From the NCBI GenBank assembly GCA_039196715.1, contig JBCCUP010000003.1:98097-159231 (forward strand): a stretch of DNA of 61,135 nucleotides, written 5' to 3'. Positions within the stretch are counted from its first letter, which is position 1; the number at the start of each line of letters is the position of its first letter. Shown here piece after piece: positions 1 through 61,135 of the stretch. The translations under genes were made by a program, and so were the position numbers. This DNA is from Pseudomonadota bacterium. GTDB lineage: Bacteria; Pseudomonadota; Gammaproteobacteria; CALCKW01. Under the pieces are notes generated by a model that had not been told where the DNA came from, made no database searches, and worked only from the letters and a program-made list of their open reading frames with translations.

Positions 1-368
1 AGTCGCCTTTCGAGCACCTGGCGTTGTTGTTCAATGCGCTGAAACCCGGCGGACACCTGTTGCTCGAGACGCTGGTGACCGACGGTGATCAGCACCATGT
101 GTTGGTGCCTTCCGATCGCTACGCACGCATGCGCAACGTGTGGTGCCTGCCGAGCACCGCGGCCTTGACGCACTGGTTGAACCGAATCGGCTTCGACGCC
201 GTGGCGTGCGTGGACTGCACGGCGACAACCGAGGACGAGCAACGCACAACCGACTGGATGCGCTTCGAGTCGCACGCGCACGCGCTCGATCCTGACGACC
301 CGACACGCACCATCGAGGGACTGCCCGCACCGCGGCGCGCGAGTTTCCTGGCCCGGCGCCCACGCTGA
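1..368 (+). CDS. cmoB: CmoB C-terminus (tRNA uridine-34 carboxymethyltransferase), 5' truncated by the window edge
   Basis: The frame is open from the first bases (SPFEHLALLFNALKPGG) and ends with TGA at 366-368. CmoB transfers a carboxymethyl group from carboxy-SAM to 5-hydroxyuridine at tRNA position 34, giving cmo5U. The visible 121 residues match the CmoB C-terminus: a GDRYARMRNVW-like segment, a TTEDEQRTTDWM segment, and the end EGLPAPRRASFLARRP. The SAM-binding half lies upstream of the window. The CmoA gene, which makes the cofactor, is not visible here. The family call is firm; only the start is missing. Confidence 0.93.
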   Translation, partial: SPFEHLALLFNALKPGGHLLLETLVTDGDQHHVLVPSDRYARMRNVWCLPSTAALTHWLNRIGFDAVACVDCTATTEDEQRTTDWMRFESHAHALDPDDPTRTIEGLPAPRRASFLARRPR

Positions 369-387
369 GCATGGCTGCGCGCTTCGG

Positions 388-396
388 TGATACACT
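388..396 (+). promoter_or_regulatory. Putative extended -10 promoter element
   Basis: TG-A-TACACT lies 20 nt after the cmoB stop and about 33 nt before the ATG at 429. A TG one base upstream of a TACACT hexamer fits an extended -10 box. No good -35 is visible. Its position argues against the alternative GTG start at 387, which would overlap it. Inferred from pattern only. Confidence 0.35.
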
Positions 397-428
397 CTGC
401 CGCGTTCCGGCCCCTCCGACAGCGACGC

Positions 429-1358
429 ATGACGCAGACAGCCCCGTCAAACGGTGACATCCGCGAGACCGACGGCACGCGGCGTATCCACATCGACGGC
501 TATTGGATTCGATACTACGAACCGCCAGAGGAGAGTCCTGCCAACCACCGTGCGCTGATCATCAGCCTGACACGCCGCGCCTTTCACCACACCGAGGCCG
601 GTATCAACACGCCCGGCCACAACCTCGAGGCCGCGCGCGAGGCACACCACCGGGAAACCGACCCCGACCGCAAACGGGTCAACGCCGCGATGCTGGCTGG
701 TGCCCTGTTCAACCGCGCCACGGACATCTTCACCAGTGTGGTCGACCTCGACCGGCGCGGTGTCAAGCTGGCGCGGGAAGACGGCTTGATGCGCGAGTGC
801 AGCGCGTGTTTCGTCGAGGCCATGGAACTCGGCAAGCAAGTCCGGCACTACAGCGGCGAGGAGGGCATCGACGAATTGTGGGGTGAACCCTGCAAGGCCT
901 TCACGATGACCATCGCCGATTTCTACACCCAGCGGTACCTCAAGATCGCGCAGACCATGCGCAGCATCGAAAACCTCGCGAGTTCGATGCACGACGCCTT
1001 TGTCGTCGAAGCGGACTGCCGTGAGTTGGACGGTCTGCTCAGCCGCTTTTGCGAAGCCGCATGCGCACACACCGAGACCAGCAAGGGTGACCTCGAATTC
1101 TTCACCATTTGGCCGCGCTTCGTCGCCGCAAGCGAACACATCGAGCACTTCGAGCCCGTCCACGGCGAGGCCAACTGGCAAGGCGTCAAGCCGCACTACC
1201 ACTTCTGCCTGAAGCTGCTGCGAGACGGTCGCAACCTGATCAGCTACATGGCCGGGGCGCGCGTGCCCATGCCGGTGAGTTCGCGCAACTACCTCGCCAC
1301 CCTGCGTCGATTCATCCGCGACAGCGCACCCTACCTGCGCGACGCCCGCCCTGACTGA
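429..1358 (+). CDS. Unrecognised protein, predicted mostly alpha-helical, 309 aa
   Basis: I do not recognise this family. The protein is soluble, with no signal peptide or membrane segment, rich in charged and aromatic residues, and probably mostly helical. Visible landmarks are an N-terminal strand-like segment (RRIHIDGYWIRYYEPP), a His-rich helix (RAFHHTEAGI), a Cys-containing stretch (MRECSACFVEAMELG) and a C-terminal PHYHFCLKLLRDG segment. ATG 429 is preferred to GTG 387 because a promoter-like TG-A-TACACT falls at 388-396. The gene sits between cmoB and an mnmC-type methyltransferase that begins 8 nt before its stop, so co-transcription with the latter is likely. Coding potential is supported by length, codon pattern and tight packing. 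Confidence 0.75.
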   Translation: MTQTAPSNGDIRETDGTRRIHIDGYWIRYYEPPEESPANHRALIISLTRRAFHHTEAGINTPGHNLEAAREAHHRETDPDRKRVNAAMLAGALFNRATDIFTSVVDLDRRGVKLAREDGLMRECSACFVEAMELGKQVRHYSGEEGIDELWGEPCKAFTMTIADFYTQRYLKIAQTMRSIENLASSMHDAFVVEADCRELDGLLSRFCEAACAHTETSKGDLEFFTIWPRFVAASEHIEHFEPVHGEANWQGVKPHYHFCLKLLRDGRNLISYMAGARVPMPVSSRNYLATLRRFIRDSAPYLRDARPD

Positions 1359-2040
1359 CACCCCGCTCACCACCGAGGACGGCAGCCGCACCCTGTCCCG
1401 CCCCGGGGCCGAGACCTTCCACTCGATCCACGGTGCCGTGACCGAGTCCCGCCACGTGTTTCTGGCGGCACCGTCGCTCGCAAAGCGGCTGCACGCGCGC
1501 TCGGTCGTGCGCGTGCTGGAGATCGGCTTCGGGTCGGGCCTGAATTTTCTGCTTGCCGCCGACCTCGCGCTGCGCGCAGGTGCGCAGCTGCACTACACGG
1601 CGCTTGAGATCGCGCTGCCGAGCGGCGAGCAGTTTCTCGCGCTCGAACACGCGCAATGGCTCGACCACCCCACGCTCGCCGAACGTGTGGCTGGCAGTCT
1701 GCTGGCCGACCGGCGGCAGGGACCCCACACACGCCACCTGCACCACGGTGGCGTGCAGCTCGACCTCTACCTGCAGGACGCCACGGCGGCCGATCTGGGA
1801 CGACACTGGCACGATGTGGTGTTTCACGACGGGTTCAGCCCGGCGACGTGCCCTTCGCTGTGGACGGATGTGTTCCTCAGCCGTTGCGTCCAGAGCCTGC
1901 GGGCCGGCGGTTGCCTGGTCACCTACTGCGCGCGCGGTGCCGTGCGCCGCAGCCTGCTGGCCACCGGGGCGCAGGTGGACCGCCTGCCGGGCCCGCCCGG
2001 AAAGCGCGAGATGCTGCGCGCCCGTGTTCCCTTGCCCTGA
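1351..2040 (+). CDS. mnmD: MnmC-type tRNA methyltransferase domain protein (stand-alone MnmD)
   Basis: Predicted SAM-dependent methyltransferase that completes mnm5(s2)U at the tRNA wobble position, corresponding to the N-terminal half of E. coli MnmC. Motifs include a SAM-binding loop (VLEIGFGSGLNFL), VVFHDGFSP and the family ending GPPGKREMLRA. The conserved N-terminal segment LTTEDGSRTLSRPGAETFHS lies upstream of the GTG at 1438. The true start must therefore be further left. The only usable codon after the in-frame stop at 1276-1278 is CTG 1351, overlapping the preceding gene by 8 nt; the GTG 1438 version would lose about 29 conserved residues. The FAD oxidoreductase half of fused MnmC is absent. 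Confidence 0.82.
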   Translation: MTDTPLTTEDGSRTLSRPGAETFHSIHGAVTESRHVFLAAPSLAKRLHARSVVRVLEIGFGSGLNFLLAADLALRAGAQLHYTALEIALPSGEQFLALEHAQWLDHPTLAERVAGSLLADRRQGPHTRHLHHGGVQLDLYLQDATAADLGRHWHDVVFHDGFSPATCPSLWTDVFLSRCVQSLRAGGCLVTYCARGAVRRSLLATGAQVDRLPGPPGKREMLRARVPLP

Positions 2041-2235
2041 CTCGGCGACAGTGCCGCCGCGCTGACCTGACGGTCTGCCATCGAGCGTGTTGGGGCACGG
2101 CGCTTTCAAGCTTCGCGACTTCCCTGCCGATGTGACTCTGACGCCAGTGCGTGAGGTGGGTCTTCGGGTCTCACCGGTCGGGTATCAGGGGACGATGCGC
2201 GATTTCATCCGGGCAGAGGGATTTGCCGTATGGCA

Positions 2236-2264
2236 TTGACTCGACAGCGGCGGGTCAATAGAAA
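2236..2264 (+). promoter_or_regulatory. Putative sigma-70 promoter for the histidine phosphatase gene
   Basis: TTGACT (2236-2241) is followed after 17 nt by TAGAAA (2259-2264): 5 of 6 and 4 of 6 consensus matches at ideal spacing. The predicted transcription start, about 2271, falls on a 14-bp perfect palindrome at 2272-2285. The next gene starts at 2316. Confidence 0.45.
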
Positions 2265-2271
2265 TACAGAT

Positions 2272-2285
2272 CGCCTTCGAAGGCG
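2272..2285. repeat. 14-bp perfect palindrome at a predicted transcription start
   Basis: CGCCTTCGAAGGCG is fully self-complementary. It directly follows the predicted promoter at 2236-2264 and precedes the gene at 2316. It could be an operator or a 5'-leader structure, or chance. The rest of the 275-nt spacer (2041-2315) shows no coding signal. Confidence 0.4.
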
Positions 2286-2315
2286 GCGCGGCAGGCCCCC
2301 GGCCTGAGAGAGACC

Positions 2316-2927
2316 ATGGTTGCACAAGCAAGACGCCTGTACCTGCTTCGGCACGGACCGACGGACTGGAACGCGGAACACCGAATCCAGGGCCACACCG
2401 ACATCGAACTCAGCGATCTGGGTCGCGCCACGGTCAGCCGACGCGCCCTGAGCGCGCGTCCCCGTGCCGCACGCTGGTTCACCAGCCCCCTGAAACGCGC
2501 CCGTGAAACCGCTGCACTGATGCACCTGCACGCGGAGGTCGAATCGTCGCTGATCGAGATTGCTTTCGGCGACTGGGAAGGGATCAGCAAGCACGATCTC
2601 CGTATCGACAAGGCGCTGGTCGGTCGTGGCTGGGACCGCCGTCCGCCGGGGGGCGAGAGCCGCCGAGAAGCCCTGCACCGTGTGTTGGCCTGGCTGGCCG
2701 CCGTTCCGGGCGACAGCGACGTTGGTGCCGTCGTTCACGGCGGTCTGATCAAGGCGATGTACGCCCACGCGACGGGGTGGGACCTGCGCGGTGACCCCCC
2801 ACACACACTGCACTGGGAGGCCGTGCACGGCTTCGACATGGACCGCTACGGGCGCATCGTCGGCGACAGCTACTCGAGCGAACTCATCGGCGACAGCGCC
2901 GCGTGGGATTTTCCTTTCGCCGCCTAG
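2316..2927 (+). CDS. Histidine phosphatase family protein
   Basis: Phosphoglycerate mutase-like phosphatase of 203 aa, presumably cytoplasmic. The phosphohistidine motif LLRHGPTDWN is at residues 10-19 (His13), and the second catalytic His lies in VVHGG near residue 141. A family Arg sits in SPLKRARETA, followed by an acidic IAFGDWEG segment. The fold does not specify the substrate; alpha-ribazole phosphatase-like (CobC) and generic sugar or acid phosphatases share it, and the cobalamin genes are far away at 58-61 kb. The purine-rich GAGAGA before the ATG may serve as ribosome binding site. It ends 2 nt before the convergent HD gene. Confidence 0.88.
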   Translation: MVAQARRLYLLRHGPTDWNAEHRIQGHTDIELSDLGRATVSRRALSARPRAARWFTSPLKRARETAALMHLHAEVESSLIEIAFGDWEGISKHDLRIDKALVGRGWDRRPPGGESRREALHRVLAWLAAVPGDSDVGAVVHGGLIKAMYAHATGWDLRGDPPHTLHWEAVHGFDMDRYGRIVGDSYSSELIGDSAAWDFPFAA

Positions 2928-2929
2928 CG

Positions 2930-3553
2930 TCAGGCCGCGAGAAAACGCGACAGGTTGGCGCGCGCACCCCGTTCGCAGGCATCACGAAAATAGGTGGTGT
3001 GGTAAATCCATTCGCGCTCAAGCAGTTTTGCCAGAAACGCTTTCTGGGCGGCCTCGCACTCGGCTTGACGGGCGTTCGGAAACTCCGCGGAGACCTGCAG
3101 ACTCTGGTGGTCGAACACGCTGGCATCCGCGCCGAGACCGGCGATGTCGATGTCGGCGAGCACCGCACCGTCCGCGCTCCCCGGGGCAACCAGGTGTCGG
3201 GTGTCCAGCACCAGCTCCGCGACGCGGTCGACCGCGCAGGGGGCCAGGTGGTCAGTCGCGAGCCGTCGCCACAGGTCGGCACTGGCCTGCTCGTTGCCGG
3301 TTGCGCCGGGTACGCACACCACGTCGTGAAACCAGACCGCCATTCGCACGGTAGCGAGGTCCCCCACGTGGCTGGCGACATCGTCGAGCTGGGCGAGCAG
3401 GTTCAGTATGTGGTTACGGTCGTGAAAACGGCGCCAGGGTTCGGTGTAACCGGTTTCCAGGGCGTCATAGAGGTGGCGCACACACCCGCTGTCCGGATTG
3501 CCACCCAGCGCAATCCAGTCGTTGCGAAAACGATAGAGAGTGAATTCATTCAT
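2930..3553 (-). CDS. HD-domain metal-dependent phosphohydrolase (COG4339-like)
   Basis: Predicted metal-dependent phosphohydrolase of 207 aa. From the chosen ATG at 3553, RNH (residues 46-48) and WFHDVV (His76-Asp77) are the HD metal ligands, and a later D-x-D pair occurs in LADIDIAGLG. This pattern matches a small uncharacterised proteobacterial HD family whose substrate is unknown. An upstream start (3583) would add ten residues lacking family character. The gene converges on the histidine phosphatase and diverges from ugd; the 180-nt spacer to ugd presumably carries both promoters. Confidence 0.8.
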   Translation of the reverse strand: MNEFTLYRFRNDWIALGGNPDSGCVRHLYDALETGYTEPWRRFHDRNHILNLLAQLDDVASHVGDLATVRMAVWFHDVVCVPGATGNEQASADLWRRLATDHLAPCAVDRVAELVLDTRHLVAPGSADGAVLADIDIAGLGADASVFDHQSLQVSAEFPNARQAECEAAQKAFLAKLLEREWIYHTTYFRDACERGARANLSRFLAA

Positions 3554-3689
3554 TTTTGGACGCGCACACGCAACAGACAACATCCCATGGGGCTGGACAC
3601 CTTACGCAAATGCCGCGCCGATCGACAATTAGGACTGCACTGATGCCACCGATTGGCCGATACGCAAAGGATAGTTCAAAGAACCTCGA

Positions 3690-3695
3690 TACAAT
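3690..3695 (+). promoter_or_regulatory. Putative -10 box for ugd
   Basis: TACAAT lies 39 nt before the GTG start of ugd. No convincing -35 is visible at 16-18 nt. A short inverted repeat, GTTC-AAA-GAAC (3674-3684), lies just upstream. Weak evidence. Confidence 0.3.
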
Positions 3696-3734
3696 CACCA
3701 ACACCCCTCGCGCGAACCACACTTCGGGAACACT

Positions 3735-5081
3735 GTGAACATCACGATTTATGGATCTGGCTACGTTGGTCTGGTCACCGGCAGCTGCCTCGCGGACGTT
3801 GGCAACAACGTCCTCTGCGTCGACATCGACGAGGCCAAGGTGGCCCGACTCAAGCAAGGCGACATTCCGATTTTCGAGCCCGGTCTCGACAACGTCATCA
3901 CGCGCAACGTCGAGATGCAACGGCTGGATTTCACCACCGACATGGACCGGGCCGTGGCGCACGCCGAGGTGCAGTTCATCGCCGTCGGCACCCCGCCGGG
4001 TGAGGACGGCTCGGCCGACATGCAGTACGTGCTCGCGGTGGCCGAAACCATAGGCAGTCGAATGACTGAGCCCCGAATCATCGTCAACAAGTCGACGGTG
4101 CCGGTCGGCACGGCCGACCGCGTCAGCGCACGTGTGCAGGCTGCCTTAGCCGAGCGCGGTGTGGACGTTGGTTTCAGTGTGGTGTCGAACCCCGAGTTCC
4201 TGAAAGAAGGCGCGGCGATCGGCGATTTCATGAAGCCCGATCGGATCATCGTCGGCACCGACAATGCGCACGCCACCGGTGTGATGCGCGAGCTGTACGG
4301 GCCGTTCGTGCGCAACCACGACCGGCTGATCTTCATGGATGTGCGGTCCGCGGAACTGACCAAGTACGCTGCGAACGCGATGCTGGCGACCAAGATCAGC
4401 TTCATGAACGAGCTGTCGAACCTCGCCGACCGGCTCGGTGCAGACATCGAGAAAGTGCGCATCGGCATCGGGTCTGATCCCCGCATCGGCTACAGCTTCA
4501 TCTACCCCGGCTGCGGCTACGGCGGCTCCTGCTTTCCGAAAGACGTCAAGGCTCTGGTCGCCACGGCGCGGGAAAACGACTACGAGCCGCAGTTGCTGGC
4601 CGCAGTGGAGGACGTCAACGAGCGCCAGAAACGCGTGCTGCAAGCCAAGATCGACACCGAGTTCGGCCAGGACCTCAGCGGCAAGACCTTCGCGTTCTGG
4701 GGCTTGGCGTTCAAACCGAACACCGACGACATGCGCGAAGCGCCTGCCCGCGTGCTGATGGAATCGCTCTGGGCGCGCGGTGCAACGATCAAGGCCTACG
4801 ACCCGATCGCCATGAACGAGGCGCGCCACCTCTACCCGGACGACGCGCACCGCCTGCAACTGATGGGCACCGCGCTCGACGCTGTCCAGGGCGCGGATGC
4901 GTTGGTGATCAACACCGAGTGGCGGGAGTTCCGCAGCCCGGACTGGCCGCGCATCGTGCAGTCGATGAGCACCAACAACGTGTTCGATGGACGCAACATG
5001 TTCGAACCCGGTGTGCTCGCACAACACGGGGTCCGGTACCATTGCATCGGCCGCCCGAACAGCAGTCAATCGGCCGACTGA
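3735..5081 (+). CDS. ugd: UDP-glucose 6-dehydrogenase
   Basis: Oxidises UDP-glucose to UDP-glucuronate with 2 NAD+, supplying precursors for exopolysaccharide or lipopolysaccharide. The 448-aa length is typical. The N-terminal Rossmann motif [10 protein letters not shown] (residues 7-16) binds NAD, VGTPP and NKSTVPVGT are family signatures, [10 protein letters not shown] is conserved, and the catalytic Cys lies in [12 protein letters not shown]. The C-terminal UDP-binding domain ([17 protein letters not shown]) is complete. The start is GTG at 3735. No other polysaccharide genes are adjacent, so it appears to be a single-gene unit. Confidence 0.96.
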
Positions 5082-5175
5082 CGCGACCCTGGCCTGAGGG
5101 GCGTATCCGTCAACCGGCCGAGCTGACCGCGACGCCTTGACCGGGCGGCACCCGCTGCCCGCACACGAGACACCG

Positions 5176-6504
5176 ATGCCCGGCTTCGCCAAGCACCGAG
5201 ACATTTGGCGAATCGCCGGGCCGGTGATGCTCGGCAACTTCAGTGTGCCCCTGGTCGGCGTGGTCGACACCGCGGTGGTCGGCCACCTCAGCGACGCCCG
5301 CTACCTTGCCACCGTGGCCTTCGGCGCCGCGACGGTGTCGCTGGTGTTCTTTCTGTTCGGCTTCCTGCGCATGGGCACCGGCGGTCTGGTCGCCCAGGCC
5401 TCTGGCGCCGGAGATGCGGACGAGCTGGGTCTGGTCAGCTACCGCGCACTCGCCCTCGGGCTGCTGCTTGGCGCGGTGATCGCCCTCGCCTCGCCCGGGA
5501 TCGTCGCCGCGGCTGCGTGGGTCAGCGGCACGCAAGGCGAGGTCGCGGCGCTGCTGCCGGACTACCTCTACCCGCGACTGCTGTCCGCACCTGCGGCGCT
5601 CGCCAATTTCGTCATCCTCGGCGTGCTGATATCACTCGAGCGCGCCGGCCTTGCATTGCTTGTTCAGTTGCTGCTCAACGGCTGCAATGTGGCGCTGGAC
5701 ATCCTGCTGGTGACCGTCCTGCACTGGGATGTCGCTGGCGTCGCCATCGCCAGCGCGGTCAGTGAAATCCTCGCGTGCGCCGCCGGCGTCTGGGTGCTCC
5801 GACGTGCCTTGCATCAGCGCAGCGTGCAACGGCCGCCACTGACCGTGCTGCGCCGCGCACCGGGCTGGCCGCGCTTGCTGCTGGTGAACCGCGATATCCT
5901 GATTCGCTCGGCCTGCATCGTGGGGTGTTTCTACACCTTGCCTGTGCTGGGTGCGCGTTTCGGCGAAACGACGCTCGCGGCCAACGGCGTGTTGATGAAT
6001 TTCTTCATACTGGTCAGTTACACCCTCGACGGCTTCGCACACGCGGCCGAAGTGCAGGCCGGTACCGCCTACGGTGCCCGAGACCGCAAACTGTTGCGCG
6101 AGCGTGTCCAACTCGGCACCGCCTGGTCGATGGCCACGGCGGTGGTGATCTCGGCGGTGTACGCCGTGTTGGGTCCAACCGCGCTGGCTGCCCTGACCGA
6201 CCTGCCTGAGGTCTTGCAGACGGCAGAGCGCTACCTGCCCTGGCTTGTGGTATCCCCGGTGCTGGGTGCGCTTGCCTTTCAGATGGACGGCGTGTACTTC
6301 GGCACCACCCACACGGCCACCCTGCGCAACGCGATGTTGCTGTCCTGCGCCCTCTACGCCGGGCTGCTGTTTCTCTGTGTCCCCGCGTGGCAGAACCACG
6401 GTTTGTGGTTCGCGTTCAGCGCGTTTATGCTGTCGCGCGGGCTGTTTCTGCTGGCCCGTTACGCCTCCATCGAGCAAACGCTGCCCGCCAACCGTGCTGA
6501 TTGA
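5176..6504 (+). CDS. MATE family efflux transporter (DinF-like)
   Basis: Inner-membrane multidrug/toxic compound exporter of 442 aa with about 12 hydrophobic segments, using a cation gradient. The N-terminus IWRIAGPVMLGNFSVPLVG and the VDTAVVGHL segment are characteristic of the MATE/DinF branch. ATG 5176 is preferred over TTG 5137 because the upstream 13 residues are polar and not family-like. The stop overlaps the murB start by 11 nt, so the two genes are probably co-transcribed. The substrate is unknown. Confidence 0.9.
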   Translation: MPGFAKHRDIWRIAGPVMLGNFSVPLVGVVDTAVVGHLSDARYLATVAFGAATVSLVFFLFGFLRMGTGGLVAQASGAGDADELGLVSYRALALGLLLGAVIALASPGIVAAAAWVSGTQGEVAALLPDYLYPRLLSAPAALANFVILGVLISLERAGLALLVQLLLNGCNVALDILLVTVLHWDVAGVAIASAVSEILACAAGVWVLRRALHQRSVQRPPLTVLRRAPGWPRLLLVNRDILIRSACIVGCFYTLPVLGARFGETTLAANGVLMNFFILVSYTLDGFAHAAEVQAGTAYGARDRKLLRERVQLGTAWSMATAVVISAVYAVLGPTALAALTDLPEVLQTAERYLPWLVVSPVLGALAFQMDGVYFGTTHTATLRNAMLLSCALYAGLLFLCVPAWQNHGLWFAFSAFMLSRGLFLLARYASIEQTLPANRAD

Positions 6505-7510
6505 ATCCGCCTACTCACTCGCCGAGCACAACAGCTTCGGCTTCGATATCTGTGCGGCGTTTTTCGCACGCGCAGGCAGCGAAGACGACTTGCGCGAGGC
6601 ATTGGCGTGGTGTTCGGACAACAGCCAACCTCTCTGCGCACTGGGCGGGGGCAGCAATACCGTCTTTGCCGGCCAACCGCCCGGGTTGACCGTGCACATC
6701 GGCATCAAGGGCATCGAACACGAGGCTCACCCGGACGGCAGTGTGGTGCTGCGCGTCGGCGCGGGTGAGGACTGGCACGCGTTGGTGACACACTGCCTTG
6801 AACAAGGGTGGCACGGTCTCGAGAACCTGGCGCTGATACCCGGTGCCGTCGGGTCGGCGCCTATCCAGAATATCGGTGCGTACGGTGTCGAGCTCTCCGA
6901 CCGCTTTGTCCAATTGGAAGCCATTGACCGGGAGGACGGCGGCGCCGTGACGCTCGACGCCGAGGCCTGTGCCTTCGGCTACCGGGACAGCGCCTTCAAA
7001 CAACACTGGCGGGAGCGCTTCCTGATCAGCCGCGTGTGGTTGAAACTGAACACCACGGCGCAGCCAGTGCTCGACTACCCGGCTATCCGCAAGGCCCTGC
7101 AGGACACGGTTTCGCCCACACCTGAAGACGTATTCAACACGGTCGTGGCGGTCCGGCGCGCGCGCATTCCGGACCCGCGCGAGATCGGCAATGCGGGCAG
7201 TTTCTTCACCAACCCGCTGGTCCAGGGCGAGACCCGCGCGCGCTTGCTGGCCGACCACCCGGACTTGCCGAACTGGCCCCAGGCGGATGGCCAGTACAAA
7301 CTGTCGGCCGGCTGGTTGATCGAGCAGTGCGGCTGGAAAGGGTTTCGCGACGGGGCCGTAGGCGTCCACGAGCATCAGGCCCTCGTGCTGCTGAACCTCG
7401 GGGGGGCGACCGGCCTCGACGTGCTGGCACTCGCCGAACGCATCGCCGATTCCGTGCGCGTGACATTTGGTATAGATTTGACCATCGAACCGACGGTCGT
7501 GCGACCCTAG
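6494..7510 (+). CDS. murB: UDP-N-acetylenolpyruvoylglucosamine reductase
   Basis: FAD/NADPH enzyme that reduces UDP-GlcNAc-enolpyruvate to UDP-MurNAc, the second committed step of peptidoglycan synthesis. Its 338 aa match the long E. coli-type (type I) MurB. FAD-binding motifs are LGGGSNTVFA and IPGAVGSAPIQNIGAYGVE, the catalytic Ser is in GNAGSFFTNP, and HQALVLLN is near the end. The only suitable start is GTG 6494, giving VLIESAYSLAEHNSFG and overlapping the MATE stop by 11 nt. Confidence 0.94.
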   Translation: MLIESAYSLAEHNSFGFDICAAFFARAGSEDDLREALAWCSDNSQPLCALGGGSNTVFAGQPPGLTVHIGIKGIEHEAHPDGSVVLRVGAGEDWHALVTHCLEQGWHGLENLALIPGAVGSAPIQNIGAYGVELSDRFVQLEAIDREDGGAVTLDAEACAFGYRDSAFKQHWRERFLISRVWLKLNTTAQPVLDYPAIRKALQDTVSPTPEDVFNTVVAVRRARIPDPREIGNAGSFFTNPLVQGETRARLLADHPDLPNWPQADGQYKLSAGWLIEQCGWKGFRDGAVGVHEHQALVLLNLGGATGLDVLALAERIADSVRVTFGIDLTIEPTVVRP

Positions 7511-7539
7511 CACGCTGTCCTGACGACGAGCCGAATGCC

Positions 7540-8490
7540 GTGTATGCCCACTCGCTCCTGTCCACCACCGTGGTCGCTCGCGCCCTTGCGCGGTGCCTGT
7601 CGCTGCTGACGTGTCTGCTGTGGCTTGCGTCCGCACCGGCCAACGCCGCACCCTACCCCGAATACACAAGCCCGGTCGTGGACGCCGCCGACGTGCTGTC
7701 TCTCAGCACGCGTACCCGGCTCACCGAGGCCCTGCAGGCACACCGGGACCGCGTCGGAGACGAGGTCGCGGTGGTCACGGTGCCTGGCCTCGACGGGGTG
7801 AACATCGGCCAGTACGCGCTCGGGTTGGCGCGGCAATGGCGCCTGGGCCAGTCCGGGCGAGACAACGGCGTCCTGATCGTGATCGCGCCCGAGGAACGGC
7901 GCGTGCGCATCGAGGTTGGCTACGGGCTCGAAGACACCCTGCGTGACAGCGACGCCGCCGACATCATTGCCACGTCGATGACGCCGCGATTCCGGGTCGG
8001 CGACCTCGACGGCGGCACGCGTGACGGTGTCGACGCGGTGCTGACACGGTTGCAAAACACCGCCGTGCCCCGCGTCGATCGCGGCGGCAGTGGCCACACC
8101 ATGGCCATCCCGCTGGTGTTCGCGGCCCTGTTTGCAGCCACGCACTTCCTCGACCGCCGTCGCCGCACACACGTCATCGGCACGCTGATCGCCGCCGGCG
8201 TCGCGGCCATGGTCATCAATGCCATCAGCGGCCAGTGGCTGTTCGGTGTTGCCGCGGGACTGATCGCGGGCGGTGCGGTCTTCTTGCGCGGCCAGCGCGC
8301 AGCCGCAGCCGGATCGGGGGGCGCCACGCCTCCGCCACCGGGGCACCCTGGCGTGCTTGAACCAACACACGTCGACGACAGCGACCCGGAAGCGCGCAGC
8401 CCGTTTCACGGCAACCGCAATGCCCGCCCAGGGGACAACGACGGCGGCGGCGGCGGGTTCGGCGGTGGAGGCGCGTCGGGCGGATGGTAG
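7540..8490 (+). CDS. TPM-domain protein with signal peptide and Gly-rich tail (YgcG-like)
   Basis: Exported or membrane-anchored TPM (YgcG/TLP18.3-type) protein of 316 aa. GTG 7540 gives a signal peptide (ALARCLSLLTCLLWLASAPANA), then the TPM domain at about 40-170 with ALGLARQWRLGQSGRDNGVL and IEVGYGLEDTL. Two or three membrane segments follow at about 190-250, then a Pro/Gly-rich tail ending in a poly-Gly stretch and GW, as is usual for this family. Starts further left run inside murB and are rejected. The bacterial role is uncertain; plant relatives act in photosystem II repair. The stop overlaps the next TPM gene by 7 nt. Confidence 0.85.
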   Translation: MYAHSLLSTTVVARALARCLSLLTCLLWLASAPANAAPYPEYTSPVVDAADVLSLSTRTRLTEALQAHRDRVGDEVAVVTVPGLDGVNIGQYALGLARQWRLGQSGRDNGVLIVIAPEERRVRIEVGYGLEDTLRDSDAADIIATSMTPRFRVGDLDGGTRDGVDAVLTRLQNTAVPRVDRGGSGHTMAIPLVFAALFAATHFLDRRRRTHVIGTLIAAGVAAMVINAISGQWLFGVAAGLIAGGAVFLRGQRAAAAGSGGATPPPPGHPGVLEPTHVDDSDPEARSPFHGNRNARPGDNDGGGGGFGGGGASGGW

Positions 8491-9119
8491 TGCAGGTGGT
8501 GGACCTGACGGCAGCGCAACGCGCCGACCTCGAGTCGGCGGTGGCCTCCGTCGAGACGAACACCGAAGCAGAATTGGTGTTGGTCGTCAGCAACCGCTGC
8601 GGCAGTCCGTTCCAGGATGCGCTCGCCCTCGCTGCGGTGGCTGCGCTGTGCCTGCCAGCCCTCGTCTGGTGGTGGTTCGACGGCTCGGCAGCCGCGCTGT
8701 ACTCCACCCAGGTGCTGACGCTGTTCGTGGCGCTGCTCGCGCTGACACAGTGGCCCGGGCTGCTGCGCGCGCTCTGGCCCCCTGCGCTGCAACGTGAGCG
8801 CGTGCGCCGGCACGCCGTTGAACAGTTTCACCGCCTCGGCCTGCACCGCACAGCGCACCGCTGTGGGGTGATGGTGTTCGTCAGCCTCGACGAGCGGCGG
8901 GTCGAAATTCTCGCCGATGTGGGTCTGGACGGCCGCGTGAGCCCGGCCACCTGGCAGCGGGCGGTGAACGCGCTGGTCGCGCGCGTAAAGCGACAGGAGT
9001 TGCACGTGGGCTTGTGCGATGCAGTGGCGCTGTGTGGGACGGCGCTCGCGGACGCCGCACCCGCGGGGCCGAACGACGCCAAGACGCTCGCCAACGCCGT
9101 GGTATTGATCGACAACTGA
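8484..9119 (+). CDS. Second TPM-domain membrane protein
   Basis: A 211-aa partner of the preceding TPM gene, with the split organisation often seen in such pairs. The N-terminal segment (LTAAQRADLESAVASVETNTEAELV) is the start of a TPM domain. It is interrupted by two membrane helices (about residues 45-90), then continues with HRLGLHRTAHRCGVMVFVS, RRVEILADVGLDGRV and a C-terminal helix. It lacks a signal peptide and a Gly-rich tail. ATG 8484 overlaps the upstream stop, suggesting translational coupling. Function unknown; a complex with the first TPM protein is plausible. Confidence 0.82.
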   Translation: MVVQVVDLTAAQRADLESAVASVETNTEAELVLVVSNRCGSPFQDALALAAVAALCLPALVWWWFDGSAAALYSTQVLTLFVALLALTQWPGLLRALWPPALQRERVRRHAVEQFHRLGLHRTAHRCGVMVFVSLDERRVEILADVGLDGRVSPATWQRAVNALVARVKRQELHVGLCDAVALCGTALADAAPAGPNDAKTLANAVVLIDN

Positions 9120-9176
9120 ACCCGACCGCAGCCGTGCTGTGCGTCAGCGCAACCGCGCGGGCTCGGGGTGTCGGGT
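9120..9176. terminator. Possible bidirectional terminator between convergent genes
   Basis: ACCCGAC (9120-9126) and GTCGGGT (9170-9176) form 7-bp inverted arms that reach into both stop codons, with a 43-nt loop and no T-tract. A weak candidate. Confidence 0.2.
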
Positions 9177-9649
9177 CAGCGGGTGAGCTTGGCCAGCATC
9201 CGCAGAAGTTCGGCGCGTTCCTCTTCCGAGAAATCGGCCAGCGCTTTTTCCTGGATGTCCTGCCCGACGACCATCGCCTCGAGCATGGTCTGGTGTCCCG
9301 ACTCTGTCAGGGTGAGCTGAACACGCCTGCGGTCGACCTCGTCCGGAACGCGCTCGATCAGACCGCGCTGCACCAGCCGCGTGACGACACCCTGCGTCGT
9401 CGCCGGGTCCATGTCGATCAGGCGACCGAGTTGGTTTTGCGAGACCCGACCCTGCTCGCGCAACCGAAGCAGTGCGTTGTACTGAGGCGAGGTCAGCTGG
9501 CTGACCGTCATCATCTGCTGGAACAGGCTGGTCAGGTGCTGGTGCGATCGCCGCAACAGGAATGCCAATTGATCGTCCAGCGCCAGTGGCGTCAACGCCG
9601 GCTGACGGGGCGACCGGACGAGCGTTTCTGGCATGTCATCACTTTGCAT
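9176..9649 (-). CDS. MarR family transcriptional regulator
   Basis: Winged-helix repressor of 157 aa. Dimerisation helices (DQLAFLLRRSHQHLTSLFQ) are followed by a DNA-binding domain: LTSPQYNALLRL, then RVSQNQLGRLIDMDPATTQGVV as helix-turn-helix, and the wing VPDEVDRRRVQLTLTE with the family D-x-R-R motif. A possible ribosome binding site (AAAGGA) precedes the ATG at 9649. It is transcribed divergently from the MoxR/VWA genes across a 366-nt spacer containing inverted repeats, so autoregulation and control of the divergent operon are plausible. The ligand is unknown. Confidence 0.9.
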   Translation of the reverse strand: MQSDDMPETLVRSPRQPALTPLALDDQLAFLLRRSHQHLTSLFQQMMTVSQLTSPQYNALLRLREQGRVSQNQLGRLIDMDPATTQGVVTRLVQRGLIERVPDEVDRRRVQLTLTESGHQTMLEAMVVGQDIQEKALADFSEEERAELLRMLAKLTR

Positions 9650-9812
9650 GGCAAGTTAAGTCCTTTGTCAAATGTGTACATCGACAGACCAGTCCGCGGT
9701 CTTCACACTGGTGCGAGGAGCGGAAACCACTCGGCACCAGGGCTGAATCGACGTCACGCAGCTCCGCACGCGCAGTGCGCTGGGAGAGCGAGGTGGTCAC
9801 GCAGCCTGACCA

Positions 9813-9839
9813 CATACTTAACGTATGCACCGCTGCATA
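9813..9839. promoter_or_regulatory. Overlapping inverted repeats, candidate MarR operator
   Basis: CATAC-TTAAC-GTATG (9813-9827) overlaps TATGCA-CCGC-TGCATA (9824-9839). The first has the size and AT-centred form of a MarR-family half-site pair. It sits in the only long spacer next to the marR gene. Binding is inferred, not shown. Confidence 0.4.
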
Positions 9840-9881
9840 TCAAGACCGCAAACGGGCTGTTCTCGCGCCAAACCCGCAAAT

Positions 9882-9910
9882 TTGTAACTTTTGCTCAACA
9901 ATTATTTAAA
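9882..9910 (+). promoter_or_regulatory. Putative promoter for the moxR-VWA operon
   Basis: TTGTAA (9882-9887), a 17-nt spacer and TTTAAA (9905-9910) lie within the AT-rich patch, each matching the consensus at 4 of 6 positions. The leader to the ATG at 10016 would be about 100 nt. Confidence 0.35.
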
Positions 9911-10015
9911 ATCGTGCACAAACGGGGCCAGACGGGTGAGAATGACCCGGGCGGCGCCAGCGCACACCGCCTGCCACCGCCATCACCCCTCTCTCAGCCT
10001 CGGCCCGTTGCCCCA

Positions 10016-10876
10016 ATGACCCTCGAATCCCGATTCGCCAGCACCGACACCTACATTGCAACCGAGGAGCTCAGCACCTCGGTCAACGCCGCACTCACAC
10101 TCGGCCGGCCATTGCTGGTCAAAGGGGAGCCCGGCACCGGCAAGACGCAACTGGCCGAGGAAGTGGCCCGCTCGCTCGGTCGACCGTTGCACCGGTGGCA
10201 CGTGAAGTCCACCACCAAGGCACAACACGGGCTGTACGAGTACGATGCGGTGTCTCGGCTGCGCGATTCGCAACTGGGCGATGAGCGGGTCCACAATATC
10301 GCCAACTACATCGTCAAAGGCGTGCTGTGGGACGCCTTCGAACGGCCTGCGCCGAGCGTTGTGCTGATCGACGAGATCGACAAAGCCGACATTGAGTTTC
10401 CGAACGACCTGCTGCTGGAACTCGACCGCATGGAATTCTTCGTGCACGAGACTCAACAGCACGTGTCCGCTGTCACGCGTCCGCTGGTGATCATCACGTC
10501 CAACAACGAGAAAGAGCTGCCCGACGCGTTCCTGCGGCGCTGTTTCTTTCACTACATCCGCTTTCCAGACGCCGACACGCTGGCAAAAATCGTGGAGGTG
10601 CACCACCCGGGCATCAAATCCGACCTGCTGTCCAACGCCCTGAAGCTGTTCTTCGACATCCGCGACACCCCGGGTCTCAAGAAGAAGCCCTCGACGTCGG
10701 AGCTCATCGATTGGCTCAAGCTCCTGCTCGCCGAGGATATCCCGGTCGAGAAGCTGCGTGCCGGCAACGACGACGCCAGCCTGATGCCAGCCCTGTACGG
10801 CGCGCTCCTGAAGAACGAGCAGGACGTGCACCTGTTCGAGCGGGTGATGTTTCTGAACAAACGCAACGGCCGCTGA
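10016..10876 (+). CDS. MoxR-family AAA+ ATPase (CoxE-associated type)
   Basis: AAA+ ATPase of 286 aa, of the type that acts with VWA proteins in cofactor insertion or protein maturation. Walker A is GEPGTGKTQLAEE (about residues 38-50), Walker B is VVLIDEIDKAD, sensor 1 is IITSNNEKELPDAF, and an Arg pair (FLRRCFFHYI) follows. The start is ATG 10016; the open frame extends much further upstream but through noncoding sequence. The VWA gene follows after 4 nt, an almost invariant partner. No adjacent CO-dehydrogenase or dehydrogenase target is present, so the client is unknown. Confidence 0.9.
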   Translation: MTLESRFASTDTYIATEELSTSVNAALTLGRPLLVKGEPGTGKTQLAEEVARSLGRPLHRWHVKSTTKAQHGLYEYDAVSRLRDSQLGDERVHNIANYIVKGVLWDAFERPAPSVVLIDEIDKADIEFPNDLLLELDRMEFFVHETQQHVSAVTRPLVIITSNNEKELPDAFLRRCFFHYIRFPDADTLAKIVEVHHPGIKSDLLSNALKLFFDIRDTPGLKKKPSTSELIDWLKLLLAEDIPVEKLRAGNDDASLMPALYGALLKNEQDVHLFERVMFLNKRNGR

Positions 10877-10880
10877 GCCC

Positions 10881-12089
10881 GTGTTCGTCGACCTCTTCCA
10901 GAAGCTCCGCCACGGCGGCATCCCGGTCAGCCTGACCGAGTTGCTGGCCCTGCACGATTGCTTGAAGGCCGGTGTGATCGAGCCCGATATCGACAGCTTC
11001 TACGGTGTGGCGCGCCTGTGTCTGGTCAAGGATGAGCGCTTCTACGACCGCTTCGACCACATTTTCGGAGACCACTTCGCCGGGGTCGAGTCGGTGTTCG
11101 CCGACCTCATGCAGGCGATCCCGGACGACTGGTTGCGGGCCGGGGCAGAGCGGTTGCTCTCCAAAGAAGAGCTGGCTGCGTTGACCAAGGCCGAGAGCTT
11201 CGACGCGCTGATGGACACCTTGCGCGAGCGCCTGGCAGAACAGAACGAGCGGCACCAGGGCGGCAACAAGTGGATCGGCACGGCCGGCACGTCACCGTTC
11301 GGCGCCTACGGTGCCAACCCGGAAGGGGTGCGGATGGGGCAACACGCCAGTCGCAACCGCAGCGCCGTCAAGGTGTGGGACAAGCGCGAGTTCAGGAACC
11401 TCGACGACACCGTCGAACTCGGCACCCGCAACATCAAGATGGCGTTGCGCCGGCTGCGGAAGTTCGCTCGCCAGGGTGCGGCAGACGAGCTCGACCTCAA
11501 CGGCACGATCAAGGCCACGGCCGAGCAGGCGGGACTGCTGGACGTCAAGATGATGCCCGAGCGCCGCAACGCGATCAAAGTCCTGCTGTGTCTGGACATC
11601 GGTGGGTCGATGGATGCCCACGTGAAGCACTGCGAAACGCTGTTCTCCGCCGCGCGCTCGGAGTTCAAGCACCTCGAGCACTACTACTTTCACAACTACG
11701 TGTACGAGGCGTTCTGGCGCGACAACCGCCGCCGTCGTGCTGACACGCAACCCACCCTCGAGCTGATCCGCACCTACGGCCGCGACTACAAGCTGATTTT
11801 CGTCGGCGACGCGAGCATGAGCCCGTACGAGATCACCGCGCCCGGTGGCAGTGTGGAGCACTGGAACGAGGAAGCCGGCAGCGTCTGGATGCAACGCCTG
11901 TTGAACCAATTTCCACACGCCGTGTGGCTGAATCCCGAACCCGAGGCCTACTGGCAACACATGCCCAGCACCCGATTGATCAACCAGCAGATGCAATCGC
12001 GGATGTTTCCGTTGACGCCGCGCGGTATCGAAGAAGCGATGCAAGCACTGCTCTCTCGGCCCGAGACGCCCCACCCCACACCGCAGTGA
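10881..12089 (+). CDS. VWA-domain protein (CoxE-like), partner of the MoxR ATPase
   Basis: A 402-aa protein with an N-terminal helical region (LFQKLRHGGIPVSLTELLALHDCL) typical of CoxE/COG3552-type proteins and a C-terminal VWA domain from about residue 230. The metal-binding site reads LDIGGSMDAH, the D-x-G-G-S variant usual in this branch rather than D-x-S-x-S. A TYGRDYKLIFVGDASMSPYE segment carries further MIDAS residues. GTG 10881 is 4 nt after the MoxR stop. The pair probably works as a chaperone-like unit on an unidentified client. Confidence 0.88.
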   Translation: MFVDLFQKLRHGGIPVSLTELLALHDCLKAGVIEPDIDSFYGVARLCLVKDERFYDRFDHIFGDHFAGVESVFADLMQAIPDDWLRAGAERLLSKEELAALTKAESFDALMDTLRERLAEQNERHQGGNKWIGTAGTSPFGAYGANPEGVRMGQHASRNRSAVKVWDKREFRNLDDTVELGTRNIKMALRRLRKFARQGAADELDLNGTIKATAEQAGLLDVKMMPERRNAIKVLLCLDIGGSMDAHVKHCETLFSAARSEFKHLEHYYFHNYVYEAFWRDNRRRRADTQPTLELIRTYGRDYKLIFVGDASMSPYEITAPGGSVEHWNEEAGSVWMQRLLNQFPHAVWLNPEPEAYWQHMPSTRLINQQMQSRMFPLTPRGIEEAMQALLSRPETPHPTPQ

Positions 12090-12097
12090 GTCCGTGC

Positions 12098-13297
12098 TCA
12101 GGTGCGCAGTCGCGCCAACACGCCGGCGGGCAGTCGGATCTCGGTACGCTGATCCGGCTTCGACGGCACCAGTTGCGCCAGCAGCAGTGACATGGCTGCA
12201 ATCAACGCACCGATCAGGAAGACTACGCTGGCCGAGCCGGCAACCCAGAGAAAACCGAGCGCCGCAGGTAAGCCGACAGCGGCAATGTGGTTGATGGTGA
12301 ACGCCACGCCCGCAGTGGGCGCGATGTCCGCCGGGTCTGCGATCTTCTGAAAGTAGGTCTTCAGCGCGATGGCGAGCGCAAACAGCGCGTGGTCGATGAT
12401 GAACAACGCCACGGCGATCGCCGCGTGCTCGACCAACGCGTAGGCAACAAACACCACGATCAGGCCAACGTACTCGACCGTCAGCGCCCGGCGCTCCCCC
12501 ACCCGGTCGATCCAGGCGCCGAGTCGGGGCGCGATCAGAAAATTGAGTGCTCCGTTTGCCAGGTACATCAGTGCCACCGCCGAGGCGCTGAACTCGAATT
12601 TCTCGACCATCAGAAACGCCGCAAAGACAATGAAGATCTGGCGACGCGCACCCGACAGGAAGGTCAGCGCGTAGTACAAGCCGTAACGCTTGCGCAACAC
12701 CAGCGTGGTGCGTTGCGGCACGGTCGGTTCGAACTGGTCGAATGCCGCACCGCAGTACATCGCCGCGGCGAGGGTTGCAAGGCCGCCGGCGGCCAGCACC
12801 CACGCGAGCGACACGCCCCACCAGTGGGTGGCGGCGAAGACCAGGGCGTACGCCACCAGGCCTGACAGCGCGCCGACCGCCATCAACCGACCGAACAGCG
12901 CACCGGCCCGGCCGCGGTCGAGCCACTGCATCTGCAGCGATTGGTTGACGGTCTCGTAGTAGTGGAAGCCGACCGACGCGATGACGGTCGTCAGGTACAG
13001 ACCGAGCACGCTTGGAAAGAGGCCCGTGATGGCCGTGCCAACGCCGAGCAGCGCCAATGACACCAAGGCGAGTCTCTGCTCGCGAATGAACGGCAAGAGC
13101 AACACCACCGCAAAAGCCAGAAAGCCTGGCACCTCGCGCAGCGACTGCAGGATACCGATTTCGGCGCCCGAGAAGGCCGCGCGCTCCACCGCAAAGTTGT
13201 TGATGACCACCATCCAGGTGCTGAACGCCATCGGCATCGCAGCGGCCATCACACACAACAGCCTGACCTGAGGGGACGCGGTCACGATCCAGCGCAT
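12098..13297 (-). CDS. Major facilitator superfamily (MFS) transporter
   Basis: Inner-membrane transporter of 399 aa with about 12 hydrophobic helices and a central cytoplasmic loop (FDQFEPTVPQRTTLVLRKRYG) between the two halves. There is no substrate-diagnostic motif. Helices contain FAVERAAFSGAEIGILQSLREVPGFLA-like sequence (residues about 36-62) and an LAPRLGAWIDRVGERRAL-like cytoplasmic loop similar to MFS motif A. It is convergent with the VWA gene (8-nt gap) and not obviously part of an operon. Confidence 0.85.
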   Translation of the reverse strand: MRWIVTASPQVRLLCVMAAAMPMAFSTWMVVINNFAVERAAFSGAEIGILQSLREVPGFLAFAVVLLLPFIREQRLALVSLALLGVGTAITGLFPSVLGLYLTTVIASVGFHYYETVNQSLQMQWLDRGRAGALFGRLMAVGALSGLVAYALVFAATHWWGVSLAWVLAAGGLATLAAAMYCGAAFDQFEPTVPQRTTLVLRKRYGLYYALTFLSGARRQIFIVFAAFLMVEKFEFSASAVALMYLANGALNFLIAPRLGAWIDRVGERRALTVEYVGLIVVFVAYALVEHAAIAVALFIIDHALFALAIALKTYFQKIADPADIAPTAGVAFTINHIAAVGLPAALGFLWVAGSASVVFLIGALIAAMSLLLAQLVPSKPDQRTEIRLPAGVLARLRT

Positions 13298-13339
13298 AGC
13301 GGAGAGTCACACAGGACAGAGGGGAAATCGGGAACGGCG

Positions 13340-14902
13340 TCAGTCGACGGCACGCGGATCCGCACGCAAGACCACACCGCTTGCCGCAATATACAGGCGA
13401 TTGCGGCCGTGCTCACGGGCTTTGCGCGCACCGTCACGGGCCCGGTTGATGAGATCGATGTCCCTTGCATTGGGTCCGCTCGAGGAGACAAGCGCACCGA
13501 AGCTGTAGAGGTCGACCTTGCCAAGGCTCTGCCCGATGCCCATGACCGTCAGCATGAGTTGGCGCGCCGCGACAATGCCACTGGCAGCCGTGCGGTGGGC
13601 AATCACGATGCTGTAGAGGCCGTGTCCGAGGTACGCGAGCCGGTCCGCCTGGATCACACGCTGCTGCAAACGCTGTGTCAGCACCGACACCAGGCTCGGA
13701 TTGGCGGCGACACTCGCGGACGCCCCGGACGCCAACGCAAATTCGCACGCCAGCAGCAGCACGCTGAACTGCAGCCCCGCCTCGGCCTGCAGTCCGCCCT
13801 CGAGGCCGGCGTCGTGTCGAACGATGGCGGCCCCGCCGTCCGCCAACGGCCGGCAGCTCCAGCCGCCCACGTCCGCGGGTTCGCCAGCGGCCACCGCGTC
13901 CGCGAGTGCCTTGCCGGTGCGGCCGGCGAGGTCGGGGTGAACGCCGTCGAGGCGGGTGCCCGACGTCGGCGTCCAGTCGACATCGAGTGCCAGATGGCGC
14001 CGCGCCGACGTGCTGAGATCGATCAGCCCGGCGTGCTTGTCGACGTACAACCAGGTCGCGGGCACGGCGTGCACGAGGGCGTTCAATGACGCGATGCGAC
14101 CCCGCAACCGGGCTTGCTCGGACACCAGGCGACCGATGCCTTCGAGCCGCGCCAGCAGCAGGTCGCCCGGCTCGCTCTTGAACAGGCACGCCACCGCGCC
14201 GGCAGACAGGCTTTGCTGGATGATGTGGTCGGCGTAGTTGCTGGTCAGCACGGCACAGGCGAGCCGACCCTCCGACGCGCTGATGAGTTTGCGGATCAGC
14301 GTGTCGCCGGTCTGCTCGCCCAGGTAGAAATCAACGACCGCGATGTCGAAGGTCGAGGTGGACACCGCCTCGAGGGCCTCCCGCGCACTGGAGACCACGT
14401 CGACGCGGTAGCCCTGCAAGCGCAACAGGTCACCGAAGGCCAGGCGGATGCTTGGCGAATCGTCCACCACCAGCACACTGAGCCCGCCGTCGTTCGCGGC
14501 CTGTTCGGCGACAGCGACCGTGTCGCTGCCGAGCAGGCGACGCAAGGCTTCGCCGACGTAGCGTTGCTGGCGCCAGTCCATCAACCGAGCGCGCGCGCGG
14601 CCGTCAACCCAGGCGCGCGCGCCCGTGCGTTTGGCCTGGCTCAGCACCATCACAGGCAGGTCGTGGTGATCGGGCAGCTCGAGCAGAGCCATGACGCGTT
14701 GCATCGCATCGTTCGGCGCATCCGGCCAACTCAAAACCACACCTTCAAGGGCTGCGCCGTCGTCGTGCAGACGCGATGTCAGCGCGGCCTCGGCGACGTC
14801 CGCGCTCTCGGCACCGATCACGGCAAAGCCGGCCGCCTCGAGTGTGTTGTTGAGCACATAGCGTTGCGTCGCGGACGTTTCTATCGTCAGGATCTGCTGC
14901 AT
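13340..14902 (-). CDS. Multidomain response regulator: degenerate REC, REC, PAS-like, degenerate GGDEF
   Basis: A 520-aa signalling protein. Residues about 1-120 form a receiver-like domain lacking the acidic pair and phospho-Asp (ILTIETSATQRY, VVLSWPDAP). Residues about 140-260 form an intact receiver (VLVVDDSPSIR, phospho-Asp in VVDFYLGEQTGD, Lys in LFKSEPGD). A coiled-coil linker and PAS-like segment (VPATWLYVDKHAGLIDLS) follow. The C-terminal domain has the GGDEF fold pattern, but GHGLYS (13610-13627) replaces the catalytic loop, so diguanylate cyclase activity is unlikely. ATG 14902 is chosen over TTG 14926. No cognate kinase is adjacent. Confidence 0.78.
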   Translation of the reverse strand: MQQILTIETSATQRYVLNNTLEAAGFAVIGAESADVAEAALTSRLHDDGAALEGVVLSWPDAPNDAMQRVMALLELPDHHDLPVMVLSQAKRTGARAWVDGRARARLMDWRQQRYVGEALRRLLGSDTVAVAEQAANDGGLSVLVVDDSPSIRLAFGDLLRLQGYRVDVVSSAREALEAVSTSTFDIAVVDFYLGEQTGDTLIRKLISASEGRLACAVLTSNYADHIIQQSLSAGAVACLFKSEPGDLLLARLEGIGRLVSEQARLRGRIASLNALVHAVPATWLYVDKHAGLIDLSTSARRHLALDVDWTPTSGTRLDGVHPDLAGRTGKALADAVAAGEPADVGGWSCRPLADGGAAIVRHDAGLEGGLQAEAGLQFSVLLLACEFALASGASASVAANPSLVSVLTQRLQQRVIQADRLAYLGHGLYSIVIAHRTAASGIVAARQLMLTVMGIGQSLGKVDLYSFGALVSSSGPNARDIDLINRARDGARKAREHGRNRLYIAASGVVLRADPRAVD

Positions 14903-15034
14903 TGCGGTCGGTCGCCAGCGCTGCAATCACCCGGGCAAGATCGCGGGGTGAGGCGCCAGTCGAAGCATAAAGCATCGGGCGGCCGAACGACAAAAGGCTG
15001 ACACTCCGAGGCAGCGCGTTGCACGCGCCCGGGC

Positions 15035-16909
15035 TCAGCCCTGGCCGCGCCAGGGCGTTGCGCGCCGAATAACGGCACGCATCACCACATCAAAGGCGAG
15101 CCCCATGAGTCCGAGCAGAATGATCGTGACCCAGATCACTTCGTAGTCCGACTGCTTGCGCGCCACGTTCTCGACAAAGCCCAGCCCGGTCGTGCCGGCC
15201 AGCATCTCGGCCGCCACCAAGGTGCCCCAACACACCCCGACGGCGATGCGTACGCCGGTCAGGATATCCGGCAGGGCGTTGGGCAGGATGACCCGCCGGA
15301 GGATCTGCCAATGCGATGCGCCGAGCGAGTGGGCCGCGTGCACCTTTGACAACTGTGTCCCGGTCGCACCGGTGCGCGCCGACACCACCATGATCGCAAA
15401 GGCCACCATGAACAGCAGGAACACCTTACCGTCATCGTGGATGCCGAACACCGTCAGGATCAGCGGTGCCCACGCCAACGGCGGCACGGGCCGGTAAAGC
15501 TCGATCAAGGGGTCGAAGAAGCCCTTGGCCGCGCGCGACAGCCCCATGACCAGCCCGAGCGGCACGCCGAGCACGACACCCATCACCAGGCCGAACAACA
15601 CCCTGACCAGGGAATCCCAGAGGTGTCCGGTCGGCCATGGCACCGAGACGGCCTCGAACTGCCCGGTCACGATCGCCACCGCACGCCCTTTGGCTGTGGC
15701 GGGTACCGAACCGTCTGCCGCGTGGGTTGGCAGTGCACCTGGCACCAGTGCCGCGAGCCCGTCAGGCAACAGCACGCCGACCAGCTCGTTGGCGGGCTTC
15801 CACTCCACCCAGAGCAGTGGCAGTCCCTTGTAGCCGATCCGCGGGTCGACCATGCGCAGGAAGGTGGCCAGGGTGTCGGACGGCTTGGGCAACCAGCGGC
15901 CGGAGCCCTGCTCGCTGCAGGCGCTGTTGCCCGCGACGATGGTGCCGCCGGGCAACGCCAGGGCGTCAATCCAGCGCAAACTGCCCTCGGCCCGGCTTTT
16001 GGCCTGCTCGAGCGTCTGCGCTGCACGGTGGAGCGGTGCGAGCGTGTCCGTGGGGAACACACTGAGGTCGTCAACGCGCCGAAGCACGTTGTTCAGTTGT
16101 TTGTACCAGGCGATGTCGGCGGCCACGGTTGCCGACTCGGACGCGCGAGAGAGCGCACCGCGCAAGGCTGACACCTCGGCTTCCCGCGCAGCTGAGGTGT
16201 TGCGCAACGCAATGAACTGCGTTGCTGCACTGTCGAGCACCCGGCTGACCGCTGCGAACACGCGACCACGCTCGGTCTCCGGCAGGACCGGAATCTCGGT
16301 GGGACCGGCGCCCCAGGCCGGTTGCGCCGCGGCGCGGGCGCGCTCGGCGTCGTCGACAATCACCCGGTAGACCGGGCTGACGAGTGCCGTGGCTGCATTC
16401 TCGAGGGTCAATGCGAGCGCTGAGATCTGCTCGCGTGTCGCCGCCGTGACCCGATCAGGGTCAGCCTGCTGAAGCAACAGTGAGCGCACCCGGGCGAGCA
16501 AATCTCGCTGTCGTGCCTGCGCTGGCGCGTCCGCCGACGCGCCAAGCTCGGCCAGAGCGTCGAGTTGCCGCTGACTGCGCTGCAGCAGTTGCGTCGACTT
16601 GTAGGGTTCACCGCTGAGCGAGAGTGCGCTGGCAAAGGGCCTGAAAGCGTGCTCGACCTTGGCCACCTGACACAGCTCGTTGGCCGCCTGCGGCAGGAAC
16701 ACCCGCGCGGCGTCCCAGGAGAAGGTGAGCCACACCAACAGCAGACTGGACACACCGCACACCACCCAGTGGCCGCCGCCTTCGGTGCGTGCCGGGTTGC
16801 CGAAGACGAGCTTGATCGGCGCCTCTCGACGGCCCTGACGGACACTCCACCACAGGAGCACGATCAGGCCGATGAAGACGAGGCCAATGGCAGACTTCTG
16901 AAGGTCCAT
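15035..16909 (-). CDS. TauC-like ABC transporter permease with a large extracytoplasmic insertion
   Basis: Inner-membrane permease of 624 aa; the TauC/SsuC family is usually about 250-280. The C-terminal 200 residues match TauC closely: FFDPLIELYRPVPPLAWAPL, the EAA loop AAHSLGASHWQILRRVILPN, LTGVRIAVGVCWGTLVAAE, and the end RATPWRGQG. The N-terminus has two membrane segments (about 7-23 and 48-63) and FLPQAANEL, resembling the TauC segment after its first helix. Residues about 66-427, probably periplasmic and rich in Ala/Arg/Gln helices with two Cys, are extra. The binding-protein gene lies 63 nt upstream. No ATPase gene is adjacent. Confidence 0.85.
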   Translation of the reverse strand: MDLQKSAIGLVFIGLIVLLWWSVRQGRREAPIKLVFGNPARTEGGGHWVVCGVSSLLLVWLTFSWDAARVFLPQAANELCQVAKVEHAFRPFASALSLSGEPYKSTQLLQRSQRQLDALAELGASADAPAQARQRDLLARVRSLLLQQADPDRVTAATREQISALALTLENAATALVSPVYRVIVDDAERARAAAQPAWGAGPTEIPVLPETERGRVFAAVSRVLDSAATQFIALRNTSAAREAEVSALRGALSRASESATVAADIAWYKQLNNVLRRVDDLSVFPTDTLAPLHRAAQTLEQAKSRAEGSLRWIDALALPGGTIVAGNSACSEQGSGRWLPKPSDTLATFLRMVDPRIGYKGLPLLWVEWKPANELVGVLLPDGLAALVPGALPTHAADGSVPATAKGRAVAIVTGQFEAVSVPWPTGHLWDSLVRVLFGLVMGVVLGVPLGLVMGLSRAAKGFFDPLIELYRPVPPLAWAPLILTVFGIHDDGKVFLLFMVAFAIMVVSARTGATGTQLSKVHAAHSLGASHWQILRRVILPNALPDILTGVRIAVGVCWGTLVAAEMLAGTTGLGFVENVARKQSDYEVIWVTIILLGLMGLAFDVVMRAVIRRATPWRGQG

Positions 16910-16972
16910 GAGGTCGTTGCGGTCAGCGAATCACCGGCGTCGTGCAGGAACACACTGCGACACGTTGCAGGC

Positions 16973-17956
16973 TCAACGCAGGTAGTCGGTGTCGATCGTG
17001 ACGCTGTAGTCATCGAGCGCGGGGTGCTGCTCGGTCGCGAACATCTTTCCCATGAAGCTGAGCATGCTCAACGCGAGCCCGTTGTCACTGAAGTAGTCGT
17101 TGAGCTGCTCCTCGACGCTCGGGAACGCAAACCCGGCCATCTGCGTGCGGGTACGCTCGACGGTCATGCCTGCATCGGCGGCGATCACGTCGATCTTGCT
17201 GTCGTCCGCCGCGAACGCCGCGTTGGCCTCGTTCGTGACCTCGAGAAAGATGCGCACCAGGTCCGGGTTGTCCTGCAGGAAGGACTCGGTGACCGAGATG
17301 ATGTCGAAGCTGGTGATGCCGGCCGCGGCTTTCTCCTCGGCCGACAACAGCGGCTGCCCCACTTCGCGCATGGCAGTGAGCGAGTTCTCACCGAAGCCAC
17401 AGGCCATCACGACGCTGCCGTCCACCAGCGAAACCGCGGCATCCGCCGGGTCCTGGTCGACGATGGTGATCGCGTTGGCGTCGACGCCAAGGGTCTGCAG
17501 CGTCATGCGAAAACCGAAATCGGCCATGGTGTTCAGCGGCACCGCCACCGTGCGGCCTTCGAGTTCGTTCGCGTTGCGCTTGCCGATGCCGGCGTCGTCG
17601 CGCACGATGCAGTCGTCAGCGGCGCCATAGGCAACCGCAACGCCGACCATCTTGATCGGCGCGTTCGCGTTGACGGCGTTGGCAAACGGCGTGAGACCCT
17701 GGCTGTAGGCAATGTCGATGTCACCGGCGAGCATCGCCTCGGTCATGGCCCCGCCGTTGCCGAAGTTGGTCCAGATCACCTCGACGCCCATCGCGTCATC
17801 GAACGCGCGTTCGACCTTGGCTATCTGATTCGGTGTGGCCCACTCGAGAAAGTACGCCACATTGACCCGGTCGGTGGCCAGCACCGGGGCCGATGCCATG
17901 AGCACACTCAGGGCACCCAGCAGGTGCCGACTCGTTCGATTCGCTTTCACGTTCAT
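16973..17956 (-). CDS. Taurine/nitrate/sulfonate-type ABC transporter substrate-binding protein
   Basis: Periplasmic binding protein of about 327 aa. After a signal peptide (LLGALSVLMASAPVLA) come VNVAYFLEWATPNQIAKVE, a GDIDIAYSQGLTPFANAV segment and LEGRTVAVPLNTMADFGF, the TauA/NMT1 architecture. The ligand (taurine, another sulfonate, or other) cannot be told. The ATG at 17956 directly abuts AGGAGG, so the real start may be GTG 17950, two codons later, at a proper 6-nt spacing. It is followed by its permease; the partner ATPase is not in the window. Confidence 0.86.
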   Translation of the reverse strand: MNVKANRTSRHLLGALSVLMASAPVLATDRVNVAYFLEWATPNQIAKVERAFDDAMGVEVIWTNFGNGGAMTEAMLAGDIDIAYSQGLTPFANAVNANAPIKMVGVAVAYGAADDCIVRDDAGIGKRNANELEGRTVAVPLNTMADFGFRMTLQTLGVDANAITIVDQDPADAAVSLVDGSVVMACGFGENSLTAMREVGQPLLSAEEKAAAGITSFDIISVTESFLQDNPDLVRIFLEVTNEANAAFAADDSKIDVIAADAGMTVERTRTQMAGFAFPSVEEQLNDYFSDNGLALSMLSFMGKMFATEQHPALDDYSVTIDTDYLR

Positions 17957-18139
17957 CCTCCTGATTGATCGCGGACGCGCTGGTCGTCGGCGCAGGTGCG
18001 CCAGGACAACCCGGGCACGATCCACCCAGCGACGCCGGCCGGTCCGTGCCGGGCGTTGCGGGTGGGTGCGATCCCCATCAGGGGCTCGCTGCGGGCCCGT
18101 GCGCGGGCCCGACTGTCCGGGCTGGCGTGTCACACCGCG
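17957..18139. other. Intergenic region with two GC-rich hairpins
   Basis: This 183-nt spacer lies between the aminotransferase stop and the binding-protein start, both on the minus strand. CGGGCCCG-TGCG-CGGGCCCG (18092-18111) is a perfect 8-bp stem. CCCC-ATCA-GGGG (18073-18084) is a second, smaller one. Neither is followed by a T-tract on the minus strand, so a simple intrinsic terminator is not proven. They could reduce read-through into the transporter genes or stabilise the mRNA. Confidence 0.45.
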
Positions 18140-19327
18140 CTAGGGCGACACGCTCTCGACACAGGAGGCAATAATCTCGCCGATCAGACGGCAGTCGTCC
18201 TCGGACACGGTCAGCGGGATGCGCAGATCGAAGAGGGTCGACAGCACGCGGCCGGTTTCTGGCAGGGTCTGCGTGGCCATGTACCGCCACGAGCTGTGCT
18301 GACTGGTGTACCCGTGCGGCTCCTCGGCACCGAACCACTTGAGCTCGACACCGCGTTCGCGCGCGGCCGCGACCAACGCCTGACACGCGTCGCGGTCGAA
18401 GCTCGGCAGCCGAAACTGCAACGAGCTGCCGACAAAATGTTCGGCGTCGGGCCGGGTGCGCAAGCGCAGCGTCGGGTCGCGCTGCAGCACCGCTTCCATC
18501 GCACGGTAGCGCCGCGCCCACCGGTCGACCTGGGCGTCGAGCGCGGGCAGCTGCGGTCGCAGGATAGCGGCACGCAGCTCATCGAGGCGTCCGGAGCAGT
18601 TGGGCATCTCGTACCGGGCCCCGGCAAAGGCCGTGGCGTCCGGTCCCGCGCCGTGGCGCTCGTACAACATGTACGAGCCGGACAAGACGGTTGCGCGAGC
18701 CAGCAAATCCGCATCCCGCGTCACCAGCAGGCCGCCTTCGCCCGAATTGATGTGCTTGTAGGTCTGGGTGCTGAAACACGCAGCAAGCCCGAAGTTGCCG
18801 CTGCGCTCGCCGTTCCAGCGGGCCCCCATGGTGTGCGCACAGTCTTCGATCAGGTCGACCCCGTGCGCGTTGATGAGGGCCATCAAGGCGTCCATGTCAA
18901 CCAGGTGACCGCGCATGTGCGACAGCATCAGCACACGGGCACCGGACGCCTGGATCTTGCGTTCGAGGTCTGCGAGGTCGATCACGGTGTCGCCGTCGCA
19001 CTCCACCAACACCGGCTCACCGCCTGCGTGCACGATCGCACCGGGGACCGGTGCAAGGGTGTAGGCGTTGGTCAGCACGCGCTGGCCGGCCGTCAGCCCG
19101 TAGGCCTTGAGCGCGAGGAACAGCGCGTAGCCACCGGACGTGCACGCCAGGCAATAGGGCGCGCCCTGCCAGGCCGCAAATTCACGCTCGAGCGCCGCTG
19201 CCTCGCTCTCGGCGTCACCGGTCTGGTAGCGGTGCAGTCGGCCGTTGCGCAAGAGGGCCACGGCGCGCTCGATTGCCGCGTCGGGCAAGCCCTCTTGCCG
19301 GGTCAGGTCTCCATCGAATCGGTGCAT
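18140..19327 (-). CDS. DegT/DnrJ/EryC1/StrS-family aminotransferase
   Basis: PLP-dependent enzyme of 395 aa. The family usually aminates keto-sugars of surface glycans or antibiotics. Visible motifs are CTSGGYALFLALKAYG (cofactor phosphate region), IEDCAHTMGA and the Schiff-base Lys (about residue 191) in TQTYKHINSGEGG. Start ATG 19327 follows the response-regulator stop by 25 nt, suggesting it is the third gene of a kinase-regulator-aminotransferase operon. No sugar dehydratase or glycosyltransferase gene is nearby, so the substrate is open; some family members act on non-sugar substrates. Confidence 0.85.
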   Translation of the reverse strand: MHRFDGDLTRQEGLPDAAIERAVALLRNGRLHRYQTGDAESEAAALEREFAAWQGAPYCLACTSGGYALFLALKAYGLTAGQRVLTNAYTLAPVPGAIVHAGGEPVLVECDGDTVIDLADLERKIQASGARVLMLSHMRGHLVDMDALMALINAHGVDLIEDCAHTMGARWNGERSGNFGLAACFSTQTYKHINSGEGGLLVTRDADLLARATVLSGSYMLYERHGAGPDATAFAGARYEMPNCSGRLDELRAAILRPQLPALDAQVDRWARRYRAMEAVLQRDPTLRLRTRPDAEHFVGSSLQFRLPSFDRDACQALVAAARERGVELKWFGAEEPHGYTSQHSSWRYMATQTLPETGRVLSTLFDLRIPLTVSEDDCRLIGEIIASCVESVSP

Positions 19328-19352
19328 GGCGTCTCCGATCGAACGCCGATGC

Positions 19353-19985
19353 TCACTGGTCCAGGAGGTTGGCGGCCATGAGTTGACGAACGAGTTGCTG
19401 CGCATTATCCACGTTGAACTTGTGGAACACACGCGCGCGGTGGATCTCGACGGTGCGCGGGCTCAGCCCGAGCTGCCGTGCGACGACTTTGTTGGCGTGG
19501 CCGGCACAGACGCCGTACATCACGTCGCGCTCACGCGCCGTCAGGCTGTCGAGGCTGCGCTGTGCGTCCGCGGTTGCGTGTGCGGTGGCACTGGCCCGCT
19601 CGGCCTGCTCGCTCGCCTCGGCGACGACATCGAGCAAGTCGCTGTCGTTGAACGGTTTTTCCAGGAAGCTGAAGGCGCCTTTCTGGATGGCCTTGACGGC
19701 CATGGCGATATCACCGTGGCCACTCATGAACACCAGCGGCGTGTGAACGTGCCGCGCGCGCAGCTGCTCGTGCGCCGCGAGCCCGTTGGTGCCGGGCATG
19801 CGCACGTCCATCAGCACCACTGCATGGGCGCTGTCACTGCCGTCGTAGCGCGCGAGAAAATCGTCGGCGCTGTCATACTCGCGGGTCGAGTAGCGCTCGG
19901 CCTTGAGCAGCAGCGCCAGGGCGTCGCGGATGTCGGCCTCATCATCGACTATGTGCACCGTCACGGACGGCATCGGATCGGTCAT
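19353..19985 (-). CDS. FixJ/TodT-type response regulator
   Basis: Two-domain regulator of 210 aa. The receiver (residues about 8-125) has the acidic pair VDDE (Asp14-Asp15), phospho-Asp60 in VLMDVRMPG, and a Lys in FLEKPF. A LuxR-type DNA-binding domain (about 140-205) carries LTARERDVM and NKVVARQLGLSPRTVEIHRA. The family gives FixL/FixJ-like transcription activation. Its gene starts 9 nt after the stop of the membrane kinase gene, so the two are a cognate pair. Confidence 0.92.
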   Translation of the reverse strand: MTDPMPSVTVHIVDDEADIRDALALLLKAERYSTREYDSADDFLARYDGSDSAHAVVLMDVRMPGTNGLAAHEQLRARHVHTPLVFMSGHGDIAMAVKAIQKGAFSFLEKPFNDSDLLDVVAEASEQAERASATAHATADAQRSLDSLTARERDVMYGVCAGHANKVVARQLGLSPRTVEIHRARVFHKFNVDNAQQLVRQLMAANLLDQ

Positions 19986-19994
19986 GTGTGTCCC

Positions 19995-21986
19995 CTAACT
20001 GGCGATCCGCTGTTGACCACGCTGGTCAGCCACCGGCAACCGCACGCGCGCGCAGCAGCCGCTGCTCACATCGACGAAGTTGAGGTCGCCGTCGTGCGCT
20101 TCAACGATAGCACGCGAGATGCTCAATCCGAGGCCGAGACCGTTCGGGCTTTCCGAACGGAAGGGTTCGAACACCGCGTTGCGCGAGCCGGAGGGCAAAC
20201 CCGGGCCATTGTCGCGCACGTCCATCAGCGCGCTGCCGTCCTGCAGTCGGATCCGCACGGTGATGCGGGGCTCGTAGGTGTCGGCCTGCACCATGGCCTG
20301 CATGGCGTTGCGCACCAGGTTGACCAGCACCTGGTGGATCTGCACGCGCGACACGCTGACCAGGATGCGCTGCTTCGGCGCGTCGAGCATCAGCGCCACG
20401 CGGCTCTTGCGGGATTCGAAGGCCAGCAGCGAGAACACCTCTTGAACGAGCTTGTCGAGCGCCTGGGTTTCGCGCTCCGCCGGCGACTTGCGCACGAATT
20501 CGCGCATGTGCTGAATGATTTCGGCCGCCCGCTGGGCGTTGTGGACCGTGCGGCTGATCGCACCACGTGCTTCGGCGGCGTCCGGGTTGTCCCGCAACAG
20601 GCGCTCACTCGCCTGGGCGAAGGTGATCACCGCTGTGAGCGGTTGGTTGAGCTCGTGCGCGAGGCCGCCGGCCATCTGCGCCATGTCGCTCAGGCGGCCG
20701 AGGTGCGTGAGGTCGTCCAGGTGCTGACGGGCCTCCTCCTGCGCAACACGCTGCGCACTGATATCGTTGCCGACCACGATGACCGAGACCAGCTCGCCCT
20801 GCTCGAGGATCGGCGAGAGCTGCCACTGCACCCAGGTACCGTCGTTTTCGCTTTGCAGCTCCACACGCGAACCGGCGCGCAGTGCACGCCAGACCTGCGC
20901 CGGGGTCTCGCCGGCCTGATCACACAGCCAATTGAGTGCCGCCGCTCCGCCGCCCTCCAGGGTGGGCAGCCAGCGGTGCGTGTTGGGCGTGGCAAAAACG
21001 GTGTTGCCCGCAGCGTCAAGCTTGCACACACACTCCGACTGGTTCTCGACGATCAGCCGGTAGCGCGTCTCACTTTCACGCAAGCGCATCACGGCGTCGC
21101 GCCGCTCGGCGAGCGCCGAGGTCAGCAGCAGTGTGGTGCAGGAGAGCAACCCGAGGTTGCCGTGCAACAGCAGCAGGTTCTCGACAGTCGAACCGCGCGT
21201 GAACGGCCCCATACCGGCAGCTGTGGCCCAAAGGGCAAAGGCGGCGTGTACCGCCAGCAGGAGCGCCAGCCAACGCATCGAGACCTTGAACGCGGCCCAG
21301 AGCAGGATCGGGTAGGCGACAAACGCGAGCGGCAGTTCCATGGCGAAGCGCTCGGGCAGCAGGTCGTCGAACACCACGGCCGATTGCACCACCACCACAG
21401 CGAGGGTGATCCACTCGTACCGGCCCGGCCACGCCGGGGGCTGCCGCAGCCCTTTGGCGAGTGGCACGATCAGCAGTATTGCGATCGCTTCCGTGGCCCA
21501 GCACACCCACCAGAACAGGCTCCACTGCGCGGTGGGCATGCCGTCGAGCTGCCACATCAATCCGATCGACAGCCCACCGGAGATCCCCGGGGCGACGAAC
21601 ACCGCGAGCGCGAGAAACCAGAGCACCTCCGAGACCGATCCGAACAGCCGCTTCACGCCGGCGGCACGCATGAGTGCAACGCCGATCATGCCGGTTGCGC
21701 AGGCGCCGACCACACGCCCGGCGAGCATCGACGCAGTGTGGTCCATGAGCCACCCGTTGACCAGCGGCCCGGCGAGCACGACCGGTACCGCGAGTCGCCA
21801 GGGCAGCCACCACATCGCAAGCAGCGACACGGCGCCGATTGGCCAGAACAGCATTTGCTCGTGGTGCTGGAGTGCGAGTTGATCACCTGCCCAGGCGCAG
21901 ACCACGGCCAACAGGGCGAGAACGGCCGCAAGCCCGGCCTGACCGGCGGCGCTGGGCGGGGCGGGCTGAGCTTCTGTGATGTTCAT
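19995..21986 (-). CDS. Membrane sensor histidine kinase: MASE1-like, PAS, HisKA, HATPase
   Basis: Kinase of 663 aa. The N-terminal ~290 residues hold about eight hydrophobic helices resembling a MASE1-type integral membrane sensor. A PAS domain follows (RYRLIVENQSECVCKLDAAG to VVVGNDISAQR). HisKA has its phospho-accepting His at about residue 443 (MAGGLAHELNQPLTAV), and the ATPase domain shows NLVRNAMQAM (N box), DVRDNGPGLP (G1) and GLGLGLSISRAIVEAH (G2). This layout matches FixL-type kinases that pair with FixJ-type regulators, as here. ATG 21986 is preferred over an earlier start (22016). The signal is unknown. Confidence 0.9.
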   Translation of the reverse strand: MNITEAQPAPPSAAGQAGLAAVLALLAVVCAWAGDQLALQHHEQMLFWPIGAVSLLAMWWLPWRLAVPVVLAGPLVNGWLMDHTASMLAGRVVGACATGMIGVALMRAAGVKRLFGSVSEVLWFLALAVFVAPGISGGLSIGLMWQLDGMPTAQWSLFWWVCWATEAIAILLIVPLAKGLRQPPAWPGRYEWITLAVVVVQSAVVFDDLLPERFAMELPLAFVAYPILLWAAFKVSMRWLALLLAVHAAFALWATAAGMGPFTRGSTVENLLLLHGNLGLLSCTTLLLTSALAERRDAVMRLRESETRYRLIVENQSECVCKLDAAGNTVFATPNTHRWLPTLEGGGAAALNWLCDQAGETPAQVWRALRAGSRVELQSENDGTWVQWQLSPILEQGELVSVIVVGNDISAQRVAQEEARQHLDDLTHLGRLSDMAQMAGGLAHELNQPLTAVITFAQASERLLRDNPDAAEARGAISRTVHNAQRAAEIIQHMREFVRKSPAERETQALDKLVQEVFSLLAFESRKSRVALMLDAPKQRILVSVSRVQIHQVLVNLVRNAMQAMVQADTYEPRITVRIRLQDGSALMDVRDNGPGLPSGSRNAVFEPFRSESPNGLGLGLSISRAIVEAHDGDLNFVDVSSGCCARVRLPVADQRGQQRIAS

Positions 21987-22062
21987 GTCATCAGTGTACC
22001 GGTGGCGTTCAGCCACGCCATACGCGCGACTACGGCAGAGGGCTTAGACCGGCCCGTTGGCT

Positions 22063-22083
22063 GGAGTTCTTCAGGGGAACTCC
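22063..22083 (+). promoter_or_regulatory. Hairpin overlapping the ribosome binding site of the phosphoribosyltransferase gene
   Basis: GGAGTTC (22063-22069) and GAACTCC (22077-22083) make a 7-bp stem with a 7-nt loop (TTCAGGG), ending 2 nt before the ATG at 22086. The best Shine-Dalgarno, AGGGGA (22073-22078), lies half in the loop and half in the stem, so the structure could restrict translation. The pairing is read from sequence; regulation is inferred. Confidence 0.4.
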
Positions 22084-22085
22084 TT

Positions 22086-22880
22086 ATGCTCCCACCCTTG
22101 CTGAGCGGAGACCGGGCCTTGAGCGACCTGTACAGGCAGGAAATCCAGCGCCAGAGTGGCGCCATCGACCTCGGTTTCTGGCGCCGACCCGTCGGCGTGT
22201 CCGTGCCCGACGACGAGCTCAGCTTTCTGCTCGTGCCCGATGCCGTCGAGGCCGCCGCGTGTTTCGAACTCGCGCGCCAGGTGCACGCCTGGCAACACGC
22301 GCACCGAAACGACGACAACCGCATCGACGTCGCCCTCATGGTCACGATGGGCGGGCTGCTGCCTAGCGTCCTGCTCTACGACCACCTGGTGCAAATGCCG
22401 GACCCCAACCAGCCAACCTTGGAGTTCGGCACGGTCGGCGTGTCTCTGTATGCCGGTCCAGGCGAACGCCTGGACAAACCGATTGTCGACCACCCCGTCT
22501 CGGTACCGGTTCAGGGCCGGACCGTGCTGGTCATCGACGACCTCGGTGACTACGGCGGCACGATGAACTTTCTCTCGCAGCAGCTGCTCGAAACGCACGG
22601 CGCGCAACGGGTGCTGTCGCTGATGCTCTACATGAAGCCGGCCGCGCTGGAAAACCTGCAGGCCACGTTCTGGTTTGGCGAGACACCGCAGGACACCTGG
22701 ATCATCACGCCGCGCGAACAGGTTGAGACACTCAGCAAGCGCGTGCCCGTCTGGCGAGAGCGGGGCGCCAACGAGGCCGAGTGCCGCCGGCGCCTGGTCG
22801 AGATCATCGGCTACCCGCCCGCAATCGTCGACTACTACCTGCCGCGCGCCTGGGCCGCTGCCGATCTGCGTCGCATTTGA
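22086..22880 (+). CDS. Phosphoribosyltransferase-domain protein
   Basis: A 264-aa protein with a PRPP-binding loop VLVIDDLGDYGGT (about residues 146-158), the hallmark of type I phosphoribosyltransferases, preceded by VALMVTMGGLLPSVLLYDHL. It resembles xanthine/hypoxanthine-type enzymes but is longer, and its hood region is not diagnostic, so the base is unknown. It ends with WRERGANEAECRRRLVEIIG and a hydrophobic tail. The open frame extends far upstream through the antisense of the kinase gene; ATG 22086 is the sensible start. Possible roles are purine salvage or a regulatory PRPP sensor. Confidence 0.75.
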   Translation: MLPPLLSGDRALSDLYRQEIQRQSGAIDLGFWRRPVGVSVPDDELSFLLVPDAVEAAACFELARQVHAWQHAHRNDDNRIDVALMVTMGGLLPSVLLYDHLVQMPDPNQPTLEFGTVGVSLYAGPGERLDKPIVDHPVSVPVQGRTVLVIDDLGDYGGTMNFLSQQLLETHGAQRVLSLMLYMKPAALENLQATFWFGETPQDTWIITPREQVETLSKRVPVWRERGANEAECRRRLVEIIGYPPAIVDYYLPRAWAAADLRRI

Positions 22881-22892
22881 GTGCCGCGGGAC

Positions 22893-23918
22893 TCAGGGGC
22901 GGCTGCAGCTCTCGCCGTCCAGCGCTTCCATGGTGGTCAGGGCGGACACCATCAGCACGCCATCGTAGAAGCTGCCCGTGCCTTCGGCCGCCGGCGGCAG
23001 GCGCCGGGCTTGCACGACGGCAAAGACGTCATCGTATTGCATGGTGGCGATTTGTCGGTACTGCGCGTCCAGGTCGGCAAACACACCCGGTTCGGCTTCG
23101 ACCCAGTACAAGCTCGACCCGCCGCAGGGCCGAAAGAAGGCCTCACCCGGCCCCCAGGAATAACGGCCGGAAAACGCCAGGTCACGCGTGCCTGTCGAGG
23201 CCGACGCAATCGGCTTGGCCGGTTCGATTGCAGCCACCTGCGTGCCCTCGAGCAGCGCGTCGGTCTCCGCCATCAACGCCGCCATGTCGGCTGCGTTGGA
23301 CTCACCCGCGTCCGCAACCTGGGTGGTGCGTGCACCGGCGATGGACGGTTGGGCGTACAGTGACTGGAACGCGGTGCCACCGGACAGCAGCAGCCTTCCC
23401 GGGCCAAAACCGTCGACCGTGTCGATGCCCCACTGACTGGGGCTGTTCGGGTACTCGCTGCCGTTGAAGCCGACGCGTGCCATGGTCAACCTGGACCGGC
23501 CGGGCAGGCGGACGTAGATGTCACGCCAGCCGTCATTGACCAGGTCACCAAGGGCGATCGGGCCGTTGACGAGCGAGAGTTTGCTGACCAGGCGGACCGC
23601 GTCGTCCTCGCCGACGAAGATCATCGCAGTGCAGCTGTCGCCCACGCACCAACTCTCGTCGGTCAGCAGCACCACCACATCGAGATCACCGTCGTTGTTG
23701 AGGTCGGTGTAGGCGAAGTGGTGCTCGGTGAAGTCGAGATCGGTGTCCTCGCGCGTCGCGAAATGCGCCATGACCGCGTTGTACAAGCGCGAGCCCGGGC
23801 CCTCTACCACTGCGGGATCGCGTTCAGGCGCCGACGAGGGCCCACCGGCGCAACCGCCGAGAATCAGTGCCAACCCCGTCGCAATGAGTCGTGATTTCAA
23901 AGATGACACCCGATCCAC
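22893..23918 (-). CDS. Hypothetical lipoprotein with a calcium-type DxNxDG repeat motif
   Basis: A 341-aa predicted lipoprotein: the signal peptide ends in LILGGC (lipobox), with Ala after the Cys, compatible with outer-membrane sorting. The mature part contains TDLNNDGDLDVVVLL, an EF-hand-like or FG-GAP-type Ca2+-binding loop, then LGDLVNDGWRDIYVRLPG, a second repeat of the same type. Further on, FSGRYSWGPGEAFFRPCGGSSL resembles small outer-membrane lipoproteins. The start may be GTG 23918 or GTG 23909. It is monocistronic and convergent with the phosphoribosyltransferase gene. Function unknown. Confidence 0.75.
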   Translation of the reverse strand: MDRVSSLKSRLIATGLALILGGCAGGPSSAPERDPAVVEGPGSRLYNAVMAHFATREDTDLDFTEHHFAYTDLNNDGDLDVVVLLTDESWCVGDSCTAMIFVGEDDAVRLVSKLSLVNGPIALGDLVNDGWRDIYVRLPGRSRLTMARVGFNGSEYPNSPSQWGIDTVDGFGPGRLLLSGGTAFQSLYAQPSIAGARTTQVADAGESNAADMAALMAETDALLEGTQVAAIEPAKPIASASTGTRDLAFSGRYSWGPGEAFFRPCGGSSLYWVEAEPGVFADLDAQYRQIATMQYDDVFAVVQARRLPPAAEGTGSFYDGVLMVSALTTMEALDGESCSRP

Positions 23919-24047
23919 CGTGGTTGCTCAGAGTATAAGTAAACCGTGCCATGCACAGCGCGACGGTCGTTACCGACTGGTAGCGGCAGCGCGTCCGACA
24001 ACCTGATGCAAACGCGGCACATGCCGTTGCAAGCGGGTCGGCCAAGC

Positions 24048-25319
24048 TCAGATCAACCCCTCGAACAACTGTACCTCCACCCAGTCCCCGGGGCTGATTG
24101 CAGCTTGTTCAGGCGAGAGGACGATGAAACAGTTTGCCTGAACCATCGAGCTCAATCGACCCGCCCCCTGGCGCCCGGTGCTGTGGACGATCGGCTCGCC
24201 GTCCGCCCACGTCATCACGCCGCGCTGGTACTCGACCCGACCCGGTGACTTCTTCAACGCCGACCCGCAGCGCACGGTGACGGTCGGCGACATGAGCTCG
24301 CGGCAGCCCATCAACCGTTTGAGCGCAGGCAGCACGAACTGGTAGTAACTGACCAGGGTGGCGACCGGGTTGCCGGGCAAGCCGAAAAAATGCGCGTCGC
24401 CAACGCGCCCGCTGGCGAGCGGGCGACCCGGGCGCATGGCGACACGCCAGAAGGTCACGCGCCCGTGCGCTCTCAACGTGGCTGCGACATGGTCGGCGTC
24501 GCTCACCGACGCACCGCCCGTCGCGACAACCGCGTCGGCGTCGCTCGCAGCCGTGTGAAACGCGGCTTCGGTGGCGGCGGCATCGTCGACCACGATGCCG
24601 AGGTCTCGCACCTCGACACCGAGCGTCTCGAGCGCCGCTCGCAGGCTGTGCCGGTTGCTGTCGTACACCTGGCCGGGCTGCAACGGCTGACCACTCTCGA
24701 CCGACACGAGCTCGTCACCGGTGGAAAAAAACGCCACACGCACCCGCCGTCGTGCACAAACCGACCGCACGCCCAGCGACGCGAGATAGCCGATTTCGGC
24801 TGGCATCAGCCGTGTGCCCGCGGCCAGCGCCACGTCACCGGCCCGGGTGTCCTCACCGGCCGCACGCACGTTGGCGAGCGCGCGCTCGCCATCGAGGACC
24901 TCGAGCACGCCGCCGTCCACGCGCACGCGCTCCTGAATGACCACCGTATCGGCCCCGCGCGGCATCACGGCGCCGGTTGCCACCTTGACCGCCTGTCCGG
25001 CCTGTACGGTGCCCGAGAACGGCCGTCCCGCCCAGGCTTCGCCAACCAGAGTGAAGCGGCCGATCCCCCCGCGCGGCAGGTCATCGGCGCGCAACGCAAA
25101 GCCGTCCATCGCCGAATTGTCGTGGCCGGGCACATCGATCGGTGCGATCACGTCCTCGGCGAGCACGCGCCCCAGCGCATCGGGCAGCGGCACGGCGTCG
25201 ACACCCGACACCGCCGCCATCCCTGCCAGCATGGCGGCACGCGCCTCCGACACGGGCATGAGATCGGGGATGTCGCCGGGGTCGGCACACGAGGGCTGCG
25301 GTGTAAAGGGCTCGGTCAC
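24048..25319 (-). CDS. moeA: Molybdopterin molybdenumtransferase
   Basis: MoeA inserts molybdate into adenylylated molybdopterin to form molybdenum cofactor. The 423-aa length is typical. Visible motifs include PGHDNSAMDGFALRADD, VATGAVMPRGADTVVIQE, STGDELV, VYDSNRH, ATGGASVSDADHV and FGLPGNPVATLVSYYQFVLP, in family order. Start GTG 25319 overlaps the gshA stop in a GTGA, so translation is coupled. No other moa/mob gene or molybdoenzyme is in the window, making the gshA-moeA pairing unusual in context. Confidence 0.95.
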   Translation of the reverse strand: MTEPFTPQPSCADPGDIPDLMPVSEARAAMLAGMAAVSGVDAVPLPDALGRVLAEDVIAPIDVPGHDNSAMDGFALRADDLPRGGIGRFTLVGEAWAGRPFSGTVQAGQAVKVATGAVMPRGADTVVIQERVRVDGGVLEVLDGERALANVRAAGEDTRAGDVALAAGTRLMPAEIGYLASLGVRSVCARRRVRVAFFSTGDELVSVESGQPLQPGQVYDSNRHSLRAALETLGVEVRDLGIVVDDAAATEAAFHTAASDADAVVATGGASVSDADHVAATLRAHGRVTFWRVAMRPGRPLASGRVGDAHFFGLPGNPVATLVSYYQFVLPALKRLMGCRELMSPTVTVRCGSALKKSPGRVEYQRGVMTWADGEPIVHSTGRQGAGRLSSMVQANCFIVLSPEQAAISPGDWVEVQLFEGLI

Positions 25320-26863
25320 GCGGACGCCATGTAGGCGGCGATGAAATCGTCAAAGCTGCCTTCGGAGGCGGCCTCGGCACGGTCGCGCGCCTCGAGCGAC
25401 GCCAGCACGTCCTGGTCGAAGGCCGCCTGACGGGCCGCGGTGAGCTGCGTGGCAGCGTGGGTCAGGTGGTGCGCGTCAGACAGACCGCGGGCAAAGTCGA
25501 AGAACCCACAGCGCTGTTCGCGCATGCCGATGAGGATTTGCCCCGAAGGCGTCAGATTGGCGTCCCGTACCTTTTCACGTTGGTGGCGCAGCGACGCGGT
25601 GTGGGCCGGGCCAAGCAACTCGGCGCACGGTTCGACCGCGTCCAACAGCGCGCCGGCCATGTCACCCAGGCCGCGTAATGCACCGGCGCAATCGCGCAAG
25701 TGCAGAGACGGGTCCCGTCCCCGGTTGGCCACGAGGTCGTTGTTGCTGTCGATACGCTCGCGGTCGGCGGGCGTGAACAGCGGGCTCTCGTGCACCAGAC
25801 AAAACAGCGAAAAGGCCTCGACAAAGCGCAGGGTGTCGATGTCGATACCGGCTGGCGCGAAGGGGTTCACGTCGAGGGTGCGCAATTCGACGTAGGCCAC
25901 ACCGCGGCGGTCCAGCGCGGAACTCGGCTTCTCCAGCCTTTCGGTAATCTGTTTCGGTCGCGTGCCGCTGTAGTACTCGTTCTCGATCTGCAGCATGTTG
26001 GCGTTGAGCTGTTGCCAGCGGCCCTCGCGTTGCACGCCCAGCGCCTCGTAGGCCGGCCACGGTGTGGAGATCGCGTCGCGCAGACTGGCGACGTACCCCG
26101 CCAAGCTGTTGTAGTCGGCACGCACGGGCGCCTTGTCGCTGTTGCGGTAGCCAAGATCGCTCATCCGCAACGTCGTGCCAAACGGCTGATACACGGTGGT
26201 GTTGTCGAAACGCTCGAGCCCGCCGGTCTCGCCACCGAGGAAGCTGGTGCAGATGGCCGGCGACGCACCGAACAGGTAGAGCAACAGCCACCCGTGGCGC
26301 TGGACGTTGCGCAGCAGGCCAAGGTAGCGCGCGTCGATTTGCGCCCGCCGATCGCCGTCCTCGCCGGCGAGCAGGCAGTCCCACACGGCATCGGGCCAGG
26401 ACAGGTTCACGTGGATGCCGGCGATCACCTGCATGGACTTGCCGTAGCGCAAGCCCAGACCCTGTCGGTACACGTGCTTCATCCGGCCCACATTGCTGTC
26501 GCCGTACTCGCCGATGCGCACGCTGTCCTCGCCCTGAAGCACACACGGCATGCTCGTCGCCCACAAGCTCTCGCGGTTCAGCTTGCCCACCGTGTAGGCG
26601 TGCAGATCAAGCAGAAACGCCAACGCCTCGTCAGCGCTGGCGCAGGGCGGCGTGACAAACTCCAGCATGGCCTCGCCGAAGTCGGTCGTGATGTGCGGGT
26701 GCGTGAGCGCGGCGCCGAGTGCGCTCGGGTGGTCGCGCTGCGAAATGGTACCGGCTATGCTGGTGCGCAGGCTCTCCTTTTCGATTCCGGTGAGGCGGCC
26801 GTCCATCCAGTCGTCTCGACGTTCCGTGAGCGTGGCGAGGGCGGTATTGTGGTGGTCGAGCAC
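25316..26863 (-). CDS. gshA: Glutamate-cysteine ligase
   Basis: Catalyses the first step of glutathione synthesis, ligating glutamate and cysteine with ATP. At 515 aa it matches the proteobacterial GshA family (E. coli 518). Recognisable segments are GIEKESLRT, TDFGEAMLEFVTPP, RIGEYGDSNVGRMKHVYRQG, GIHVNLSWP, ENEYYSGTRPKQ and YVELRTLDVNPFAPAGI. The chosen start GTG 26863 has AGGAG 8 nt upstream; the open frame continues to 26947 without family similarity. It overlaps moeA by 4 nt. Confidence 0.95.
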   Translation of the reverse strand: MLDHHNTALATLTERRDDWMDGRLTGIEKESLRTSIAGTISQRDHPSALGAALTHPHITTDFGEAMLEFVTPPCASADEALAFLLDLHAYTVGKLNRESLWATSMPCVLQGEDSVRIGEYGDSNVGRMKHVYRQGLGLRYGKSMQVIAGIHVNLSWPDAVWDCLLAGEDGDRRAQIDARYLGLLRNVQRHGWLLLYLFGASPAICTSFLGGETGGLERFDNTTVYQPFGTTLRMSDLGYRNSDKAPVRADYNSLAGYVASLRDAISTPWPAYEALGVQREGRWQQLNANMLQIENEYYSGTRPKQITERLEKPSSALDRRGVAYVELRTLDVNPFAPAGIDIDTLRFVEAFSLFCLVHESPLFTPADRERIDSNNDLVANRGRDPSLHLRDCAGALRGLGDMAGALLDAVEPCAELLGPAHTASLRHQREKVRDANLTPSGQILIGMREQRCGFFDFARGLSDAHHLTHAATQLTAARQAAFDQDVLASLEARDRAEAASEGSFDDFIAAYMASA

Positions 26864-26978
26864 CGAGCAGACTCCTGAGGCGGGCACGCGACGACCGAGG
26901 CAGCCGCGAATGCCAAGGGTAGCCACAGCCCGGGGCCCGCGCAACACACCCGCTCACCGCCAGGACGGCGCACCCGCG

Positions 26979-27770
26979 ATGACAGCAACCCCGGTCAAAC
27001 TGCACGCCAAGGTCGACGGCGATGGCCCGGACATGGTCCTGGCCCACGGTCTGTTCGGCTCGGCAGAGAACCTCGGCGGCATCGCGCGGCGACTGCGCGC
27101 GCACTTTCGCGTGCATGCACTCGACATGCGCAACCACGGCCGCTCACCGCACACGGCGACACACACCTACACTGCCCTGTCTGCCGACATCGGCCGCTAC
27201 CTCGACGATGCAGCGCTGATCGACGCACACCTGGTGGGACACTCGATGGGGGGCAAGGCGGTGATGACCCTGGCGCAGGCCGCCCCCACGCGTGTGCGCA
27301 CGGTTTCGGTGATCGACATCGCACCGAAACCCTACCCCCGTCACCACGACGCCATTCTCGACGCTCTGCTGTCGTTGCGAGACCACCCTCCGACGACGCG
27401 GCAGGACGCCGACCAGCGACTCGCTACCGCGGTGCCTGACGCACATGTGCGGCACTTCCTGCTCAAGAATCTGGTGCGCACCGACGCGGGACCGTTCGCG
27501 CTGCGGGTCAACATCGGCACGCTCAGCGCGGACTACGACGCGATCGCTGGTTGGCACACGGTCACCCCGCCCTGCCCGGTGCCGGTGAGTTTCATAGTCG
27601 GTGGCGCGTCGGACTACATCCAGGCCGGGGACCGGGCCGCGATCCTCGCACAGTTCCCGAACGCGAGCTCACGGGTCATACCCACGGGCTCGCACTGGGT
27701 TCACGCGGAAAAACCGGAGCTGGTGGCCGGCGTGATCGCCCGTTTTGCCCAGAGCGGCACACCGGGCTGA
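26979..27770 (+). CDS. Alpha/beta hydrolase (YbfF-like esterase)
   Basis: Cytoplasmic serine hydrolase of 263 aa. LAHGLFGSAENLGGIAR gives the oxyanion-hole HG. The nucleophile elbow is LVGHSMGGK, VIDIAPKPYP is typical of the YbfF branch, the acid lies in VSFIVGGASDYI, and the catalytic His is in GSHWVHAEKP. ATG 26979 is preceded by a purine-rich AGGACGG. It diverges from gshA and converges on a methyltransferase gene. The physiological ester is unknown. Confidence 0.9.
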   Translation: MTATPVKLHAKVDGDGPDMVLAHGLFGSAENLGGIARRLRAHFRVHALDMRNHGRSPHTATHTYTALSADIGRYLDDAALIDAHLVGHSMGGKAVMTLAQAAPTRVRTVSVIDIAPKPYPRHHDAILDALLSLRDHPPTTRQDADQRLATAVPDAHVRHFLLKNLVRTDAGPFALRVNIGTLSADYDAIAGWHTVTPPCPVPVSFIVGGASDYIQAGDRAAILAQFPNASSRVIPTGSHWVHAEKPELVAGVIARFAQSGTPG

Positions 27771-27793
27771 GGTCGGCGCCGAGCGGCTCAGCC
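27765..27793. terminator. Candidate bidirectional terminator between convergent genes
   Basis: GGCTGAG (27765-27771) and CTCAGCC (27787-27793) form a 7-bp stem spanning both stop codons with a 15-nt loop. There is no T-tract on either side, so strength is doubtful. Confidence 0.35.
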
Positions 27794-28576
27794 GCCGTCG
27801 GGGCAGCGCGCCCGAAAAACGAAGCGGTTGACGCAGAAGAAGTAGCTGTCCCGTGCGCCCCGAGCGTCCATTTCCGCTATCAGGCCGTCGGCCTCGTCGG
27901 ACGACAACGCGCCCCGTTTCACCGCCATGCGTGTGAGATCGCGCACCATCGTCATAGAAAAGCCGTCGTCGTCCCAGCGCGTGTTCACCAACGGCACGGC
28001 TTCGACCGCCTCGAACACCAACCCGGCAGCCTGCAAGGCGGGCTGGAGCACCGGGGGCAACTGCGGACTCGGCACGGCCGCATCCCAGGCCGCGAACACC
28101 CGGCGCACGCGCTCGACGTCGTCGGTTGCCATGACCACTCCGCGCCAGTCGGTCTCCACAATCGACACCACGCCGCCCGGGCACAACACCCGCTTCACTT
28201 CGCTGAGGGCTGTCACGGGCTGTGCGACATACAGCAGCACCTGCGCGAGTGCCACGGCGTCAAAACGGTCATCGTCGAACGGCAGCGCACACACGCTCGC
28301 CTCGTGGATATCCAGGTTCGCCCGACCGGCGCAGCGACTGGCAGTCGCCTCGACCATCGCGGCGCTCTGATCGCAGGCCGTCACTCGGCCCGACGGGCCG
28401 ACCCGATCACACAGCGTCTCCGTGAGCAAGCCGACACCGCACCCGGCGTCGAGCACGCGGTCGCCCGGCTTCAGCGCCAGGTGCGCGAGCATGCGCTCGC
28501 GCTGGTGGACAATTTCCGGCGTGAGGTAGCTCTTTTCCAGCGCCGCCACCGCGTTCTTGTCGAAACGAACGGACAC
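27788..28576 (-). CDS. SAM-dependent methyltransferase, class I
   Basis: A 262-aa methyltransferase: motif I VLDAGCGVGLLTE (about residues 41-53), motif II-like VTACDQSAAMVEA, ALPFDDDRFDAVALAQVLLYV, and LCPGGVVSIVETDW. This arrangement matches UbiE/type 11 methyltransferases acting on small molecules. The C-terminal part (WDDDGFSMTMVRDLTRMAV) is typical of an arsenite/quinone-like subgroup, but no decisive residues can be assigned. It follows an FHA-domain gene by 12 nt and is likely co-transcribed with it. Confidence 0.82.
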   Translation of the reverse strand: MSVRFDKNAVAALEKSYLTPEIVHQRERMLAHLALKPGDRVLDAGCGVGLLTETLCDRVGPSGRVTACDQSAAMVEATASRCAGRANLDIHEASVCALPFDDDRFDAVALAQVLLYVAQPVTALSEVKRVLCPGGVVSIVETDWRGVVMATDDVERVRRVFAAWDAAVPSPQLPPVLQPALQAAGLVFEAVEAVPLVNTRWDDDGFSMTMVRDLTRMAVKRGALSSDEADGLIAEMDARGARDSYFFCVNRFVFRARCPDGG

Positions 28577-28588
28577 CGGCAGTGCTGG

Positions 28589-28927
28589 TCAGGATTCGAC
28601 CAGCGAGGGAAAGAGCAGCCGACACTCGTCGGCAAAGAAGCGGAAGCGGTGCCCACCGATTTCGAAGGTGTCGCCGTCGCGCAACGCGCTGCGGCGCACG
28701 GTGGTGCTGCCAACGCGGGTGCCGTTGGTGCTGCACAGGTCCTGTATCACGTACTGGCAAGCCCGTGCCGACACGTGAACGGGCTCGATCACCGCGTGCT
28801 TGGCACTGACGGTCTTGTCCTCGAGCTGGATAGCGGCCTCGCGGCACCGTCCAATCAACGCGCGCACGCCGTTCAACGTGTACTTGCGCACCGCCATTTC
28901 ATCCTGCAACAAGACGACTTCAGCCAC
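28589..28927 (-). CDS. FHA-domain protein
   Basis: A 112-aa protein consisting essentially of one forkhead-associated phosphothreonine-binding domain. It has LIGR(C) near the start, S-x-x-H as VSAKHAVIE, and STNGTRVGS, the conserved binding-site triad. Start GTG 28927 is chosen because AGGGTGGA lies just before it; an open frame to 28990 exists but starts in non-family sequence. No Ser/Thr kinase or phosphatase gene is in the window. It is the first gene of a probable two-gene unit with the methyltransferase. Confidence 0.82.
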   Translation of the reverse strand: MAEVVLLQDEMAVRKYTLNGVRALIGRCREAAIQLEDKTVSAKHAVIEPVHVSARACQYVIQDLCSTNGTRVGSTTVRRSALRDGDTFEIGGHRFRFFADECRLLFPSLVES

Positions 28928-29036
28928 GATCCACCCTGTCTTACACCCATGCCAGAACCGGTCGCCAGGGTCGGTCTGCTGCGGGGGCAAACACGCCGTG
29001 GCGAGACCCTAACCATAGTGCATTGACGCGGCTTTG

Positions 29037-29077
29037 TTGCCGAAATGCTGTGTTCGGCTCGAGCAACTCTTTATACT
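29037..29077 (+). promoter_or_regulatory. Promoter region with inverted repeat upstream of the DUF2058 gene
   Basis: A -10 box TATACT (29072-29077) lies 28 nt before the ATG at 29106. Overlapping its -35 region is an inverted repeat: GCCGAA (29039-29044), 8-nt spacer, TTCGGC (29053-29058), with outer TTGC/GCAA partners at 29037 and 29063. This may be an operator. The divergent FHA promoter should lie in the same 178-nt spacer (28928-29105). Confidence 0.4.
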
Positions 29078-29105
29078 CCGGCCCACACCCCGGTGGAACC
29101 GAGAC

Positions 29106-29690
29106 ATGGCAGAATCCCTGCGCGAGCAGCTTGTCAAGGCGGGCTTGGCAACGCGCGAACGGGCCGATCGACTCGAGCAGCCCAAACGCCACAAATCCAA
29201 AAAGCAAGCTCAGTCCAAGGCGAAGCGCCGCGGTGGTAAACGGCCGGATGGTCGAAACGCACAACGCAAACCCGGCACAGGCGGCAAAGCGCGTGGCGCA
29301 CAGGCCAAAGCACACCCGCGCACCGTCGCCGATGACCCGGCACTGGCCGAAAAGCGCCGGATCAAGTCGGAGATCAAGGCGCTGATCGAAGCGGCCAGTG
29401 TCGCCGATTTCGTCGGCGAGCTCAGCTTCAACTTCCTGATCGGCGAGCGCATCCGGCAGATCTTCCTGACCGAGGCTGCACACAAGTCGGTTGTCTCTGG
29501 CGAACTGGCCATCACCCGACTCAACCGTGAGACCCACCTGATCCCGCCGGACGTCGCCGAACGCGTCAAAGCCCTCAACCCGAACTGGCTGATCGTGCAC
29601 AACGGTGAGGCCTCGGGCGATGCGGCACCGCCAGCCGATCCGGACGACCCCTACACCGCTTACACCGTGCCGGACGACCTGCACTGGTAG
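29106..29690 (+). CDS. DUF2058 (YaiL-like) protein
   Basis: A 194-aa cytoplasmic protein. The N-terminal ~75 residues are highly basic and probably disordered (KRHKSKKQAQSKAKRRGGKR), as in other DUF2058 proteins. The C-terminal domain (about 85-180) has AEKRRIKSEIKALIEAASV, FNFLIGERIRQIFLTEAAHK and GELAITRLNRETHLIPPDVAE. Function is unknown; a nucleic-acid-binding tail is suggested by charge. It precedes sbcB by 5 nt, so the two are probably one transcript. Confidence 0.88.
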   Translation: MAESLREQLVKAGLATRERADRLEQPKRHKSKKQAQSKAKRRGGKRPDGRNAQRKPGTGGKARGAQAKAHPRTVADDPALAEKRRIKSEIKALIEAASVADFVGELSFNFLIGERIRQIFLTEAAHKSVVSGELAITRLNRETHLIPPDVAERVKALNPNWLIVHNGEASGDAAPPADPDDPYTAYTVPDDLHW

Positions 29691-29695
29691 GGCGC

Positions 29696-31117
29696 GTGAG
29701 CACCCAGTCGCTGTTCTGGTACGACCTCGAGACCACCGGTCGCGATCCGGCCCGCGACCGAATTCTGCAATTTGCCGGGCAGCGCACCGACCTCGAGTTG
29801 AACCCGGTCGGCCCACCGGTCAACCTGCTGTGCAAACCCCCGGTCGACGTGCTGCCCGATCCGGAGGCAATCGCGCTGACCGGCCTGTCGGTCACGCAAT
29901 GCGAGGCCCGAGGCCTCGGCGAGTTCGACTTTGCCAAGTCGGTCCTCGCGGCGTTCGAGCCAGCGGGGACCTGTGTGGTCGGCTACAACAGCGTGCGTTT
30001 CGACGACGAGTTCCTGCGCCACCTCTTCTACCGCAACCTCATGGACCCCTATGCGCGGGAATGGCAGGACAAGCGTTCGCGTTGGGATCTGATTGACACG
30101 GTGCGCCTCTGTCGGGCACTGCGCCCCGAGGGCATACACTGGCCAACCGACGACAACGGCCGTGCAACGAACCGCCTCGAGTCGCTCAGCACCGCGAATG
30201 CCCTGCAGCACACCGCTGCACACGACGCGCTCTCGGATGTCGAGGCCACCCTCGCGGTCGCCCGGCTGTTGCGCGATCGACAACCTCGCCTGTACGACTA
30301 TGCTTTCACGCACCGTGACAAACACAGCGCGCGTCAGCTGCTCGCACCGCACAACCCGGAGCCGTGCCTGCATATCAGTGGCATGTACGGAGCCGACCAG
30401 CACTTTTGCGCCATCGTCGCGCCGATTGCCGAGCACCCCACCAACCCGAACGGCATTCTGGTCGCTGACCTCCGCCACGCTGCGACGCCCTTCCTCAATC
30501 TCGATCCGGACGCCCTGCGGGCACGCTGGTTCGCCAACGCGGACACCTTGGGTTCGACGCCGCGGTTTCCGGTCAAGACCGTCCACCTGAACAAGTGCCC
30601 GGTGCTGGCGCCGTTGTCGGTCCTGCGCACGTCGGACGCAGCGCGGCTCGGCCTGAACACGGCGGTGGCAGCCAAGCACCTCAGCGGGTGGTTGACCGAC
30701 ACCCTGCGTGACACCGTGCACGGCGTACTCGCCGCCCCGGGTTTCACACCCGCGGACGACCCGGAGTTGCAGTTGTACTCCGGTGGGTTCTTCTCCGGCA
30801 AGGACCGCGCGGCGATGCAGCGCACGGTCGACGCCGCCGGGGCCAACGTGCCGCCCGCTCGAGACACCGCCTTCGATGACCCGAGGCTGCCGGTGTTGCT
30901 CGAGCGGATGCGTGCGCGCAACTGGCCGGCCACGCTCTCGGCGGCCGAGGCCCAACGATGGCAGGCGTGGGTTGGGCGGGTGCTCGACGAGCCGAGTGTT
31001 CGCACGGTCAACCGCGCTCGCTTCGTCGCGCGTGCGCGGCAGTTGAAAACCGAACAGCCCGAGGTGGGCGGATTGATGGACGAGCTGCTGGCGCACTACG
31101 CGCCTGTGCTCAACTGA
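29696..31117 (+). CDS. sbcB: Exodeoxyribonuclease I
   Basis: Processive 3'-5' exonuclease on single-stranded DNA, active in recombination and mismatch repair. The 473-aa length matches the family. The DEDDh catalytic motifs are FWYDLETTGRDPARDRI (first Asp-Glu), VVGYNSVRFDDEFLRHLFYRN (second Asp) and HDALSDVEAT (His and Asp). The SH3-like and C-terminal helical domains follow. Start is GTG 29696, five bases after the DUF2058 stop. The last 8 nt overlap the convergent membrane-protein gene. Confidence 0.95.
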   Translation: MSTQSLFWYDLETTGRDPARDRILQFAGQRTDLELNPVGPPVNLLCKPPVDVLPDPEAIALTGLSVTQCEARGLGEFDFAKSVLAAFEPAGTCVVGYNSVRFDDEFLRHLFYRNLMDPYAREWQDKRSRWDLIDTVRLCRALRPEGIHWPTDDNGRATNRLESLSTANALQHTAAHDALSDVEATLAVARLLRDRQPRLYDYAFTHRDKHSARQLLAPHNPEPCLHISGMYGADQHFCAIVAPIAEHPTNPNGILVADLRHAATPFLNLDPDALRARWFANADTLGSTPRFPVKTVHLNKCPVLAPLSVLRTSDAARLGLNTAVAAKHLSGWLTDTLRDTVHGVLAAPGFTPADDPELQLYSGGFFSGKDRAAMQRTVDAAGANVPPARDTAFDDPRLPVLLERMRARNWPATLSAAEAQRWQAWVGRVLDEPSVRTVNRARFVARARQLKTEQPEVGGLMDELLAHYAPVLN

Positions 31118-31664
31118 GGCCGATACCGTCGGGTTTGCGCCGCTGATCGAGCTTGTTACCGGCACGCAGCACTTCGACCAACACCGGGCGCAGGGTGTTG
31201 GTGATGAAGAAGGACATGATCACCATACCTAACAGGTAGCCGAATTCCATGCTGTTCTCAAACCACACCACCATCGGCACGGCCAGCGCCACACCGCCAA
31301 GGCCGTGGGCCAGCGCACTGCGTGCGAGCCGAGCCACGTGGTGCATGTACACCGTTTGCCGGTAGGTGCCGCAGACGCTGTTGCTGGCGAAAAGGATCAA
31401 CGCGACCATGATCGCGAACCACATTGCCGGCGGGTTTCGCGATTCCCAAACCACGACGATGCCGACGCAACACGCAAGCAACACGGTCAACTCCAGGCCC
31501 ACCAGTGCTGCACGGCGCCCGACAGACACGTGCACGGCCTCACCGGTCTCACGGAGCGATTTGTTTACCACGGGTTCTGAGATATCGGCCTGGCCGTCGG
31601 TGCTCACGGGCGTTTCCAGAAAAATGCGGGGCACCCACGTCAGCGGCCGTCGTGCGCTAAACAT
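31110..31664 (-). CDS. Small inner-membrane protein, possible remnant of a polyprenyl glycosylphosphotransferase N-terminus
   Basis: A 184-aa protein with four hydrophobic segments (about 52-72, 82-98, 118-138, 142-160). FASNSVCGTYRQTVYMHHVARLARS-type sequence (residues about 91-115) resembles the membrane domain of PEP-CTERM/exopolysaccharide sugar transferases, in which this loop follows the second helix. The cytoplasmic catalytic domain is missing, so it may be a truncated relative or an unrelated membrane protein. It overlaps sbcB by 8 nt at the 3' end. Function unknown. Confidence 0.6.
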   Translation of the reverse strand: MFSARRPLTWVPRIFLETPVSTDGQADISEPVVNKSLRETGEAVHVSVGRRAALVGLELTVLLACCVGIVVVWESRNPPAMWFAIMVALILFASNSVCGTYRQTVYMHHVARLARSALAHGLGGVALAVPMVVWFENSMEFGYLLGMVIMSFFITNTLRPVLVEVLRAGNKLDQRRKPDGIGLS

Positions 31665-31682
31665 AAGTTGATCGAGACCGCG

Positions 31683-31698
31683 TACGGTGAGTACCGTA
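31683..31698. repeat. Inverted repeat in the divergent spacer upstream of bpt
   Basis: TACGGT-GAGT-ACCGTA: perfect 6-bp arms and a 4-nt loop, between the membrane-protein start (31664) and bpt (31749). A run of eight T follows at about 31727-31734. Candidate operator or leader hairpin. Confidence 0.35.
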
Positions 31699-31748
31699 AG
31701 TGTGCCAGCTTAATCTGACGTGCGTGTTTTTTTATCCAATTGGTAAGC

Positions 31749-32471
31749 ATGACGACTGAACCCACGGCCCAATCGCTCGGCTTCTTTCGAACGCAGGAAC
31801 ACGCCTGTCCCTACCTGGCGGACGAGCAGGCCACCAACGTCCTCGCCGACCCAGCGTGGCCGATGGACACGGCGGCCTACGCCGTGCTGCTGGCCAACGG
31901 TTTCCGCCGAAGTGGTGATCACGTGTACCGACCCGGCTGTGCCCGTTGCACGCGGTGCATCCCGGTGCGCATTCCGGTGGCCACCTTTCGGCCGTCGCGC
32001 AGCCAGCGCCGCAGCCTGAAGCTCAATGCGGACGTCGAGTGCCGCGTGGTGAAGCCGTCCGCGACCGACGCCTACCTCGCGCTCTACAAACGCTACCTGG
32101 ACGCCCGGCATGTCGGCAGTGACATGGCCTCGGCCGACAAGCCACAGTTTCTGAGTTTCCTCGGCAGCAGCTGGTGCGAAACCGTGTTCGTCGAGATGTG
32201 GGTAGAGGGCCAACTGGTCGGCGTCGCCGTCACCGATCAGGCTGGCGATGCGCTGTCCGCTGTGTACACGTTTTTCGACCCACTGCACGCCCGGCGAGCG
32301 TTCGGCACACTGGCCATCCTGTTGCAACTTCGCCTCGCGAGTGAGCACCGGTTCAAGTGGCTCTACCTCGGCTACGCCATCCTCTCGCGCCAGAACATGG
32401 CCTACAAGACCGCGTTTCGCCCTCAACAACACTTCATCGACGGCGTTTGGCGCGAGCCCCGCGCACCCTGA
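31749..32471 (+). CDS. bpt: Aspartate/glutamate leucyltransferase (N-end rule)
   Basis: Transfers leucine from Leu-tRNA to N-terminal Asp or Glu of proteins, marking them for ClpS/ClpAP degradation. The 240 aa carry the N-terminal Cys cluster (ACPYL and GCARCTRCIPVRIPV), RSQRRSLKLNADVECRV, YKRYLDARH, and the C-terminal catalytic fold KWLYLGYAILSRQNMAYKT. ATG 31749 is chosen; GTG-like alternatives just upstream add only three residues. ClpS and Aat are not in the window. It is convergent with the cyclase gene. Confidence 0.93.
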   Translation: MTTEPTAQSLGFFRTQEHACPYLADEQATNVLADPAWPMDTAAYAVLLANGFRRSGDHVYRPGCARCTRCIPVRIPVATFRPSRSQRRSLKLNADVECRVVKPSATDAYLALYKRYLDARHVGSDMASADKPQFLSFLGSSWCETVFVEMWVEGQLVGVAVTDQAGDALSAVYTFFDPLHARRAFGTLAILLQLRLASEHRFKWLYLGYAILSRQNMAYKTAFRPQQHFIDGVWREPRAP

Positions 32472-32493
32472 GGGCGGCGGCCACGCCACCCGA

Positions 32494-33819
32494 TCAACCG
32501 GGTTTCGAGGCCGTGTCCCGGGGGTCGGGCCTGGGTGGGCGGGTCGCGTCGGTGATCTGCGCGAGGTAGGTGTTGTAGAGCGCGGTCTCGGTGCTGATCT
32601 CGGCGAGCTGGGTAACCAGCGGCCGCGCCGCCGCCCACTGGCGTGTGCGCAACAGCGCCATCGCCTGTTCGTGCTGGGCCAGTTCGTCCTTGAGCGCCTG
32701 GCTCAGTTGATCGCGCCGCCCAACGGGCTGGTACACCCGAAGCGCACGCTCGCGCCCTTTCAACCGAATGGTGCCCAGTTCCCGAAACGCCGTGGCGCGG
32801 TCACGCTCGGCAGTCGCTTCCGACACGATCACCCCGACGGCGAATTCGCGCGTTGCGCGCTCGAGTCGCTGCGCGACGTTAACCGAGTCACCGATCACCG
32901 TGTAGGCCTTGCGGTGGTCCGAGCCGAGGTGTCCGACAAAGGACTCGCCGGTCGAGACACCGATGCCGACGCGGATCGGCGGTAACTGCACCAACTGGAA
33001 ATCGCGCGCCAGCGTCTGCATCTCCACCTGGATGTCGCGTGCGGCCTGCACCGCCTGCGAGGCGTGGTCCCGGCTGGACACGGGCGCCCCCCAGAATGCC
33101 ATGACGGCGTCGCCCATGTACTTGTCGATCGTGCCCCGGTGGCGAATGACCACGCGCGTGACGACGTCAAAGTACCGGTTCAGCAAGCCCGTCAGCTGAC
33201 TCGGTGTCAGTTGTTCGGCGATGCCGGTGAAGCCCTTCATGTCGCAGAACAGCACCGAGAGCTCACGCACGGTCTCGGGTTGCTGCAGCGCACCCGGATC
33301 GTTCGCGACCTGGCGTGCCACCTCCGGCGGCACGAATTGCTCGAAGGCGTCGGCGAGCTGGTGCCGCTCGAACATCGCTCCGGCCATCTGCACGGCGCTC
33401 GAAACGAGGAACAAGGCGCAGACCGAGAACACCCCGAAGCGCAGCAGCGAGAGGTCGCCAGAGCCATGGTAGAGCACCAGCACGACAAAGAGCGCGGCGA
33501 GGCACGCGAGAAAGGCGCTGCTTTTGCGCGTGATGCAAAGCGTCACCGAGAACGCGATCAGCAGCAGCTGCAATGGCCAGAAAGCCCAGGCCGCCTGGGC
33601 GGGCGTCAGCGTGGACACCAGGTCACGCGTCGCCAGTGCCCCCCTGAGCCATTCGATCGTGCCGCTCTCGCGCGAGCTGGCCGACACGTTAACACTGAGC
33701 TCGAGCGTCAGCAGGCCGTTCGCTAGGTAGAGCAAGGTGATGTAGGCAATCGCGAGCGCCAACGCACAGTTGGCGCTGTAGCGGTGCCAACCTACATAGG
33801 ATGTGAAATGGGCGTACAC
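32494..33819 (-). CDS. Class III adenylate/guanylate cyclase, membrane-bound
   Basis: A 441-aa cyclase with four N-terminal membrane helices and a C-terminal catalytic domain. Metal-binding Asp residues lie in LFCDMKGFTG (about residue 193) and KYMGDAVMAFWG (about 237), 44 residues apart as expected. The second half has RVGIGVSTGESFVG and YTVIGDSVNVAQRL. A C-terminal segment of about 60 residues (LSQALKDELAQHEQAMALL) looks TPR-like. GTG 33819 has GGGAG six bases upstream; an earlier start at 33900 would add non-family residues. Product most likely cAMP; the sensed signal is unknown. Confidence 0.9.
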   Translation of the reverse strand: MYAHFTSYVGWHRYSANCALALAIAYITLLYLANGLLTLELSVNVSASSRESGTIEWLRGALATRDLVSTLTPAQAAWAFWPLQLLLIAFSVTLCITRKSSAFLACLAALFVVLVLYHGSGDLSLLRFGVFSVCALFLVSSAVQMAGAMFERHQLADAFEQFVPPEVARQVANDPGALQQPETVRELSVLFCDMKGFTGIAEQLTPSQLTGLLNRYFDVVTRVVIRHRGTIDKYMGDAVMAFWGAPVSSRDHASQAVQAARDIQVEMQTLARDFQLVQLPPIRVGIGVSTGESFVGHLGSDHRKAYTVIGDSVNVAQRLERATREFAVGVIVSEATAERDRATAFRELGTIRLKGRERALRVYQPVGRRDQLSQALKDELAQHEQAMALLRTRQWAAARPLVTQLAEISTETALYNTYLAQITDATRPPRPDPRDTASKPG

Positions 33820-33890
33820 GCTGCTCTCCCACCGGCGGGGGCGGGACCAATAAGCCTTCCCACACCATGCACACCACAGGCCAACGCGCA

Positions 33891-33906
33891 CCGGGCACAC
33901 GCCCGG
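33891..33906 (-). terminator. Candidate terminator hairpin after the Nudix gene
   Basis: CCGGGC-ACAC-GCCCGG, a perfect 6-bp GC stem with a 4-nt loop, lies 37 nt beyond the stop of the Nudix gene on the minus strand. No T-tract follows, so it may be only a 3'-end structure. The 123-nt spacer also precedes the cyclase gene. Confidence 0.35.
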
Positions 33907-33942
33907 ACCGGGTGGTGGCTTCGCGAGACCTGCCGATCGGCG

Positions 33943-34539
33943 TCAGTCCTGAGCCGCGCGGAAGCGCCCCTGCTGGCGCTGGCGGGCCAGCCAGTGCAGC
34001 GCGATCAGCGTCATGCTGTTGTGAAATCGCCCGGCGTCGAGATCGGACAACACGGCCTCGACGGGCGCGATCAGGGTCCGGATGTCCTCGTGCTCGTGCG
34101 CTACGCCGAAGACGCCCCCGGCGCGACCCAGGTCGGTCGGTGCGAGAAAGAGGTGCAGCGTTTCATCGCAGGCCCCCGGGCTCGGTTGGTAGCAAACCAT
34201 CGGCACGAGTTCATCGAGGTCCAGACCGGCCTCCTCGCGCGCCTCGCGACGGGCCACCGCCTCGAGCGACTCACCGTCCTCGACCACCCCGGCAAGGGTC
34301 TCGACCTGCCACGCCCCGCCGGGCATGTGCACGGCGGCCGCGCGAAACTGCTCCACCAGCAGCACCGAGTCGCGCCGCAAGTCGATCGGCAGGACCGCCA
34401 CGGCCTCGCCCCGCAGCATGAGTTCGCGCTCGACCGGGTCGGACCAACTGCCGTCGAAACGTTCGAACTGGCCGCGCCAACGAATCAACTCGATAAAGCC
34501 CCTGTACAGCGACGCACGGCCGAGTTCCCGCCACTTCAC
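33943..34539 (-). CDS. nudF: Nudix hydrolase, ADP-ribose pyrophosphatase type
   Basis: A 198-aa cytoplasmic hydrolase with an intact Nudix box, GVVEDGESLEAVARREAREE (about residues 82-101), giving the Mg-binding REx2EE helix. Flanking segments (RGEAVAVLPID, VLLVEQFRAAAV, QPSPGACDETLHLFLA) fit the NudF/ADP-ribose pyrophosphatase branch, which hydrolyses ADP-ribose and ADP-sugars. It starts 9 nt after kdsB and is probably the last gene of the kdsB transcript. Confidence 0.88.
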   Translation of the reverse strand: MKWRELGRASLYRGFIELIRWRGQFERFDGSWSDPVERELMLRGEAVAVLPIDLRRDSVLLVEQFRAAAVHMPGGAWQVETLAGVVEDGESLEAVARREAREEAGLDLDELVPMVCYQPSPGACDETLHLFLAPTDLGRAGGVFGVAHEHEDIRTLIAPVEAVLSDLDAGRFHNSMTLIALHWLARQRQQGRFRAAQD

Positions 34540-34548
34540 CGCCTCACC

Positions 34549-35322
34549 TCATTCGTCCGCGGGCGGCGCCAGTACACGCCGCGCACGTTCGAGGTCGCGC
34601 GGCGTGTCGACGCCGGGACCCGGCACACGCGGCGCCGTTGCCACCGCGATCCGCTCACCGTGCCAGAGCACGCGCAGTTGCTCGAGGGATTCCACCTGCT
34701 CGAGAGGCGAGACGCTGAGTTCGGAGAAGCGCGCCAGGAACGCAGCTCGAAAGGCGTAGATGCCGAGGTGACGTGCGGCGCCGTTCGGGACAGCACCTGC
34801 GGCTGCACCGGGCTGCCCGGGGATAGGCGCACGACTGAAATACAAGGCGTAACCGGATGTGTCAGCGACGACCTTCACACAATTGGGATCGTGGTACCAC
34901 TCCGCGTCATCGAGCGGCACACTCAGGGTCGACATCACCGCGAGGGGGCTGGCCGCAAGGCACTGCGCAACCGCGTCGAGGTTCTCCGCCGCGGTGTCCG
35001 GTTCGTCTCCCTGCAGGTTGACGACAATGTGGTCGCTCGGCCAGTCGCGTTGCCGGACGACCTCGGCCACGCGTTCAGTGCCGCTGGCGTGGTCCGATCG
35101 GGTCATGCAGACATCGGCCCCGAACCCTGCACAGGCGCTCTGGATGCGCGAGTCGTCGGTTGCAATCACCACCTCGTCGGCACGGCTCCGCACCGCCGAA
35201 CGCCAGACCCATTCGATCAGGGGGCGTCCACCGATGTCCGCCAAGGCTTTGCCCGGCAGCCGCGTGGAACCGTATCGCGCCGGTATCACCACACTGTAGC
35301 GGGTCGTCGCCGTGTCAGGCAC
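34549..35322 (-). CDS. kdsB: 3-deoxy-manno-octulosonate cytidylyltransferase
   Basis: Activates Kdo as CMP-Kdo for attachment to lipid A. The 257-aa protein has the nucleotidyltransferase signature VVIPARYGSTRLPGKAL near the N-terminus, VVIATDD, and VNLQGDEPD. Start GTG 35322 fits family length; the open frame continues to 35436 inside lpxK. The start overlaps the lpxK stop by 8 nt, placing kdsB in the exbB-exbD-msbA-lpxK-kdsB-nudF block, all functions linked to LPS assembly. Confidence 0.95.
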   Translation of the reverse strand: MPDTATTRYSVVIPARYGSTRLPGKALADIGGRPLIEWVWRSAVRSRADEVVIATDDSRIQSACAGFGADVCMTRSDHASGTERVAEVVRQRDWPSDHIVVNLQGDEPDTAAENLDAVAQCLAASPLAVMSTLSVPLDDAEWYHDPNCVKVVADTSGYALYFSRAPIPGQPGAAAGAVPNGAARHLGIYAFRAAFLARFSELSVSPLEQVESLEQLRVLWHGERIAVATAPRVPGPGVDTPRDLERARRVLAPPADE

Positions 35323-36301
35323 GTTCGAGTCCCCGGTAGTGGGCAACGAGTTCGGTCGCGTGCCGCAACAGGGCGTCGGACCAGCCACGCGCCAGCACGG
35401 CCTCGATACGCACCGCCCACGCGTTCGGTCCCGCAAAGGCCTTGCATTTCACAGCGTCCTTTTCGGTCATCACGATCTCCAGGTCATCGTCAAACTGCAG
35501 GTCCGACGGCACGAACCGGTGGTGGTCGGCGAACGGGTGTGGCTCGAACACCCAGCCGAGCGAGCGCAGGGTGTCGAAAAACTTCTCCGGGTGCGCAATC
35601 CCGGCGACCGCGTGCACCGGCGACTCGCTGAACGCCCCGAGGCTGCGCACCTCGGCGTTGCCGTCGACCCGGTGGACGCCGCTGACCAACACATCGTAAC
35701 CCGCCGCATCCCCGCTGTGGACGACGTGATCGACCGTGTCGAGGCGCCACGGCGGCTCCCGCAAGGGGCCGGCGGGCATCAACCAGCGATTGCCGAGTCC
35801 CGTGCGCGCGTCAACCACGGCAATCTCGATGTCGCGTTGCAGCGCGTAGTGTTGCAGGCCATCGTCGGTGACAATGAGGTCGACGTCGTCACGCGCTGCC
35901 AGCACTTCCGCCGCCGCCAAGCGACGCGCGGCAACCGCCACGGGACACGCGGCCCGCTGGGCAATCAACACGGGCTCATCGCCAACGCGCGCGGGATCGC
36001 TGTGCGCATCGACCAGCTCAACCGACGCCGCCGTCGAAGCGTAGCCGCGCGACACCACACCCGGGCGCAGGCCATGCGATCGAAGCAACTTGACCACCGC
36101 AATCACGAGTGGCGTCTTGCCGCTGCCACCGGCGGAGATGTTACCGACCACGATCACCGGCACACCGGGGTGTCCGGACCGCAACAGGCCAAACCGGTAC
36201 GCCAGCCGTCGCAGTGAAGCCAGCCCGCCGAACAGCCAGGACAACGGCAACAACAGCAGGCCTGGCACCCCACGGCTCGCCCAGTGTGCCGGGGCCCTCA
36301 C
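35315..36301 (-). CDS. lpxK: Tetraacyldisaccharide 4'-kinase
   Basis: Phosphorylates the 4' position of the lipid A disaccharide precursor on the cytoplasmic face of the inner membrane. At 328 aa it has an N-terminal membrane-associated helix (LPLSWLFGGLASLRRLAYRFG), the Walker A-like VGNISAGGSGKTPLV (about residues 52-66), LIVTDDGLQHYAL with catalytic Asp, and MTEKDAVKCKAFA. GTG 36301 overlaps the msbA stop as GTGA, indicating coupling. Confidence 0.95.
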   Translation of the reverse strand: MRAPAHWASRGVPGLLLLPLSWLFGGLASLRRLAYRFGLLRSGHPGVPVIVVGNISAGGSGKTPLVIAVVKLLRSHGLRPGVVSRGYASTAASVELVDAHSDPARVGDEPVLIAQRAACPVAVAARRLAAAEVLAARDDVDLIVTDDGLQHYALQRDIEIAVVDARTGLGNRWLMPAGPLREPPWRLDTVDHVVHSGDAAGYDVLVSGVHRVDGNAEVRSLGAFSESPVHAVAGIAHPEKFFDTLRSLGWVFEPHPFADHHRFVPSDLQFDDDLEIVMTEKDAVKCKAFAGPNAWAVRIEAVLARGWSDALLRHATELVAHYRGLERA

Positions 36302-38034
36302 GGCGCCGTGTGCAGCCGGGCGTAGTGTCCCTGCCGTGCCAGCAGGCTGACATGGTCGCCCTGCTCCACAACCCGTCCCTGGTCGAGTACGACAATGGCG
36401 TCTGCCCGCTCGATCGTGCTCAGCCGGTGCGCAATCACCAGCGTGGTGCAGTTCTGCATGAGCGTTTCCAGACCGGCCTGCACCAGGTGCTCTGACTCGG
36501 TGTCGAGCGCCGAGGTTGCTTCGTCGAGGATCAGGATCGGCGCCTGTTTGAGCAGCGCACGCGCAATCGCAATGCGTTGCCGCTGCCCGCCCGAGAGCAG
36601 CACCCCGTCGTCACCGACCCAGGTGTCATAGCCCTGGTCGAGCTCGCGGATGAAGGCGTCGGCGTTGGCGGCACGCGCCGCGGCCTCGATGTCCTCGCGC
36701 GTGGCGTCAGTCGCGTAGGCGATGTTCGCCGCCACCGTGTCGTTGAACAGTTTGATGTCCTGACCGACGTAGGCCATGTGCGAGCGCAGCGACGGCAGGC
36801 TGTACTCGCGAATGTCGACACCGTCGATGCGAACGGCGCCACCGGTCGGCTCGTACAGCCGAGCCAGCAGGTGCGCGAGCGTGGTCTTGCCGCTGCCCGA
36901 GCGCCCGACCAGCGCCACTGTCTGGCCGGCCTGCAAGCGGAAGTCGGCGTCGACGAGCGCGGAACGCTCGGTGTTGGCGTAGGCAAAGGCGAGGTGTTCG
37001 AAGGCAATCACGTCGAAGCGGCCGTCAAAGCGCGTGCTGCCCAGATCCGGTTCGCTCGGCTCGTCGAGCAAGCTGAACACGCTCTCGCCAGCCGCGATGC
37101 CTTTCTGGATGGTGTTGTTCAGGTCCGACAGGGCCCGGAGCGGTTGGAACAACAACAGCATGGCGGTCAGGAAGGACATGAACTCGCCGACGCTGAGGTT
37201 CTCGCTCAAACCCTCCACGCTCGCGACGTACATGATCACCGCGAGGGCAACGGCAACCAGGAAATGGATGACCGGCGTGCTCGCGGCGCGCGTCACCGCC
37301 TCCTTGACCGTGAGCCGAAAGGCCCGCTCGTTGGCGGTGGAGAAGCGCTGCATCTCGTGCACCTGCCCGCCGTATATCTTGACCACGCGCTGCCCGTCGA
37401 TTGCCTCTTCGGTGGTGTGGGTAAGCTCACCCATCGCGTCCTGTATGCCGTGGCTGATGCGCCGAAAGCGCTTGCTGATCCACACGATCAGCACACCCAA
37501 CACCGGACCGATCAGCAGAAACGCCAGCGTCAGCCGCCAGGAGTGCCAGGCCATGAGCCCCAGCAAGGCGATGATGGTGACGCTGTCGCGGATCAGCACG
37601 GTCACGGCCTGGCTGGCGGCGTGGGAGACCATGTGGATGTTGTAAACGAGCCGGGAGATCATCTCGCCGCCGGTTGTCTGGTCGTAGTGGCTGCTCGGCA
37701 GGTCGAGGTACTTCTGGAACAATTCGGCGCGCAAGGTCGCGGTCACCCGACCACCCACCCACGCGAGGTTGTAGTGCGAGAGGAAGCCCGTCGCACCGCG
37801 AAACAGGAACAGACCGAGCACCGCGAGCGGCACCATCCACGGGTTGACACTGGTGCGCGAAACGAAACCGCCGTCGAGCAGCGGTTTCATCAACGCGGCG
37901 AAGGTGGCGTCGGTCACGCCGTAGCCGACCATGCAGACGATCGCGATGGCCATGCGTTGCCAGTGCACCCTGGCATAGCCCAGCAGGCGCCGGTAGGTCT
38001 GCGTGCCACTCGGCGATTCGCCCGGGTGCGTCAT
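36298..38034 (-). CDS. msbA: Lipid A export ABC transporter, ATPase-permease
   Basis: Flips lipid A-core from the inner to the outer leaflet of the inner membrane. The 578-aa half-transporter has six membrane helices (about 20-300) and a nucleotide-binding domain with Walker A GRSGSGKTTLAHLLARLYEP, Q-loop YVGQDIKLF, signature LSGGQRQRIAIARALL, Walker B ILILDEATSALD and H-loop AHRLST. ATG 38034. The lpxK gene overlaps by 4 nt and exbD ends 4 nt upstream, so the order matches the conserved gammaproteobacterial block. Confidence 0.95.
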   Translation of the reverse strand: MTHPGESPSGTQTYRRLLGYARVHWQRMAIAIVCMVGYGVTDATFAALMKPLLDGGFVSRTSVNPWMVPLAVLGLFLFRGATGFLSHYNLAWVGGRVTATLRAELFQKYLDLPSSHYDQTTGGEMISRLVYNIHMVSHAASQAVTVLIRDSVTIIALLGLMAWHSWRLTLAFLLIGPVLGVLIVWISKRFRRISHGIQDAMGELTHTTEEAIDGQRVVKIYGGQVHEMQRFSTANERAFRLTVKEAVTRAASTPVIHFLVAVALAVIMYVASVEGLSENLSVGEFMSFLTAMLLLFQPLRALSDLNNTIQKGIAAGESVFSLLDEPSEPDLGSTRFDGRFDVIAFEHLAFAYANTERSALVDADFRLQAGQTVALVGRSGSGKTTLAHLLARLYEPTGGAVRIDGVDIREYSLPSLRSHMAYVGQDIKLFNDTVAANIAYATDATREDIEAAARAANADAFIRELDQGYDTWVGDDGVLLSGGQRQRIAIARALLKQAPILILDEATSALDTESEHLVQAGLETLMQNCTTLVIAHRLSTIERADAIVVLDQGRVVEQGDHVSLLARQGHYARLHTAP

Positions 38035-38038
38035 GGCG

Positions 38039-38455
38039 TCAGGGCGCGTCGCGTCGCAGTGTGGGCAGGGAAATGCGCGTCAGGCCGAGCTGACTGCCCG
38101 CGTCCATTGCCGTCACGACAGCCTGATAGGGTGTGCCTCGATCGGCGCGGATGACCAGCGGCACGTCGCGCCGCCCGGCGGCGAGCGTCTGCAAGGCGGC
38201 CCGCACGGTCTCGAGCCGGTTGTTCACCAGGGTCTGGCCGTTGACGCTCAACGCACCCTCGGCGTTGATTGAGACCTCGATGCGCGCAGCCTCGGGCGCG
38301 TGCTCCGCACTGGCTTCGGGCAGCTGCAATTTGATCTGATTTTCTGTCTGAAAGGTCGTCGACACCATGAAGAAGATCAGCAACAGAAACACCACGTCGA
38401 TCAGCGGTGTGAGGTTCAGCTCCACCGCGGCCTGCGTGTGTTGACGAAACTTCAT
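38039..38455 (-). CDS. exbD: ExbD/TolR family biopolymer transport protein
   Basis: A 138-aa energy-transducing membrane protein, partner of ExbB in a proton-driven motor. A short cytoplasmic N-terminus is followed by the single helix LTPLIDVVFLLLIFFMVSTT with the functional Asp (residue 20), then a periplasmic domain with LPLVIRADRGTPY. ATG 38455 overlaps the exbB stop by 4 nt (ATGA). In this lineage this copy sits with msbA/lpxK; no TonB gene is present in the window. Confidence 0.92.
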   Translation of the reverse strand: MKFRQHTQAAVELNLTPLIDVVFLLLIFFMVSTTFQTENQIKLQLPEASAEHAPEAARIEVSINAEGALSVNGQTLVNNRLETVRAALQTLAAGRRDVPLVIRADRGTPYQAVVTAMDAGSQLGLTRISLPTLRRDAP

Positions 38456-39132
38456 TGGCCCGCGTTCGACGGTGCGACGCGGCGGCGACCGGTCGCCTCG
38501 GCGCGCACCGTGCGGCCGGCCTTGCGGGTGTCGGGGTCAAGCAGCGTGTGCACCAACTGCAAGGCCTCTTTCTCCATCGTCACCACGAGATCGTCAACGC
38601 GCCGGTGGAAGTAGCGGCTGAACACCAGCGCCGGAATGGCGACGAAGAGGCCAGCCGCGGTGGTCATGAGCGCCTGCGAGATGCCACCGGCGAGCGCATT
38701 GGGACTGCCAACCCCGACGGAGGTGATGGTCGCGAAGACCGAGATCATGCCGACGACCGTGCCAAGCAGGCCGAGCAGCGGCGTGATCGCCGCGATCGTG
38801 CCGAGTGCGTTGAGAAACCGATTCAGGCCGTGCACCTCGTGTCGTCCCGCCTCTTCGATGGCTTCTCGCAACACGTCGCGGGGCACGCCCCGGTTGGCCA
38901 GGCCTGCGGCCAGTACCCGCCCGAGTGGCGAATCGGCGCGCAGTGTCTGGAGTTGCTCGGCACTGATGTGCGGTTGCAAGGCGCAGCGGCGCGCGAGCTT
39001 GCGCGCGTCCTCGGAGATCACGCGTCGGGCACTGAGGGCGTGGAAACGCTCGCCGATGATGGCGAGCGCCACGACCGAGCAGATCAGAATTGGCAGCATC
39101 AACCAGCCACCTGACAAGAGTATTTCGAGCAC
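38452..39132 (-). CDS. exbB: ExbB/TolQ/MotA-family proton channel protein
   Basis: A 226-aa inner-membrane protein with three helices: LMLPILICSVVALAIIGERF (about 12-31), AAITPLLGLLGTVVGMISVF and ALMTTAAGLFVAIPALVFSRY, the standard ExbB/TolQ topology with a large cytoplasmic loop after the first. Start GTG 39132 has AGGA 7 nt upstream; extension to 39231 would add polar residues foreign to the family. Its stop overlaps exbD. comEC ends close by in the same direction, the usual comEC-exbB-exbD order. Confidence 0.92.
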   Translation of the reverse strand: MLEILLSGGWLMLPILICSVVALAIIGERFHALSARRVISEDARKLARRCALQPHISAEQLQTLRADSPLGRVLAAGLANRGVPRDVLREAIEEAGRHEVHGLNRFLNALGTIAAITPLLGLLGTVVGMISVFATITSVGVGSPNALAGGISQALMTTAAGLFVAIPALVFSRYFHRRVDDLVVTMEKEALQLVHTLLDPDTRKAGRTVRAEATGRRRVAPSNAGQ

Positions 39133-39182
39133 CGAGCGATCCTGTTGCGGCCAAGCGGACACCCCCGGCCTCGGCCCTGATT

Positions 39183-41474
39183 CTAGCAGGCCGCCCCGTG
39201 ACAGCGCGCGGGGTTCAGACGCCTGTGCCACAGCCAGCGACGGTCCGCGCGAGCGCTCTCCCAGCGCGGCGCGGCCGGGTCTGTGAACGGCAAGGTGAAG
39301 CGCACCGCACCGTGCTGCGCCGTGCCGATCAGCGGGATACCACGGGCCCGATACCGCGCGACAACCCGCGGGTGCGGCAAGCGAAACCGCCCCGCCCGCG
39401 CGGCCGAATTGATCGCCAACGCCGGCGCGACGGTGTCGAGCAGGGCGTCACTCGAGGACGTCGTGCTGCCGTGGTGCGGCACGGTCATGACCGTGGCCGA
39501 GTCGAGACCGCGCTGCAACAGGGCCCGCTCACCGCGACGCTCGACGTCGCCCAGCAGCAACAGCGATTGCCCCCCTGCAGTGGTCGCACGCAGCACACAG
39601 GATCGGTCGTTCTCGTGGCCGCGGTCGGCGACCCCCGGGTGGAGCACGTCGAACCGCACCTTGTCCCACGTCCAGTGCACCCCGGCGCGGCAGCTGCCGT
39701 CCTCGGGCCGCAGCACCCGAGCCACCGGCATTCGAGCGAGCAGTCCGACCACACCGCCCGCGTGGTCGCTGTCGGCATGGGACACCACGAGCTGGTCGAC
39801 GCGCGCGTGCCCGCCGGCGCGCACCGCGGGCGTCACCACCTGGGCGCCCGCGTCGAAGCGACCCCGGCGGGGGCCGGTGTCGTACACCAGGGTGCGGGTC
39901 GCCGTCTCGAGCACGAGCGCGAGGCCATGACCGACGTCGAGCACGGTGACCCGTAGGTGGCCCACCGGTGGCCGCGCCGGCGGCAGCGTGAACGCCATCA
40001 GCACGGCAGCTGCCAGGGCGCAGAAAGACAGCGGCCAGCTGCGCGGCAGCAACGCGAGCGCCGCAGCACACCCGAGCGCGCACAGTGCCGCGGCCGAGAC
40101 CGGCGTCGGCAAGCCACTGGGCAGCGCGTCGAGCAGAGACGAGAGCACGTGCAGGCAGGTGCTCAAGATCCAGTCCACGGCCCCCAGCGTGACGGACGCA
40201 AGCGTCGGCGAAACCGGCATCACGGCGACGGCAAACAGCACGCCCGGTACCACGATCAGACCGAACAGCGGCACCAGCAGCACGTTGGCCACCGGACTGA
40301 CCCAGTGCACTTCGCCAAACACCCACACGGTCACCGGTGTGAGCAGCAACCCGACCGCGCCGTTGACCCACAACGCGCCCTGCCAGCTCGGCCAGTGCCG
40401 ACGCGCACGGAGGCCCGTGAGGATCACGCCGACGGCGAGAAACGACAACCAGAACCCGGCGTCGACCAACGACAATGGCCTGACCAACAGCACGGCAAAA
40501 AAGGCCAGCCCGAGACACGCCGCGCCGTCCAGCCGCCGACGGCTGAGCGTTACTGTGAAGGCCGCAGCCAGCATCACCAACGCCCGCACGGTCGGCAGCG
40601 CAAACCCGGCCAGCGCAGCGTAGCCACCGGCGAGCAGCAGCCCCACGCAGCCGGCAAAGAGGGTCGACGACACCGGTGGTGCCGTCCCCGCGCGGGCGGC
40701 TATGCGCCACACGGCCGCGGCGAGCGCGAAACCCACGCTGGCCACCATGCCGATATGCAAGCCCGATATCGCCACCAGGTGCGCGGTGCCCGAGCGAGAG
40801 AGCAGCTGCTGCTGGTTTGCGTCAATGCGGTCGCGCGAGCCGAAAGCAAGCGCCTCGACAAGGCCGCCGTGCGCCAGGTTCGCGGTCAGCGATCGCAACC
40901 GCTCCCGCAATCGCCAGCGGAATCGATCGACGTTCACGGGCTGATCGCCGAGCTGCACCAGCGCGGCGTTGGCGCGCAGCGTGCCCGTGGCGTCCAACCC
41001 CCGCTGAAACAGCCAGGTTTCGTAGTCGAAGCCGTGGAAGTTCCGGTGGCCACGCGGCGCGCGCAGCCGCAGGGGCATCCGCCAGCGTTGCCCGGGCAGG
41101 AGCGTGTGCACCGGTCGATACCATGTGACACGGGCGCGCAACACCGGCGGCAGTGGTTCTGCAGAACCCACGCAGTCGCGGAGGTCGACCACCAGCCCCA
41201 GCCGCCCCACCCCCTGCACCGGCAAGCCGACCACGTGGGCCTCGCAGACCACGTCCACGGCGCCGTCGTGGGACAGACGTGTGGTGAGCCGTTGGTCCAC
41301 GGCGACCAGCACCCAGACCGCCACCAGCAACCCGACGCCAACCGGCCGGGTGCGCTCGGCCACGCCGAGGCCGACCGCACACACGGCGAGGGCGAGCAGG
41401 CCGACATCGCCGGGCAGGGCAGGCAGGCGCAGGGCGGCGACCCCCCCGACCACGGCACACAGAACGCTTCGCAT
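39183..41474 (-). CDS. comEC: ComEC/Rec2 DNA-uptake channel protein
   Basis: A 763-aa inner-membrane protein implicated in transport of single-stranded DNA during natural competence. The N-terminal DUF4131-like region precedes the competence domain (SGTAHLVAISGLHIGMVA, residues about 235-255, then many helices). The C-terminal metallo-beta-lactamase domain carries VLDVGHG and SHADSDHAGG (about 570), intact metal ligands suggesting nuclease activity. ATG 41474 gives the expected hydrophobic start (MRSVLCAVVGGVAALRL). It precedes exbB by 50 nt. Confidence 0.92.
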   Translation of the reverse strand: MRSVLCAVVGGVAALRLPALPGDVGLLALAVCAVGLGVAERTRPVGVGLLVAVWVLVAVDQRLTTRLSHDGAVDVVCEAHVVGLPVQGVGRLGLVVDLRDCVGSAEPLPPVLRARVTWYRPVHTLLPGQRWRMPLRLRAPRGHRNFHGFDYETWLFQRGLDATGTLRANAALVQLGDQPVNVDRFRWRLRERLRSLTANLAHGGLVEALAFGSRDRIDANQQQLLSRSGTAHLVAISGLHIGMVASVGFALAAAVWRIAARAGTAPPVSSTLFAGCVGLLLAGGYAALAGFALPTVRALVMLAAAFTVTLSRRRLDGAACLGLAFFAVLLVRPLSLVDAGFWLSFLAVGVILTGLRARRHWPSWQGALWVNGAVGLLLTPVTVWVFGEVHWVSPVANVLLVPLFGLIVVPGVLFAVAVMPVSPTLASVTLGAVDWILSTCLHVLSSLLDALPSGLPTPVSAAALCALGCAAALALLPRSWPLSFCALAAAVLMAFTLPPARPPVGHLRVTVLDVGHGLALVLETATRTLVYDTGPRRGRFDAGAQVVTPAVRAGGHARVDQLVVSHADSDHAGGVVGLLARMPVARVLRPEDGSCRAGVHWTWDKVRFDVLHPGVADRGHENDRSCVLRATTAGGQSLLLLGDVERRGERALLQRGLDSATVMTVPHHGSTTSSSDALLDTVAPALAINSAARAGRFRLPHPRVVARYRARGIPLIGTAQHGAVRFTLPFTDPAAPRWESARADRRWLWHRRLNPARCHGAAC

Positions 41475-41524
41475 CTGCGCAGCCTGACGCGGCACGTCGC
41501 TGAAGATTGCGGGCACCACGCCGT

Positions 41525-41570
41525 TACACGTCGTGTAGTGGCAGATACGACGCGCGGTGTGTCGACACCG
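41525..41570. promoter_or_regulatory. Two inverted repeats in the divergent comEC / DUF2062 spacer
   Basis: TACACG-T-CGTGTA (41525-41537) and CGGTGT-GTCG-ACACCG (41555-41570) are perfect inverted repeats with 6-bp arms in the 170-nt region between the two divergent starts. They are the only structured elements seen there, and could be operators or chance GC-rich palindromes. Confidence 0.35.
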
Positions 41571-41644
41571 AATCACATCTGCCGCGTCACGCGGTCGCCG
41601 GGGTCCCCGTCGGGCGCGTCACAGACAACGAGGCAGGCAACAGC

Positions 41645-42202
41645 ATGAAGAAATGGCTGTGCAGGGGCGCCTTGTCGCCCACCGCATTTGCCAACCGTCG
41701 CGCGCTGACGGTGCTGCGTCCGTGGTTGCTCGACCCGTGTCTCTACTGCATCAACCGGCGGTCCGTGGCCGGCGCGGTCGCGGTCGGCCTCGCCTTGATG
41801 TGGTTGCCGCTGCCGGTGCAAACCCTGCTCGCGAGCGCGTTCGCCATTCAGCTGCGGGTCAACCTGCCGCTCAGCGCCAGCCTGGTGTGGATCACCAACC
41901 CGTTGACCATTCCGCCGATGTACTACGCAGCGTACTGTGTCGGTGCGAGCCTGACCGGCATTCGCATGGAGCCGACCGAGCGCTGGACGGACATGCTCTG
42001 GCAGGTGGACACGGTCTGGGTGCCGATGATGGTCGGGTGCGCCGCGCTGGCTGCGGTGTGTGCAGGCCTGGGCTACGTCGGCACCCACGTCGTCTGGCGC
42101 GCGCGGATCCTGCGGCGCCTCGCAGCCCGGCGTGCACGCGCACGACGCGCACACGCGCGGCGACGGGCCAGCGCACGGTCAGGCGCGCTCGGCGTCCACT
42201 GA
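41645..42202 (+). CDS. DUF2062-domain membrane protein
   Basis: A 185-aa protein whose core (NRRSVAGAVAVGLALMWLPLPVQTLLA, then LRVNLPLSASLVWITNPLTIPPMYYAAYCVG) is characteristic of DUF2062. It has two to three membrane helices and a very basic C-terminus (ARRARARRAHARRRASARSG). Function is unknown. ATG 41645. Its end overlaps the convergent lolD gene by 24 nt, so the final basic residues are encoded antisense to the lolD C-terminus. Confidence 0.88.
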   Translation: MKKWLCRGALSPTAFANRRALTVLRPWLLDPCLYCINRRSVAGAVAVGLALMWLPLPVQTLLASAFAIQLRVNLPLSASLVWITNPLTIPPMYYAAYCVGASLTGIRMEPTERWTDMLWQVDTVWVPMMVGCAALAAVCAGLGYVGTHVVWRARILRRLAARRARARRAHARRRASARSGALGVH

Positions 42203-42886
42203 GACCGGCTCCAACACCCCGTCAACCAGCTGCAAGCAGCGGTCGAGGCGCCCGGCCAGCCGGCTGTCGTGGGTCACGATCACGAAGGCGGTGCCCAACT
42301 CGCGGTTCAGGCTGAGCAGCAGTTCGTGCACGCGTTCGGCGTTGCTGTCATCGAGGTTGCCGGTGGGCTCGTCGGCGAGCACACACACCGGTTCGGTCAC
42401 CAGTGCACGCGCGATGGCGGTGCGCTGACGTTCGCCGCCCGACAATCGCGAAGGCGTGTGCGACAGGCGGTCCGCAAGACCGACCCGATCAAGGTATTCC
42501 GCGGCCCGTCGCTCGGCGGCGTCGGCCCGCTCCCCGCGGATCAGCAGTGGCAGCGCGACGTTTTCCAACGCGGAAAACTCGTTCAACAAATGGTGAAACT
42601 GGTACACGAAGCCGAGCGTGCGGTTGCGCGCCCGACCCGCCTCCGCCGGCGACAGGTGCGACAGCTGTGTGCCGGCGACGCGCACCTCGCCCCGAGTCGG
42701 CTGGTCGAGGCCCCCGAGCACATGCAAGAGCGTGCTCTTGCCGCTGCCCGACCGACCGATGATGCCAACCTGCTCGGCACGGGCCACGCTGAAGTCGACA
42801 CCGCGCAACACGGCGAGGTGGTTGTCGCCCTCGCGGTAGTCGCGCTCCACGCCGCGCGCTTCGATGACCAACGGGGATTCAGTCAT
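42179..42886 (-). CDS. lolD: Lipoprotein-releasing ABC transporter ATPase
   Basis: Energises release of outer-membrane lipoproteins from the inner membrane to LolA. At 235 aa it has Walker A GRSGSGKSTLLHVLGGLDQP, the Q-loop QFHHLLNEFSALENVALPLL typical of the LolD/MacB group, signature LSGGERQRTAIARALV, Walker B CVLADEPTGNLD and H-loop VTHDS. ATG 42886 overlaps the permease stop by 8 nt. It is paired with a single LolC/E-type permease. Confidence 0.95.
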   Translation of the reverse strand: MTESPLVIEARGVERDYREGDNHLAVLRGVDFSVARAEQVGIIGRSGSGKSTLLHVLGGLDQPTRGEVRVAGTQLSHLSPAEAGRARNRTLGFVYQFHHLLNEFSALENVALPLLIRGERADAAERRAAEYLDRVGLADRLSHTPSRLSGGERQRTAIARALVTEPVCVLADEPTGNLDDSNAERVHELLLSLNRELGTAFVIVTHDSRLAGRLDRCLQLVDGVLEPVSVDAERA

Positions 42887-44123
42887 GCCGCAGCGCCTCC
42901 ACCGGGTCGGTTCGGGCCGCACGCCAGGCCGGGTACAGCGTCGCCCCGACCGTCAGCACGAAGGCGATCACCGTGACCCAGAGCACGTCGTCGACCTTGA
43001 GCTCGGACGGGAAGTACGAGATCGCGTAGACGTCCTCGGCGAGAAACTTGCGCCCGAGCAGCGACTCGATCATCGGCACCAGGCGTTCCACGTTCAACGC
43101 CAGCGACACCCCGCCGATCAGGCCGAGCACGGTCCCGAACAACCCGATGACGGTGCCCTGGACCAGGAAGATGCGCATCACACTGCCCGGGCTCGCCCCG
43201 AGCGTCCGCAGGATTGCGATGTCGGACTGTTTCTCGTTCACGACCATGATCAACATACTGACGATATTGAAGGCCGCGACCGCGACAATCAGCGAGAGGA
43301 TGATGAACATCATGGTCTTTTCAGTCTGCACCGCTCGGAAGAAATTGCGGTGCTGCCAGGTCCAGTCGGACACCCACCAGGTCTCGCCGAGCGTGTCAGC
43401 CAGGTCCTTGGCGACGGCGCGCGCGTTGAACATGTCCTCGAGTTTGAGGCGCACCCCGCTGAGCCCGTCCATGCGCAACAGGCGCGCCGCGTCTGAAGCG
43501 GCGAAGACGGCCATGTTGCGGTCGTATTCGCCCATGCCGGAACTGAAGGTGCCGACCACCGTGAACCGTTTCATCCGCGGCGTAACCCCCACCACGCTCA
43601 CCGAGGCCTCCGGTGCCACCACGGTGACCTTGTCGCCCACGCCCACGCCGAGGTAGTTCGCCAGCGAGGCCCCGAGGACCGCGTTGAAGCTGCCTGGCTG
43701 CAGCTCGGTCAAGCTGCCACGGGTCATCTGCGCCTCGATTTCGGAGACATCGGGCTCGTGCTCAGGCAGCACACCGCGCGCCAGCGCACCGGTCACCTGC
43801 TCACCGTTCACCAGCATCAATTGCGCCTCGACGTAGGGCGCTGCGCCCACCACCTCGGGGTGTTCGCGCGCCGCCTGTGCGAGCGACTGCCACTCGCGCA
43901 CCGGCCCTTCGGGTTTGGTGATGGTGGCGTGAGATGCCATGCCGAGGATGCGTTCACGCACTTCGGTCTGAAAGCCGTTCATCACCGACAACACCACGAT
44001 CAGCGTGGTGATGCCGAGCGCGATGCCGATGACCGAAATCAGCGTGATGAACGAGACGAATCCGCTGCGGCGCTTCGAGCGCGTGTAGCGGAGCCCGATG
44101 GACAGGGAGAAGGGTTGCTGCAT
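42879..44123 (-). CDS. lolC: LolC/LolE-type lipoprotein-releasing permease
   Basis: A 414-aa inner-membrane protein with four helices: one N-terminal (VSFITLISVIGIALGITTLI, about 22-41), a large periplasmic domain (about 60-265), then three more including SLIVAVAAFNIVSMLIMVVN. Family signatures are SIGLRYTRSKRR at the N-terminus, EKQSDIAILRTLGASPGSVM and the end YPAWRAARTDPVEALRHD. Only one permease gene accompanies lolD, so a homodimeric LolF-like transporter or a second copy elsewhere is implied. ATG 44123. Confidence 0.93.
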   Translation of the reverse strand: MQQPFSLSIGLRYTRSKRRSGFVSFITLISVIGIALGITTLIVVLSVMNGFQTEVRERILGMASHATITKPEGPVREWQSLAQAAREHPEVVGAAPYVEAQLMLVNGEQVTGALARGVLPEHEPDVSEIEAQMTRGSLTELQPGSFNAVLGASLANYLGVGVGDKVTVVAPEASVSVVGVTPRMKRFTVVGTFSSGMGEYDRNMAVFAASDAARLLRMDGLSGVRLKLEDMFNARAVAKDLADTLGETWWVSDWTWQHRNFFRAVQTEKTMMFIILSLIVAVAAFNIVSMLIMVVNEKQSDIAILRTLGASPGSVMRIFLVQGTVIGLFGTVLGLIGGVSLALNVERLVPMIESLLGRKFLAEDVYAISYFPSELKVDDVLWVTVIAFVLTVGATLYPAWRAARTDPVEALRHD

Positions 44124-44191
44124 GGGCAGCGAGGGTAGCGTATTCCGGCGCACGCCGCGCACCGCGACGCCGACCACGGGGTGGTCTCAGG

Positions 44192-44197
44192 TACACT
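44192..44197 (+). promoter_or_regulatory. Putative -10 box for mfd
   Basis: TACACT lies 28 nt upstream of the mfd GTG, within the 101-nt spacer divergent from lolC. No strong -35 is seen. Weak. Confidence 0.28.
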
Positions 44198-44224
44198 TCG
44201 ACGCTTTGTGTCTGCGGAACCCGA

Positions 44225-47200
44225 GTGAGCCTGAACACCGTCTTCGCCACACCCCCTGAGACCACTCGACGCTGGGGTCAACTCCACGGCGCAGCCATCC
44301 CGCTCGCGGTGGCGGAGCACGTTGCTCGCGCGTCGTCCCTCACAGTGGTGTTGATTCCGGGCGCGGCCGAGCTGTTGCGGCTCGAGAGTGCGCTGCGGTG
44401 GTTTCTTCACGACGCCCTGCCGTTGCGTGTGATTCCCGACTGGGAGACCCTGCCGTACGACCCCTTCTCGCCGCACCAGGACATCGTCTCGCAACGCATC
44501 GAGGCCCTCTATCACCTGCCGCAGCAGCGGGACGGCGTGTTGTTGCTACCGGTGCAAACCCTGCTGCAACGGCTCGCGCCTCCGGCGTTCATCCGGGGCC
44601 ACACGTTGATGCTGAACCAGGGTCAGGTGCTCGACCCGGAGGCGCTGCAGCGCGATCTTGTCGAGGCGGGGTACCGCGCCGTGAGCCAGGTGCTCGAGCA
44701 CGGCGAATTCGCCCGCCGAGGTTCGCTGCTCGATCTCTTCCCGATGGGCGCATCGGCCCCCTTCCGACTGGACTTCTTTGACGACGAGCTCGACAGCATC
44801 AAGCTGTTCGACCCGGAGACGCAGATCGCCACCGACAGCGTCGAGCGCATTCAACTGCTACCGGCACACGAATTTCCGCTCAACGAGGCCGGTATCACCC
44901 GCTTTCGCAAGCAGTTTCGTGAGCGTTTCGAGCACTACGGCGGCAGCCCGATCTACCGTGATGTGACCTCGGGTATCGCGCCGTCAGGCATCGAGTATTA
45001 CCAGCCGCTGTTCTTTGAGGGCATGGCGACGCTCCGAGACTACCTGCCGGACGACGCCACCATGCTGGTGCTGGAGGGCTGCGACCAGGCGCTCGACGCG
45101 CACTGGGCGCAGATCACCGAACGCCACGAACAGATGCGGCACGACATCGAGCGCCCGTTGCTGCCACCCGAGGCCGTCTTTGTCGGCCTCGACGACGCGC
45201 GCGCCCTGATTGGCGATTGCACGCCGACGGACGTTGGCAGTTTCGAGTCGCAGGACGTCAACGCACACAATTTCGGTACACAGCTGCCCTCACGGTTTCC
45301 GGTCAACCCGCGCCACGACTCGCCGCTGCACCTGCTGCAGACCCACCTCGCAAGCAAGCCGGGGCGTGTGCTGTTCACCGCAGAATCGCCGGGGCGCCGC
45401 GAGGCCATCAACGACCTGCTGCGCGGTAACGGCATCACGCCAAAGCCGGTCGAGGACTGGTCCGCATTCCTCCAGAGTGAACTTCGCCAGGCGATCACCG
45501 TGGCGCCGACCGGCGAGGGGCTGCAGCTCGCCTCGGGCGAGATCGCCATCATCGACGAGTCGCAACTGTACGGCGAGCGGGCTCGCAGCAGCGAGCGGTC
45601 TCGCCGGGATCGGCGCCGCTCGGAGGCCCTGATCGCGAACCTCGCCGACCTCGCGATCGGCTCACCGGTCGTGCACATCGACCACGGTGTGGGGCGCTAC
45701 CGGGGCCTGACGACCTTTGACATCGGCGACGTGCAGACCGAGTACCTGACGCTCGAGTACGCGGACGACAACAAGCTCTACGTGCCGGTGGCCAACCTGC
45801 ACCTGATCGGCCGGTACACCGGCGCGGACGAGGGGTCGGCGCCGCTGCACAAACTCGGCTCGGATCAGTGGGCAAAGGTCAAACGCAAGGCGGCCGAGAA
45901 GGCGCGTGACGTGGCCGCCGAGTTGCTTGATGTGCACGCGCGCCGTGCGGCACGGCAAGGTCGCGCGGTGCCGGTGGACACCGGCAACTACACCCAGTTT
46001 GCCAGCGGCTTTCCGTTCGAGGAGACCGAGGATCAGGGCCGCGCGATCGAGGACACCTTGCGCGATCTCGAACGCGCCCAACCGATGGACCGCGTGGTCT
46101 GCGGTGACGTCGGCTTCGGCAAGACCGAAGTCGCCATGCGCGCGGCCTTTGCCGCCGCCGACGCGGGCCTGCAGGTGGCCGTGCTGGTGCCGACCACACT
46201 GCTGGCGCAGCAGCACACGAAGAATTTCCAGGACCGCTTTGCCGACTGGCCCATTCGTATTGCAGGCTTGTCCCGTTTTGGTGGTGGCAAGGCGCAGTCC
46301 GACACGCTCGACGCGTTGCGCGCCGGCACCGTCGATATCGTCATCGGTACGCACAAGTTGCTGGGCAAGGACGTGCAGTTCAAGAACCTCGGCCTTGTGA
46401 TCATCGACGAGGAACACCGCTTCGGCGTTCGCCACAAGGAGTACCTCAAATCCCTGCGCGCCGAAGTCGATGTGCTCACCCTGACCGCGACGCCCATCCC
46501 CCGCACGCTCAACATGAGCCTGTCCGGTTTGCGAGACCTCTCGATCATCGCAACCGCGCCGGCACATCGGCACGCAATCAAGACCTTTGTCACCCAGTGG
46601 AACGACCAGATCGTGCGCGAGGCCTGCCAGCGCGAGCTCGCGCGTGGCGGCCAGGTGTACGTCTTGCACAACGAGGTGCGCACCATCGAGAAGGTGGCGC
46701 GGGACATCGCCGAACTGGTGCCCGAGGCGACGGTCAACTACGCCCACGGTCAGATGCGCGAGACCGAGCTCGAGTCGGTCATGCTGGATTTCTACCACCA
46801 GCGTTTCTCGATATTGGTGTGCACCACCATCGTCGAATCGGGGATCGACGTGCCAACCGCCAACACCATCATCATCAATCGCGCGGACAAACTCGGCCTC
46901 GCGCAGCTGCACCAGCTGCGCGGTCGCGTCGGTCGGTCTCACCACCGGGCCTATGCCTACCTCATCACGCCGCACCCGAAGGCGATGACGGAAGACGCAC
47001 AGAAACGCCTCGCCGCCATCGAGTCCCTCGAAGACCTCGGCGTGGGCTTCACCCTCGCGACCCACGACCTCGAAATCCGCGGGGCGGGTGAGCTGCTGGG
47101 CGAGGGTCAGAGCGGGCAGATCCAACAGGTCGGTTTTACCCTGTACAGTGAGCTGCTCGAGCGCGCTGTCGCCGCGCTCAAGGCCGGCAAGATCCCGGAT

Positions 47201-47662
47201 GTGGACACGCCACTCGGCGGCAACACCGAAGTCGACCTGCACACGCCCGCCCTGCTGCCCGAGGACTATGTTCCTGACGTTCACACCCGCCTGATTCTCT
47301 ACAAACGCCTGTCGAGCGCAGGCAGCCTTGACGAAATCAAGGAGCTTCAGGTCGAACTGATCAACCGCTTCGGGCTGTTGCCGGACCAGACCAAGGCCCT
47401 GATCGCACAAACGGAGTTCAAACTGCGCTGCGACGCACTCGGCGCGACCAAGCTCGACGCCGGCGCGGCCGGTGGCCGATTGCGCCTCCACTCAACACCG
47501 AACTTCGACCCGATGTGCCTGATCGAGTTGGTACAGAAACAGCCGCAGGTCTACAGTTTCGAGGGACAGCACGCCTTGCGCTTCACCGCGGATCTGGCAG
47601 ACCGGGACACCCGCTTCACTTTCGTGGACGCGCTACTCACCACACTGGAAACCCGCCCATGA
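44225..47662 (+). CDS. mfd: Transcription-repair coupling factor
   Basis: Removes stalled RNA polymerase and recruits UvrA. The 1145-aa length is typical. The N-terminal UvrB-like region is followed by the RNA polymerase-interacting domain (VHIDHGVGRYRGLTTFDI) and the translocase with Walker A GDVGFGKTEVAMRAAF, the DEEH box (VIIDEEHRFGVRHKE), TATPIPRTLNMSL, QLRGRVGRSHHRAYAYL, and a C-terminal autoinhibitory TRCF domain. Start GTG 44225. The last 4 nt overlap the CsiV-like gene as ATGA. Confidence 0.96.
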   Translation: MSLNTVFATPPETTRRWGQLHGAAIPLAVAEHVARASSLTVVLIPGAAELLRLESALRWFLHDALPLRVIPDWETLPYDPFSPHQDIVSQRIEALYHLPQQRDGVLLLPVQTLLQRLAPPAFIRGHTLMLNQGQVLDPEALQRDLVEAGYRAVSQVLEHGEFARRGSLLDLFPMGASAPFRLDFFDDELDSIKLFDPETQIATDSVERIQLLPAHEFPLNEAGITRFRKQFRERFEHYGGSPIYRDVTSGIAPSGIEYYQPLFFEGMATLRDYLPDDATMLVLEGCDQALDAHWAQITERHEQMRHDIERPLLPPEAVFVGLDDARALIGDCTPTDVGSFESQDVNAHNFGTQLPSRFPVNPRHDSPLHLLQTHLASKPGRVLFTAESPGRREAINDLLRGNGITPKPVEDWSAFLQSELRQAITVAPTGEGLQLASGEIAIIDESQLYGERARSSERSRRDRRRSEALIANLADLAIGSPVVHIDHGVGRYRGLTTFDIGDVQTEYLTLEYADDNKLYVPVANLHLIGRYTGADEGSAPLHKLGSDQWAKVKRKAAEKARDVAAELLDVHARRAARQGRAVPVDTGNYTQFASGFPFEETEDQGRAIEDTLRDLERAQPMDRVVCGDVGFGKTEVAMRAAFAAADAGLQVAVLVPTTLLAQQHTKNFQDRFADWPIRIAGLSRFGGGKAQSDTLDALRAGTVDIVIGTHKLLGKDVQFKNLGLVIIDEEHRFGVRHKEYLKSLRAEVDVLTLTATPIPRTLNMSLSGLRDLSIIATAPAHRHAIKTFVTQWNDQIVREACQRELARGGQVYVLHNEVRTIEKVARDIAELVPEATVNYAHGQMRETELESVMLDFYHQRFSILVCTTIVESGIDVPTANTIIINRADKLGLAQLHQLRGRVGRSHHRAYAYLITPHPKAMTEDAQKRLAAIESLEDLGVGFTLATHDLEIRGAGELLGEGQSGQIQQVGFTLYSELLERAVAALKAGKIPDVDTPLGGNTEVDLHTPALLPEDYVPDVHTRLILYKRLSSAGSLDEIKELQVELINRFGLLPDQTKALIAQTEFKLRCDALGATKLDAGAAGGRLRLHSTPNFDPMCLIELVQKQPQVYSFEGQHALRFTADLADRDTRFTFVDALLTTLETRP

Positions 47663-48390
47663 TCGCTCGTCTTACACCTGCCCTGCTCGCGCTGGCCCTG
47701 CTCGCGGCACCGGCGACCGCAGAGGACAAGGATTACCTGATCGAGTTGATCGCCTTCGGCCACACCGCCTGGGGCGACGGGGCACCGTGGCAACCCGGCG
47801 TCCTGCTGCCCGACACCGGGGACGCCGCGTCGCTCGACGACGATCTGCTGCCGGACGGTTTCGAACGCCTCGGCACCGGTCCGGCGTTGGCCGACACCGC
47901 AGTCTCACTTGCCGACTCGAGCCGCTATCCCCTGCTCGACTACCGCGTCTGGCGACAACCCGGTCTGCCGCGGGACGCGGGGCAAGCGGTGCGTATCAAC
48001 GCCGGCACCGTGCTGAACGTGGTCGAAACCCCCGACCAGCCCGCGCGGGCCCTGGCCACGCTTGGCGAGGTCGACGACTACACCACCATGCGCATCGGAC
48101 GATCTACCGCCAACGCCTTGATAACGCGGGACGAAACCCAGGTAGGTCAGCTCAACGGCACCGTCACGGTCACGCTCGGACGCTACCTGCACGTCGAATC
48201 GGCACTGGTGTTCAGCGAGACCACGGGCGAACGCAGCGTCTTTTACCGTGACCACCGCCGCATGCGCTCGCGCCGGACCCACTACATCGACAACCCGGTG
48301 TTCGGGTTGATCGTGCACATCACGCCGATCGAGGCCGTGCAGGATGAAGACACCGTCGAGCCCGTCCTGCCGCTCACCGGCGACTCCTGA
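47659..48390 (+). CDS. CsiV-like periplasmic protein
   Basis: A 243-aa exported protein with a signal peptide (MIARLTPALLALALLAAPATA), placed directly after mfd as in many gammaproteobacteria. It has YLIELIAFGHTAWG at the start of the mature domain, LLDYRVWRQPGLP, TVTLGRYLHVESALVF and RMRSRRTHYIDNPVFGLIVHITPI, the CsiV (DUF2057-type) features. In Vibrio, CsiV acts with LpoA to stimulate peptidoglycan synthesis; that role is only inferred here. ATG 47659 overlaps mfd, so translation is coupled. Confidence 0.85.
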   Translation: MIARLTPALLALALLAAPATAEDKDYLIELIAFGHTAWGDGAPWQPGVLLPDTGDAASLDDDLLPDGFERLGTGPALADTAVSLADSSRYPLLDYRVWRQPGLPRDAGQAVRINAGTVLNVVETPDQPARALATLGEVDDYTTMRIGRSTANALITRDETQVGQLNGTVTVTLGRYLHVESALVFSETTGERSVFYRDHRRMRSRRTHYIDNPVFGLIVHITPIEAVQDEDTVEPVLPLTGDS

Positions 48391-48412
48391 CGCGACCTCA
48401 GCCTGAGGCAAC

Positions 48413-48444
48413 CCGGCGGTCCGGCAGCCCGGCAGTCCGGCGGC
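48413..48444 (+). repeat. Four tandem octanucleotide repeats
   Basis: Four consecutive copies of CCGGC(G/A)G(T/C): CCGGCGGT, CCGGCAGC, CCGGCAGT, CCGGCGGC. They are read as two 16-mers at 48413-48428 and 48429-48444, 14 of 16 bases identical. They follow a tight inverted repeat CCTCAG-C-CTGAGG (48396-48408) after the CsiV-like stop and precede the DUF1800 gene. No coding role is evident. Confidence 0.6.
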
Positions 48445-48507
48445 CCGATACCCTTGGACGCCTGGATTCGGGCCAGCTTCTTGCTGCGACTGGGTGAGGT
48501 TCTGCCC

Positions 48508-49791
48508 ATGACGATGACACAGCGACAATCCGCATCCGGCTTCCGACGGTGGGTTGCGGTCTGCCTGGTCTTGTGCGCGAAGCCGCTGAGCGCCCTGTCA
48601 CCCGACGACGCATCGCACCTCATCCTGCGCACGGGATTTGGCCCGGACGCGACGCTGTCGCGCACCCTCGCGCCACTCAACCGCAGCGACGCCGTCGACG
48701 CCCTGGTCGACGCGCTGCGATTCGACACCGCGCTTTCACCACCCGATTGGACCGGCCAGCCGCCGGTGTCGCGTCAGCTCCCGCAGGGCTTGGAAAACGC
48801 GGAACGGGAGAAACGGATCCGCGCACGCAACCGCGAACGCAGAATGCGCCGAGAAGACCTCAAGGCCTGGTATGTCACCAACGCCGCCGCCGCCCCCTCA
48901 CCGCTGGCCGAGCGCCTGGTGCTGTTCTGGCACAACGTCTTCAGTGTGCGGGTCCGGGACGTGCCCGACGCCATCTACAGCTGGCAACAACACCAGACCG
49001 TGCGCCGGTTTGCTGCCGGCGACTACCGCGAACTTGTCAGGCATCTCGCACTCGATCCCGCGCTGCTGACGTACCTCGACAACCACAAGAACCGCCGCAA
49101 GCACCCCAACGAAAACTACGCTCGCGAGCTGTTGGAACTGCACACACTGGGTGAAGGGCACTACAGCGAGACTGACATCCGCGAGCTGGCCCGCGCGCTG
49201 ACCGGCGCGCGGCCGGATTTCAAGACCGCCAAGTACGCGTTCAACCCGCGCATGCACGACGACGGCGAGAAGACCCTGTTCGGTCAACGCGGGCGGTTCA
49301 ACCCCGCCGATGCCGTGGAGATCGCACTGGGCCACCCGCGTGCAGCACGTTACCCCGTTGAGCGACTCTGGCGGGAATTCATCAGCGAGTCGGTGCCTGA
49401 GGACGCGATCGAGCGGCTAGCACGCCACTTCATCGCGACGGATTGGAGCATCACCGAACTGATCCGCGCGTTGCTCAACGAGGACGCGTTCTGGGCGACA
49501 GACAACCGCAAGCGCCTGGTGCGTTCGCCAATCGAGCTGGTGATCGGCCTGCAGCGCGAGACCGGTATCGAGATCCGGAAACCGGCGCGCTGGGTCAAGA
49601 CGCTCAAGATTCTGGGACAGGAACCCTTCAACCCCCCGGACGTGGCAGGCTGGCCGGGCGGTCTCGCGTGGATCAGCAGCAGCAGCCTCGATCAACGACA
49701 GACCTTCATCAATTGGGTCGCCCGACGCGCGGACGGCGTGCCCGGACACACGGTGGCAACCTGGCTGTCACTCGACTACCAGCTGAAGTGA
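48508..49791 (+). CDS. DUF1800-family protein
   Basis: A 427-aa protein with a short hydrophobic N-terminus, probably a signal peptide (VAVCLVLCAKPLSA). The DUF1800 core shows LILRTGFGPDATLSRTLAPL, SPLAERLVLFWHNVFSV, HPNENYARELLELHTLGEGHY, a FGQRGRFNPADAVEIALGHP segment and FNPPDVAGWPGGLAWISSS. The family is widespread, periplasmic or extracellular, and biochemically uncharacterised. ATG 48508 has GAGG 8 nt upstream. It is followed after 7 nt by its regular partner, a DUF1501 gene. Confidence 0.9.
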   Translation: MTMTQRQSASGFRRWVAVCLVLCAKPLSALSPDDASHLILRTGFGPDATLSRTLAPLNRSDAVDALVDALRFDTALSPPDWTGQPPVSRQLPQGLENAEREKRIRARNRERRMRREDLKAWYVTNAAAAPSPLAERLVLFWHNVFSVRVRDVPDAIYSWQQHQTVRRFAAGDYRELVRHLALDPALLTYLDNHKNRRKHPNENYARELLELHTLGEGHYSETDIRELARALTGARPDFKTAKYAFNPRMHDDGEKTLFGQRGRFNPADAVEIALGHPRAARYPVERLWREFISESVPEDAIERLARHFIATDWSITELIRALLNEDAFWATDNRKRLVRSPIELVIGLQRETGIEIRKPARWVKTLKILGQEPFNPPDVAGWPGGLAWISSSSLDQRQTFINWVARRADGVPGHTVATWLSLDYQLK

Positions 49792-49798
49792 CTTCGAC

Positions 49799-50935
49799 AT
49801 GAAACGACGCGATTTCCTGAGTCTGCTAGCCAGCGCGCCAGCCATCGCTCACGCGGACGACGGCCGGCGCCCCGCCAGCGCGCGGCGCCTGGTTCTGATC
49901 GAACTCAAGGGTGGCAACGACGGCCTGAACACCGTGGTGCCCTACCGCGATGCGGCCTACCGTCAGTACCGCCCCGCGCTCGCGTTGTCGCCCGAGCAGT
50001 GCCTGCCACTGGACGAGACGCGCGCGCTGCATCCGGCGCTGGCGCCGCTGTTGCCGCTGTGGCGGGACACGCAACTCGCGATTGTGGAAGGGCTCGGGTA
50101 CGCCAACCCCAATCGCTCCCATTTCCGCTCTATCGACATCTGGCACAGTGCCACCGACAGCGATGTCGTGTCGCGAACGGGCTGGCTCGCCAACAGCGCA
50201 CTGCAGCCTGGCGACGGCATCGACGCCGTGGTCTTTGGCAACCGGCCCGCACCGGTGGCCGGGGGCAGCGCTCGATTCGTGTCGTTCGACACGCTCGATG
50301 CCTATGTCAACACGCGCTCCACGTTGACCGCGCCAGACGGCGCCGATTCGAACCCGATGCTGTCCGCGCTGAACGACACACACAGCGCCAGCAACGCCTA
50401 CCGTGCGCTGCTGATCGGTCGGGGCGTGCCGCCCTCGCCTCGGGGGTTTCCGGCCACGCGTTTCGGCACCTGGATGGCAGACACCACCCGTCTGCTCCTG
50501 AGTCACACGGCCCCGCCGCTGGTCAAGCTTCACCTGCAAGGCTTTGACACCCACGCCGACCAACTCGATCGGCATGCCGGCCTGCTCGCCGAACTGGCGC
50601 AGGGTATCGCTGCGATGCGCCATGCACTTGTTCACGCCGGACTGTGGGACTCCGTCCTGATCATGACCTATTCGGAATTTGGTCGACGCGTGATCGAAAA
50701 TGCAAGCCAGGGATCCGATCACGGCACTGCAGCACCGCAACTTCTGGTGGGCGGCCGAGTCAAAGGCGGTTTCCACGGCCAGACACCGTCTCTGGCGCAA
50801 CTTCAGGCAGACGACCTCGTGCACACGACCGACTTTCGCTCCCTGTACCGCACCGTGTTGCAATCCTGGTGGCAGCTTCCGGTGCAGCCAAGCGTGCGAT
50901 CGCGCTTCGCGTTGCTGGATTGTCTGCGTGCCTGA
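49799..50935 (+). CDS. DUF1501-family (sulfatase-like) protein
   Basis: A 378-aa exported protein. The N-terminus MKRRDFLSLLASAPAIAHA is a Tat-like RR signal. Then come RRLVLIELKGGNDGLNTVVP, GYANPNRSHFRSIDIWHSA, GFDTHADQLDRHAGLLAELA and SEFGRRVIENASQGSDHGTA, the alkaline-phosphatase-superfamily features of DUF1501. Predicted metal ligands are the D/H residues of GFDTHADQ and GSDHG. Substrate unknown. It is encoded right behind the DUF1800 gene, an arrangement common in many bacteria. Confidence 0.9.
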   Translation: MKRRDFLSLLASAPAIAHADDGRRPASARRLVLIELKGGNDGLNTVVPYRDAAYRQYRPALALSPEQCLPLDETRALHPALAPLLPLWRDTQLAIVEGLGYANPNRSHFRSIDIWHSATDSDVVSRTGWLANSALQPGDGIDAVVFGNRPAPVAGGSARFVSFDTLDAYVNTRSTLTAPDGADSNPMLSALNDTHSASNAYRALLIGRGVPPSPRGFPATRFGTWMADTTRLLLSHTAPPLVKLHLQGFDTHADQLDRHAGLLAELAQGIAAMRHALVHAGLWDSVLIMTYSEFGRRVIENASQGSDHGTAAPQLLVGGRVKGGFHGQTPSLAQLQADDLVHTTDFRSLYRTVLQSWWQLPVQPSVRSRFALLDCLRA

Positions 50936-51041
50936 GCCAGGCCTCTCAAGCAGCCAGAACAGAATACAACCCTGTACCGCGTGAGTGCACACTCGATTCA
51001 CCGCAGCTGTCGGACTCGTCTGTCCGTGCGATACTGCCACC

Positions 51042-51764
51042 ATGGCTGACCCACCCAAATACCTGCGCAAACGCAGCGCCGCCCTGACCGAATCCGACAC
51101 CGTCGACGGATTCCTCAAGGCCGTCGAGGCGACGCCCGCACCGCTGACCCAGGCAACCGGGCGTCTGGTCTTCGCGCTGGATGCCACGGCGAGCCGCCAG
51201 CCGACCTGGAACGAGGCAATGGCGTTGCAGCAAAACCTGTTCGTCGCCACCGACGGCATACAGGGCCTCGACGTGCAACTGGTCTTCTTTCGGGGTGATG
51301 GCGAGTGTCGCGCCACACCGTGGCACACCAGCTCCGACGCCCTGTTGCGGGCGATGCGCGCGGTGCGCTGCGCCGCAGGCCAGACCCAGATCGGTCGGGT
51401 GTTGCGCCACGTGCGCACCGAGGCGCGCGCACGCCCGCTCTCGGCGTTGGTCTACGTCGGCGACTGCTGCGAGGAACGTTTCGACCCCCTGGCCGGCCTC
51501 GCCGGGGATTTGCGCTTGTTGGGTGTGCCGCTGTTCCTCTTCCAGGAGGGCAACGACCCCGTAGCACGCGACGCCTTTGGTCGATTGGCCGCGATCAGCG
51601 GCGGCGCCTACGCCCGGTTCGATCTCGACAGCCGCAGGATCCTCGCGGATCTGCTGGCGGCGGTCGGCACCTGGGCTCGCGGCGGCACGGCCGCCGTGCA
51701 AACGTTGCAGCTGACAAAACAGTCGGCCACCATTGCCGGATTGTTGCGACAACTCGAGCCATGA
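51042..51764 (+). CDS. VWA-like domain protein
   Basis: A 240-aa cytoplasmic protein with a von Willebrand A-type fold. LVFALDATASRQPTWNEAM carries a D-x-T-x-S metal-site motif, VQLVFFRGDGECRATPW and ALVYVGDCCEERFDPLAG supply the other acidic and Cys-rich loops, and a C-terminal helix precedes the stop. No transmembrane segment is visible. The stop overlaps the start of the DnaJ-domain gene (ATGA), so the two are translationally coupled and likely act together. Confidence 0.78.
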   Translation: MADPPKYLRKRSAALTESDTVDGFLKAVEATPAPLTQATGRLVFALDATASRQPTWNEAMALQQNLFVATDGIQGLDVQLVFFRGDGECRATPWHTSSDALLRAMRAVRCAAGQTQIGRVLRHVRTEARARPLSALVYVGDCCEERFDPLAGLAGDLRLLGVPLFLFQEGNDPVARDAFGRLAAISGGAYARFDLDSRRILADLLAAVGTWARGGTAAVQTLQLTKQSATIAGLLRQLEP

Positions 51765-52486
51765 CCAAACTCGTACTGCTCCTCGCCATCGTGCTGGCGG
51801 TCTGGTTGACCTGGAAACAGCTCACGCGCGGGGGCCCGCCCGACCGTAAAACGCTGATCCGCTACGGCCTGATCGGCGGCGGCGTGCTGCTGGTGGCGCT
51901 GGTGCTGACCGGCCGAGCACACGCGCTGTTCGGCGCCATTGGCGCCGCCATGGCCATGGGGGTGCGCTTGCTGCCCCAGCTGCTGCGCTACCTGCCGATC
52001 CTGCAACGGGTGTTCGGCAGCGTCGCCGGCGCGTCGGGCGGCGGTCAGGGGCAATCGACCGTCAGCAGCACCAGCCTGCGCATGACACTCGACCACGACA
52101 CCGGTCGCATGGACGGGACCGTCAGCCGCGGCGCTTTCGCTGGCCGCACCCTGTCGTCGCTGTCGGTGGACGAGTTGCGCGCCCTCTGGAACGCGTGCCA
52201 GGGCGACATCGACGACGTGCGGCTGTTGCTTGCCTACGTGCAACGCGAGCGCGTCGGGGAGTGGGAACCGACTGGCCACCCCGGCGGCGCGGGTGCGGCC
52301 GACGCCTCGGGCGACATGACCCGCGAAGAGGCGCTGGCCATCCTCGGCCTCGACGACGGTGCCACGGCCGACGACGTGGTGCAGGCACACCGGCGTTTGA
52401 TCGCGAAGATGCACCCGGACAAAGGCGGCAGCGACTACCTGGCGAGCCGCATCAACCTCGCGAAGGACACCCTGCGCCCACGTTGA
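51761..52486 (+). CDS. Membrane-anchored DnaJ-domain protein
   Basis: A 241-aa protein with two N-terminal membrane helices (about 3-18 and 35-52), a third hydrophobic stretch, and a C-terminal J domain (about 185-240) containing the HPD motif in KMHPDKGGSDYLASRINLAKD. In the middle, LDHDTGRMDGTVSRGAFAGRTL precedes LSVDELRALWNAC, a segment found in other membrane J-proteins. It would recruit DnaK to the membrane. The gene is coupled to the VWA gene upstream and converges on the HAD phosphatase gene. Confidence 0.85.
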   Translation: MTKLVLLLAIVLAVWLTWKQLTRGGPPDRKTLIRYGLIGGGVLLVALVLTGRAHALFGAIGAAMAMGVRLLPQLLRYLPILQRVFGSVAGASGGGQGQSTVSSTSLRMTLDHDTGRMDGTVSRGAFAGRTLSSLSVDELRALWNACQGDIDDVRLLLAYVQRERVGEWEPTGHPGGAGAADASGDMTREEALAILGLDDGATADDVVQAHRRLIAKMHPDKGGSDYLASRINLAKDTLRPR

Positions 52487-52532
52487 GGTGCGGACCGACG
52501 AACAGGCGCGCGGGCAACTCGGCGCGTGGCGT

Positions 52533-53249
52533 TCAGAACGCCGACTGGGCGTGCCACTGTTCCACGGCGTACCCGCGCTCTTCGGCGATGCGCGACATGC
52601 GGGTGGTGGGGCTCACGGCGACGGGCGTGTTCGCCCACTCGAGCAACGGCACGTCGCTGTGGTGGTCCGTGTAGGCCGACACGTGCGGGCGGTGGCCGGC
52701 GCCCAGCTCGGTGACCAGGTTCTCCAGCCGGCGGATCTTCTCCTCGCCGAAGCAATTCTCGCCGTCGATCGCGGCCACCAGGCGGTCGTCGCGCCAAGCC
52801 GATCGTGTGCAGATGACCGCGTCAAAGCCGAGCTGTTCGCCGATCGCTTCGACGTAGAAGTCGAAACTCGCCGAGCACAACACCAGCGTGTCGCCGGCCG
52901 CGCGGTGAGCCTCGATGCGCGCCCGCGCGCGCGCAGGCACGTCGGTGTCGACCACCGATTCGCCAAATGCCACGGCAAATCGGCGCAGCTCCGCGCGTTG
53001 GCTGCCCGCCACGACCGCACCGAGGGCCTTGAGCTTGAGCCAGACGTGGTCGCGCCGGGTGCGACGCGCCACCCAGTAGTGCCACGGCAGGCTGACACAC
53101 CGCAGCGCACGCCACGGGCGCGCCCGCAGGCGGGTGCGCAGGAAACGCTTGTAGGTGTCGTGGGCGGTCAGCGTGCCGTCCAGGTCGAACACGGCGAGGC
53201 CAGGCACCGTCTCGGGGCGCTCAGTAGGAGCCGGTGCGGGTGGTGTCAT
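52533..53249 (-). CDS. HAD-IB family phosphatase
   Basis: A 238-aa HAD hydrolase. Motif I is AVFDLDGTLTAHDT with nucleophile Asp, LVLCSASFDFYVEAIGEQLG is the Ser motif II, and AYTDHHSDVPLLEWANTPV supplies motif IV Asp residues. The family covers phosphoserine phosphatase-like enzymes and lipid phosphatases, so the substrate is undecided. Start M17 (ATG 53249) fits the family; the open frame overlaps the GtrA gene upstream. The GtrA stop lies about 29 nt inside this gene's start, so co-translation is likely. Confidence 0.85.
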   Translation of the reverse strand: MTPPAPAPTERPETVPGLAVFDLDGTLTAHDTYKRFLRTRLRARPWRALRCVSLPWHYWVARRTRRDHVWLKLKALGAVVAGSQRAELRRFAVAFGESVVDTDVPARARARIEAHRAAGDTLVLCSASFDFYVEAIGEQLGFDAVICTRSAWRDDRLVAAIDGENCFGEEKIRRLENLVTELGAGHRPHVSAYTDHHSDVPLLEWANTPVAVSPTTRMSRIAEERGYAVEQWHAQSAF

Positions 53250-53688
53250 TGCCGGGGAGCTGCCGATCGCCGTGGGTGCGGTCCGACCGCGGCGCACGGC
53301 GGAAGGTGATCAGGCGATTGCAGGTGAAATTGAACATGAACACCACACCGATCGCCAGCGCGGTGGCGATCAGGTACTGCAACTGCCAATCGTGGATACC
53401 GTGGCTGAACACGTACCGGTTGATGCCGAGGCCGATGACGGCAAAGCCGACGAACAAGGGGAACTGTTGCCAGTGGTCGTCGCTGTCGTCTCGGAAGGTC
53501 ACAAAGGCTTGAAACAGGTAGTTGATCACCACCCCGACCACGAACCCGACCGAGTTGGCGTTTTCCTTGTCCACGCCGAAGACTTCGACCAGGAACGCGA
53601 CAATGCCGATGTGGATGCCCGCAGCAATGCATCCGCCGATCACGTAGCAGATGAATGTCCCCTGCAGCAGACGCTTTACAAACGACAC
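53221..53688 (-). CDS. GtrA-family membrane protein
   Basis: A 155-aa inner-membrane protein with four helices (about 10-28, 42-60, 75-90, 105-122), the GtrA topology associated with translocating polyprenyl-phosphate-linked sugars or related lipids. FNFTCNRLITFR is the family C-terminal motif. The last 25 residues (APRSDRTHGDRQLPGNDTTR) are hydrophilic and overlap the start of the HAD gene, so the two genes are tightly coupled. No glycosyltransferase is nearby to define the sugar. Confidence 0.88.
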   Translation of the reverse strand: MSFVKRLLQGTFICYVIGGCIAAGIHIGIVAFLVEVFGVDKENANSVGFVVGVVINYLFQAFVTFRDDSDDHWQQFPLFVGFAVIGLGINRYVFSHGIHDWQLQYLIATALAIGVVFMFNFTCNRLITFRRAPRSDRTHGDRQLPGNDTTRTGSY

Positions 53689-53722
53689 ACCATTTCCTTA
53701 GACGACACGGCTTGTCACAGCT

Positions 53723-54499
53723 TCAATCGGGCGCTCGCACCTCTGCCCATACGTGATACCTGTCGGCAGCTGTCAGCGTAACTTTCGCAAACTCGCCCAC
53801 CGAGCGGGTCTCGTGCGGGTAGATAGCCACACATCCATCGATGTCGGGCGCGTCGACATCGCTGTGCGCGACCGCCCTGTCCTCGTCCATTGCATCCACC
53901 AGCACCGTCAGCTCCCGACCGGCCCTGGCAACCAGCCGGCGTTCGCTGACGGCCGCTGCGCGGGCCATGAACCGGTCCAGCCGCTCGGCTTTGACGGCCT
54001 CAGGCACCGCGTTGGGCGACGCGTTCGCCCGTGCGCCCTCGACGGGCGAGCACGCAAAGCGTGCCGACCCGGTCGAACTCGGCGTCATCGACAAACTGTA
54101 GCAACGTCTCGAAGTCCTGTTCGGTCGCGCCCGGAAAACCCACGATAAAGGTGCTTCGAATCGCGACATCCGGGCAGGTGTCCCGCCATTTCCGTATGCG
54201 TTGCAACGTGTTTCCGCGCCGGACGGCCCATTCATCGCCTTGAGCACGGTCGGGCGCGCGTGCTGACGCGGGATGCCGGGGTACGGCAGCACCCGTCCCT
54301 CTGCCATCGGCGGGATCAACTCGTCGACGTGCGGGTAGGGGTAGACACAGTGCATGCGCACCCAGTCGGAATTCGGCGAGACGGCGTAACCCTCGGTCCG
54401 CAGCTGCGTCGGAATGCGCCTGGAGTCGACCAGGGCCTTCGGGCATCCGTGGCTGATGAAGCCGGTGCGCGGCGGGGCCTGGGGCGTGGCGGTGGTCAT
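53723..54499 (-). pseudogene. rimO: Decayed rimO (ribosomal protein S12 methylthiotransferase) pseudogene
   Basis: RimO adds a methylthio group to Asp88/89 of ribosomal protein S12. The reading frame keeps the N-terminal start ([15 protein letters not shown]), then jumps at about 54370 from EGYAVSPN to [18 protein letters not shown]. About 190 residues are deleted, including the CxxxCxxC radical-SAM cluster. The reading frame then shifts near 54220, continues in another frame as [20 protein letters not shown], and returns near 54060 as [12 protein letters not shown]. Conserved residues are altered (DIPFQHASP became GIPRQHARP). The C-terminal TRAM-like end is present. A functional copy, if any, must be elsewhere. 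Confidence 0.85.
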
Positions 54500-54598
54500 C
54501 GTGCGTCTGACTGGGTGGGTTGCGCCAGTGTACGCGAGGCCCCGCACAAAGACAGGGCGATGGCGCTGTCTGGGCAACCACCGAGGTGACAATCCGGT

Positions 54599-55084
54599 TC
54601 AGAGGCCGCCCTGCCACCCCGCTGCGGACACGCCGAGCAGCACCAGGCCCGCCCCGACGCCGGCGAGCAGGTCGTCCAGCATGATACCGAGGCCACCGTC
54701 GACCTGCCGATCGCACCACCGGATCGGCCAGGGTTTGACAATGTCGAAGACGCGAAAGAGCCCGAAGGCCGCAATCAGGCCCGGCACGGTGGCCGGCGCG
54801 AAGAGGGCCGTGAGCCACAGGCCGGCAAATTCGTCCCAGACGATCGCCGGGTGATCGTGGACACCGAGGGCCTTGGCCGTGTGCTCACACAGCGCGACAC
54901 CCACCACCGCCGAGACCACCACCACCGCCAAGGCCACTGGCAGCGACACGTGCATCAGCCACCAGGCCACCGGCGTGGCTGCCAACGTGCCCCAGGTGCC
55001 GGGCGCCGGGCGCAGCAGACCACTGCCGAGTCCGAGCCCGAGTGCGCACCGCCAGTCGCGCAGGGTGTCGATGCCCGGGGTCAC
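54599..55084 (-). CDS. pgpA: Phosphatidylglycerophosphatase A
   Basis: Dephosphorylates phosphatidylglycerol phosphate in the inner membrane. A 161-aa protein with three to four hydrophobic helices, [20 protein letters not shown] at the N-terminus, [18 protein letters not shown] (catalytic acidic pair), [16 protein letters not shown] and [18 protein letters not shown], all family features. Start GTG 55084 overlaps the thiL stop as GTGA. It sits between thiL and the decayed rimO. Confidence 0.92.
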
Positions 55085-56058
55085 AGCACGATGTCGGTGG
55101 TGCCCGTGAAATGCCGCCAGCCCCGCGTAGGCAATTGCACCACCTGCGCCCGGGCACTGATCCCGCGCACACCGGGTTCGGGGTCCACCGTGCCGATCGC
55201 GGTCACGCGCCCCATGATCGGCGGGATCTGCGCCAAGCTGCTCGCGACGGCCGCCGTCGGCGGCGCCGTGAAGCACAGCTCACAGTCGCCGTCGCCGTAC
55301 AGCGCGAGGTCGAGGCCCGCAACACCAAGCTCGGCCACGGCGTCGGGCAGGGGCAGCGCGTCAAGCTTGATGGACGCACCGAGTCCCGACAAGCGGGTCA
55401 GCCCGGCGACGGCCTGGTTGAGCCCGGACGACACGTTCACGCAGCTCGACGCCACGCCACTGAGGTAGTTGCCCAGCCCGATGCGCGGCACCGGCGCGCG
55501 CCAACGTCGCAGACAGTGCGCGTCGAGCGTTTCGTTCCGGCGCAACCGGTCTGTACAGTGGGCGACGCCGCCGAGTTCGCCCGAGACGTAGATGATGTCA
55601 CCCACCGCGGCCCCGGTCGGTCGCATGACGCGACCGCGCTCGGCCACACCGTGCAGCTGCAGGTGGATCGACAAGGCCCCACGCTGCACGGGACCGGCAA
55701 TCAGTTGCAATTGCACGGCTTCGGCGAGGGACACCAGGCGCGCACCGAAACGCTGCACCCAATCACCGCTGTCGCGCGGCACCACAAGGCTCACCGTGCC
55801 CCACGCGGGCAAGGCGCCCACCGACGCCAACTCGGCGGCGACGGCACAGAAGGCCACGCTGGCGGCGCGCTCGGCGCTCTCCCCCTCGCTCAAATGCACG
55901 CCGCCTTGCAACGCGCTCTGGGCCGAGACGAGTTGTTTCCCGGTCGGCACCTCGAGCAGGGTTGCCGCCTGCCCGTCCAGCACATCGAGCGGGTACCGTG
56001 CCTGGTCTGCCGTGCCCGCGAACAGGGCGGCCAGGCGGCTGCGGTCGGCGTTGCTCAC
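55081..56058 (-). CDS. thiL: Degenerate thiamine-monophosphate kinase (ThiL) homologue
   Basis: Full-length ThiL fold (325 aa; E. coli ThiL is of similar size) in its usual place between nusB and pgpA, but the catalytic motifs are lost. GIGDDCALL is replaced by VLDGQAATLL, the STDTLVAG loop by SAQSALQGG, NLSDLAAMGA by AAVAAELASVGA-type sequence, GGDTTRG by AGPVQRG, and DLSDGL by VNVSSGL. The later GGEDYELCF is partly kept (YGDGDCELCF). The frame is undamaged with ordinary codon use, so it is a conserved pseudoenzyme or a redirected enzyme rather than a fresh pseudogene. ThiL activity is unlikely; start GTG 56058. Confidence 0.85.
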   Translation of the reverse strand: MSNADRSRLAALFAGTADQARYPLDVLDGQAATLLEVPTGKQLVSAQSALQGGVHLSEGESAERAASVAFCAVAAELASVGALPAWGTVSLVVPRDSGDWVQRFGARLVSLAEAVQLQLIAGPVQRGALSIHLQLHGVAERGRVMRPTGAAVGDIIYVSGELGGVAHCTDRLRRNETLDAHCLRRWRAPVPRIGLGNYLSGVASSCVNVSSGLNQAVAGLTRLSGLGASIKLDALPLPDAVAELGVAGLDLALYGDGDCELCFTAPPTAAVASSLAQIPPIMGRVTAIGTVDPEPGVRGISARAQVVQLPTRGWRHFTGTTDIVL

Positions 56059-56519
56059 GTCGCCTGCCGCTGCGCTTCGGGGGCGCGCACGTGTTTGGCC
56101 AGTTTGTCGAGCACGCCGTTGATGTACTTGTGGCCTTCCTCGGCGCCGAACACTTTGGCCAGCTCGACGGATTCGTTGATCACCACGCGGTAGGGGATGT
56201 CCAGACGGTGGAGGAACTCCCAGGTGCCGGCGCGCAGTACGGCGCGTTCGATCGGGTCGAGCTGGTCCACCGGGCGGTCGAGGCAGCGTTCGTACTCGGG
56301 GTCGAGCGTGCTGATCGACCCGGCCACGCCACGCACCAGTGCTTCGAAGTAGGCCTGGTCAACCGGAATGCGGCCCGGCTCGCGCGCGACGCACTGCGAG
56401 ATGATGTCCGCGATGCCGTCTCCGGTCATCTCCCACTGGTAGAGCGCCTGGATCGCAAGGCGACGCGCGGCGCGTCTGCCGGCGACCGGCGAGGCCGTGC
56501 CCTCGGCCGCGTTGGTCAC
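56055..56519 (-). CDS. nusB: Transcription antitermination factor NusB
   Basis: Helical protein of 154 aa that, with NusE (S10), binds the rRNA boxA for antitermination. Recognisable segments are RRAARRLAIQALYQWEMTG at the N-terminus, VRGVAGSISTLDPE, ERAVLRAGTWEFLH and INESVELAKVFGAEEGHKYINGVLD. The start GTG 56519 overlaps the ribH stop as GTGA, and its own stop overlaps the thiL start in the same way. This is the conserved ribH-nusB order. Confidence 0.95.
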   Translation of the reverse strand: MTNAAEGTASPVAGRRAARRLAIQALYQWEMTGDGIADIISQCVAREPGRIPVDQAYFEALVRGVAGSISTLDPEYERCLDRPVDQLDPIERAVLRAGTWEFLHRLDIPYRVVINESVELAKVFGAEEGHKYINGVLDKLAKHVRAPEAQRQAT

Positions 56520-56986
56520 AGTTGGCGGACCACGTTCATCATCTCGATCAGCACACTGCCGGCTTCGCTGCCCTTGTTGCCGGCCTTGCTGCCGGCCCGT
56601 TCGATCGCCTGTTCGATGTTCTCGGTCGTCAGCACCGCGTTGACAACCGGCAGGCCGCGGCTGAGCGACACCTGCGCGATGCCGCGGTTGCAGCCGTCCG
56701 CGACGGCCTCGTAGTGTGTGGTCGACCCGCGGATGACCGCACCGAGGGCGATCAGCCCATCGTAGTCGCCGGTGGCTGCCATCTTGTCGAGTACCAGAGG
56801 CAACTCGAAGGCACCGGGCACCCGCACGACCGTGACCTTGGCAGTCGGCACCCCACCGCGTCGCAGCGCATCGAGTGCGCCGGCGAGCAGACTCTCGACC
56901 ACAAACGCATTGAAGCGGGCCACGGCGATGCCCACGTTGGCGCCGTCGATCGACAGATTGCCCTCAATCAGGCGGTATTCGCTCAT
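56516..56986 (-). CDS. ribH: 6,7-dimethyl-8-ribityllumazine synthase
   Basis: Penultimate enzyme of riboflavin synthesis, condensing the ribityl pyrimidine with dihydroxybutanone phosphate. The 156-aa protein has the substrate loop VARFNAFVVESLL, VPGAFELPLVLDKMA, and the catalytic region LGAVIRGSTTHYEAVADG with the proton-transferring His. The C-terminus (RAGSKAGNKGSEAG) is the usual GNKG region. It follows ribB by 11 nt on the same strand. Confidence 0.96.
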   Translation of the reverse strand: MSEYRLIEGNLSIDGANVGIAVARFNAFVVESLLAGALDALRRGGVPTAKVTVVRVPGAFELPLVLDKMAATGDYDGLIALGAVIRGSTTHYEAVADGCNRGIAQVSLSRGLPVVNAVLTTENIEQAIERAGSKAGNKGSEAGSVLIEMMNVVRQL

Positions 56987-56997
56987 GGATCAGGTCC

Positions 56998-58104
56998 TCA
57001 GGGTTCAACAAACTCGGTGATTTCCAGGTCGAAACCCGCGAGACCGTGGAAGGTCTTCGGCGAGCTCAACAACCGCATGCGACGGATACCAAGGTCAGAC
57101 AGGATCTGTGCCCCAATCCCGAGTGTCCGGTAATTGTCGTCCGGGTCGCTCGCCTCGAGTGCCGCGTCGCTGCCGAGTTGCACCTGTTGAATTCGGCGCG
57201 CGAGGTCACCCGGCTGCGCCGGCGGTCGCACCAGCAGCACCACCCCACCACCCTCGTCCGACACGCGCTTCAGCGCGTGCCTGAGCGACCAGCTGCCCGG
57301 CGTCACCGCACCGAGCGAGTCGCTCAGGAGGTCCTCGACCTGCACGCGCACCAACACGGGCTGCGACCCGTCCACCACGCCACGCACCAGCGCGAGGTGC
57401 AAGCCGTTCTCCATCACGTCCTGGTAGGCGACAACCTGAAACGGGCCATGCTCGGTGTCGAGCTGGCATTCGGCCACCCGCTCGACCGTCCGCTCGTTGG
57501 CCATGCGGTAGCGGATCAGGTCGTCGATCGTACCGATCTTGAGGTCGTGCTCCGCGGCGAAGCGCTCGAGGTCCGGCCGCCGTGCCATGCTGCCGTCCTC
57601 GTTGAGGATTTCGACAATCGTGGCGGCGGGCTCGAAGCCGGCGAGCCGCGCCAGGTCACAGCCGGCCTCGGTGTGGCCGGCGCGCGCCAGCACGCCCCCC
57701 GGGCGTGCCATGATGGGAAAGATATGTCCGGGTTGGACGATGTCCTCCGGCCGCGCGTCGGCGGCCACGGCGGCCTGGATGGTACGTGCTCGGTCGGCCG
57801 CGGAGATGCCGGTGGTCACGCCCTCGGCCGCTTCGATAGACAGGGTGAAGTTGGTGCTGAAGGCTGCACCGTTATCCCCCACCATCAGCGGCAAGCGCAA
57901 CTGACGACAGCGCTCCTGGGTGAGCGTCAGGCAAATGAGGCCTCGCCCGAAGCGCGCCATGAAGTTGATGTCATCGGCGGTCACGCTCTCGGCAGGCATG
58001 ACCAGATCACCCTCGTTCTCACGGTTCTCGTCGTCCATGAGGATAGCCATACGACCCGCTTTCAGGTCGTTGATGATCTCTTCGATGCTGTTCAATTCCG
58101 CCAC
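56998..58104 (-). CDS. ribB: 3,4-dihydroxy-2-butanone 4-phosphate synthase fused to a GTP cyclohydrolase II-like domain
   Basis: The N-terminal ~200 residues form the DHBP synthase domain that makes the four-carbon unit for lumazine: AILMDDENRENEGDLVMPAE, GLICLTLT, TTGISAADRARTI and ARAGHTEAGCDLARLAG are intact. The C-terminal ~165 residues resemble GTP cyclohydrolase II but lack its zinc Cys ligands and catalytic sequence (LARRIQQVQLGSDAALEAS and NYRTLGIGAQIL remain), a known RibBX-type arrangement in proteobacteria. A separate ribA must exist elsewhere. Start GTG 58104 has GAGG 5 nt upstream; no FMN riboswitch is visible. Confidence 0.9.
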   Translation of the reverse strand: MAELNSIEEIINDLKAGRMAILMDDENRENEGDLVMPAESVTADDINFMARFGRGLICLTLTQERCRQLRLPLMVGDNGAAFSTNFTLSIEAAEGVTTGISAADRARTIQAAVAADARPEDIVQPGHIFPIMARPGGVLARAGHTEAGCDLARLAGFEPAATIVEILNEDGSMARRPDLERFAAEHDLKIGTIDDLIRYRMANERTVERVAECQLDTEHGPFQVVAYQDVMENGLHLALVRGVVDGSQPVLVRVQVEDLLSDSLGAVTPGSWSLRHALKRVSDEGGGVVLLVRPPAQPGDLARRIQQVQLGSDAALEASDPDDNYRTLGIGAQILSDLGIRRMRLLSSPKTFHGLAGFDLEITEFVEP

Positions 58105-58134
58105 AGGGGCCTCGCTGGCGCTCAGTAACCGCAC

Positions 58135-58140
58135 ATTATG
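58135..58140 (-). promoter_or_regulatory. Putative -10 box upstream of ribB
   Basis: On the minus strand CATAAT lies about 30 nt before the GTG at 58104. No matching -35 is obvious. The 94-nt spacer also carries the end of the cobalamin operon. Confidence 0.28.
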
Positions 58141-58198
58141 GCACGCACTCGGGCTCCCTCCATGCGCACCCCGTGGGGTCGATGCCGATGCACGCCGC

Positions 58199-59329
58199 TC
58201 AGGACGAGCGCGTCCCCGCAACCGGGTGCGGCACCGCGTCTCTGAGCGGCCTGGCGCCGCGCTCGGCACGCAGTCGCCGCTCGTCTTCGACCACCTCGGC
58301 CGGGAACTGGCTCATGAAGCAGCAGCAGACGTTGTCATCGATCATGGTGCGTGGACCGTGCGGGTGTGCGATGTGCCGATACACGCCGTGGCTGTGGCTG
58401 TGGCTGTGGCCATGATCGTGATCGTGGCTGTGTTCGCCACCGGGCGCCTCGTCATCGTAGGGGTCCGTGCTGGGCTGGTACTCCGCGTGATGGTGGTGGA
58501 CATCCACCTCGCCGCGCGCAAGCCGTGTGCGAAACGAGGCCATCAGGTCGTTATCGTCGTTGAACTCGCCCAACCTCGCCTCTTCCACACGCGCCACAAA
58601 GGTGTCGATCACGTGATCCTGGTCCTTGAGGTACCCGGCTTTGAGAATCTGCACGTCAGGGTGCTGTTTCGCCACCTCATCGACGTAGTTGTAGATACGG
58701 TCGATCAACCGTCCCGTAAAAAGAAAATACGGCGCGACCACCACGCGCTTGAAGCCGAGTTTGAGGGCCATGTCGAGCCCGCGCCCCACCGACGGGTAGG
58801 TCACGCCCGAATAGACGGTTTCGGCCCAACCGAAGCCGAGTTTCTCCGTCAGGATGCGGCAGAGCTTCGCCGCCTCGGCGTTGGCAAAGGTGTCCGACGT
58901 TCCGCGGCCGACGACGACCAGCAACGTGTCGTACAGGTCGCCGTCGTGCACGTGGTCGACGCCGAGGGCTTCGAGAATACGCGCTTCGAAGGCGTCGATC
59001 ATGCTCGGGTGCAGACCGAGTTCACGGCCGTAGTCGATTGAGAGGCCGGGGTGTTTGTCCTGGTAGGTGGTCAGCACGGACGGGATGTCGTTGCGCGCGT
59101 GCGTCGCGGCAAAGAGCATACCCGGCACCGCCAGAATGCGATCGACACCCGAGGCCACAAGTGCGTCAAGCCCCATGTGGATGTTGGGCGCGGAGTACTC
59201 CAGGAAGCCGTATTCCACCGGCGTGTCCGGGTAGCGCCCTTTCAACCCGCGGGCCAACAGGCCGAACTCCGTTTCGGCTGCCTTCGATCGGCTGCCGTGG
59301 CCGCAAATCATGATGCCGGTCTTGCTCAT
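58199..59329 (-). CDS. cbiX: CbiX-type sirohydrochlorin chelatase with a His-rich C-terminus
   Basis: A 376-aa chelatase inserting Co2+ (or Fe2+) into sirohydrochlorin, with two repeated domains. MICGHGSRSKAAETEF holds the first catalytic His, VPGMLFAATHARNDIP the second, and VVAPYFLFTGRLIDRI the later repeat. After about residue 310 come HHHHAEY, then HSHDHDHGHSHSHSHG (58388-58411 is an imperfect GTGGCT repeat), IAHPHG, and CCCFMSQFP, suggesting metal storage or delivery and perhaps a cluster. The His-rich tail and Cys triplet resemble CbiX proteins of some Bacillus. ATG 59329 is 10 nt after the cobM stop. Confidence 0.85.
   Translation of the reverse strand: MSKTGIMICGHGSRSKAAETEFGLLARGLKGRYPDTPVEYGFLEYSAPNIHMGLDALVASGVDRILAVPGMLFAATHARNDIPSVLTTYQDKHPGLSIDYGRELGLHPSMIDAFEARILEALGVDHVHDGDLYDTLLVVVGRGTSDTFANAEAAKLCRILTEKLGFGWAETVYSGVTYPSVGRGLDMALKLGFKRVVVAPYFLFTGRLIDRIYNYVDEVAKQHPDVQILKAGYLKDQDHVIDTFVARVEEARLGEFNDDNDLMASFRTRLARGEVDVHHHHAEYQPSTDPYDDEAPGGEHSHDHDHGHSHSHSHGVYRHIAHPHGPRTMIDDNVCCCFMSQFPAEVVEDERRLRAERGARPLRDAVPHPVAGTRSS
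58388..58411 (+). repeat. Hexanucleotide repeat inside the cbiX C-terminus
   Basis: Three GTGGCT units (58388-58405) and one GTGGCC encode, on the minus strand, alternating His and Ser/Gly. This is the core of the His-rich tail and is prone to slippage. Confidence 0.8.
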
Positions 59330-59339
59330 CGGGGTGTTC

Positions 59340-60125
59340 TCACTGTGGGACCTTGCGGGGCCGTTTGGTTTTGGGGCGCAGGTAGTGGTTGTGATCGGCG
59401 TGGTACAGCGCGCTGTCCTGAAACTCGGCATCATCCCGCAACACCTCTCCAACCATCACCAGTGCCGTGCGTGTGATGCCACTTCGGTACAGCGTTTTTC
59501 GCAGCGTGCTCAGTGTGCATCGCACAATGCGCTCATCCGGCCATGTGACCTTGTACACCACGGCCACGGGACAGTCCGGTCCGTAGAGCGGCAACAGGTC
59601 CGACTCGATGAGTGCCAGATTGCGCATCGACAAATGAATGCAGAGCGTTGCCCGTGACTGGCCGAGCGTGGCAAGGTCCTCGCCGGCCGGCATGTCAGTG
59701 GATTTGCGCGCTGTTCGCGTGAGAATCACCGTCTGGCTGATGTCCGGCAACGTGAGTTCCTTGCCGAGGGCCGCCGCTGCTGCGGCATAAGCCGGCACGC
59801 CCGGGCAACTCTCGAACGGGATACCCAACGTGCGCAAGCGGCGCATTTGCTCGCCCACGGCCCCGTACAGCGAGGGGTCACCGGAGTGCACACGCGCCAC
59901 GTCCTGACCCGCGTTGTGCGCCAGCTCGATACGTTCGATGATCTGATCGAGGTGCATGGGTGCCGTGTCGATGACGTCGGCACCCGCGGCCGCGTGGGCC
60001 AGGACCTCTGGCGGCACAAGCGAACCGGCGTACAGCACGCAGGGGCTAGACGCGATCAGTTTCGCCCCTCGCAGGGTCAACAGGTCCGCGGCGCCCGGCC
60101 CGGCCCCGATGAAATACACAGTCAC
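59340..60125 (-). CDS. cobM: Precorrin-4 C11-methyltransferase
   Basis: SAM-dependent methylation of C-11 of the corrin precursor in cobalamin synthesis. The 261-aa protein has VYFIGAGPGAADLLTLRGA at the N-terminus, VARVHSGDPSLYGAVGEQM, VPAYAAAAAALGKELTLP and VILTRTARKSTDMPAGEDL. Start GTG 60125 is preceded by AGGAG 7 nt upstream and overlaps the cobJ stop as GTGA. It is followed after 10 nt by cbiX, giving cobJ-cobM-cbiX on the minus strand. Confidence 0.94.
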   Translation of the reverse strand: MTVYFIGAGPGAADLLTLRGAKLIASSPCVLYAGSLVPPEVLAHAAAGADVIDTAPMHLDQIIERIELAHNAGQDVARVHSGDPSLYGAVGEQMRRLRTLGIPFESCPGVPAYAAAAAALGKELTLPDISQTVILTRTARKSTDMPAGEDLATLGQSRATLCIHLSMRNLALIESDLLPLYGPDCPVAVVYKVTWPDERIVRCTLSTLRKTLYRSGITRTALVMVGEVLRDDAEFQDSALYHADHNHYLRPKTKRPRKVPQ

Positions 60126-61135
60126 AATTGCACTCCTGCTTTTCGGTTGTATCCGCGGGGTGTGTACACCCACGATGTGCCGTCCCCGCGGGGAATGGCA
60201 CGACTCTGACTCGATCCGACCAGCACCACCGTGAACATGTCGACATCCCCCGCGTCGAGCTCACCGAGCCGCGTCACCGTGACCGATTCCTCCGCGCGAC
60301 CGAGCTGGCGCGCAAGCACCACCGGGGTCGATTCCGGGCGCTGCGTGAGCAGAATCTCGCGCGCCTTCGACAGTTGCCAGTCACGTCGGCGGGACACGGG
60401 GTTGTAGAAGGCGACGACGAAGTCGCCGGCCGCAGCCGCCTGCAGGCGCCGCTCGATCACCTCCCAGGGCGTGAGCAGGTCGGAGAGCGAGATGGCGCAG
60501 AAGTCGTGGCCGATCGCAGCACCGGCCCGCGCGGAGGCGGCCTGCAGCGCCGTGATGCCGGGGGTGGTCACGATGTCGACCCGTTGCCAGGCGGGTTCGT
60601 TGCCGCGCTCGACCAGTTCGAAGACCAGCGCGCCCATGGCGTAGATACCCGGGTCGCCCGAGCAGACCAGACCGACGGTCTTGCCTTCGGCCGCCAGCGC
60701 CAGCGCCGCCCGCGCGCGCACTTCCTCCTCGCCAAGGGCGAAACTGTGCAGGGTTTTCCGCGCTGCCGCCGGCCCGAGCAGGTCGAAGTAATAGCCGTAG
60801 GCCACGAGATCCGTGCATGCGGCCAACACCTGCTCCACCGCCGGCAAGCGCCAATCCGGCTGACCTGGACCGGTGCCGATCAGGTGCAGCGTGCCGCGCG
60901 ACCGACCGAACTCGACCGACTCGAACACACCGCTCTGCCGCGTTGACACCGCACAGGTAGCCCGTGCAGACTTGCATTTCTCGACCACCAGACGCCCCGC
61001 GGGCCCGACCGCTGCGAGGGCAGCCGCCTCGGCCACACCCGGCACGCCCACCTCGGCTGCGACAATCGCCGACGGGTTGGCCAGACGCGGCGCCTCGGCA
61101 GCGAGGGCCTCGCGTGAGAAAAACCGTGCCGGCAC
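60122..61135 (-). CDS. cobJ: CobE/CbiG-like domain fused to precorrin-3B C17-methyltransferase, 5' end beyond window
   Basis: Ring-contracting cobalamin methyltransferase. The C-terminal ~255 residues match CobJ/CbiH: LHLIGTGPGQPDWRLPAVEQ, VGLVCSGDPGIYAMGALVFE, TPGITALQAASARAGAAIGHDFCAISLSD-type sequence (about residues 190-218) and FYNPVSRRRDWQL. The visible N-terminal 75 residues (VGVPGVAEAAALAAVG, KCKSARATCAVS) resemble the C-terminal CobE/CbiG domain, so this is a fusion. The first codon in the window is a GTG at the very edge; the frame is open there, so the true start is probably further upstream. Overlaps cobM by 4 nt. Confidence 0.9.
   Translation of the reverse strand: MPARFFSREALAAEAPRLANPSAIVAAEVGVPGVAEAAALAAVGPAGRLVVEKCKSARATCAVSTRQSGVFESVEFGRSRGTLHLIGTGPGQPDWRLPAVEQVLAACTDLVAYGYYFDLLGPAAARKTLHSFALGEEEVRARAALALAAEGKTVGLVCSGDPGIYAMGALVFELVERGNEPAWQRVDIVTTPGITALQAASARAGAAIGHDFCAISLSDLLTPWEVIERRLQAAAAGDFVVAFYNPVSRRRDWQLSKAREILLTQRPESTPVVLARQLGRAEESVTVTRLGELDAGDVDMFTVVLVGSSQSRAIPRGDGTSWVYTPRGYNRKAGVQL

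Follow-up and report, generated by a model that had tools for sequence, protein, structure and literature searches.

The usual picture of a Type I ABC importer is a bare transmembrane pore served by a soluble substrate-binding protein (SBP), and in importers of the taurine/sulfonate type the permease is established to be a homodimer. A more elaborate plan is known from MalF, whose P2 domain occupies a different inter-helix loop from the one described here and belongs to one subunit of a heterodimer. MalF residues 91-271, which form P2, contact MalE (PMC3150292). As for taurine importers themselves, uptake of 14C-taurine is documented for 'Ca. P. ubique' HTCC1062, which carries tauABC (PMC3090418), and in Ruegeria pomeroyi mutants of tauABC show poor growth on taurine (PMC10130141).

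Here we describe a TauC-like permease gene in a 61,135-nucleotide stretch of gammaproteobacterial DNA (the window), whose product carries a conserved helical domain inside the permease fold; the coordinates of its parts and of its neighbourhood are collected in Table 1.

Table 1. Features of the permease locus; positions are those of the window and residues those of the encoded protein.
Feature	Residues	Position	Strand	Basis
TauC-like ABC importer permease gene	624 aa	15035..16909	-	ORF, ATG start
Extra N-terminal helix TM0	2-29	16823..16906	-	DSSP of model, hydropathy, alignment starting at ~43
TM1 of the TauC fold	46-65	16715..16774	-	Hydropathy, DSSP of model, structural alignment
Main insertion: two helical bundles and β-hairpin, predicted periplasmic	66-337	15899..16714	-	Domain model, homologues
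Cys80, invariant	80	16670..16672	-	79/79 homologues
Cys331, invariant	331	15917..15919	-	79/79 homologues
TauC periplasmic segment R338-WLPKPSDTLATFLRMVD	338-355	15845..15898	-	Near-invariant in 53 homologues, sequence reading
Second extra segment, WLPKPSDTL motif to next TM helix	356-427	15629..15844	-	Homologues, model
Permease core, EAA-type loop AAHSLGASHWQIL	428-624	15038..15628	-	Pfam, NCBIfam, alignment
SBP-permease gap, 63 bp, ATPase position in relatives		16910..16972	-	Comparison with 79/79 relatives
TauA/SsuA-like SBP gene (MNVKANR...)	327 aa from ATG	16973..17956	-	NMT1, E 2.9e-12

The insertion lies inside a TauC-type fold

By its sequence, the permease reads as a TauC-like protein that falls outside the TauC equivalog. 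The Pfam family BPD_transp_1, matched in all 53 homologues examined with Pfam, covers only residues 448-617 (E 1.4e-26, 93.8 bits vs a gathering score of 26.4), and the best NCBIfam models (TauC, SaoP, NtrB and SsuC) reach residues 428-623 only, all of them below their equivalog cut-offs (190 bits vs 342 for the TauC equivalog PRK10160). These matches bear out the TauC-type C-terminal permease recognised in the earlier note. The remaining ~430 residues match no Pfam or NCBIfam family, and the insertion is therefore not the common annotated part of the permease family that the same note had considered it might prove to be.

A full-chain AlphaFold2 model was built on 53 homologues, with helices read by DSSP. 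Its residues 43-621 align in VIA-align with residues 24-278 of CmpB (9ua0_A; Z 18.1, 240 aligned, 4.3 Å), and Foldseek with the full model matches solved permeases of the NitT/TauT group at E 6.8e-8. Since TM1 and the core align as a single CmpB-type fold, the insertion lies inside the fold rather than being fused to an end, as had been argued from the letters alone. We read the protein as the permease subunit of a Type I ABC importer belonging to the taurine/sulfonate (NitT/TauT) group. Five core TM helices are modelled from residue 429 on, with the EAA-type loop at about residues 524-536.

The aligned range begins at about residue 43, which leaves TM0 outside the CmpB/NrtB fold. A basic loop with an invariant VFGxP motif separates TM0 from TM1, which spans residues 46-63 in the model, and this loop, being basic, is probably cytoplasmic. 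The insertion thus does follow TM1 of the TauC fold, as first read, but TM0 makes that helix the second of the chain and not the first. The assignment of FLPQAANEL to the TauC segment just after the first helix fell: the true counterpart of FLPxPxxV in ordinary TauC is R338-WLPKPSDTL (338-346), downstream of the insertion and on its far side. This segment also divides the extra sequence, previously taken as one stretch of about residues 66-427, into two pieces, 66-337 and 356-427. With a homologue from the same genus (L010), the permease shares 52% identity along the whole chain and about 35% in the insertion.

The insertion is predicted to be an ordered domain of an undescribed family

Modelled alone from 55 sequences, residues 70-342 reach a mean pLDDT of 92.9 and a pTM of 0.87, with nine or ten helices arranged in two bundles and a β-hairpin last; in the full-chain model the helices run to residue 318 and a small β element follows. 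This predicted order speaks against the cytoplasmic disorder that had been named as a possible outcome. By family topology the insertion would face the periplasm, because the EAA-type loop is cytoplasmic and the core has five helices; together with an invariant pair of cysteines, this upholds the periplasmic location first suggested. In all 79 near full-length homologues the insertion measures 266-285 aa and holds exactly two cysteines, Cys80 and Cys331, near its opposite ends, which are likely to form a disulfide.

Conservation is distributed unevenly, at 0.71 and 0.78 in the membrane-proximal ends of the insertion, 0.65 in the inter-bundle linker and as low as 0.41 and 0.48 in the two bundles, against 0.87 in the permease core. 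Low bundle conservation combined with conserved ends and linker is less what a pocket would show than what a scaffold or contact domain would. Two functions had been put forward in the earlier note; the low conservation of the bundles weakens an additional ligand-binding domain, and docking, which we infer, stays the better of the two suggestions. Judged by its homologues, the insertion is a real, conserved domain and not a product of chance, because one relative is 52% identical along the whole chain, 79 homologues carry the insertion and its cysteine pair is invariant.

Across the 53 homologues, no Pfam family was consistently matched by the insertion. Foldseek of the domain model against the PDB returned nothing at E ≤ 0.001, a search of the PDB by sequence gave chance or coiled-coil matches only (e.g. 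Csy2, E 0.0028), a profile search of the PDB gave generic coiled coils only, and the insertion alone had no match among plasmids and phages. No description of it turned up in the open-access papers searched. The domain family has neither a Pfam or NCBIfam model nor a confident PDB match, and annotation pipelines miss the domain because such a model is lacking.

The domain is common in SAR11 and rare in the other Proteobacteria sampled

A scan of GTDB species genomes with a two-sequence alignment as query (a single-sequence query found nothing) returned at least 555 loci encoding relatives, and those listed fall in Granulosicoccaceae, Leucothrix, Cocleimonas, other Gammaproteobacteria, several Alphaproteobacteria and many Pelagibacteraceae. 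Among sampled genomes, the domain is present in 65 of 147 from the family of a SAR11 genome, in 5 of 149 from the family of a Rhodobacteraceae MAG and in 4 of 369 from the window's class, and in a phylum-wide sample of 398 genomes the sole true match is the window's own genome. A weak match in the latter sample (L096) was rejected as an unrelated coiled-coil ATPase. The insertion is not peculiar to the source genome: it is standard in a subfamily that occurs commonly in SAR11; in the Proteobacteria sampled outside the SAR11 family, it is rare. In the ocean no other bacteria are as abundant as SAR11, and mapping the phylogenetic spread, a check that had been proposed for the insertion, shows that it is no local oddity.

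Operon organisation and probable substrate

The binding protein is encoded separately, as had been noted, by a gene whose longest ORF extends to 18133; its product scores 97.6 bits against TIGR01729, below the cut-off. The best 80 of the at least 555 relatives share the order SBP, TauB-like ATPase, permease: the ATPase lies directly upstream of the permease in all 79 that have upstream DNA, and the SBP gene precedes the ATPase in most with enough flank. Against these 79, the window operon alone is without an ATPase, neither gene nor remnant having been found in it, and so the locus lacks the cognate ATPase of a complete ABC importer operon. Within the genome, the TauB-like protein closest to such an ATPase belongs to an operon on contig C8 and is 69% identical to the ATPase of a same-genus genome (G002); it may be shared with the window permease. 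Alternatively, the ATPase gene may have been lost in assembly.

Directly upstream of the SBP gene lies a DegT-family aminotransferase gene (18140-19432, minus strand). A homologue 58% identical to it adjoins a TauABC-like operon (L118), and its C-terminal part has a 62% identical counterpart beside tauA in Ancylobacter (L126); the enzyme is possibly an amine or sulfonate enzyme tied to such transporters. Further upstream, a LuxR-type response regulator and a MASE1 histidine kinase (19353-22016, minus strand) possibly regulate the tau-like genes. A 528-aa protein (13340-14926, minus strand) has a single clear receiver domain (151-261), and Pfam recognises no output domain in it.

Some relatives' loci adjoin genes for Xsc (sulfoacetaldehyde acetyltransferase; 931 bits, cut-off 676), an AptA-type omega-aminotransferase (565.6 bits, cut-off 500) and alanine dehydrogenase (484 bits, cut-off 392); a Rhodobacteraceae-type aminotransferase (L053) scores below the cut-off. 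Because some relatives' operons adjoin these three enzymes, taurine or a closely related sulfonate is the probable substrate. For the family, gene context supports this assignment well, and taurine would then be the substrate of the window permease too; the host genome carries Xsc on another contig (954 bits). Going by family members, the TauC of HTCC1062 would also have the insertion. Plain TauC of ~275 aa, without the insertion, occurs in equivalent taurine operons, so that taurine import in itself does not depend on the domain.

A second, Ig-like insertion at the same site

The closest other permease in the genome, a protein of 422 aa encoded on contig C8 (L002:1498-2766, minus strand), sits in an operon complete with ATPase and SBP genes and has a Big_9 Ig-like domain where the helical domain is inserted in the window permease. 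Ig-type relatives are found on Ruegeria and Paracoccus plasmids and in other genomes of the window's class. They resemble the helical type in having TM0 (for which we claim no homology after an hhalign comparison of the N-terminal parts), in an FG(D/N) motif before TM1, in the insertion site and in the SBP-ATPase-permease operon, but their insert is Ig-like, ~120-130 aa long and without Cys, and the second segment is absent. The Ig inserts of L002 and L117 (residues ~78-190) look circularly permuted, with the C-terminal part of Big_9 (profile 60-88) at residues 78-105, ahead of the cadherin-like start; in L002, Cadherin_4 positions 16-68 match residues 126-185.

In a tree of permease cores, the helical type forms a single clade (100/100), as does the Ig type (97/99), and the placement that decides whether the two are sisters has a support of 48/23, with AU p values of 0.22 and 0.45 for the alternatives. 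It is conceivable, though we hold it rather doubtful, that this TauC-like loop is a hot spot into which two unrelated folds have been inserted, both capturing the SBP in dilute seawater. With three permease forms (plain, Ig and helical), two of them in one genome, the role of the domain can be put to the test.

A putative docking platform for the binding protein

We propose, with a probability of roughly one half, that the helical domain is a MalF-P2-like platform that docks or positions the binding protein and couples docking to transport. In this subfamily the periplasmic loop between TM1 and TM2 has grown into a helical domain of ~270 residues, predicted to be ordered, with TM0 ahead of it; because permeases of such importers are homodimeric, two copies of the domain would stand on either side of the pore's outer opening, where they might catch, orient or retain the loaded SBP and couple its docking to the transport cycle. 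Both the contact with the SBP and the effect on transport are what we infer. Mirror-tree partial correlation is 0.40 between insertion and SBP and also 0.47 between insertion and ATPase. That streamlined SAR11-family genomes keep the domain is counted towards docking, as are its place inside the fold, its predicted order, the invariant cysteines, the gene order shared by relatives and the neighbouring taurine enzymes. Against it we count the plain TauC of equivalent taurine operons and the sensor-like shape of the two bundles.

Among the shapes that VIA-align ranks closest to the insertion are those of periplasmic sensors, namely the HBM domain of McpS (Z 10.6, 166 aligned, 9.1 Å) and TorS (Z 10.3), with McpZ (Z 8.6) and PilJ (Z 8.4) also near the top, and one of the 53 members matches Pfam HBM (PF16591) at E 0.034, short of the gathering score. 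The insertion could on these grounds be a periplasmic helical bimodular sensor whose binding of taurine or some other metabolite would gate or inhibit transport. We consider this unlikely: the Z values lie below the bar of ~13 for helical bundles, at rmsd values of 9-10 Å, the Foldseek and PDB profile searches described above yield nothing more specific than generic coiled coils, and the bundles are poorly conserved. Pfam HBM was absent from 56 genomes of the window's class, and the two-bundle likeness may reflect a common arrangement only.

About equally improbable is a spacer or envelope-organising domain that sets geometry, dimer stability or the distance to the peptidoglycan and for which any fold would do. 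The Ig-like Big_9 domain in the equivalent loop of related permeases, including the own-genome paralogue, would suit such a role, as would the fast evolution of the bundles; within the helical type, however, length is constant and the ends, linker and cysteine pair are strictly conserved, and streamlined genomes would have no need to retain a pure spacer. A built-in second binding site that hands on substrate or replaces the soluble SBP is highly improbable, for although fused SBP-permease architectures exist (OpuA is among the structural matches of the full model), the window, like most relatives whose flanks are long enough, retains a separate SBP gene beside the permease, and the domain is an all-helical bundle rather than an SBP fold. 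The presence of a large, conserved domain in the taurine-type importer of very abundant, streamlined ocean bacteria points to altered SBP docking or gating where substrate is in short supply.

Comparison with described systems

With E. coli TauC (PRK10160) the window permease shares the core, at 190 bits over residues 428-623, and, through its relatives, taurine-linked operons; the TauC models, of ~275 aa, differ in having neither TM0 nor the helical insertion nor the second segment. The bicarbonate and nitrate permeases CmpB and NrtB (9ua0, 8wm8) have the same Type I fold including TM1 (Z 17-18) at ~24-27% identity, without a periplasmic domain between TM1 and TM2. Sensors of the HBM/TorS type (McpS, TorS, PilJ) stack two periplasmic helical bundles with both ends at the membrane, as the insertion is predicted to do, but they do so outside transporters, at Z 8-10.6 and 8-10 Å and with no above-threshold sequence match. 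The proposed role has a parallel in MalF P2, to which no sequence relation is shown; P2 likewise extends the permease of a Type I importer by a large periplasmic insert, and it touches the SBP (PMC3150292).
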